NCBI GenBank assembly: GCA_903923175.1
Contig: CAIXWQ010000534.1
Location: 1 to 34,319 of the forward strand
DNA: 34,319 nucleotides
Source: an uncultured delta proteobacterium
GTDB lineage: Bacteria > Myxococcota_A > Polyangia > Polyangiales > JADJMO01
Direction of reading: 5' to 3'
In this document: piece by piece, positions 1 through 34,319 of the stretch
Position numbering within the stretch: position 1 is the first letter of the stretch
Layout of the letters: each line of letters begins with the position of its first letter
Notes under the pieces: generated by a model
What the model was told of the DNA's origin: nothing
What the model saw: the letters and a program-made list of their open reading frames with translations, nothing else
Databases searched by the model: none
Program-made: the position numbers and the translations under genes

Positions 1-1175
1 AGCGCGAACCAGCCGAGCATCCGCCGGAGCCGCCCCCGCGCGCGGAGGACCTCGTCGGTCCAGCGGACCGAGCGCGCGAGATCGTCCTCGATCGAGCGGC
101 GCACGAGGCGCACGAGGCTCGCGCTGCGCGCGGCGAGGTTCACCTCCAGGTTCGCGCGCGCGCTGCGCCGATCGAGGTTGTAGGAGCCGATGGTCACGAG
201 CTCGTCGTCGACCACGGCGACCTTGGAGTGGAGCACGGCGCCGCGGTACGCGTAGGCCTCGACGCCGTGGCGGACCAGGTACGCGAGCGTCCCTTCGCAC
301 GCCCACTGCACGAACGGCAGGTCGGAGGTCTCCGGCACGAGGACGCGCACGCGGACGCCGCGCCGGGCAGCCCGCAGCAGGGCGCGCCGCACGTCGCCGT
401 CGGGGACGAAGTACGCGTTCACGAGGTCGATCGCGCGCTGCGCGCCGTGGATCCAGCGCAGGTACGTCGAGCGGATGGCGCGGCGCGACGGCCGCTTGCG
501 GCTGCCGATGACCCACACGTCCCGCTCGGGGTTGCGGCGCAGCGCGCGCGCCGCGTCGGGCGGCAGCTTCGCCGGATCGTTCCGCTCGCGCCGGCGCAGC
601 ACGCGGCGCCACGTGTCGTAGAACGCTTCGCGCAGCTCGCCGGCGGCGGGGCCCTGCACCTCCAGCGCGTCGTCGCGGAAGCCGTCGCCCCCTTGCGCGA
701 CCGAGGCCCAGGGCCGGCCGATGTTGAGCCCGCCGGTGAATCCGACCTCGCCGTCGCAGACCAGCAGCTTGCGGTGATCGCGGATGTACCAGCGCCCGCC
801 GAGGTTCTTGGTGAGTGCGCCGAGCAGCGGGTGGAACGCCCGCACGTCGGCGCCCGAGGCGCGCAGGTCGTCGAACATGTCGTCGTCGACCGGCATGCTG
901 CCGATGGCGTCGTACACGACGCGCACCACGCACCCCGCGCGCGCCCGCGCCGACAGCGCGTCGACGAACAGGCGGCCGACGGCGTCCGAGCCGAACCAGT
1001 AGAACTCCGCGACGACCTCGCGCCGCGCCGCCTGGATGGCTGCGAGCATGGCCGGGAAGCACTCGTCGCCGTCGCGCAGGTGGCGCGCGCGATCGGGGCC
1101 GATCTCCACGAGCTCCGCCAGCGGCGCCGCGCGCGCGGTGCCGATCGCCAGCAGCTCGAGCTCGGAGCGGCTCAC
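1..1175 (-). CDS. Phospholipase D family, cardiolipin synthase-like (partial)
   Basis: About 391 residues are visible and the 3' end runs off the left edge. Two HKD motifs are clear. The first, DHRKLLVCD, has H134, K136 and D141 and is followed by GEVGFTGGLN. The second, HSKVAVVD near position 210-235, is followed by ELVTIGSYNLDRRS. This pairing is typical of bacterial cardiolipin synthases of the ClsB/ClsC type, which form cardiolipin from phosphatidyl donors at the inner membrane. No N-terminal membrane segments are present, which fits ClsB better than ClsA. The chosen start is a GTG at 1175, because the frame carries homologous sequence (FYWFGSD) from about residue 58. No strong ribosome site precedes it, so the start is uncertain. 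It begins 40 nt after the hisA stop on the same strand and is probably co-transcribed. The substrate is inferred; another PLD-type transferase is possible. Confidence 0.85.
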   Translation of the reverse strand, partial: MSRSELELLAIGTARAAPLAELVEIGPDRARHLRDGDECFPAMLAAIQAARREVVAEFYWFGSDAVGRLFVDALSARARAGCVVRVVYDAIGSMPVDDDMFDDLRASGADVRAFHPLLGALTKNLGGRWYIRDHRKLLVCDGEVGFTGGLNIGRPWASVAQGGDGFRDDALEVQGPAAGELREAFYDTWRRVLRRRERNDPAKLPPDAARALRRNPERDVWVIGSRKRPSRRAIRSTYLRWIHGAQRAIDLVNAYFVPDGDVRRALLRAARRGVRVRVLVPETSDLPFVQWACEGTLAYLVRHGVEAYAYRGAVLHSKVAVVDDELVTIGSYNLDRRSARANLEVNLAARSASLVRLVRRSIEDDLARSVRWTDEVLRARGRLRRMLGWFA

Positions 1176-1215
1176 CCGGTCAACATGCGGTCGGGGCGAG
1201 CGAAAGGGAAGGAGC

Positions 1216-1938
1216 TCACCCGGCGCAAGCGGCGATCGCGGCGTCGGCGTCGAAGCTGCCATCGAGCAGCGCGCGGCCCACCACGACGCCGAGGATCCCG
1301 CGGTGCGCCTGCGCTGCGAGCGCGCGCAGATCCTCGAGCGAGCCGACGCCGCCCGAGGCGAGCACCGGCCGGGCGCTCCCTTCGGCGAGCAGCGCGGTCG
1401 ACTCGACGGCGGGCCCCTGGCGCGTGCCGTCGCGCGCGACGTCGGTGAACAGGAGCGAGTCGATCGGCGCGCCCTCGAACGCCCGCGCCACGTCGAGCGC
1501 GGTCATCGTCGACGCGGTCGTCCAGCCGTCGATCGCGACCAGGCCGTCGCGCGCGTCGACCGCGAGGATCACGCGCCCGGGATAGGCCTCGGCGATCGCG
1601 CGGACCTCCGCGGGATCGCGCACGGCCTTCGTGCCCATCACCACGCGCGTCACGCCGGCCTGGAAGAGCGCCTCGACGGCCGCGCGATCGCGCACGCCTC
1701 CGCCGACCTGCACCCCTTCGCCGAACGCGGCGCACAGCTCGGCGATCCGCGCGCGCTGCGTGCGCTCGCCGGTGCGTGCCCCCTCGAGGTCGACCACGTG
1801 CAGCCGCGCGACCTTGCCGCGCAGCGACGCGGCGTAGGCGAGCGGATCGAGCGGGTAGCGCGTGACCTTCGCGTAGTCGCCCTGATGGAGCCGGACGACG
1901 TCGCCGCCGAGGAGATCGATCGCGGGAACGAGCTGCAT
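1216..1938 (-). CDS. hisA: HisA, ProFAR isomerase of histidine synthesis
   Basis: A 240-residue TIM barrel, the usual length for HisA. It isomerises the aminoaldose ProFAR to the aminoketose PRFAR in the cytoplasm, the fourth step of histidine synthesis. The opening [20 protein letters not shown] holds the catalytic Asp8, and the second catalytic Asp lies in the AVDARDG segment near residue 127. The phosphate-binding segments ASGGVGS and [11 protein letters not shown] are also present. The ATG sits 9 nt downstream of the hisH stop codon, so translation is probably linked. HisA makes the substrate of the HisH-HisF synthase; hisF itself is not in this window. TrpF-like dual activity (PriA) is not indicated by anything visible. 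Assignment is secure. Confidence 0.97.
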
Positions 1939-1947
1939 GGGGGATCT

Positions 1948-2652
1948 CTACTTGCGCGCGAGCCAGTGGCGGATCAGCGCGAGGCCCGCCTTCTGGCTCT
2001 TCTCGGGGTGGAACTGGGTCGCGACGACGTTGTCGCGCACGATGGCCGCGGTGATCTCGAGGCAGCCGTAGCTCGCCGTCGCGGCCACCAGCGCGGGGTC
2101 GCTCGGCGTCGCGTGGTAGCTGTGCACGAAGTAGAACCACGGCGCCTCGCCCGCGCCTTCGAGCAGCACGCGCAGCGCGTCGCCGGCGGCGCCCGAGAGG
2201 CAGCAGGGCTGGTTCCAGCCCATGTGCGGCACCTTCAGGCGGCGCGTGGCGCCATGCTCGGTCAGCGTCGGGTTCTCGATGCGCACCACGCGGCCGGCGA
2301 TCTCGCCGAGCCCGCGCGCGCCCGGGGCCTCGTCGCTCTCGTCGAGCAGGAGCTGCAGCCCGAGGCAGATGCCGAGGTACGGCGTGCCGCGCTCGATCTG
2401 CCCGGCGATCGCCTGGGCCATCGCCCCGCCGTCCTTGGCGAGCGCCGCCGCGCCGTCGCGGAACGCGCCCTGTCCCGGCACGATCAGCCGCCGGGCGCGC
2501 GCGACCTCGTCTGGGTCGGTGGAGATCTGCGGGTGCACGCCGAGCCCCTCGGACGCCGCGAGCACCGCTCGCTCGACGCTGCGCAGGTTGCCGAGCCCGA
2601 GATCGACGACGACGAGATCGTGCGCCCGCGAGGCTTCGCCGACGGCGCTCAT
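1948..2652 (-). CDS. hisH: HisH, glutaminase subunit of imidazole glycerol phosphate synthase
   Basis: A 234-residue class I glutamine amidotransferase. It releases ammonia from glutamine and channels it to HisF, which makes imidazole glycerol phosphate and AICAR. The catalytic triad is visible: Cys96 in YLGICLGLQLL, and His215 and Glu217 in TQFHPEKS. The oxyanion-strand segment IVPGQGAF and the HisH-typical VPHMGWN and FYFVHSYH are also present. The ATG overlaps the hisB stop codon as ATGA (2649-2652), which suggests translational coupling. There is a short N-terminal extension of about ten residues before the usual start of the fold (VVVDLGLGNLRSV). HisF must be encoded elsewhere. Assignment is secure. 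Confidence 0.96.
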   Translation of the reverse strand: MSAVGEASRAHDLVVVDLGLGNLRSVERAVLAASEGLGVHPQISTDPDEVARARRLIVPGQGAFRDGAAALAKDGGAMAQAIAGQIERGTPYLGICLGLQLLLDESDEAPGARGLGEIAGRVVRIENPTLTEHGATRRLKVPHMGWNQPCCLSGAAGDALRVLLEGAGEAPWFYFVHSYHATPSDPALVAATASYGCLEITAAIVRDNVVATQFHPEKSQKAGLALIRHWLARK

Positions 2653-3239
2653 GCCGTCAGCGTCCCCTTGGTCGAAGGCACGCCCGACACGCGCGGATCG
2701 AAGCGAGTCGCCGCCTCGAGGGCCTTGGCGAGCGCCTTGAACGTGACCTCGACGATGTGGTGGAGGTTCTCGCCGCGCTCCTTCACGACGTGCAGGTTGC
2801 ACATCGCGCCGCGCGCGAACCCCTCGAAGAAGACCTCCGCGAGCTCGACGTCGAAGTCGCCGATCTTCGCCTTGGGCAGCGCCGCCTCCCACACGAAGAA
2901 CGGCCGACCGCAGAGGTCGAGCGTGACGGCGACGCGCGCCTCGTCCATGGGCAGGAGCGCCCAGCCGTAGCGACGGATGCCGGCCCGATCGCCCAGCGCC
3001 TTGGCGACGCACTGGCCGATCACGAAGCCGAGGTCCTCGGTGGTGTGGTGGCCGTCGATCTCGACGTCGCCGGTGGCGCGCACCGTGAGGTCGAAGAGGC
3101 CGTGGCGCGAGAGCTGCTCGACCATGTGCGTGAGGAACGGCAGCGGCGTCTTCACGTCGTGCGCGCCGCGCCCGTCGAGGTCGAGCGTGACGTCGATGGT
3201 CGTCTCTTTGGTCTCGCGGCGGAGCTGGGCGACGCGCAT
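2649..3239 (-). CDS. hisB: HisB, imidazoleglycerol-phosphate dehydratase
   Basis: A 196-residue single-domain dehydratase, the normal length of the monofunctional enzyme; the histidinol-phosphatase half found in E. coli HisB is absent. It converts imidazole glycerol phosphate to imidazole acetol phosphate using a di-manganese centre. The two metal-binding His-rich motifs are present: DGHHTTED at residues 62-69 and NLHHIVE near residue 168. PFLTHMVEQLSRHG, FDLTVRATGD and the C-terminal FDPR segment also match the family. It begins 32 nt after the panC stop and overlaps hisH by 4 nt, so it sits inside a pan-his operon. No Shine-Dalgarno sequence is obvious upstream, which fits reinitiation from panC. 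Confidence 0.96.
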   Translation of the reverse strand: MRVAQLRRETKETTIDVTLDLDGRGAHDVKTPLPFLTHMVEQLSRHGLFDLTVRATGDVEIDGHHTTEDLGFVIGQCVAKALGDRAGIRRYGWALLPMDEARVAVTLDLCGRPFFVWEAALPKAKIGDFDVELAEVFFEGFARGAMCNLHVVKERGENLHHIVEVTFKALAKALEAATRFDPRVSGVPSTKGTLTA

Positions 3240-3271
3240 GGGAGGCGAACTGTAGCAAATCGCGGGGCCGG

Positions 3272-4165
3272 TCAGCCCGCGACGACGTCCGCCGGCCCGC
3301 GCTCCTCGCCGAGCACCACGTTGTCGATGAGCCGCGTCGAGCCGAACCGCACCGCGACGGCGAGCACCGCGCGGTCGTCGATCATGGAGCCGGCCGGGAA
3401 GGGGACGACCGAATCCGCGTTCGCCAGGGCGACGTAGTCGATCGAGGTCGCCACCGCCTCGATGGGCGCGCGCACCCGCGCGAGCAGGGCGTCGACGTGC
3501 CGCTCGCCCGCCTCGAACGCGCGCACCGCGGCGGCCAGGCCGGTCGGGATCGCGCGCGCCTTCGCGCGGTCGTCGGCCGAGAGGTAGACGTTGCGCGAGG
3601 AGCGGGCGAGCCCGTCGGCCTCGCGCTGGGTCGGGCAGGGGACGATTTCGACCGGCAGGAACAGGTCGCGCGCCATGCGTGAGACGACGCGCAACTGCTG
3701 GTAGTCCTTGCGACCGAACACGGCGACGCTGGGCCCGGCGACGAGGAAGAGCTTGGCGCAGATGGTCGCGACGCCTTCGAAGTGCGTCGGTCGGAACGCC
3801 CCTTCGAGGTGCTGGGACGTGGTCGACACGCGCAGCCGCGTCTCCTCGCCGGGCGGGTAGAGCACGCTCGGATCGCTCGGCGCGAAGATCAGGTCGACCC
3901 CCTCGCCGGCGCAGCGCGCGACGTCGGCCTCCAGCGTCCGCGGGTAGCGCGTGAAGTCCTCGTTCGGCCCGAATTGCGTCGGGTTCACGAAGATCGTCAC
4001 GACCACGAGCTGGGCGCGGCGCCTGGCCTCGCGGACGAGCGCGAGGTGCCCGTCGTGCAGCGCCCCCATCGTCGGCACCAGGCCCACCCGTAGCCCGCGC
4101 TCACGGGCGGCGGCCAGCTTCTCTCGCAGCGTCTCGACGTCGCGGACCACCAGCGGCTGTCCCAT
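3272..4165 (-). CDS. panC: PanC, pantothenate synthetase
   Basis: A 297-residue cytoplasmic ligase that joins pantoate and beta-alanine with ATP to make pantothenate, the precursor of coenzyme A. The nucleotide-binding motif [14 protein letters not shown] is at residues 31-44. It is followed by [26 protein letters not shown] and the KMSKS-equivalent segment RSSRNVYLS. Length and order of motifs are normal. The start is the ATG at 4165 (MGQPLVV); the longer open frame upstream runs antisense through the plus-strand genes and has no PanC-like content. It is the first gene of the panC-hisB-hisH-hisA-PLD run and is divergent from the CapA-family gene. No promoter could be picked out in the 156 nt between them. 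Confidence 0.95.
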
Positions 4166-4271
4166 GCGGCGCGTGTCCCACGACCGCGGTCCGGCGTGAA
4201 GCTGCGGCGTGGCGAGGCGCGGAGCTGCGTGGAGGTGCGCTGCGCCGGGCGCCCGCACGCCCCCGCGCGCG

Positions 4272-4299
4272 CCGGCCGATTTCGTGACTTTCCGGCCGG
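4272..4299. repeat. Inverted repeat upstream of the CapA-family gene
   Basis: Seven-base arms CCGGCCG (4272-4278) and CGGCCGG (4293-4299) flank a 14-nt AT-richer loop in the panC/CapA divergent spacer, 22 nt before the proposed GTG start. It could be a leader hairpin or an operator. In DNA this rich in G and C such repeats arise often by chance, so no function is claimed. Confidence 0.3.
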
Positions 4300-4321
4300 G
4301 ATCGTTCATACGGAGGGCGTC

Positions 4322-5800
4322 GTGCTCCGTCGACTCGCGCCGCCGTTCCCTGCGCCCGCCGCGATGGCGATGGTGTTCGCGGCGCTGCTCGCGGGGAGCG
4401 GGGGCGTCGCGTGCGGCAAGGCGCACGCGGACCATGAGCCGCCGCAGCCGCTGCACCAGAGCCCCGTCGCGATCGTCGGCGACGCGGGGGCGATCGCGGC
4501 GTCGGCGAGCGGGTCCGGGCTCGCGCCGGCGCTCTCGGCGACGTCGGTCACCGCGGCCACCACGATCGACGTCGCGCTCGCGGGAGACGCCATCCCCCAG
4601 CAACGCGTGCTCGCCAACGCGATGTCGGAGACGCTCGCCCGGCTCCCCGCGTTCTGGGGCACCGCCGACGCGCGGGTGCTCAACCTCGAAGGCCCGATCG
4701 GCGATCGCAAGGCGCTCCCCGGCGTCGGCGACAAGAACCTCCTCGCCTACGCGGGCACGCCGGCGTGGCTCGAGGATCTCCTCAAGTCGTCGCGCGCTTC
4801 GGCCTTCGTCGGCGCGAACAACCACGCCTGCGATCTCGGCCCGACGGGGCTCGCGGGCACGCTCGCGGAGACGACCAAGGCCGGCGTGAAGCTCGTCGGG
4901 GTCGCCAGCGACGATCCGTGGAAGCGCGTCGAGATCGTCGAGAAGGGGGGGCACAAGGTCTGCCTCGTCGCGTGGACGACGTTCCTCAACGACAAGGGGC
5001 GCAAGCAGAAGGCGTGCACCGACGGCGCCCCCGAGAGCGGCGGCACGCGCGTGGCGGTCGCCGAGGTCGGCCCGGTGGGGCTCGCCAAGGTCCAGGCGGA
5101 GCTCGGCGCGCCGGGGCGCTGGGACGGCTGCGACGCGCGCATCGCCTTCCTCCATGGCGGCGGCGAGTACCGCGCGCAGGTCCGCCAGGTCCTCGAGCAG
5201 GCCACCGCCGCGGCGACCTACGTCGACGCGGTGATCGTCTCGCACCCGCACGTCCCCGACGAGGTCGAGGTGGTGGCCGCGCCCGCACCCAAGGGAGACG
5301 CGAGCGCGCTCTCGGCGCTCGGCGGCCGCGTGGCCGGGCGCGGCGTGCCGCTGTTCCGCTCGCTCGGCAACTTCATCTCGAACCAGGGGCACGGCTGGAG
5401 CGTCGGGATGACCAGCGCCTGCTCGTACGATCCGCTCCGCAACGTCTGGACGCGCGTCGCGATGTTCGCGCGGCTGCGCTTCGGCTGGGACGCGGGCGCG
5501 GCCGCCGGCGCGCCGCCGAGCTCGATCAAGTACGGCTGGTCGCTCGCCTTCACCGATCGCGAAGGGCCCGCCATCCGCCTGCGGCCGCTCCCCAGCGGCG
5601 ACGCCGACGCCGTCGCGAAGAAGCTCGAGAAGGCCCCGAAGCCCTTCGGCGGCCTGCTCGGCGGCGCCTGTTTCCTCGGCGAAAACGCGCCTCCGGTGTG
5701 CGACGCGGCCCACCCGGCCACCTCCAAGGTCGGCGAGCCCGGCGACGCGCCGCTGGCCGACGCGGGCGCGCCGCCCCCCGAAGATCCGACCGAGCCGTGA
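4322..5800 (+). CDS. CapA-family metallophosphatase-like lipoprotein
   Basis: 492 residues from a GTG preceded by GGAGGG (4312-4317). The N-terminus has a hydrophobic stretch (residues 13-30) ending in GGVAC, an imperfect lipobox, so an exported lipoprotein is likely. After an Ala/Ser-rich linker comes a CapA/PgsA-type calcineurin-like domain: [52 protein letters not shown] and SLGNFISNQ. Known CapA-family members include the poly-gamma-glutamate synthesis protein PgsA, but most homologues have unknown substrates. The usual HWGxEY is HGGGEY here, with Gly in place of Trp. No PgsB/PgsC partners are nearby, so a capsule role is not supported. It lies 48 nt upstream of hrcA on the same strand. 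The upstream in-frame ATG at 4196 would put 42 charged residues before the signal and is disfavoured. Confidence 0.82.
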
Positions 5801-5848
5801 CCTGCGCGGGCGAGTGGCGCCCGCGGTGCTAATCTCGATGCGTCGAGG

Positions 5849-6928
5849 ATGAGGGTCGAGCTCAACGCGCGCGGTCGCAAGATCCTGTACGCCGTCGTCA
5901 CCGAGTTCATCTCGACCGGCGAGCCCGTGGGCAGCCGCACGCTCGCGAAGAAGTTCGACATCGACCTCTCGCCGGCCTCGATCCGCAACGTCCTCGCCGA
6001 TCTCGAGGAGGCGGGCTACCTGCGGCAACCGCACGCCTCGGCCGGGCGCGTCCCCACCGAGCGCGCGTTCCGCGTGTTCATCGACGCGCTGATGCACGTC
6101 CGTCAGCTCACCACCGAGCAGCGCGACGGCATCGAGGGTCGCTTCCGGGCGCTCGAGCCTGGCTCGAACGTGCTGCGCGAGACCGCGCGGATGCTCTCCG
6201 GCCTCACGGGGACGGCCGCCGTCGTGGTCGCGTCGCGCCCCGATGCGCTCTCGCTCAAGCAGCTCCGCTTCATCGCGACGCGCCCCGGCGAGCTCCTCGC
6301 CGTGATCGTGACGGCGGCGGGGAGCGTCGAGAACCGCTTCCTGCGCGTCGAGGCGCAGCTCTCCAACGACGATCTCCAGCGCATCCACAACCTGCTCGAC
6401 GACGTGATCGAGGGGCGCACGCTGCACGACGTGCGCGAGCTCTTCGCGCGCCGCCTCCACGACGCGCAGACCGAGCTCGGCGAGCTGCGGCGTCAGGCGT
6501 TCGAGCTCGCGGCCGCCGCCCTCGCCGGCACCACCGGCGGGGTGGTCGAGGTGGTCATCGAGGGGCAGGGGCAGCTGCTCGACAAGCCCGAATTCGCCGA
6601 CGTCGAGCGCATCAAGCAGCTGGTGCGCGTGCTCGAGGAGCGCGAGCGGCTCATCACGATCCTCGACCGCACCATCGAGACCGGCGGCCTGCGCATCACG
6701 CTCCCCGACGAGGCCGACGACGAGGGGCTCGGCGCCGACCTCTCGCTGGTCGCTGCGCCCTACGGCTTCGAGCTCGCCGGCCGCGGCGGCATCGCCGGCA
6801 CCATCGGCGTCCTCGGACCGACGCGCATGGACTACGCCTCGATCGTGCCGATCGTGCACGAGACGGCGCGCGCCGTCGGCGCCTTCCTCGCGCGTCGCGA
6901 TCCGAAGCGCGAGCCGGGCGACTCCTGA
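5849..6928 (+). CDS. hrcA: HrcA, heat-inducible transcription repressor
   Basis: 359 residues, close to normal HrcA length. HrcA binds CIRCE operators upstream of groE and dnaK operons and represses them; GroEL keeps it active. The N-terminal winged-helix is clear: [20 protein letters not shown], then [18 protein letters not shown] and [14 protein letters not shown] at about residues 50-75. The dimerisation/GAF-like part includes [19 protein letters not shown]. The C-terminus has [20 protein letters not shown], the family signature. Its usual neighbours grpE, dnaK and dnaJ are absent; it follows the CapA-family lipoprotein and converges on a membrane protein gene. No CIRCE repeat (TTAGCACTC-N9-GAGTGCTAA) was seen near it, so autoregulation through CIRCE is not indicated. 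The ribosome site is weak, so coupling to the upstream gene is possible. Confidence 0.95.
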
Positions 6929-6945
6929 GCGGACGCCGCGCTCCT

Positions 6946-7446
6946 TCAGGGGAGCGAGCGCACCGCATCGGCGATCTCGACCGTCGTCTCTTCGCCGGCG
7001 AGCTCGACGTGCGCCTTGCGATCGGCGACGCCGGTCGCGCCCACGAGCTCGACCTCGACCTCCGCGCCGCCGTTCGGCAGCTCGAAATCCCAGGCCAGGG
7101 CGGGGGGGGCGCCCCGCTCGAAGCGGAACGTCGTCTCGCGGTCGAGCGCGCCGTCGCGGGAGATTCGCGCGGTGACGCGGAGCACGCGCGACGAGCCCGG
7201 GCCGAGGTGCACGCGGAGGTGCTGCGTGCGCGGCACGCGCGGCATCACGAAGAGGCCCATCGTCGCGAGGAACGCGAGGAAGAGCCCGATGCGCATCCAG
7301 CGACGGCGGCGCCGATCGGCCGGCGTCTCGACGAGTGCGGGCGTGTCCGCCGTCGGAGACTCGGCGACCTCGGCCGCTTCCACGATCTCGGCGTGCGCCT
7401 CGCCCTCGCTCTCGCCCTTGCGCTCGTCCTTCCCCTCGGCGCTCAT
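6946..7446 (-). CDS. Single-pass membrane protein of unknown function
   Basis: 166 residues. An acidic, disordered N-terminus (residues 1-44, rich in Glu and Ala) is followed by an arginine cluster (RRRRRWMR, 45-52). Next comes one hydrophobic segment at about 52-70 and then a soluble domain of alternating hydrophobic residues ([20 protein letters not shown] and onward) that looks like a small beta-sandwich. The positive-inside rule puts the N-terminus in the cytoplasm and the beta domain in the periplasm. No family was recognised. The ATG overlaps the stop of the upstream WD40 lipoprotein gene as ATGA (7443-7446), so the two are probably translated together and may work together at the envelope. 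It converges on hrcA with a 17-nt gap. Confidence 0.75.
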
Positions 7447-10220
7447 GGATCGAGGTAGCTCGCGTCGCCCGCCGCGGCCTTCGCGACGAGGCCGTCGAGC
7501 ACGAAGCGCTCGGCGCACAGCGTGAGCGGGAAGAGCCGTGGGCCGACGCGGCACTGGGCGAAGCGGCGCGCCTCGCCGGACTTCGGAAACGGCTCGAACA
7601 GCCCCTCGGGCGTGAACGCGTAGCCTGCCTTCACGGAGGAGGCGCCGCCCGAGATCGCGCGCAGCGAGACGCGCAGCCGGCCGTCGCTCGCGTCGAAGAG
7701 TCGCAGCGTGCCGTCGCGCCCCGCCGTGACGATCCGCTGGCCGTCATGCGTGAACGCGACCGCGGTGATCCAGTCGGCGCTCTCCTCGAGGGCCCGCGAG
7801 GTGCCGGCCGCCACGTCCCACACGAGCACCGACTTGTCGTAGCCGCCCGAGACGAGCCACTTGCCGTCGGCGCTCCACGCGATCGCCTTCACGTCGCGCG
7901 TGTGCCCGGCGAGCACGCGCTTCTCGGCCTTCTCGGGCGCCGCGGTCGGATCCCACAGCCGGATGGTCGCGTCGGCGCTGCCGGTCGCGATCGTCGCGCC
8001 GTCGGGCGACCACGCGACCGCGGCGATCCCCTTCTTGTGCCCCTTGAACAGCGAGCGCTTCTCGCCCTTCAGCGGGTCCCAGAGGATCAGCCAGGTGTCG
8101 TCGGCGCCGCTGGCGATGGTCGCGCCGTCGGGCGACCAGTCGACCGCGTCGACGACCCCCTTGTGCCCGTACAGGCCGAGCATCGCGTTCGGCTTGCCGC
8201 GATCGCCCACCGCGAGGAAGCGGTCGACGCTCCCCGAGGTCCAGGCGACGCGCGCGCCCGTCGTCGAGAGCGCGATCTCGCGGACCCCCGCGTCGAACCC
8301 CTTGATGGTCCCGAGCGCGGTGCGCTTGTCGGCGTCCCAGAGCCGCAGGGCGCCGTGGTCGCCGCCGGTCGCGAGGGTCTTGCCGTCGCGGCTCCAGGCG
8401 ACCGCGCGCATCGGATCGGCCGACTCCACCAGCGTCTCGGGCGCGGCGTCGCCCGCGAGCTTCCAGATCCGCACCGAGCCGTCGAGCGAGGCGAACGCGA
8501 TCGAGGTGGGCGAGGTGGGCGAGGTGGGCGAAGTCGGCGCGGTCGTCGCGCCGTCCAGCGCCATCGACGAGATCGCCTCCGCGTGCCGCTTGATCGCCCG
8601 GGCGAGCCCCCCCTTCGGCAGCCCCCACACCTCGACGGCGTCGGGCCCCGCCACGACCGCGAGCGAGCGACCGTCGGGCGCGAACGCCGCAGCCGTCGCC
8701 CCGTGGACCGCGAGCTTCTGCTTCGCCTTCCAGGTTGCGACCTCGTAGACGCGCGCCGACTCGTCGAGCGACGTCGACGCGAGCTGCTTGCCGTCGGCGC
8801 TGAACGACAGCGACACGCCGAGCGTCTGCCCGCGCAGCACCTTCTCGACCTTCAGCGAGCCCGCCGAGAGCACCCGCACGACGCCGTCGCCCGCGCCGCT
8901 CGCGAGGATCTTGCCGTCGGGCGACCACGCGAGCGCGGTGACGCCGTCGGCGTGCCCCTTCACGGCCTTCAGCTCCCTGCCGCTGGCGACGTCCCACGTG
9001 CGCACCGTGCCGTCGTTCGAGCCCGAGGCGACGCGCGCGCCGTCGGGCGAGAACACGACCTGCCCCACCGCGTCGCCGTGCCCCTTGAGCACGCGCAGCT
9101 TCGTCCCCTTCTGCGCGTCGAGGATCGCGATCGTCTGGTCGGTCGAGCCCGTCGCTACCAGCTTTCCGTCGGCGCTGATCGCCACGCCGTTCACCGGCTC
9201 GGCGTGCGCGGCGATCGTGTGCACCACCACGCCGCGGGCGAGGTCGACGATCGGCACGTTGCCGTCGTCGAGGGCGCAGGCGGCCGTCTTGCCGTCGGCA
9301 GCGACGGCGATCGCGTAGATGTTGGCGCCGAGCGCGTCGATCTTCATGCGCGGGACCCACGTCAGGGCGTCGACGATCAGCAGATCGTCCCCTTCCGCGA
9401 TCACCAGCGTCTTGCCGCCGTCGATCCACGCGACGTCCGTCGGCGGCTGCGAGAGCCCGTTCTCGACGTGCAGCGCGAGCCGCTTGCCGCCGCTCTCGCG
9501 CTCGAGATCGACGATCGCTCGATCGAAGAGCCGCTGGGCGGCCGCGGGCTCGCCGGCGTCCTTCGCCGCGAGCCCCGCTTGCCAGAGCGCCTCGCCGTAG
9601 GGGTGCGAGGCCTCCCACGCCGCGAGCCACTTCGCGCCGGCCACCTTGGGCTCGCCGCGCCCTTGCGCCTCTTGCGCCTCGACCACGCGCGCCGCCGCGA
9701 GCTCCTTGGCCGCTGCCACGTCGGTCGGCTTGGCGTCGAGCTTGGCGAGCCGCTCCTTCGCCGCCTGGGCCGCCGCCTTCGCCTCCGCCGGCGCGTCCTT
9801 CGCGGCCTCGATCTTCGCGATCAGCGCGGCGGCCTCTTCGAAACGATCGAGCTCGACGAGCACGCCCACGAGCGCGCCCCAGCCCTCGCGCGCGTCTTCG
9901 GGGCAGGCGTCGATGCCGTGGCCGAGCACCCGCGCGGCGCGATCGAGGCGCCCCTCGCCGAGCAAGCCGGGGACGCGCGCGCGCTGCGCTCTGGCGGCGA
10001 CGCACTCTTTCGAAGGGGCGCGCGCCGCTGCGCTCGCGGACGCCGACGCGGAGGTCGAGCCCGCGCTCGCGCTCGAAGCGGAGGCCGAGCCGCCGGGTGT
10101 GGCGGCCGCGTGCGGCGCGAGGCCGGTCGCGGCCGGGCTGCAGGCGGAGAAGAGGGCGGGGAGGGTGGGACCGAGGAGCGCGAGCACCGCGACCTGCGCG
10201 GAGCGAGATGGCAGCGACAT
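7443..10220 (-). CDS. WD40-repeat lipoprotein with two beta-propellers
   Basis: 925 residues. A signal peptide ends in the lipobox LFSAC (Cys27), then an Ala/Ser linker to about residue 70. An alpha-helical region at 75-245 looks like degenerate TPR-type helices. From about residue 260 to 845, fourteen WD40-like blades can be counted, with starts near 261, 300, 342, 384, 426, 468, 507, 548, 604, 646, 688, 731, 776 and 818. Many carry the turn SPDGK/SADGK and end in WD or equivalents. This fits two seven-bladed propellers. The blade near 548-587 is interrupted by four TSP-type units encoded by a 9-bp tandem repeat. It is probably a scaffold at the envelope; no enzymatic domain is visible. It is translationally coupled to the downstream membrane protein gene. 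Partner and role are unknown. Confidence 0.88.
8503..8538. repeat. 9-bp tandem repeat inside the WD40 gene
   Basis: Three exact copies of GAGGTGGGC (8503-8511, 8512-8520, 8521-8529) and a fourth diverged copy GAAGTCGGC (8530-8538). The unit is a multiple of three and keeps the reading frame, encoding Thr-Ser-Pro repeats in the WD40 lipoprotein on the minus strand. Such exact copies can change number by slippage. Confidence 0.9.
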
Positions 10221-10374
10221 GGGGCGGCGCGAGCATAGTCCCGGCGAGGGACGCGGCCACCGAAACCGCGCGCCGCTTCGATAACGTCCGGCATATGCGT
10301 TCGCGGCGGTTTGTAGCTCTTCGGACGGTCGACGTTGACGCCGTGGCGCCTACCGGGCCAGACCGTAGCCCGCC

Positions 10375-11589
10375 GTGACCGAACCTCGCCGCCGCCGCCC
10401 GCCGCTCGCGTTCTCGCCGCTCGCCGCTCTCGCTGCGCTCGTCTGCGCGGGCTGCTCGCCGCTGTCGAACCCGGCGGATCCCGACACCGCCTCGATGCCC
10501 AAGGGGGTCGGGCTGCTCGTGGTCGAGTCGGACTTCACGAGCTCGTACGTCCAGGCGATCGACAGCGACACGCACGCGATCGTGGGCGACAAGGGGAAGT
10601 TCATCGACCGCGACCCCGAGCTGCGCCGGCTGGTCGACGCCGCGGGCACCGAGCACATCTTCATCGTCAACCGCGCCACCGGCACCCTCGCCGAGGTCGA
10701 CCGCGCGGGCACCCGCGTGCGCACGATCTCGGTCGTCGACGACGGCGCCGATCCGAGCTCGGCCGACCCGTACGACGTCGCCATCGCCCCCGACGGCAAG
10801 CTCTGGGTCACCCGCTACTTCCAGTCGACGCTCCTGGTGCTCGACGCCGACGGCACCCGCGCCGGCACCGTCGACCTCTCGAAGCTCGCCGACGCCGACG
10901 GCCGCCCCGAGATGTCGGCCATCGCCATCGTCGGCAACGTCGCGTACGTGGCGCTCCAGCGGCTCTCTCCCGGCCTCGGTGGCAGCGACCCGGCGCCGAC
11001 GGACTACTCCTCGATCGTCACGATCGACACGCAGACGACCCCCTGGATCCCGAAGTTCTTCCAGAAGCTGCCCGTGCCGACGCCGCGCGAGCGCTTCCGT
11101 CGCGCCGCCTACGGCCCCGCGACCGAGCTCTGGATCTCCTGCCTCGGCGCCCCGCGCTCGGTCCCCCCCTCGCCAGGCGCGCTGGTCAAGATCGACACCA
11201 CCGGCCTGGCCGATCCGCAGGTCATCCTCGACGGCACGCAGCTGATGCTGAACGGCAAGGCGACCCGCGGGTTCATCAACGGCTACGACGTCTACGACAG
11301 CGAGCGCGGGTGGGCGGTGGTCGCCTCGATCGAGGACACGGCCAACCCGACGTCGGTCGTGGAGTTCAACCCGACCACCCGGCAGATCGTCACGAACATC
11401 TGGTACGCCCGCGGCACGTTCGATCTCTGGGACGTCGCGCTCGCCGACGACCGGCTCCTGGTGCTCGATCGCAACCACCTCGACCCCGCGATCGTCGTGC
11501 TCGACGCCTCCGACGGAAGCCTGATCGAGCCGCGCATCACCACGACGCTCCCCCCGGTCGAGCTCGTCCTCCTGCGGTCGCAGAATTGA
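10375..11589 (+). CDS. Beta-propeller lipoprotein (YncE-like)
   Basis: 404 residues from a GTG. The N-terminus has a short basic stretch, a hydrophobic core and the lipobox LVCAGC (Cys near residue 26), so the product should be a lipid-anchored envelope protein. The rest has repeated strand motifs such as HIFIVNRATGTLAEVD, PYDVAIAPDGKLWVTRY, STLLVLDADG and DDRLLVLDRNHLD. These resemble the six- or seven-bladed propellers of the YncE/NHL class. No catalytic motif was recognised. It is transcribed away from the WD40 lipoprotein gene across a 154-nt spacer and is followed 26 nt later by the next plus-strand gene. Function is unknown; binding or scaffold roles are typical for the fold. Confidence 0.8.
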   Translation: MTEPRRRRPPLAFSPLAALAALVCAGCSPLSNPADPDTASMPKGVGLLVVESDFTSSYVQAIDSDTHAIVGDKGKFIDRDPELRRLVDAAGTEHIFIVNRATGTLAEVDRAGTRVRTISVVDDGADPSSADPYDVAIAPDGKLWVTRYFQSTLLVLDADGTRAGTVDLSKLADADGRPEMSAIAIVGNVAYVALQRLSPGLGGSDPAPTDYSSIVTIDTQTTPWIPKFFQKLPVPTPRERFRRAAYGPATELWISCLGAPRSVPPSPGALVKIDTTGLADPQVILDGTQLMLNGKATRGFINGYDVYDSERGWAVVASIEDTANPTSVVEFNPTTRQIVTNIWYARGTFDLWDVALADDRLLVLDRNHLDPAIVVLDASDGSLIEPRITTTLPPVELVLLRSQN

Positions 11590-11615
11590 GCCTTCGGCAT
11601 GGTAGGCTACGTCCT

Positions 11616-12230
11616 GTGCGGCTCGCGCTGCTCGGACCCTGCGATGGAGACACGGCCGCGCTCGCTCGCGCCTGTGCGACTGCGCTCGATCGCCTCGAGG
11701 CCGAGCGCGTCGTCTACCTGTCGACCGACGGCGCCCTCGACGACGTCGTGCTGGCCTGGACCCGGCTGCTCGGCGCCGAGGGCCCGTTCGACGAGCGCGT
11801 CGCCGCCCTGCTAGAGGCGGACGCGGGCGCGGCGCGGCTCGCCCTCGAGGTCGAGCACGAGCGGGCCCGGCGTCGGCTCGAGCGGCTGCACTCCCTCCCG
11901 CGCCCGGGTGTCCGCGTGATCGAGCTCATGCACGACCGCATCGTGCTGTTGGTCGACGACAAATCGAGCCTCGACGAGGAGGACCTGCTCCCGGCGTCGA
12001 TCATCGTCTTCGGCCGCGGCGAGCCGACCGTCCGCCGCGTCGGCACGCGCGTCTTCCTCGCCCCCGGGCACGTGAAGAAGCGCGACCAGGGGATCCTGCT
12101 GCTCGAGGAGGTCGTGGGTGGCACGCCGGCCATCCGCGCGACGCTCTGCGACGTCGACGGCACGGAGAAGCACCGCGAAACCATCGACGCCCAGCGCGCC
12201 GCGCGACTCCGGGTCCATGGCGCGGCGTGA
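11616..12230 (+). CDS. Degenerate YfcE-type metallophosphoesterase-like protein
   Basis: 204 residues from a GTG at 11616. The order of segments follows the small YfcE/MJ0936 phosphoesterases, but the metal ligands appear lost. The opening VRLALLGPCDGDTAAL stands where DxHGN is expected. VVYLSTDGALDDVV takes the place of the GD motif. RIVLLVDDKSSLDE replaces the HG motif. IVFGRGEPTVRRVGTRVFLAPGHV takes the place of the GHTH motif and the following strand ending NPGS. If this alignment is right, the fold is kept and catalysis lost. It overlaps nadD by 14 nt (12217-12230), so the two are translated from one transcript and may be functionally linked. The family link is an inference from pattern matching by eye; a plain hypothetical protein is the fallback call. 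Confidence 0.65.
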   Translation: MRLALLGPCDGDTAALARACATALDRLEAERVVYLSTDGALDDVVLAWTRLLGAEGPFDERVAALLEADAGAARLALEVEHERARRRLERLHSLPRPGVRVIELMHDRIVLLVDDKSSLDEEDLLPASIIVFGRGEPTVRRVGTRVFLAPGHVKKRDQGILLLEEVVGGTPAIRATLCDVDGTEKHRETIDAQRAARLRVHGAA

Positions 12231-12816
12231 GACCGTCGCGGTCTTTGGCGGCAGCTTCAACCCGCCGCACATCGGGCACGTGCTCGCCGTCACGTACGTC
12301 CTGACCTGCACCGAGATCGACCGCGCCCTGGTCGTCCCGTGCTTCCGACACCCCTTCTCGAAGTCGCTGGCCCCGTTCGAGGACCGCCTCGAGATGTGTC
12401 GGCTCGCGTTCGCCGACTTGTCCCGGGTCGAGATCTCGGCCATCGAGGCCGAGCTCGGCGGCGACAGCCTCACCGTCCGGACCCTCGAGCGCCTCGCGCT
12501 CCACCACCCCGAGTGGGCCATGCGCCTGGTCGTCGGCACCGATGTCGTCGCCGAGATGGATCGCTGGACGAGCCCCGAGCGTGTCCGCGCCCTCGCGCCG
12601 CCGCTGGTCCTGGCGCGCGCGGGGGTCCCGGCGCCCGACGGCTTCGAGGCCGCGCCCGCGGTGCTCCCCGAGGTCTCGTCGACGGTCGTCCGCAGCGCGC
12701 TGGCGGCGGGAGAGCCGCTCGAGCCGTGGGTGCCGCGCCGGGTCCTCGCGTACGCCCGCGCCCACGGGCTCTACGGTCGCGACCCCGCCGAGGTGAGCGC
12801 GGTTGCAGCGAAATAA
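12217..12816 (+). CDS. nadD: NadD, nicotinate-nucleotide adenylyltransferase
   Basis: 199 residues, normal for NadD. It adenylates nicotinate mononucleotide to deamido-NAD in the cytoplasm, a required step in NAD synthesis. The nucleotidyltransferase motif VFGGSFNPPHIGH is at residues 9-21, and the C-terminal ISSTxxR-type motif is VSSTVVRSAL. The segment LVVGTDVVAEMDRW matches the pyridine-nucleotide site region. The usual rsfS (ribosome silencing factor) partner downstream is not present; the minus-strand gene at 12878 follows instead. The ATG at 12217 is chosen because GGSFNPPH should sit about ten residues from the start. The gene overlaps the phosphoesterase-like gene. Confidence 0.93.
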   Translation: MARRETVAVFGGSFNPPHIGHVLAVTYVLTCTEIDRALVVPCFRHPFSKSLAPFEDRLEMCRLAFADLSRVEISAIEAELGGDSLTVRTLERLALHHPEWAMRLVVGTDVVAEMDRWTSPERVRALAPPLVLARAGVPAPDGFEAAPAVLPEVSSTVVRSALAAGEPLEPWVPRRVLAYARAHGLYGRDPAEVSAVAAK

Positions 12817-12825
12817 CGTGTGATC

Positions 12826-12851
12826 TTCGCGACTTGAAATGCGATCGCGAA
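12826..12851. repeat. Inverted repeat between convergent genes
   Basis: TTCGCGA (12826-12832) and TCGCGAA (12845-12851) flank a 12-nt spacer between the nadD stop and the stop of the minus-strand gene. The position suits a shared terminator. There is no T-run on either strand, so termination is only a possibility. Confidence 0.35.
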
Positions 12852-12877
12852 TCTGAAATCCAGGTCGCGCGCGGCGG

Positions 12878-13447
12878 TCAGAGCCAGCTCGCACCGAGCG
12901 TGAACATCGGCCAGCCCGCGCGGAACGTGATCGACACGCGCTCGGCGGTCTTGATGCGCATCCCGACGAACCCGGTCGGGAAAAACCGCGAGCTGTCCTC
13001 GCAGGGGAGCCGCGAGCAGCCGTCGTAGCGCGCAAAGCGCCAGACCACCGCCGGCTCGACGAAGAGCGCCACGCGCCCGAGCCAGACGTCGAAGGGGATC
13101 GAGAGCGGCACGTAGAACGCGTCGGCGGTGACGCCGCTCGAGCCGGCGCCGGCAGGTCGGTACGAGCCGTAGCGGACCCAGTCGAAGCCGATCGACAGGC
13201 TGATGGTGTCGTCGACGCGCCGGAGCGGCTGGTTCTCCCAGACGGGCAGGGTGGCGCGCAGTCCCATGCCGCCGCCGGGCCCGTACGCGTCGCCGACCGC
13301 GAACTCTCCGTGCAGCTCGAGCTCGGTGACGTACTTCGGGTGCCATGACGCGCGCTCGGGCGCGGGCGCCGGCTCCTCGGCGAGCGCGGGGCTCGAGAGC
13401 GCGAGGACGAGCGCGAGGCAGAGGCCGGGAGCGACGACGCGACGCAT
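12878..13447 (-). CDS. Exported outer-membrane-type protein, paralogue of neighbour
   Basis: 189 residues with a clear Sec signal (MRRVVAPGLCLALVLALSSPALA). The mature part has alternating strands rich in aromatic residues (YVTELELHGEFAVG, SLSIGFDWVRYG, FYVPLSIPFDVWLG, VALFVEPAVVWRF) and ends in LGASWL, with an aromatic residue near the terminus as in beta-barrel proteins. A pair of cysteines (CSRLPC) lies in a loop. It shares layout and several segments with the product of 13481-14077, for example LFVEPAVVWR against VFGEPGLVVR and FRAGWPMFTLGASWL against MRVGFPEAVSVGVSFF. The two are therefore tandem paralogues, separated by 33 nt and probably co-transcribed. The number of strands looks low for a pore. 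Function unknown. Confidence 0.75.
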   Translation of the reverse strand: MRRVVAPGLCLALVLALSSPALAEEPAPAPERASWHPKYVTELELHGEFAVGDAYGPGGGMGLRATLPVWENQPLRRVDDTISLSIGFDWVRYGSYRPAGAGSSGVTADAFYVPLSIPFDVWLGRVALFVEPAVVWRFARYDGCSRLPCEDSSRFFPTGFVGMRIKTAERVSITFRAGWPMFTLGASWL

Positions 13448-13480
13448 GCCGCGAGGCTAGCGGAAGCTACGCAGCGGCGA

Positions 13481-14077
13481 TCAGAAGAACGACACGCCGA
13501 CCGAGACGGCCTCGGGGAAGCCCACGCGCATGGTGAGCCCGACCCCTTCGGAGAAGTGGTAGCGCGCGCCCGCCCAGAACGCTGGCGAGACGGCCGACTG
13601 GCGACACGGGGCGCCGGCGACGCAGGTGTCGCCGAGGTTGCTGCGCACGACGAGGCCAGGCTCGCCGAAGACGCTCCACTTGTCGGTGAGCCAGAAGTTC
13701 CACTGCATCGCGACCGGGAAATACAAGCGCCAGTACGAGCTGCCGTTGCAGGCGTTGCCCACGCAGTAGTTGTAGGCCTCGTAGTGCACCAGATCGGGCC
13801 CGAACGAGATCGCGATCGAGTCGTTGATCGTCTTCACGAACCCGGGGCTCATGAGCGGGATCGAGAACCGCGCGCCGACGCCGACGCCGAACGTGCCGCC
13901 GCTGTAGAAGATGCTGTCCGGCTGGATCAGCAGGTGCGGCTCGATCTCGACCTTGTACTGCGGCGGATTCGGGCTGCGGATGATCGACGCGGCGGCCGCG
14001 GGCGCGGCGGGCGCGGAGACGGCCACCCAGGCAGCGGCAGCGACGACGAACGTGACGAGCTTGGATACGCGACGCAT
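13481..14077 (-). CDS. Exported outer-membrane-type protein, paralogue of neighbour
   Basis: 198 residues from the ATG at 14077, which has GGAGGG just upstream; a longer frame to 14131 exists, but only this ATG opens directly on a signal peptide (MRRVSKLVTFVVAAAAWVAV... to about residue 32). The mature part begins SIIRSPNPPQYKVEIEPHLL and continues with strand-like segments GGTFGVGVGARFSIPL, SIAISFGPDLVHYEAY, WRLYFPVAMQWNFWL and SVFGEPGLVVRS. It ends in GVSFF, a C-terminal Phe as required by the BAM machinery. Two short cysteine pairs (YCVGNAC and CVAGAPC) sit in predicted loops. An opacity- or OmpW-like small barrel is plausible but not proven. It is the first gene of the pair. Confidence 0.78.
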   Translation of the reverse strand: MRRVSKLVTFVVAAAAWVAVSAPAAPAAAASIIRSPNPPQYKVEIEPHLLIQPDSIFYSGGTFGVGVGARFSIPLMSPGFVKTINDSIAISFGPDLVHYEAYNYCVGNACNGSSYWRLYFPVAMQWNFWLTDKWSVFGEPGLVVRSNLGDTCVAGAPCRQSAVSPAFWAGARYHFSEGVGLTMRVGFPEAVSVGVSFF

Positions 14078-14135
14078 GCACCCTCCGAGGACCGATCCCC
14101 CACGGGTCCTGTACCGCTGCCTATCACGCACGAGG

Positions 14136-14177
14136 CTCGTCGCGCAGTCGACGCGCTCGCGTCGCGCTGCCGACGAG
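14136..14177 (-). terminator. Extended hairpin directly after the TPR gene
   Basis: The 42 nt fold as CTCGTCG pairing with CGACGAG (7 bp), then GCAG with CTGC (4 bp, one bulged base), a small internal loop, then GACGCG with CGCGTC around a tiny loop. It starts one base after the TPR stop codon (14179-14181). No T-run follows on the minus strand, so it may be a 3' end-protecting hairpin or a terminator of the GC-rich kind rather than a classical intrinsic one. Confidence 0.5.
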
Positions 14178-14178
14178 G

Positions 14179-16887
14179 TCAGCGCTTGTTGCCCATCGCC
14201 TCTTCGAAGGCGGCGTCGAAGTCGTCGTCGAGCGAGCTCTTGGAGCGGGCGCCGCTCCCCTTGTCGCTGCTCTGCGGGCCCAGCGCCGCGAGGCGCGCCT
14301 GCGCGTCGCGGTAGCGCGGATCGAGGGCGATGACGCGCTTGTAGAAGTGCACCGCCTCTTTGGTCGACTTGCGCATCCCCCAGATGTCGCCGAGCTGGAA
14401 CAGCAGCTCGAGCTCCTGCTCGCGCGTGAGGCTCTCGGACTTCAGCCCCGTCTCGAGGGCCTCGGTCGCCTCGGCGAGCGCGCCGCGCTTGATGTGGATG
14501 TTGCCGATCATCGCGTGGCAGAGCGCCGAGCGGGAGGGGTCGCGCGCCGCGACGCGGAACTCGTTGATCGCGTCGTCGAAGAGCATCATCTGCTCGTAGG
14601 CGATGCCGAGGTCGTAGTGGGTCGCGCTGTCGTTCGCGTCGACCTGCGCCGCGACGCCCTGCTTGAACTTCGCGAAGACCTCTTCGACGTCGATCTGCTC
14701 GGAGGCCGCGGCGGGCTCGGCCTCGATCGGCTCGAGCTCGTCCAGCGCGTCGAGCGACGCCGCGATGTCGAACGCGCGGTCGTCGTTCCCGAGGGCGCCC
14801 GGCGCCGTCGACTCGCTGGCCTTCGTGCCGAACGTCGCGTCGAGCTCGCGGAGCTTCTCGAGCAGCAGCGCGTTCTGCGGAGAGCCGCGCAGCGCCTCCT
14901 CGATCGTCTCACGCGCGGTCTCGTACACGCCCTGCGAGGCGTAGAAATCGGCCTCTTCGAGCGCGGCCTCGACCTCGGCGCTCGGCGCCTCGAGGGGCTG
15001 CTCCGCCGACACCGGAGGCTCGGTGGCCGCCTCGTCGGCGACCTCTTCGAGCTCGTAGGCCGGCAGCGCGTCGGTCTGCTGCGCGGGCTCGGGCTCGGGC
15101 TCCAGCTCGACGGCTTCCTCGTCGTCCCACGAGGCCTGGGCCGCCTCCTGCCGAGGCTGCTCGGTGTCGCGCCGACCGGCCTTCGAAGGGTAGGTCGAGT
15201 CGGGCTCGTCGAGCTCGAGCGAGTAGCTCGGGAGCGGCTCGTCCTCCTCGGGCTGCTCGGGCGCGGCGGGCAGCAGCTCGGCCTCGGGCTCGTCGAGCTC
15301 GTCGAACCGATCGTGCGAAGCCGACTGCTGCATCGGGACGAGCGGGAGGTCGTCGTCGATCGGCTCGGGCGGCGGCTCCTCGGCCGGCACCTGCCCCGTG
15401 AGCACCTGCAGCTGCCGCATGGTCGTCGTCGCGGCCGGATGCCCCGGCTCGGCCTCGAGCACCCACGCGACGTTGTCCCACGCGCCCTGAAGATCGCCCT
15501 CTTCGATGAGGATCGCCGCCAGGGTGACCATCTCGGCGATCGCGTGATCGACCTGGTTGGTCTCGATCAGGATGTCACGGATGCGCTCGCGGATGGCGAT
15601 GCTCCGCGGGTCGAGCTCGAGCCCGATGCGCAGCGTGGTGAGCGCCTTCGCGAAGAGCTTCACCTTGCGGAAGGCGTCGGCGTTCGCGATCACCTCGGCG
15701 ACGCGCGAGCCGCGCCCGCGCACCGACTGCTGCGGGATGTCGGAGAGCTCCTCCGCCGCCTCGCGCTCCTCGAACTCGACGTCGTCGTCCTCTTCTTCGA
15801 CCTCGAGCTCCGCGTCCTCCTCGACCTCGACGACGGGCGCGGGCTGCGCCCGCACGGGCTCCGCGCGCGCCGGCTGCGGCTGGTTGTGGATGGCTCGCTG
15901 GTGCTGCGGCTGGGCGGGCTGCGCGGGCTGGGCGGGCTGCGCCGCGCGGGCCGGGACGCCGCTCATCTCGGCGACGAGCGCGCGGACCTGATCGTCGTTC
16001 GGCGCGAGCTGCTGCAGGCGCCGGATGATGTCGGTGCGCAGCTCCTTCTTGGCCTGCTCGCCAGCGAGTCGTGCCGACTCCTTGTAAATCGTGATCGCCT
16101 TGTCGGTCTGCCCGATCGCGACGAAGCCGCGGGCGAGCAGCGCGATCAGCTCGACCGACTTCGGGTCGCTCTTGAGGCAGATCTGGATCTTCGCGATCGC
16201 CGCGACGCCGTCGTTCTGACCGCCTCGCTCGAGATAGAGCTCCGCGGCCGGGCGCGCGTACTTCGGGTCCTGCCGGTGGTGCAGGAGGCGCTCGTAGACC
16301 TTGAGCGCGTCGTCCACGCGCTTCTGCGCGGTCAGCTGCTCCGCGGTCGCGGCGAACTCCGAGATCGCGCCCTCGATGTCCTTGTTGCGCGAGAGCGCCT
16401 CGGCCAGCCGCAGGTGCGCGATCGGGTTCGACGGATCGAGCCCCACGATGCGCCTGTAGATCTCGATCGCCTCGCGTTCGCGCCCCTCGCGCGCCAGCCG
16501 ATCGGCGATCTGCTCCCAGGTCGCGAGCGCGTCGCTGGTCAGCTGGAGCTTCTCGTACAGCTCCGCGAGCTTGACCGGGACGTGCGCGTACTGGGTCTGG
16601 ATGTGCGGCGGCTGCTTCGAGAGCAGGTCGCGGACGGTGTTGTAGACGGCGACCGCTTTGAGGTGGAAGCCCTGCGACGCGTAGAAGCGCGCGACCTCCT
16701 CGTAGCTGCCGATCGCGCCCCCGAAGTCGCCCTTCTTCTGCTGCGTGTCGCCGATCTTCAGCAACCAGCGCGGGTCGTTCTTCTCCGCCGCGGCGAGCTT
16801 CCGGTACTCCTCGATCGCGAGGTCGTACTTCTTCTTCTCGATCGCCTTCTGCGCAGCTTGGAGCGTCTTTTCCTTGTCGATTGCCAC
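14179..16887 (-). CDS. Large TPR-repeat protein
   Basis: 902 residues from a GTG at 16887, which has GGAAGGA nine bases upstream. An ATG 33 nt earlier is a longer alternative. The first third is a run of tetratricopeptide helices (AIEKKKYDLAIEEYRKLAAA, AIEIYRRIVGLDPSNPIAHL, AITIYKESARLAGEQAKKEL). A Pro/Gln and acidic linker follows (about 15720-15960, with AQP repeats), then a second TPR block, a long Glu/Asp/Pro-rich linker (about 14960-15400) and a final TPR block (ATHYDLGIAYEQMMLFDDAI, AVHFYKRVIALDPRYRDAQA). There is no signal peptide and no membrane segment, so it is cytoplasmic and probably a protein-protein scaffold. Similar architecture is common in myxobacteria, including motility-associated proteins, but no specific name can be given. 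A promoter lies about 100 nt upstream. Confidence 0.88.
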   Translation of the reverse strand: MAIDKEKTLQAAQKAIEKKKYDLAIEEYRKLAAAEKNDPRWLLKIGDTQQKKGDFGGAIGSYEEVARFYASQGFHLKAVAVYNTVRDLLSKQPPHIQTQYAHVPVKLAELYEKLQLTSDALATWEQIADRLAREGREREAIEIYRRIVGLDPSNPIAHLRLAEALSRNKDIEGAISEFAATAEQLTAQKRVDDALKVYERLLHHRQDPKYARPAAELYLERGGQNDGVAAIAKIQICLKSDPKSVELIALLARGFVAIGQTDKAITIYKESARLAGEQAKKELRTDIIRRLQQLAPNDDQVRALVAEMSGVPARAAQPAQPAQPAQPQHQRAIHNQPQPARAEPVRAQPAPVVEVEEDAELEVEEEDDDVEFEEREAAEELSDIPQQSVRGRGSRVAEVIANADAFRKVKLFAKALTTLRIGLELDPRSIAIRERIRDILIETNQVDHAIAEMVTLAAILIEEGDLQGAWDNVAWVLEAEPGHPAATTTMRQLQVLTGQVPAEEPPPEPIDDDLPLVPMQQSASHDRFDELDEPEAELLPAAPEQPEEDEPLPSYSLELDEPDSTYPSKAGRRDTEQPRQEAAQASWDDEEAVELEPEPEPAQQTDALPAYELEEVADEAATEPPVSAEQPLEAPSAEVEAALEEADFYASQGVYETARETIEEALRGSPQNALLLEKLRELDATFGTKASESTAPGALGNDDRAFDIAASLDALDELEPIEAEPAAASEQIDVEEVFAKFKQGVAAQVDANDSATHYDLGIAYEQMMLFDDAINEFRVAARDPSRSALCHAMIGNIHIKRGALAEATEALETGLKSESLTREQELELLFQLGDIWGMRKSTKEAVHFYKRVIALDPRYRDAQARLAALGPQSSDKGSGARSKSSLDDDFDAAFEEAMGNKR

Positions 16888-16994
16888 CGACGCCCGTCCT
16901 TCCGCCGCGCGAGAAAACACCCCCCTCGCGATCGTCGGCGACGCACCGGCGATCGAGCCCGCGCGAAGGGAGCGGACGCGCCGGGGCCTAAAAA

Positions 16995-17023
16995 AACCTA
17001 TCGTTTCGGCGCGATCGGGTCAA
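16995..17023 (-). promoter_or_regulatory. Sigma-70-type promoter of the TPR gene
   Basis: On the minus strand, TTGACC (17018-17023) matches the -35 consensus in five of six bases. It is separated by exactly 17 nt from TAGGTT (16995-17000), which keeps the key T, A and final T of the -10 box. Transcription would begin near 16988 and give a leader of about 100 nt before the GTG at 16887. It is the best promoter-like pair seen in the window. Confidence 0.6.
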
Positions 17024-17156
17024 GGAACGTGCGGTCGCGTCGACGTCGCGCGTGCATGCTCGACGCACACCCGGGCACACATCGGGTCGACGTTCGCCTC
17101 CAGCGCTGGGCTCGGCGCGCGCTCGGCGCGCGGGCGAGCACGCGCGCGCAGGCGAC

Positions 17157-17193
17157 AAAAACGGCTCGCGACGCCGTTGGGTGGCGTCGCGAG
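17157..17193 (-). terminator. Intrinsic terminator after the 65-residue protein gene
   Basis: A perfect 11-bp stem, CTCGCGACGCC (17165-17175) with GGCGTCGCGAG (17183-17193), encloses a 7-nt loop. On the minus strand it is followed after three bases by TTTTT (17157-17161). It lies about 45 nt after the stop codon of the gene at 17238-17435 and in the right orientation to end its transcript. Confidence 0.75.
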
Positions 17194-17237
17194 AGCACGA
17201 CCGTCCGCGCCGAGGAGCGCGTGCGTGGGAGCCTCGA

Positions 17238-17435
17238 TCAGGCGTCGCCGCCCTCGCGCTCGTCGCGTCGCTCCTTCACTCCGCTCGCGACGAGGCCGAG
17301 CAGCTCGCTCGCGAGCGCCATCACGTCCTGCTCACCGAAGCCTCCGTCCACGAGCTCGCGGTAGATCGACTTCGCGACGATCTTGAGCGCGCGCGGATCG
17401 GGCTTGGTGGAGCTGGCATTCGACGTCAGAGCCAT
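17238..17435 (-). CDS. Small helical protein of unknown function
   Basis: 65 residues (MALTSNASSTKPDP at the start). After a Ser/Thr/Pro-rich tail the sequence is amphipathic and probably two helices: RALKIVAKSIYRELVDGGF and QDVMALASELLGLVASGVKE, ending in a charged tail. There is no signal or membrane segment. GAGGT nine bases before the ATG is a reasonable ribosome site, and a strong intrinsic terminator follows the gene, so it is a single-gene transcript. The codon use matches the neighbours. The helix-turn-helix-like spacing could suggest nucleic-acid binding or a small coiled dimer, but no family was recognised. Its own promoter and terminator support it being real. Confidence 0.7.
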   Translation of the reverse strand: MALTSNASSTKPDPRALKIVAKSIYRELVDGGFGEQDVMALASELLGLVASGVKERRDEREGGDA

Positions 17436-17766
17436 GTCGGTCGGACCTCTCGGTAGGGGCAGTGAGCTGCGACTGCCAGACGTCAAAGCAGGACGTGTGC
17501 CGCGCGCACTCGTGTGCCGCTACGCGTCGTGCCGCTCGGTTACGCGCCGGTGTCGAAGCGACGCAGCCCCTCGATTACCGGGCGGGGGTCGTCCCACGCG
17601 AGGCTCGACGCGCGGGCGGCCTCGTCGAGCGTGCGTCATTCCGCGCTCCGCGCCGCGTACCCTGATTCGCGGCTGGCCCTCGCGTCGCGAACGAGAATAC
17701 GCGAACGCCGCCGATCCGCGCTCGCGTCGGGAGCGCGCCCTTGGCAAGCTCGCGATCGCCTCCGCC
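17436..17766. other. 331-nt divergent intergenic region
   Basis: It separates the 65-residue-protein gene (minus) from the potassium channel gene (plus). No gene could be supported. It holds an 8-bp inverted repeat, GCTCGACG (17603-17610) and CGTCGAGC (17623-17630). It also holds a lone TTGACG on the minus strand near 17480-17486 without a convincing -10 partner. Both outgoing promoters are expected here. Confidence 0.55.
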
Positions 17767-18810
17767 ATGCTCCGCTCGCCCGCGCTCCGCCGCTTCCTGG
17801 TCGCGCTCGTCGTGCTGACGTGCGTGTGGCTCGGCGGCGCGCTCGGCTACCACGAGCTCGGGCACGGCCGCTGGGGCTTCGGCGAGTGCGCGTACCACAC
17901 GGTCGTCACCGTCTTCACCGTCGGCTACGCGGAGCTGCCCGGCGCCGATCGGGTGCGGGGCGCGCGCGTCTTCACGGCGTTCCTGATCGTCTTCGGCGTC
18001 GGCGCGATGGGGTACGTGCAGGCGAGCCTCACCTCCATCTTCGTGGAAGGCGCGCTCGGCGTGGCGTACCGTCAGTCACGCATGCGCAAGTCGATCGATC
18101 GGATGCGCGATCACGTGGTCGTGGCCGGCTGCGGCTCGACCGGCCGGCACGCGATCGAGGAGCTCCGGGCCAGCGGTCGCGACGTCGTCGCCATCGACCG
18201 CGACGAGAGCCGGCTGCGCGAGATCCAGGACGAGACGGCGCCGGGCGAGTTCCACTACGTGGTGGGCGACGCGACGCACGATCACGCGCTCGTCGCGGCC
18301 GGCGTGGCGCACGCCTGGGGCGTGGTCGCCGCGCTCACCGACGACGCCGACAACCTCTACGTCACGCTCTCCGCGCGCGCGCTGAACGTCGAGGCGCGGA
18401 TCGTCGCCAAGGCCGTCGCGCCCGAGGCCGAGGGGAAGATGCGGCGCGCCGGCGCCAACGCGGTCGTGAGCCCGAACTCGATCGGCGGCCAGCGCATGGC
18501 CTCCGAGCTCGTCCGCCCCGAGGTCGTCGAGTTCCTCGATCAGCTGCACCGCACCGAGAAGTCCCTGCGGATCGAGGAGATCCTGATCCCGAAGGACTCG
18601 AGCTGGGTCGGCAAGATGCTCCGCGACGCGCCGATCCGCCCGCGCACGCGCGCGCTCGTGATCGCCAAGCGCACGCGCGACGGCGCCTTCCACTACAACC
18701 CCGGGCCCGAGAGCACGATCGAGGCGGGCATGACGCTCGTCGTCCTCGGCGACCGCGAGGACGTGACCACGCTGCACGAGCTGGTCGCGGCCACGCGGGC
18801 GCCGCGCTGA
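17767..18810 (+). CDS. Two-TM potassium channel with RCK/TrkA domains
   Basis: 347 residues. The first membrane helix is at about 10-28, the pore helix and filter at 41-56 (AYHTVVTVFTVGYAE) and the second helix at 68-90. The cytoplasmic part has an RCK_N Rossmann fold at 115-235, with nucleotide motif VVVAGCGSTGRHAIEEL, acidic strand end VVAIDRDESRL and VVGDATHDHAL. An RCK_C domain follows at about 265-345 (LRIEEILIPKDSSWVGKML, GMTLVVLGDRED). This is the MthK-like plan of a ligand-gated K+ channel in the inner membrane. The filter reads TVGYAE, with Ala where the second Gly of TVGYGD is usual. The ATG at 17767 is chosen because the first helix follows directly; no clear ribosome site was seen. 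Confidence 0.9.
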   Translation: MLRSPALRRFLVALVVLTCVWLGGALGYHELGHGRWGFGECAYHTVVTVFTVGYAELPGADRVRGARVFTAFLIVFGVGAMGYVQASLTSIFVEGALGVAYRQSRMRKSIDRMRDHVVVAGCGSTGRHAIEELRASGRDVVAIDRDESRLREIQDETAPGEFHYVVGDATHDHALVAAGVAHAWGVVAALTDDADNLYVTLSARALNVEARIVAKAVAPEAEGKMRRAGANAVVSPNSIGGQRMASELVRPEVVEFLDQLHRTEKSLRIEEILIPKDSSWVGKMLRDAPIRPRTRALVIAKRTRDGAFHYNPGPESTIEAGMTLVVLGDREDVTTLHELVAATRAPR

Positions 18811-18813
18811 AGC

Positions 18814-19287
18814 TCAGGAGCCGGCGTCGTTCGCGTCGCCCTCGGCGTCACCGCCACCGGCGTCCGGCGGCGGCTTCGGCCGCTCCGGCGGCGGCCCGTA
18901 CTCCTCGCGGAGCTTCTTTTCGAGGCGGTCGAGGATGATGACCTCGTGGTAGCTCGGGAACTTCGGCAGCTGGCAGACGACCCGCACGGCCTTGTCGCCG
19001 CGGAACATCTCCACCGAGCCGGAGCCCTTCACGCCCTTGTCCTCGTACTCGAAGAGCAGGTAGCCGTTGCGCTCGTCCTTCTCGTCGATCTTGTACCCGA
19101 GGTCGACGCGGATCAGCCGGACCGCGGTGTTCCAGGTCTGCTCGAACGTGTAGGGCGAGTCGCGCGAGGTCTTGGCGTACGCGGTGGCCTCGAGCGTGCT
19201 GCCGGCGGGGAGCAGCCCCACCACGGCGGCTCCCGCGAGGAACGGGAGCACGAGGACCGCGAGGCGGAGCGTGCGACGAGCGAGCAT
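18814..19287 (-). CDS. Exported small protein, alpha-beta fold, unknown function
   Basis: 157 residues with a hydrophobic N-terminus (LAVLVLPFLAGAAVVGLL) and probable signal cleavage after TAYA near residue 38. The mature core (45-130) reads helix (TFEQTWNTAVRLIRVDLGYK), strands (DERNGYLLFEYED, SGSVEMFRGDKAVRVVCQLP) and helix (SYHEVIILDRLEKKLREEYG). This resembles small helix-grip domains such as those of BamC, but that is only a structural impression. The C-terminal tail is rich in Pro, Gly and Asp. It converges on the potassium channel gene with three bases between stop codons, and no terminator is visible there. It stands alone on its strand. Confidence 0.75.
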   Translation of the reverse strand: MLARRTLRLAVLVLPFLAGAAVVGLLPAGSTLEATAYAKTSRDSPYTFEQTWNTAVRLIRVDLGYKIDEKDERNGYLLFEYEDKGVKGSGSVEMFRGDKAVRVVCQLPKFPSYHEVIILDRLEKKLREEYGPPPERPKPPPDAGGGDAEGDANDAGS

Positions 19288-19379
19288 CCCCTGCGGCTAC
19301 GCCGCTCGCGCGCGGCGGGGCAAATTCTCGCCAGCCCGCCCCGCTTCGCTGCCAACCGCGCGCGCCAGCGAGCGGGGAT

Positions 19380-20210
19380 TCAGTCGAATACGCGCCGGAA
19401 CGCCGCGGCGAACGTCGCGCTCCGGTCGAAGTCGATCGAGCCGCCGGCGTGTCCGTCGGCGCGCAGCCACGAGCCCACGATGACCCCGTGCGCGCCCGCG
19501 TCGCGGAGCGCGGCGAGGCGATCGGGCGTGGCGCCGCTCCCGATGAGGATCGGCACGCCGTCCTTCTCGACGGCCCGCGCGACCTCCTCGACCTTGCGCG
19601 GATCGGCCGCCGCGCCCGTCGCGGCGCCCGTGACGATCAGCGCCTCGACGTGACCGCGCGTGGCCGTGTCGTGCGCGACGTCGCCGATCGGCCTCGGCGC
19701 GAGGGGCGCCGCGTGCTTCACGTCGACGTCGGCCCACACGCCGACCGGCGGCGCGCCGGGCTCGTCACCGCTCCAGGCGCGACGCGCGCGCAGCGTCTCG
19801 TGCGCGCGCCCTTGCACCAGCCCCTGATCGGTCACCGCGGCGCCCACGTGGACGTTCACGCGGATCCAGCGGGCGCCCGTGGCGATCGCGATCGCCATCG
19901 CGGCGAGCGCGTCGTTGCGGAGCACGTTGATGACCAGCGGGATCTCGGCCGCCTCGCGGGCCGCGATCGCACAGCGGGTCATCGCCGCGACCGTGATCGG
20001 CTCCACCCGGTCGGGCACGAACGGCGAGTCGCCGAAGTTCTCGAGCACGACGGCGTCGAAGCCGGCGCGCGCGAGCGTCGCGACGTCGACGCGCACGCGA
20101 TCGGCGAGCGCACCGAGCCGCGGCTCGACGGGGCCGCGCGGGAAGCCGGGCGAGCCGGGCAGGGGAGGGAGGTGGACGACGCCGACGAGGCGAGGGGTGC
20201 CGTTGCTCAT
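19380..20210 (-). CDS. BtpA-family TIM-barrel protein
   Basis: 276 residues. The opening LVGVVHLPPLPGSPGFP and the segments GFDAVVLENFGDSPFVP, IPLVINVLRNDALAAMAIA, ARWIRVNVHVGAAVTDQGLV, VWADVDVKHAAPLAPRPI and VPILIGSGATPDRL are typical of BtpA. This (beta/alpha)8 family was named from a cyanobacterial photosystem I biogenesis factor, and most members are non-photosynthetic with unproven function. The fold and conserved Asp, Asn and Lys residues suggest an enzyme on small phosphorylated or sugar-like substrates. The ATG overlaps the gspN stop as ATGA (20207-20210), so it is the last gene of the secretion operon. A role in secretion is not implied by the family; co-expression may be incidental. 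Confidence 0.9.
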   Translation of the reverse strand: MSNGTPRLVGVVHLPPLPGSPGFPRGPVEPRLGALADRVRVDVATLARAGFDAVVLENFGDSPFVPDRVEPITVAAMTRCAIAAREAAEIPLVINVLRNDALAAMAIAIATGARWIRVNVHVGAAVTDQGLVQGRAHETLRARRAWSGDEPGAPPVGVWADVDVKHAAPLAPRPIGDVAHDTATRGHVEALIVTGAATGAAADPRKVEEVARAVEKDGVPILIGSGATPDRLAALRDAGAHGVIVGSWLRADGHAGGSIDFDRSATFAAAFRRVFD

Positions 20211-21427
20211 GGTCCGCCAGGGCCGGGCGGCGCACCCGGCTTCATGAAGGGGTTCGCGCCCATCGGCGCCATCGCGCCGCCGGGGCCCGCCGGGAGGATC
20301 TGCGGCGCGCCGCCGAGCGGCCCCATCACGCGCAGCGCGTAGAAGCCATCGGGGCGCTTGCCGGCCTTCAGCTTGGGCTCGCCGTCGAGCAGGAAGAGGA
20401 GCCCCGCCGTCGCGTCGCCCTTCTTCTTGTACGACTCGTTGAACTTGAACCGGAGGGCGAGCTGCAGCTCCGAGAGCGCGACCTGATCGCGCAGGACGAT
20501 CTGCCCCTCGAGCGCGACGTCGAGGTCCTTGCCGGCCGCCGCCCACTTCGTGATGCGCGCGATGCCGTCCTTGACCGCGATCTGGATCGGCAGCGTGCCG
20601 ATCTCGATCTTCGGCAGCGTGATGTTCTCCGAGCCGAAGATCGCCTTGAGCGCGGGGACCTTGAACGGCACCACGCCGTCGCTGACCCAGTAGTTGTCGA
20701 CCGTGAGATCGATGGTGCCGTTCGCCTTGTCGGCGCGCGACTCGGTCAGCGTCACGTCGATCGAGCCCTTCACGGTGCCGCCGATCGGCACGCCGATCGC
20801 GTCGCGGAACGGGCCGAATTCGTTGAGCGCGAGGTTGTCGACGTCGACGTGCACGGTGCGGTCGAAGCGCGCCTGCCCCTTCAGCGGCGGGGCCTTCGGA
20901 TCCTTCGGCACGGACGTCTTGTGGGTCACCGACCCGTCGATCGTGCCGCCCATCGTGCGCACGGAGAAGGTCACGTCCTTGGCGGCCGAGAACAGCGAGC
21001 CGAACGAGACGCGCGCGCGGATCTCGTCCGCGCGCATCGCGCTGGTCGGCTTGGTCGCATCGCCGGGGACGCTCGTGAGCGCGACCTCCTTGAGCACGAT
21101 GCCGGTGCCCCACGAGGGCTCGAGCTTGCCGATCGAGAGGATCTGGCGCGCGCCGCCGGGCGCCGGGACCTGCGCGCGATCGAAGTCCGCGATGACCTTG
21201 TCGCGGACGCGATCCCACGGGAAGGTCCAGTACGAGAACAGCACGAACGCCGTGAGGAAGAACGAGGTGTAGCCGACCCAGGGGCCGACCGTGCGTCCGA
21301 GCTCCTTGAGGCGCTCGATCCGCGGATCGGTGACCTTGTCGATCACCGCGGCCGGCGGCGCGACCTCGAGGTCGGCGCCCGCGTCGGCCTGGGGCGTGCG
21401 ACGCGCCGACGTCGGCTCGTTGCTCAT
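20207..21427 (-). CDS. gspN: GspN, type II secretion inner-membrane protein
   Basis: 406 residues. A soluble N-terminus (1-50) is followed by one membrane helix at about 51-69 (VGYTSFFLTAFVLFSYWTF) and a long periplasmic beta-rich part. The segments LKEVALTSVPGDATKP, MRADEIRARVSFGSLF, VHVDVDNLALNEFGPF, DLTVDNYWVSDG and DVALEGQIVLRDQVALSEL fit the GspN proteins of delta-proteobacterial T2SS operons, whose repeats resemble AsmA-like sheets. The C-terminus is rich in Pro, Gly and Met. It overlaps gspM upstream by ATGA (21424-21427) and the BtpA gene downstream the same way. GspN is an accessory component whose exact role is unsettled. Confidence 0.85.
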   Translation of the reverse strand: MSNEPTSARRTPQADAGADLEVAPPAAVIDKVTDPRIERLKELGRTVGPWVGYTSFFLTAFVLFSYWTFPWDRVRDKVIADFDRAQVPAPGGARQILSIGKLEPSWGTGIVLKEVALTSVPGDATKPTSAMRADEIRARVSFGSLFSAAKDVTFSVRTMGGTIDGSVTHKTSVPKDPKAPPLKGQARFDRTVHVDVDNLALNEFGPFRDAIGVPIGGTVKGSIDVTLTESRADKANGTIDLTVDNYWVSDGVVPFKVPALKAIFGSENITLPKIEIGTLPIQIAVKDGIARITKWAAAGKDLDVALEGQIVLRDQVALSELQLALRFKFNESYKKKGDATAGLLFLLDGEPKLKAGKRPDGFYALRVMGPLGGAPQILPAGPGGAMAPMGANPFMKPGAPPGPGGP

Positions 21428-21993
21428 TTCTTGGCTCCCGAGGCCGAGGGCGTCGCGGCCGGCGCCGGCAGCGGCTCGATGCGGTCGTACGCGGTGATCG
21501 TCATGTTGATCTGGTACGCGTCGGCCTCGATGCGCTTGCCGAGGTCGAGCTGCGTGACGGCGACGGGGTAGCCGCTCGTCTCGATCTTCTCGAGGAAGGT
21601 CGCGAGCGACTTCAGGCCGACCTTCTGCGCCGTGAGCTTGGTCGAGCGCTCGGAGTAGAGCTTGCCGCGCGGCACCGGCGCGACGTCGCTCTGGGTCGCG
21701 ATCTCGAACCCGGCGGCCTTGGCGTTCAGATCGATCAGCGTGGCGAGCGGGGGCGCGGGCTTCGCATAGCGCGCCGCCACGTCTCCGACCGCGAGCTTGC
21801 GCGCCGCGACGCGCCCGCGCGCGGCCTGCACGTCGATGACCGCCTGCCGCAGCTCGTCGTTGTGCTTCTCGCGCGCGACGAGCCCCCGCTGGACCATCAG
21901 CGGCACGAGGACGAGCAGCATCATCCCGAAGATGATGCCGAGCGCGACCACGAGCCGCCGCTCGCGCGCGTTCATCGAGTCGAGGAGCGCCAT
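21424..21993 (-). CDS. gspM: GspM, inner-membrane platform protein
   Basis: 189 residues. A short cytoplasmic start (MNARERRLV) leads into one membrane helix at about 14-34. A periplasmic coiled region (KHNDELRQAVIDVQAARGRV) follows, then a ferredoxin-like domain (LATLIDLNAKAAGFEIATQS, LKSLATFLEKIETSGYPVAV, YQINMTITAYD). This is the GspM/PilO plan. GspM pairs with GspL in the inner-membrane platform that links ATPase to pseudopilus. The ATG directly follows the gspL stop with no gap. It ends in an Ala/Pro tail and overlaps gspN by 4 nt. Confidence 0.85.
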   Translation of the reverse strand: MALLDSMNARERRLVVALGIIFGMMLLVLVPLMVQRGLVAREKHNDELRQAVIDVQAARGRVAARKLAVGDVAARYAKPAPPLATLIDLNAKAAGFEIATQSDVAPVPRGKLYSERSTKLTAQKVGLKSLATFLEKIETSGYPVAVTQLDLGKRIEADAYQINMTITAYDRIEPLPAPAATPSASGAKK

Positions 21994-23547
21994 CTACTTG
22001 CCCCCCGTGGACGCGGACGACGCCGGCGCGGCCGTCTTCTTCGGGCCGCCGCCCTCCTCGGGGCAGCGCAGCTCGGCCTCGAACGTGTACTTCTGCGCGT
22101 CCGAGCTGATCGCCTTGGTCTTGCGGGGGATGCTCGCGTTGTTGAAGCAGCGGTACGTCTTGAGCACCGCCTCGATCGTGTTCACGTCGGCCACGGTCGG
22201 CGCGATCCCCTGGATGGTGACCTTGAAGCCGCCCCCGCTCTGCCGCACGACCTCGAGCTTCTCGATGTCGTGCTTCATCTTGACCGTCGGGATGAGCTCG
22301 GAGATCTCGACGAGCACGTCCATCGCGTCGGCGCGCGGGAGGGGATCGTCGTCGGCGGAGCCCGGCCCCTTCTGCAGCAGCTCCGCGACGCGGTCGAGAT
22401 CGGTGGTCGCCTCGCCGAGGACGTCCTTCGTCGAGTCGGCGAGCACCACCTCGAGCGCCTTGCGGTCGGCCGCGACGTTGCGCGCGCGCGCCCAGGTGGC
22501 GAAGAAGAACGCGACGAGGATGGTGGCGCCGAGGCCGAGCAGCAGCGGCACCTTCTCGCGCAGGAAGCCGTAGCCGCGCTCGTAGGCGAGGGGGCCGCGC
22601 CGCAGATCGAGCCCGCGGGCGCGCGGCGCGCAGCCGATCGCGAGCCCGACCGCGCGGGCGTAGCGGTGCGCGCCGTCGCGCTTCTCCGGGGCGAGCCCCT
22701 CGACGCCGCCGAGCGGGAGCACCTCGACCGGCAGCTGCAGCTCGCCCGAGAGCCAGCGCGGGAGATCGACCACGTACGCGCCGCCGCCCGTGACGTAGAG
22801 CTCCTCGGGGTGGAGCCCGCTCGTCGTCCGGAAGGCGGCGATGGTCTGCCGGATCTCGCGCGCGAGGTGCCCCGCGGTCGCCGGCATGCCGACCACGCCG
22901 CGCGAGAGCGTGCGCGCGAAGAGCGGCTCGGCCCCCTCGAGGAAGAGCAGCTCGGCCTGATCGGCGCCGAGATCGAGGATGGCCCGCACGCCGCCCTGCT
23001 TGAACGGCGCGAGCGCGAGCGCGAGATCGGCGAAGGGGAACGCGCCCGGGCCGACGTGATCGGGCTCGCGGCCGATGGCGCGGGCCGCGAGCTCGATGCG
23101 CTCGCGCACGTCCTCGACGCGCGCCGCCGCGACCAGCACCGGCACCGGCTTCTCGAGCGGGGCCCCGGCGCGGACGCGGTGATCGAAGACCGCGTCGTCG
23201 AGATCGAAGGGGAGCAACGCCTCGAGCTCGAACGGGATGACCTCGCCGACGCGCCGTCGAACGGCGGCCGGCAGCTCGAGCCCGCGAACGTAGGTGCGCG
23301 CGCCGTCGAAGGAGATGGCGACCGGATCGCCGCCCTCCGTCGCCGATTTGGCGGCCTCGCGGATCGCCTCCTCCAGCGTCGGGGCGGCCGTCGTGACCGC
23401 CGCGCCGAGCGCGCTCACCACGGCGACGTCGGCCGGCAGGCGATCGAACGCGAAGCACGTCTCGAGCGCCCACTTGCGACCCGAGCCACGCACGACCGCG
23501 ACCTTGACCTGCGTCGCGCCGATGTCGATGCCCACGTACCGCGCCAC
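21994..23547 (-). CDS. gspL: GspL, ATPase-recruiting platform protein (PilM-PilN fusion type)
   Basis: 517 residues from a GTG. Residues 1-310 form an actin-like PilM-type cytoplasmic domain: YVGIDIGATQVKVAVV, EVIPFELEALLPFDLDD, AILDLGADQAELLFLEG and LYVTGGGAYVVDLP. One membrane helix lies at 333-351 (PLLLGLGATILVAFFFATW). The periplasmic part is a coiled segment (352-395) and a PilN-like ferredoxin fold. The whole is a PilM-PilN fusion as in GspL. It binds the GspE N-terminal domain and pairs with GspM. The long cytoplasmic half keeps ATP-binding-like motifs (GIDIGAT, LDLGAD). A gap of 108 nt separates it from gspK, the largest gap in the operon. Confidence 0.9.
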   Translation of the reverse strand: MARYVGIDIGATQVKVAVVRGSGRKWALETCFAFDRLPADVAVVSALGAAVTTAAPTLEEAIREAAKSATEGGDPVAISFDGARTYVRGLELPAAVRRRVGEVIPFELEALLPFDLDDAVFDHRVRAGAPLEKPVPVLVAAARVEDVRERIELAARAIGREPDHVGPGAFPFADLALALAPFKQGGVRAILDLGADQAELLFLEGAEPLFARTLSRGVVGMPATAGHLAREIRQTIAAFRTTSGLHPEELYVTGGGAYVVDLPRWLSGELQLPVEVLPLGGVEGLAPEKRDGAHRYARAVGLAIGCAPRARGLDLRRGPLAYERGYGFLREKVPLLLGLGATILVAFFFATWARARNVAADRKALEVVLADSTKDVLGEATTDLDRVAELLQKGPGSADDDPLPRADAMDVLVEISELIPTVKMKHDIEKLEVVRQSGGGFKVTIQGIAPTVADVNTIEAVLKTYRCFNNASIPRKTKAISSDAQKYTFEAELRCPEEGGGPKKTAAPASSASTGGK

Positions 23548-23633
23548 CCGATGCTCCCTTCGTGCTTCCCGTGCTCTTCGTCCGTCGTCCGCTCGTCGCC
23601 GAGCGCATCCTAGAACGCCTCGCGCGCGCTGCC

Positions 23634-23651
23634 TCTTCTTAGTCTTCTTAG
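23634..23651. repeat. 9-bp direct repeat just after the gspK stop
   Basis: Two exact adjoining copies of TCTTCTTAG (23634-23642 and 23643-23651; CTAAGAAGA on the minus strand) lie four bases beyond the gspK stop codon. They occupy part of the only sizeable gap between gspK and gspL. On the minus strand they are purine-rich and contain in-phase TAA triplets. Origin by slippage is likely. Confidence 0.8.
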
Positions 23652-23655
23652 CCCA

Positions 23656-25239
23656 TCACTCGATCCGGTAGTACACGACCGTGCCGGCCGGGTTCGCATT
23701 GAGCGCCCCCAGGATGGCGTTCGCGCCCGCTCCCGGCGGGGCTGCCCCCACGCCCCCGGCGCCCGCGACCGCGGTTCCTGCCGTCGACGGCACCGCGGCG
23801 GGGGTCGCCGTGGACATCCCGGCCGCCATCGAGCCGGGCGTTCCCGCCCCCGTCGGCGAGTTCGGGATGGCTGGCGCGCCACGAAAATCGACCACGGCGG
23901 TGATGCGCGTCTCGACGTGGGCCAGGTTGGTGCCGGCCTCGCCGGTCGCCACGATGCTGAACACCTTCGACTCGGTCGTGAAGTTCTTCGCCGCCTCGGC
24001 GGGCGACTGGAAGCGCACGGGCGGGATGCTCAGCGTCTCGAACAGGAGCTTGCCGTAGGCGCCGCCCCCCTGGATCGTCGCGATGAAGTCGTTGGGCGTG
24101 CCGAAGAGCGGCATCCCCGAGGTGAACGTGCGGAGCACGCCGAACATGGTGAGGAACTGCGCGTTCTTGGCGACGTCGGTGCAGATCACCGCGTCGGGCG
24201 TGAGCCCGCAGATCACCGCGACGATCACCTGCGGCGCCGCCGTGTTCACGTTCACGGAGCCTTGCCCCCAGACCGTCATGACGCGCTTCTTGGCGTCGCC
24301 GGGGACGGGCTCGATGAACGTCGCCCAGAAGTCGTCGCCGACCCCGCGCACGAGGTGCAGCTCCTCCAGCGAGTCGTACGGCGCGTTCTTGGTCCGGTAA
24401 GGGCGGGCGAGCATCTGGCTCGTCTGGTCCTCGCCGCCGACCGAGCCACCGCCCTGGAAATTGCGAGGTTGGCACGCGTAGAGCTGCTCGTCGGGGTCGG
24501 CCCAGTCCATCAGCGAGCCGCAGATCGTGGCGCGATCGCTGGTGTTGCCGTCGCGATCGTTGCGCTCGAAGAGCGCGTCGTACGCGGGCGAGGAGACGAG
24601 GCCGAGGAAGGCGAGGCCGAAGCGGTTCTCGGAGATCGCGTTGCCGCGCGCGCCGAGGTTGACGTTGAGCTTGTCGTCCTCGGGGACGACGCGGACCGTG
24701 AACTTCGCCCCCTTGGGGCCGCCGAGGTTCTTCGCGGCGCCGAGATCGAACCCCGCGAGCCCCGCGAAGGCCTGCTGCCCCTCGGTGTCGCTGAAGGCGC
24801 CGAGCACCTGGTCCGAGAACTCCCAGACCGGCAGCTGCGGGACGTTCCCGCCCTTGAAGAAGAACTTCAGGATGCCGAGCTGCTGCCGCATGATCGGCTC
24901 GCTCGCGATGAACAGCCGCGCGAGGTTCACCCCGCTGCGCGCCATGTACTCGGCCTGCAAAGCGTCGCGCTCGGCCTGCGCCGACTTGAGGTCGAGCGGC
25001 TGCTGCTCCTGGAAGTCGACCACGAGGATCGACATCAGCGTCAGCGCCGCGAGCACCAGCACGAGCGCGACCGCCCGCTGGTCGCTGCGCTGCGCGCGAC
25101 GACGCCCGGAGCGCGCGCGATCGCCGAGCACCGCGGCGAGGCACCGTCGCAGCAAGCTCGCCGAGCGTGGCGCGCCGCGCGGGGGGGCGTCGTCCTGCAT
25201 CGTCGGCTCTCGCCCTTCGTGTGGCATCGGCGGCCTCAT
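23656..25239 (-). CDS. gspK: GspK, minor pseudopilin
   Basis: 527 residues if started at the ATG that overlaps the gspJ stop as ATGA (25236-25239). Later ATGs at 25227 and 25200 are possible, the first with GAGG six bases upstream. A basic leader of about 55 residues precedes RAVALVLVLAALTLMSILVV, the hydrophobic helix of GspK. It has Ala at the -1 position of the prepilin peptidase site where Gly is normal, and no Glu5, as is usual for GspK. The large globular domain has YMARSGVNLARLF, DDKLNVNLGARG, CGSLMDWADPDEQ, YDSLEELHLVRGVGDDFW and VNVNTAAPQVIVAVICGL, all GspK hallmarks. GspK caps the pseudopilus tip with GspI and GspJ. An Ala/Gly/Pro-rich tail of about 70 residues is extra. Confidence 0.9.
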   Translation of the reverse strand: MRPPMPHEGREPTMQDDAPPRGAPRSASLLRRCLAAVLGDRARSGRRRAQRSDQRAVALVLVLAALTLMSILVVDFQEQQPLDLKSAQAERDALQAEYMARSGVNLARLFIASEPIMRQQLGILKFFFKGGNVPQLPVWEFSDQVLGAFSDTEGQQAFAGLAGFDLGAAKNLGGPKGAKFTVRVVPEDDKLNVNLGARGNAISENRFGLAFLGLVSSPAYDALFERNDRDGNTSDRATICGSLMDWADPDEQLYACQPRNFQGGGSVGGEDQTSQMLARPYRTKNAPYDSLEELHLVRGVGDDFWATFIEPVPGDAKKRVMTVWGQGSVNVNTAAPQVIVAVICGLTPDAVICTDVAKNAQFLTMFGVLRTFTSGMPLFGTPNDFIATIQGGGAYGKLLFETLSIPPVRFQSPAEAAKNFTTESKVFSIVATGEAGTNLAHVETRITAVVDFRGAPAIPNSPTGAGTPGSMAAGMSTATPAAVPSTAGTAVAGAGGVGAAPPGAGANAILGALNANPAGTVVYYRIE

Positions 25240-25961
25240 TTCAGGGCGAACGCGAGGGGGAGGGGCATCATGATCGAGGTCTTGGTGCGCAGCCGGATCG
25301 GCGAGCCGGCAGGGCCCCCCTTCATGATGAGCGTGATCTCGACCTGCATCGGGAGCCGTCCGAGCTGGCCGGCCGCGGAGGTCGAGTCCCACTGATCGGT
25401 CCAGAGGCCGCTCAGCGGGTCGAGGTACTTGAGCTCGAAGGTGTCGATGTCGTCGACGAAGATCTGCACGACGCCGCCCTTGCCGGGCTGGTCGTCCGGG
25501 ATCACCTGCTCGCGCCGGAGCAGGTCGAGCTGCTGCGGCTTCTTCGCGTTCTGCCCCACGAAATACGACAGCTCGCACTGATCGCTCTCGTGGGCGTCCT
25601 TCACGACGCGCCGGTGCGCGAAGGCGTTGAAGTCGACGCGACGCGAGACGCCCGTGAACGCGGTCGTGCGGGTCACCAGGGCCGGCGTCGGCGCCATGTG
25701 CGCGGAGAGGTAGGCCTCCGACAGCTCGCGCGACATCCGCGTCGTCGCGATGCGCGCGAGGCGATACCGCTCGGCGTAGGCCTCGGCGTTGCCCTTGCCG
25801 CGCGTGATGGTCGAGAACGCCGAGTAGATCAGCACCGAGATCATCGCGAGCACGGCGATCGCGATCAGCACCTCGATCAGCGTGAGGCCGCGCTGACCCG
25901 AGCGGCTGCGCGCACGTGCGCGGGCGAGGGATGCCGTGCGAGAGCCGAGGGGCGCGCGCAT
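25236..25961 (-). CDS. gspJ: GspJ, minor pseudopilin
   Basis: 241 residues from the ATG at 25961, which has GGGAGGG eight bases upstream. A GTG at 25967 overlapping the gspI stop is an alternative. The leader of 25 residues is Arg-rich and ends GQRG, followed by LTLIEVLIAIAVLAMISVLI, with Glu at +5 (residue 30) and the prepilin peptidase site after Gly25. The globular part has TRMSRELSEAYLSAH, SRRVDFNAFAHRR, LSYFVGQNAKKPQQLDLLRR and FELKYLDPLSGLWTDQWDST, typical of GspJ. GspJ forms the pseudopilus tip complex with GspI and GspK. It overlaps gspK by 4 nt at its 3' end. Confidence 0.9.
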   Translation of the reverse strand: MRAPLGSRTASLARARARSRSGQRGLTLIEVLIAIAVLAMISVLIYSAFSTITRGKGNAEAYAERYRLARIATTRMSRELSEAYLSAHMAPTPALVTRTTAFTGVSRRVDFNAFAHRRVVKDAHESDQCELSYFVGQNAKKPQQLDLLRREQVIPDDQPGKGGVVQIFVDDIDTFELKYLDPLSGLWTDQWDSTSAAGQLGRLPMQVEITLIMKGGPAGSPIRLRTKTSIMMPLPLAFALK

Positions 25962-25963
25962 GC

Positions 25964-26896
25964 TCACATCCCTCCCATGCGAGGCGTGCCGCCGCCGAGC
26001 GGCATGCCGCCGATGCCACCCGCGCCGCCCGTCGTAGGCGCCCCGCCGATGCCGCCCGCGCCCGGCACCGCCGCGCCGCCGTCGGCGCCCATCATGCTCG
26101 GATCGAGCACCGGCGGCAGCCCCTTCTGGGGATTGGTCACGAACAGGACGAGCGTCGTCTTGCGCTCGTTCGGCCCCTCGTTCCACACGACGTCGACGGT
26201 CACGCGCCGGATCGACGCCTCGAGCAGCGGCTTCAGCTGCGGGTACACGATCCCCATCGCCATGCCGGCGATGCCGTTCACGCCGCCGCCCGGCATGCCG
26301 CCGCCGCCCGCGCTCGGATCGCCGCCGCCGCCCGGGCCCCCCATGCCGCCCGCGAGCATCGAGGCGAGCCCGCCGATCCCGCCGTCGCCGAGCGAGCCGG
26401 GGTTCTGCGCCGCGCCCGCCAGCGCGGCGAGCGAGCCGAAGCCCGAGCTGCCGCCCGCGCTGGACGCGCCGCCGACGCCGCCGTCGCCGCCGGCCTGCGG
26501 CGGATCGGGGAGCACGACCCGCTCGACCACCCAGTGGCAGGTCATCGCCGCGGGGTTCTCGCCGTCGCAGCACGGGCCGTCCTCGTGTTGGTCGGTCTCC
26601 GGGTAGCCGTCCTTGAGCAGCTTCTCCTCGACCTCGCTCATCTTGCAGCGGGCCGCCGTGTTCGCGACCGTCAGGTTGCGCGCGCGGACGTTGGAGTCGT
26701 ACTGCCCCGCGACGATGCTGAGCAGCGACGTCAGCATGAGGCCGAGGATCGCGAGCGCGATCATCACCTCGAGCAGCGTGAAGCCCGAGCTCGCGGACCT
26801 CGCGCCGCGACCCGCGCTCCTCACGACGGGAGACGCGGCGCAGCGCGCCGCTCGGCGACCGCGCGCGGATGAGGGGCTGGAAGCTTCAGTGACCAC
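25964..26896 (-). CDS. gspI: GspI, minor pseudopilin with glycine-rich insertions
   Basis: 310 residues from a GTG, against about 120-140 in well-studied GspI proteins. The prepilin site is SSGFTLLEVMIALAIL, cleaved after Gly38, with Glu at +5 (residue 43). The family segment ARNLTVANTAARCKMSEVEE follows, then HWVVERVVLPD and, after a gap, IRRVTVDVVWNEGPNERKTT. Between them (residues 135-210) lies a block rich in Gly, Ala, Ser and Met, and a similar Gly-rich tail runs from 268 to 310. Cysteines at 84, 109, 110 and 120 could form disulphides. GspI nucleates the tip complex with GspJ and GspK. The GTG overlaps the end of gspH by 11 nt. Confidence 0.88.
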   Translation of the reverse strand: MVTEASSPSSARGRRAARCAASPVVRSAGRGARSASSGFTLLEVMIALAILGLMLTSLLSIVAGQYDSNVRARNLTVANTAARCKMSEVEEKLLKDGYPETDQHEDGPCCDGENPAAMTCHWVVERVVLPDPPQAGGDGGVGGASSAGGSSGFGSLAALAGAAQNPGSLGDGGIGGLASMLAGGMGGPGGGGDPSAGGGGMPGGGVNGIAGMAMGIVYPQLKPLLEASIRRVTVDVVWNEGPNERKTTLVLFVTNPQKGLPPVLDPSMMGADGGAAVPGAGGIGGAPTTGGAGGIGGMPLGGGTPRMGGM

Positions 26897-27641
26897 TGTC
26901 TTCGGCCTCGCTGGCTTCCACGTCGTCGCGCGGGTGGGGGACGAGCACCGGGCCGTCCGCGATGGTCGGCTTGCCGGTCAGCGGCGCGATCACGACGCTC
27001 ATCACGTCCTTCTCGTCGTCGCTCGATTGGATCTTCAGCTGCACGCTCGCGCGCTCGGCCTCCGAGCCGAAGAAGTAGACGTACGCGTGCCCTTTGGTCT
27101 GCGGCTTCGTCTCGTGCGTCGCGTCGACGGCGCGGAACGCGATGCCGGGCTGCAGCTTGCTCGTGTCCTCGCCGATCGCCCGCGCGACGCGCGAGAAGCC
27201 GGGCCGTGACACCTGCACGCCGCCGTTGATGCGGTTGGCCTCGGCGAGGGCGGCCTTCTCGACCTCGGTCGCCGGGTCGGCGCCGCCGGTGCCGAGGAGG
27301 TCCTTGGTGTCGAGGAGCATCGGACTCGACGACTCCTCGAGCCAGAGCGTGTTGTTGTCGAAATCGATCACGAGGCGCAGGCGCTTACCGGTCGACGCCG
27401 CCCGCGCGTACCCGGCGCGCATCGCCGCGGCGACGCGCGAGGCGCTCGACTTCAAGCGCGAGCGCTGCACCGCGCCGACGCCGTAGAGCATCCCGCCGAG
27501 GATCAGCACGAGGATGAAGAGGACGACGAGCACCTCGATCAGCGTGACGCCGCGCGCCCCGCGCCGGCCGCTCGCGCGCGCCGATCCAGCGCGCAGCCGC
27601 GCGCGTGGAGTCAGCGTCGATCGCGCGAGGACAGCGTGCAC
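26886..27641 (-). CDS. gspH: GspH, minor pseudopilin
   Basis: 251 residues from a GTG with GAGGAG seven bases upstream. A basic leader of 31 residues ends GARG, followed by VTLIEVLVVLFILVLILGGM, with Glu at +5 (residue 36). The downstream segment SSASRVAAAMRAGYARAAST matches the GspH helix that packs on the pilin core. The rest (FDNNTLWLEES, KGHAYVYFFGSEAERASVQL, MSVVIAPLTGKPTI) fits the GspH/FimT beta-sheet domain. GspH links the tip complex to the GspG shaft. The protein is longer than the usual 170-190 residues because of the leader, a central loop and an acidic tail. Confidence 0.85.
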   Translation of the reverse strand: MHAVLARSTLTPRARLRAGSARASGRRGARGVTLIEVLVVLFILVLILGGMLYGVGAVQRSRLKSSASRVAAAMRAGYARAASTGKRLRLVIDFDNNTLWLEESSSPMLLDTKDLLGTGGADPATEVEKAALAEANRINGGVQVSRPGFSRVARAIGEDTSKLQPGIAFRAVDATHETKPQTKGHAYVYFFGSEAERASVQLKIQSSDDEKDVMSVVIAPLTGKPTIADGPVLVPHPRDDVEASEAEDSGH

Positions 27642-27679
27642 GTCTCATCTCCTCGGTCCACCGCGCGCGGGCGCGGCCG

Positions 27680-28183
27680 TCACTTCGCCGGCTTGCCGCC
27701 GGCCCAGATGTCGTCGTCGGTGCCCGGCTTGCCGTCGGGGCCGTCGCTGCCGATCGAGGTGTCGCCGCCGGTCGTGCATACGATCCGGTACGGGTGGTTC
27801 CACGGATCGTTGACGTTCTGATCGCTCTTGAGCGACTTGTCCGCCTTGAGGGTCTCCAGCGTCGGGCACTCGCTGCTGCGATCCGGGTGATCGCCCTTCC
27901 ACCCCTCGACGATCGTCTGCAGCGTCTTCGCGTCGGTCGAGGCGGTCTTCTTCTGCGCTTCCTGGAACTTCGGCAGCGCGAAGATCGCCACGCCGCCCGC
28001 GATCATCGCGAGGATCGCGACGACGATCAGGACCTCGACGAGCGTCACGCCGCGCGCTCCGCCACGGCCGTCCTTCGGACGTCCTACGAGGGGGCGCCGG
28101 CTCCCCCTCGTGCTCCCCCATTTGCAGAGGGCTGCGCGGGCAATGGCGCCGATCGTCTTCGCGTGGTGCTCCTTCGGGGTCAT
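27680..28183 (-). CDS. gspG: GspG, major pseudopilin
   Basis: 167 residues. The start at 28183 is well supported by AAGGAG eight bases upstream. The leader is unusually long: 45 residues ending GARG, then VTLVEVLIVVAILAMIAGGV, with Glu at +5 (residue 50). After the helix (KFQEAQKKTASTDAKTLQTI) comes the compact C-terminal domain with DPWNHPYRIV and the calcium-site loop GSDGPDGKPGTDDDIW, the GspG hallmark. A cysteine pair (SSECP and RIVCT) may form a disulphide. GspG polymerises into the pseudopilus that pushes substrates through the secretin. The 79 nt between it and the upstream GspG-like gene may allow independent translation at a higher rate, as its ribosome site is the best in the operon. 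Confidence 0.93.
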   Translation of the reverse strand: MTPKEHHAKTIGAIARAALCKWGSTRGSRRPLVGRPKDGRGGARGVTLVEVLIVVAILAMIAGGVAIFALPKFQEAQKKTASTDAKTLQTIVEGWKGDHPDRSSECPTLETLKADKSLKSDQNVNDPWNHPYRIVCTTGGDTSIGSDGPDGKPGTDDDIWAGGKPAK

Positions 28184-28262
28184 GTCCTTCTCTCCTTGAA
28201 ACGCGCCCGGCGTCGGGATCATGCCCGTCCGGGCTCGAAGCTGCGGCTCTGCCACGCGATTT

Positions 28263-28694
28263 CTACTCGATCGCGTCGAGGCCATAGGGTTCACCGTCGG
28301 GGCCGTCCGACGACAGATCGTACGTGCGCTCGGGCAGCCGGGCCGGGCAAGCGAAGCGCAGCGGACGCCGCCACGCGTCGCGCGGAAGAGCGCCGAGGTA
28401 CGGCGCGTGATCGCCGGGCGTCACCAGCTCCGCGAGGTCGCGCGGGCAGCGGCCGTGGTCGGCGCGGAACGCATCGACGGCCGCGCGCGCGTGCGTGAGC
28501 GTGGCTCGCGTGGTGCGCAGGTTGCGCGCGTCGCGGTTGCGCGCGTAGATCGCGTAGAACAGCGCCACCACGGCGGCGGCCAGGAGCCACGCCGTCGCGC
28601 GTCGACGGGGGAGCTGCAGCGCGCGCGCGACCGTCCGCCTCTCCCAGGGGAGGAAGATGGTCCGCTCTCGCTTCTTGCGCCCGAAGATCGCCAA
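28263..28694 (-). CDS. GspG-like membrane protein without prepilin peptidase site
   Basis: 143 residues from a TTG with GAGGGG eight bases upstream. The N-terminus is very basic (GRKKRER, RRTVARALQLPRRR), and one membrane helix lies at about 33-51 (ATAWLLAAAVVALFYAIYA). There is no GFTLxE site, no Glu5 and no cleavable leader. The periplasmic part nevertheless follows GspG: helix ARAAVDAFRADHG, then RCPRDLAELVTP, YLGALPRDAWRRPLRF and the calcium-loop-like LSSDGPDGEPYGLDAIE. It sits between gspF and gspG in the operon, 12 nt after the gspF stop. It may anchor or nucleate the pseudopilus, or be a diverged copy. The TTG start is the weakest point; no other in-frame start lies upstream before the gspF stop region. 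Confidence 0.8.
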   Translation of the reverse strand: MAIFGRKKRERTIFLPWERRTVARALQLPRRRATAWLLAAAVVALFYAIYARNRDARNLRTTRATLTHARAAVDAFRADHGRCPRDLAELVTPGDHAPYLGALPRDAWRRPLRFACPARLPERTYDLSSDGPDGEPYGLDAIE

Positions 28695-28706
28695 CCGCCG
28701 CGCCCC

Positions 28707-30143
28707 TCACTGGTTGAAGTCGTTCATCTGGATGAGCGGCATGAGGATCGAGAAGGCGATGAAGCCGACCGCGCCGCCCATGAGGACGATCATCATCGGC
28801 TCGAGCAGCGACGTGAGCGCCGTGATCCGGATCTCGACCGCCGATTCGTAGCTGTCGCTCACCGCCTCGAGCATGTTCTCGAGCTGCCCGGACTTCTCAC
28901 CGACCGCGATCATGTGCGTCACGATCGGCGGGAACTGCTTCGAGCGCTTGAGCGGCTCGGCGATGCTCTCACCCTCGCGGATCGAGTTGATGGCGTCCTC
29001 GACCACGCGCTCCAGCGCGGCGTTGCCGATGACCGCGCGCACGATGTCCATGGCCCGGAGCAGCTGCACGCCGCTGGCGAGCAGCGTCGAGAGCGTCTTG
29101 GCGAAGCGCGCGACCGCGATCATCTGGAACAGCGGCCCGAAGATCGGCATCCGCAGCAGCGCGCCGTCGAAGCGCACGCGGCCGTCGTCGGTGCGCAGCC
29201 ACGCGAGCAGCGAGCCGAGCGCCGCGCCGAGGAGCATGCCCGGCACCGCGGCGAGCACGAACCTCGTCGCCGACTCGCGCATCACCACCTGCAGGATCAG
29301 CAGGAAGCCGCCGATGGCGAGGCCCATGCTCGGCTTGCCGTTGCCGGCGGTGTTCTTCGCCTGCTGCACGCCCGCGGCGGGGCGCAGCGGCACGCTCGGC
29401 TTCACCGCGAGCATGTAGCCGGAGGCGCCGATCAAGGCGCCGGTCAGCAGGCCGTGCGAGATCGGCGACGAGAACGCGTCGGACACGCCGATGAGCACGG
29501 CCGTGTACCAGGGCAGGGCGCGGTCGAGCGACGCGAAGATCGTCGTGACCTTGGGCACCACGCCGATCATGAGCACGGTGATCAGGACCGACCCGATCAG
29601 GAGCATCAGGATCGGATAGGCGAGGGCGGCCATCACCTTCCCCTTGAGGCGCGCCTGCGTGTCCATGAAGCCCGCGAGCCGATCGAGCACGGTCTCGAGC
29701 GTGCCGGAGGCCTCGCCGGCCGCGACCATGTTCACGTAGAGCGTGGGGAACACGCCCGGGTGCTCCGCGAGCGCCGTCGCGAACGCGGTGCCCTCGTTGA
29801 TCTGCTGGCGCACGCTCGCGAGCACGCGCTTCAGCTCTTCCTTCTCGACCTGCTCGGTGAGCGCGCCGATCGCCTCCGCGAGCGGGATGCCAGCCTTCAC
29901 CAGGGTGGCGAGCTGTCGCGTCGTGATCGCGACGTCGCTGGTCGACGGCCGCTTGAGGAACGCGAAGAGGTTGATGTCCCGCGAGCGCTTCTCGGCCGCC
30001 GCGCGCGCCTCGGTGGCGTTGGTGAGGACGATCCCTTCACGACGCAGCGCCGCGCGCAGGCCCTTCGGGCTGTCGGCGTCGCGCACGCCGCGGACCTCCT
30101 TGCCCGAGGCGGCGGTGATCCCGCGGAACTGGTAGATGGACAT
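28707..30143 (-). CDS. gspF: GspF, inner-membrane platform protein
   Basis: 478 residues against about 400-405 in typical GspF. The N-terminal cytoplasmic region (MSIYQFRGITAASGKEVRG, then LRREGIVL) is followed by two T2SSF domains. The first is at about 75-200 (TRQLATLVKAGIPLAEAIGA, MVAAGEASGTLETVLDRLA). The second is at about 345-470 (FAKTLSTLLASGVQLLRAMD, MIAVGEKSGQLENMLEAVSD, LEPMMIVLMGGAVGFIAFSI). Between the domains (225-320) there are about three hydrophobic segments and a loop of low complexity instead of the single helix usual there. GspF is the polytopic membrane protein that couples GspE to pseudopilin assembly. It starts 15 nt after the gspE stop. Confidence 0.93.
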   Translation of the reverse strand: MSIYQFRGITAASGKEVRGVRDADSPKGLRAALRREGIVLTNATEARAAAEKRSRDINLFAFLKRPSTSDVAITTRQLATLVKAGIPLAEAIGALTEQVEKEELKRVLASVRQQINEGTAFATALAEHPGVFPTLYVNMVAAGEASGTLETVLDRLAGFMDTQARLKGKVMAALAYPILMLLIGSVLITVLMIGVVPKVTTIFASLDRALPWYTAVLIGVSDAFSSPISHGLLTGALIGASGYMLAVKPSVPLRPAAGVQQAKNTAGNGKPSMGLAIGGFLLILQVVMRESATRFVLAAVPGMLLGAALGSLLAWLRTDDGRVRFDGALLRMPIFGPLFQMIAVARFAKTLSTLLASGVQLLRAMDIVRAVIGNAALERVVEDAINSIREGESIAEPLKRSKQFPPIVTHMIAVGEKSGQLENMLEAVSDSYESAVEIRITALTSLLEPMMIVLMGGAVGFIAFSILMPLIQMNDFNQ

Positions 30144-30158
30144 CGTCGTCGGTCGACC

Positions 30159-31919
30159 TCAGTCGACCTCCTCCTGCGTCGCCGCGAGGACCTCTTCCAC
30201 GGAGGTCATCCCCGACAGCACCTTGCGGCCGCCGTCCTCGCGCATGTTGTCCATGCCGGCTTCCATCGCCGCGCGCCGGATCGCCGTCGCGTCGGCGTGC
30301 TTGAGGATGAGCCCGCGCACCGACTCATCGATCAGCATCATCTCGTAGATGCCGCGTCGGCCGCCGTAACCTGCGCCGCCGCACTCGTCGCACCCCTTGG
30401 GCTTGTAGAAGATCGGGCGCGTCCCCTCGGGCGGAAGCGGCGGATCGTAGGTCACGCCGCGCGGCGCGTAGGCGGCGCTCATCACGCGCGAGCGCTTCTT
30501 CGCTGCGGCCACCGGGTCCATGCCGAGCTGCTCTAGCTCGTAGTCGCTCGCCTCGTAGGGCTCCTTGCAGTGATCGCAGAGCTTGCGGACGAGGCGTTGC
30601 GCGAGGATGCCGATCATCGAGCTCGCGACCATGAACGGCTCGACGTCCATCTCGGTGAGGCGCGCCACGGCGCCGGCGGCGTCGTTGGTGTGGATCGTGG
30701 AGAGCACGAGGTGGCCGGTGAGCGACGCGTGCACCGCGATCTCGGCCGTCTCCTTGTCGCGGATCTCGCCGACCATGATCACGTCGGGATCCTGACGCAA
30801 GAACGCGCGCAGCGCCGACGCGAACGTGAGGCCGATCTTGGCGTTGACGTGGAGCTGGTGGATGCGCGGCAGCTCGTACTCGACCGGATCCTCGGCCGTG
30901 AGGATGTTGAGGTTCGGCTTGTTGATCCGGTTGAGGCACGCATACAGCGTGGTCGTCTTGCCGGCGCCGGTCGGGCCGGTCACGAGGATGATCCCGTGCG
31001 GCCGGTTGATCAGGTGGTCCATGAGCGCGTACTCGCGCCCGTAGAAGCCGAGATCGGGGAGATCCAAGAGCACCGAGCTCTTGTTGAGGAGGCGCATCAC
31101 GATGCGCTCGAAGCCGCGCGACGTCGGGATGGTCGAGACGCGGATGTCGACCCCCTTGCCGGCGATCTTGAGCGTGATGCGTCCGTCCTGCGGGAGGCGC
31201 TTCTCCGCGATGTTCAGCCCGCTCATGATCTTCACGCGGGCGACGATGTTCGGCATGAACGCCTTCGGCGCGCGCTTGGTCTCGTGCAGCTCGCCGTCGA
31301 TGCGGTAGCGGACGATGACCTCGCGCTCCTCGGGCTCGATGTGGATGTCGCTCGCCCGCCGCTTGCTCGCCTCGCTGAAGAGGTTGTTCACCCAGCGGAT
31401 GACCGGCGCGTCGTCGGTCGCGTCGATGATGTCGGTGAGCTCGTCGCCGGTCTCTTCCTGCTCCTTCTCGAGCTCGGCCTGGTTGTTCAGCCGCTCGTAG
31501 AACGAGTTGATGGCGTCGATGACCACGCCCGCGGGCGCCACGAAGACGTCGACCGGCTTGCCGAAGACGGCGCGCACGTCGTCCTGCGCGGCGACGTCGA
31601 GCGGGTCGGCCGCGACCATGCGGATGCGCTTCGCGTCCTCGCCGACCACGACGACTTTGTGCGCCTTGGCCCACTGGATCGGCAGGCGCGTCGCGACGTT
31701 GGTCTCGATGCGCGCGACGTCGAGCTTGTCGATGAAGGGGAGGCCGCACTCGTCGGCCAGCGCCTTCGCGATCGAGCCCTCGTCGGCGGCGCGGCTCGCG
31801 ACCGCGAGGTCGACGAGCGAGCCCCCCTTCTCGCGCTGCGCCGCGAGCAGCTCCTGCATGCGCGCCTCGGGCACGACCCCACGACGCGACAGGATCTCGC
31901 CGAGATACCGCTGCTCCAT
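30159..31919 (-). CDS. gspE: GspE, secretion ATPase
   Basis: 586 residues. An MshEN-type N-terminal domain (1-140; RYLGEILSRRGVVPEARMQE) binds GspL. The ATPase half has ASDIHIEPEEREVIVRYRID (189-208), the Walker A GPTGAGKTTTLY at 315-326, the Asp box NILTAEDPVEYEL (338-350), the Walker B region DPDVIMVGEIRD at 377-388 and the His box HASLTGHLVLSTIHTNDA (397-414). A zinc-type tetracysteine is present: C448 and C451, then C510 and C513. The 58 residues between the pairs are about twice the usual number. GspE hydrolyses ATP on the cytoplasmic face to drive pseudopilus growth. It starts 2 nt after the gspD stop. Confidence 0.97.
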   Translation of the reverse strand: MEQRYLGEILSRRGVVPEARMQELLAAQREKGGSLVDLAVASRAADEGSIAKALADECGLPFIDKLDVARIETNVATRLPIQWAKAHKVVVVGEDAKRIRMVAADPLDVAAQDDVRAVFGKPVDVFVAPAGVVIDAINSFYERLNNQAELEKEQEETGDELTDIIDATDDAPVIRWVNNLFSEASKRRASDIHIEPEEREVIVRYRIDGELHETKRAPKAFMPNIVARVKIMSGLNIAEKRLPQDGRITLKIAGKGVDIRVSTIPTSRGFERIVMRLLNKSSVLLDLPDLGFYGREYALMDHLINRPHGIILVTGPTGAGKTTTLYACLNRINKPNLNILTAEDPVEYELPRIHQLHVNAKIGLTFASALRAFLRQDPDVIMVGEIRDKETAEIAVHASLTGHLVLSTIHTNDAAGAVARLTEMDVEPFMVASSMIGILAQRLVRKLCDHCKEPYEASDYELEQLGMDPVAAAKKRSRVMSAAYAPRGVTYDPPLPPEGTRPIFYKPKGCDECGGAGYGGRRGIYEMMLIDESVRGLILKHADATAIRRAAMEAGMDNMREDGGRKVLSGMTSVEEVLAATQEEVD

Positions 31920-31921
31920 GG

Positions 31922-34319
31922 CTAGTTCTCGATGGTGACGGCGCGCGCGATCGGCGGCGGCGGCTTCACGATGCCCGGCGGCGCCGTCATCGGCATCGGC
32001 ACCGGCGTGGCGGGCTGGGGCGCGGCGCCGGGGTTCGAGTACCCCGCGCCGTTGCCGGGCGCCGGGGGGAGCTCGCTGATCGGCTTGCTCGCCTCGTGGC
32101 GCTTGACCTCCTTCGGGCGCGTCTGCTCCTCGAGGGCCGCCTTCTCCTCCTCGCGCATGTAGGCCTGGCGGATCTCCTCCACGAGCCCTCGCGTGCGCGA
32201 GTAGTCGACGTAGGGTTTCCACTCCTTGCTGTCGCCCGCGAAGACGAAGTAGCGGTCGAGGAACTCCTGCCGCTCCTCCATCTTGCGCTCGAAGATCGCG
32301 CGCAGGTCGGCGGGGTCTCGGATGACGTACGGCGTGAGGATCAGGAGCAGGTTGCGCTTCTGGTTGCGACGCGAGGTCTGCTTGAACAGCGCGCCGATGA
32401 TCGGGATGTCGCCGAGCACCGGGATCTTGGTCTCGTCGTTCGACACGAAGTCGCGCACGAGGCCGCCGATGACGATCGTCTGCTGGTCCTGGATGACGAC
32501 CTGGGTCTTCGCGTTGCGCTGGATGATGCGCGGGATGGTCGTCGCGCCCTGACCCGGCCCGAGCTCGCTGATCTCTTCGTCGATCTCGAGGCGCACCTCG
32601 TTCGAGTCGTTGATGTGCGGCGTGAGCTTGATCTTGGTGCCGACGTTCTGGCGGCTGATGCCGCCGAACGCGCCGCCGCCGCCGAGCCCGCCGAAGGCGC
32701 CGAGGCCGGCCGTCGCGCCGCTCGCGCCAGGCAGGCCGCCGAGGCCGCCGAGGCCGCCGAGCACCGAGGTCTGGAGCGGCACGTTCTCGCCGACGTTGAT
32801 CTCCGCGGCGACGTTGTCGGTCGCCATGATGTGCGGGGTCGAGAGCACGTTCGTGTCGCCGCTGGTGGTGACCGCCTGCAGCGCCACGCCGAAGGCCGGG
32901 ATGCTCACGCCGATGCCGGCGAGCGTGAGCAACGTGTTCGAGCGGACGCCGAGCGCGAGCCCCTGCAGCGAGCTCGGATCGGTGAGGTTCGGGAAGGTCG
33001 CCGAGCCCATCGCGTTGGAGCCGCCGAGGATGACCGACCCGTCGGGGCCGACCGAGTCGACGCTGTCGCCGCCGTGCCAGCTGACGCCGAGCTTGTTGGT
33101 GTGGTCGGTCGACACCTCCATGATGACCGCCTCGATGAAGACCTGGCGCCGCGCCTGGTCGAGACGATCGATCACGTTGCGCAGGCTCGCGTAGTCGCGG
33201 AGCGACGACGTGATGACGAGCGAGTTGGTCGACTTGTCCGCGGTGATGCGGATGGTCCCCTCGAACACCGCCGTCGTCGAAGGCTGCCCGGGCTGCTTCG
33301 GCGCCGCGGGCGCGCCGCCCTTGCCGCCGGTGATGTCGGTGAGCGTCTTGGCGAGCTCCTCCGCGTCGGCGTGCTGCAACGGCAGCACGTGGATCTCGCC
33401 TTCGCCCGTCATCGGCACGTCGAGCCGCTTGATGAGCTCGAGGATGCGCAGGTAGGCCTTCTCGGTGCCGATCACGACGATCGAGTTGGTGCGCTCCTCG
33501 GGGATGATCTTGGTGACGCGCGACTCGACCGCCTGCGAGCCCGGCCCGCGGCCGCCCGCGGGCGCAGGCGCGGCGCCCTTGCTGACGTCGAAGATCTCGT
33601 TGAGCTTCGTCGCGATCTCCTGCGCGCCGGAGTAGTGGATCGGCTCCACCCAGATCTGATCGCCGATGCCCGCGACGTCGATCTCTTCGACGATCGACAT
33701 CATGCGTTTGATGTTGGTGCCGGTGTCCGTGATGATCAGCAGGTTGCCCGGCGAGTAGATCGTGATGTCGCCGTCGCGCGACTTGAAGTGCGTGAGGACG
33801 TTCGCGACCTCGTCGGCCGTCACGTACTGCAGGCGATGCAGGCGCGTGATGTAGCGATCCTCCGCCGCGTTCGCCTGCCCCGGCCCGTAGATCGGCGTGG
33901 CCTGGGTCACGATGCCCGGGCTCTCCACGATCTTGAGGAATTTCCCGTGCGGGATGACCGTCAGGCCGTTGGTCTCGAGGATGGCGAGGAACGCCTGGTA
34001 GGCCTCGGCGACGGTGACCTTCTGAGGGGAGTAGATGGTCGCTTTGATGTTGCGGACCTTGCCGCCGAAGATGAAGCGCTTGCCCGTGAGCTGCCCCATC
34101 ACCTTGATCAGCTCGGGCAGGTCGGCGTCCTCCAGCGAGAACTGGACCTTGTAGCCGGCGGGGCGCGGCTCGAACTCGATCTCGTCCTTGAACTGCGGGA
34201 GGTTGCCGGTGTCGCCGGGCTTCTTTCCGCTCGCGGCGGCCGACGCGGCCGGCGCGGCGACCGCCGGCGGAGGCGGAACGGGCGTCGCCGGGGGCGGGGG
34301 GGGCGTGACGGGGGCGGCG
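31922..34319 (-). CDS. gspD: GspD, outer-membrane secretin (partial, 5' end beyond the edge)
   Basis: About 799 residues are visible and the frame is open to the right edge, so the start lies outside. The first visible residues are a Pro/Ala/Val-rich linker (about 34200-34319), then FKDEIEFEPRPAGYKVQFSL and the N0 domain (LPELIKVMGQLTGKRFIFGG). Three KH-like N domains follow, e.g. ITRLHRLQYVTADEVANVLT and VLPLQHADAEELAKTLTDIT. The secretin domain has RQVFIEAVIMEVSTDHTNKL, NVLSTPHIMATDNVAAEINV, the glycine-rich gate/lip segment near 32660-32790 and QQTIVIGGLVRDFVSNDETK, VPVLGDIPIIGALFKQTSRR. The C-terminal tail (31925-32220) is Pro/Ala-rich; an S-domain for pilotin binding is not recognisable. 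The protein forms the outer-membrane pore of the T2SS. Confidence 0.96.
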   Translation of the reverse strand, partial: AAPVTPPPPPATPVPPPPAVAAPAASAAASGKKPGDTGNLPQFKDEIEFEPRPAGYKVQFSLEDADLPELIKVMGQLTGKRFIFGGKVRNIKATIYSPQKVTVAEAYQAFLAILETNGLTVIPHGKFLKIVESPGIVTQATPIYGPGQANAAEDRYITRLHRLQYVTADEVANVLTHFKSRDGDITIYSPGNLLIITDTGTNIKRMMSIVEEIDVAGIGDQIWVEPIHYSGAQEIATKLNEIFDVSKGAAPAPAGGRGPGSQAVESRVTKIIPEERTNSIVVIGTEKAYLRILELIKRLDVPMTGEGEIHVLPLQHADAEELAKTLTDITGGKGGAPAAPKQPGQPSTTAVFEGTIRITADKSTNSLVITSSLRDYASLRNVIDRLDQARRQVFIEAVIMEVSTDHTNKLGVSWHGGDSVDSVGPDGSVILGGSNAMGSATFPNLTDPSSLQGLALGVRSNTLLTLAGIGVSIPAFGVALQAVTTSGDTNVLSTPHIMATDNVAAEINVGENVPLQTSVLGGLGGLGGLPGASGATAGLGAFGGLGGGGAFGGISRQNVGTKIKLTPHINDSNEVRLEIDEEISELGPGQGATTIPRIIQRNAKTQVVIQDQQTIVIGGLVRDFVSNDETKIPVLGDIPIIGALFKQTSRRNQKRNLLLILTPYVIRDPADLRAIFERKMEERQEFLDRYFVFAGDSKEWKPYVDYSRTRGLVEEIRQAYMREEEKAALEEQTRPKEVKRHEASKPISELPPAPGNGAGYSNPGAAPQPATPVPMPMTAPPGIVKPPPPIARAVTIEN

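Follow-up and report, generated by a model that had tools for sequence, protein, structure and literature searches.

A gene lying between gspF and gspG in the DNA analysed here may bear on how a T2SS, which has no retraction motor, holds its pseudopilus at the base, initiates it and limits its length. The window, by which we mean the whole stretch of 34,319 nucleotides, carries a T2SS operon on the minus strand at its right end: gspD, gspE, gspF, the gene in question (hereafter X), gspG-gspK and a PilM-like gspL. The original prediction, made from the sequence alone, described X as a GspG-like protein that could not be processed as a pseudopilin. Is X a pseudopilin, a remnant of one, or a subunit of another kind?

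Location of X in the T2SS operon

The predicted 143-residue reading frame between gspF and gspG was confirmed on the minus strand, with a TTG start and a TAG stop codon. Its start lies 12 nt 3' of the gspF stop codon, and 79 nt separate X from gspG. Complete operons of relatives read C-D-E-F-X-G-H-I-J-K-L. The parts of X and the neighbouring genes are listed in Table 1.

Table 1. Features of X and of adjacent T2SS genes, in window positions.
Feature	Position	Strand	Evidence or remark
Gene X, GspG-head protein with membrane anchor	28263..28694	-	ORF, Pfam, orthologues
GAGGGG, Shine-Dalgarno-like site of X, overlapping the gspF stop codon	28703..28708	-	sequence
X residues 13-20, IFLPWERR, cytoplasmic motif	28635..28658	-	family profile [VIL]x[LF]PWERR
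X residues 33-51, predicted transmembrane segment, uncleaved, N-in, without Glu5	28542..28598	-	hydropathy; AlphaFold helix 30-80
X residues 52-143, GspG-like periplasmic head	28266..28541	-	Pfam T2SSG, AlphaFold, Foldseek against PDB, profile-profile
X Cys83	28446..28448	-	invariant 55/55; Cys116 the partner in a probable disulfide
X Cys116	28347..28349	-	invariant 55/55
X S129-E143, calcium-loop-like C-terminus	28266..28310	-	calcium-ligand Asp not conserved across the family
gspF, 5' neighbour of X	28707..30143	-	TIGR02120 and PF00482
gspG, ordinary major pseudopilin with GVTLVE	about 27680..28183	-	N_methyl and T2SSG; start site chosen in the analysis
gspD	34102..31922	-	T2SS operon at right end of window
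gspE	32222..30159	-	T2SS operon at right end of window

Similarity of the X head to GspG

Residues 55-139 of X matched Pfam T2SSG (PF08334) at 36.6 bits (5e-9; cut-off 21), bearing out the claim of a GspG-like periplasmic part, and the match was found in 54 of 55 X orthologues. The operon's own GspG scored lower than X, at 28.9 bits. Against TIGR01710, X reached 30.7 bits, below the curated cut-off of 88.85; this miss is a weak argument about X, because the operon's own GspG (40.4 bits) misses the cut-off too. In the GspG of the order (the window's gspG at 27680-28183 and its relatives) the cysteine pair is invariant and the head loop is shortened, and as a result of these features its T2SSG score falls below that of X and its score lies far below the NCBI GspG cut-off.

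Structure prediction agreed with the profile match. An AlphaFold model built from the alignment of 55 orthologues was confident (mean pLDDT 87.5), with one continuous helix (residues 30-80) that leads into a small beta head. The best 13 Foldseek matches to the model in the PDB were all GspG, PulG or EpsG, the top structural matches being 3g20, 3gn9, 4lw9 and 5wda, and a sequence-profile search of the PDB with X returned GspG matches exclusively. Profile-profile comparison of X with the order's GspG gave an E value of 5e-18 over 91 columns. Because this alignment begins only where the membrane helix ends, the head of X is homologous to GspG and the N-terminal part is not.

The X head retains the canonical GspG loop (YLxxxPxDxWG ... 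CPG), which has been lost from the GspG encoded beside X and kept in the GspG of relatives that lack X. Cys83 and Cys116 were invariant in X and the same pair was invariant in the neighbouring GspGs; the two residues probably form a disulfide. The heads differed in charge: X was near neutral (mean net charge +0.5) and GspG acidic (mean -6.5), and the X head was the more positive in 51 of 53 neighbouring pairs. Such a difference in charge is compatible with a contact between the two proteins.

The C-terminus of X reads SSDGPDGEPYGLDAIE, and its likeness to the GspG calcium loop stood as originally described. The Asp residues near the C-terminus of GspG, which we take to be calcium ligands, were not conserved, however. 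GspG has a pair of Asp residues at the C-terminus, the second of which was Asp in 0/55 X sequences versus 49/51 GspGs; the Asp of GPDG was present in 16/55 versus 51/51. Judged from the alignment, the X loop is only calcium-loop-like, with no conserved calcium site.

Absence of pseudopilin processing features

Pfam N_methyl matched none of the 55 X orthologues and all 53 neighbouring GspGs. A regular-expression search for the prepilin peptidase site, G(F/M/V)T(L/I)xE with cleavage after the G, or for GFTLxE-like sequences, likewise found none in the 55 orthologues; the GspG adjoining X in the window carries GVTLVE. An equivalent of Glu5 was sought as an acidic residue in the best 19-residue membrane window: 51 of 55 orthologues had none and four had one. 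The claim that X lacks a GFTLxE site, Glu5 and a cleavable leader thus held across the family. Cleavage by signal peptidase I was considered and rejected, as small-residue patterns near the helix end occurred inconsistently (33/55).

The N-terminus of X is basic, about 32 residues long and positively charged in all 55 orthologues. The basic flank of a membrane helix lies on the cytoplasmic side (the positive-inside rule), and the N-terminus is for this reason predicted to be cytoplasmic. Subunits dock into type 4 filaments by means of Glu5 and of the N-terminus that prepilin peptidase sets free (PMC10191384). Lacking both, X should remain in the membrane. The original description of a fixed membrane protein with a GspG head was upheld for the head and for the missing processing features, and the fixed topology is what we infer from them: X would consist of a GspG head carried by an N-in anchor that cannot be processed. 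By the processing-site and Glu5 tests, applied here to sequences, X is not a GspG pseudopilin, despite its head. A T2SSG match is accordingly not always the mark of a polymerising pseudopilin, which is a warning for annotation.

X shares with GspG/PulG/XcpT (PF08334, TIGR01710) the head, the long first helix, the gene position and the calcium-loop-like C-terminus. Unlike them, it lacks a class III signal peptide, Glu5 and conserved calcium ligands, and it adds a cytoplasmic motif. We found no published description of X in the open-access literature; subscription papers and database annotations may differ. The one example of a second or uncleaved GspG found in that literature was the mitochondrial T2SS-like system, in which heteroloboseans and malawimonads have two GspG copies (PMC8134430). 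These paralogues resemble X in that GspG is paired within one system. They differ in that they belong to eukaryotes, carry sequences for mitochondrial targeting and have gained a novel domain at the C-terminus; the paper does not present them as fixed anchors that escape processing (PMC8134430).

Distribution and selection

The original prediction raised the question of whether relatives carry the same gene between gspF and gspG, and they do. X was found in 54 of the 57 genomes of the order (37 of 39 genera), and the gene order F-X-G was kept in 52 of those 54. Two of the three genomes without X also lacked GspG. In the third (G026, 99% complete) gspF is followed directly by gspG, which indicates that X can be lost. 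In a survey of the phylum, full-length X was confined to the order. A class-wide survey recorded X in the sister family f17 (many genera), in f62 and f57 and probably in f55, and gspF-gspG without X in f14, f16, f54, f58 and f59.

Pairwise dN/dS of X was about 0.02-0.32 by a crude method, which indicates purifying selection. Neither observation that could have overturned the original prediction was made: the modelled head resembles GspG, and close relatives keep the gene under purifying selection. The lowest value, about 0.02, was that of G014 and G019 of family f11, with dS saturated; other pairs gave 0.09-0.32. In both f11 genomes (loci L128 and L129) a break in the operon separates X from gspG: X now adjoins rnc (ribonuclease III) and gspG lies on another contig. 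In G014, X is separated from gspF as well. That f11 might have X without GspG was ruled out, since both genomes contain a normal gspG elsewhere; a recoded TGA in f11 gspG was also rejected, the TGA being the terminator of the gene. The class-wide distribution, like the LPWERR motif, the cysteine pair, the loss of calcium ligands and the retention of the loop, goes beyond what the original prediction contained.

Origin of X and other anchored GspG heads

In a tree of the heads, X formed one clade (SH-aLRT 84), and a second tree gave this clade, the long-branched L210 excepted, a support of 94. The deep forks of these trees are soft because the alignment has few columns. On this evidence X is the product of an old gspG duplication, with a single origin for most of its members. 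Class members without X have both the CPG loop and the pair of cysteines in their GspG, so these features predate the duplication.

GspG heads on other anchors were also observed. L123 (G077, contig C137, about 3372-3780, minus strand) encodes a near-identical second GspG head with a new N-terminal hydrophobic segment directly 3' of gspG. At L120 (G091, contig C27, about 3437-3992, minus strand) a GspG-head gene without a prepilin site also lies directly 3' of gspG. L122 (G053, contig C35), a second locus in its genome, has GspG-head genes in tandem, none with a full prepilin site; two of these heads are very close to that of the genome's own GspG. L109 encodes a further GspG head on a non-pilin anchor. 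All four loci resemble X in that the GspG head has no N_methyl match and follows another kind of hydrophobic segment at the N-terminus; they differ in lacking the PWE motif and are not orthologues. By the tree these genes are recent duplications, independent of X: the heads of L120, L123 and two of L122 branched with the GspG of their own genomes, and the conversion of GspG to an anchored head has therefore happened several times. At L200 (G283, contig C88) an X-like head gene follows gspG rather than preceding it, and its placement in the tree is unsure.

The cytoplasmic motif and its resemblance to PilN

The cytoplasmic segment of X carries a motif, [VIL]x[LF]PWERR, in which P was present in 51, W in 53 and E in 50-51 of the 55 orthologues. 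It lies 11-19 residues, mostly 18, before the membrane helix. Across the six reading frames of the window, a motif of this type occurred once, in X. It is altered or missing in f17, G005 and G032; the f17 proteins have [IV][LV]LGxKRR-like sequences (IVLGEKRRR-like) at its place.

The motif resembles the N-terminal PilM-docking peptide of PilN. PilN has its binding site for PilM in the cytoplasmic part, and PilMN is the counterpart of GspL (PMC4471445). In PDB entry 5eou, PilM carries the fused PilN peptide MARINLLPWREE, and the PilN of the window's genome begins MIRVNLLPRRR. PilN of type IV pili is similar to X in arrangement: its cytoplasmic N-terminus is short, and a hydrophobic-LPW peptide lies some 15-20 residues ahead of a single membrane helix. 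The periplasmic domain of X is instead a GspG head; T2SSG was the sole Pfam match of X and its orthologues, with no PilN-type periplasmic domain. The likeness between the peptides is short and the register is shifted, from I-N-L-L-P in PilN to [VI]-x-[LF]-P in X.

Because the X peptide resembles the PilN peptide bound by PilM, the cytoplasmic PilM-like domain of GspL would be the first candidate for its partner. Docking of X on GspL is a proposal by analogy, weakened by the shifted register and by GspL's own junction, [IL][ND]LR[KRQ]G, which may already fill the PilM groove. Since GspL retains this junction, we ruled out that X supplies a lost one in trans.

Possible functions of X

The explanation that we favour, possible though short of probable, is that X would be a dedicated, fixed T2SS subunit descended from the gspG duplication, tethered to the platform and engaging the base of the pseudopilus. 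It draws on the sequence features and the structural model, the gene order in relatives, the distribution of X and its retention outside the operon, purifying selection, the likeness to the PilN peptide and the charges of the heads. Against it stand the shifted register of that likeness, the junction kept by GspL, the altered or missing motif in f17, G005 and G032, and the loss of X in G026. Unable to leave the membrane, X would remain with the assembly platform. There its helix and GspG-shaped head could touch either the growing base or GspG monomers as they arrive, and the cytoplasmic peptide would tether X to the assembly machine. Its most likely effect would be to hold or seat the base between additions, and the next most likely to cap it and so limit length. 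We infer both the partner of X and its role as holder, nucleator or brake. X may offer a probe of the base interface: a natural copy of GspG, predicted not to polymerise and to stay in the inner membrane, encoded in the operon and conserved both within the order and beyond it. A bolder form of the same idea, that a pseudopilin has become a permanent platform subunit with a PilN-like tether, seating or capping the base and so setting the length of the pseudopilus, and that this solution arose on more than one occasion within the phylum, seems somewhat unlikely.

X might instead act as an adaptor whose head binds GspC, the N-domains of GspD, minor pseudopilins or cargo rather than the pseudopilus. 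The sequences suggest this in one respect, that the X head keeps the GspG loop lost from the GspG of the same genomes, as if an ancestral GspG task had been split. The loss of the loop was apparently one or a few nested events, however, and its association with X consequently has little independent weight; we think an adaptor unlikely.

Less likely again is a membrane chaperone or reservoir that would hold GspG monomers before assembly, in the manner of GspM and without contact to the filament. The translational coupling between gspF and gspG in many genomes, where start and stop codons overlap by 4 nt, and the near-neutral X head beside an acidic GspG head would suit such a protein; the unlinking of X from gspG in f11 and the presence of a PilM-like GspL argue against it.

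Could X be an unusual pseudopilin, processed by another route and incorporated into the filament, perhaps at the base? The modelled continuous, pilin-like helix with a GspG head would allow it. The basic N-terminus with its conserved motif would have to be removed or passed through the membrane, however, and with no cleavage motif in the family, a helix mostly free of acidic residues and the calcium ligands lost, we hold this to be improbable.

That X is a functionless, diverged leftover of the gspG duplication, which the original prediction had allowed, would fit the loss in G026 and the long branches of a few copies (L061, L062), but it is effectively excluded by a single clade that extends through the order into further families, by invariant residues and low dN/dS, and by the retention of X outside the operon in f11.

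GspC in the order

A GspC-like gene was found 5' of gspD in eight of nine relative operons examined; the ninth contig (L139) stops within gspD. As this gene exists separately in relatives and X had no T2SSC match in Pfam, we rejected X as a substitute for a missing GspC. The genome that contains the window, like most relatives, has no GspC that Pfam T2SSC recognises. In nearly all genomes of the order GspC (for example at L131 and L132) is too diverged for this profile, and annotation would therefore report it as missing.
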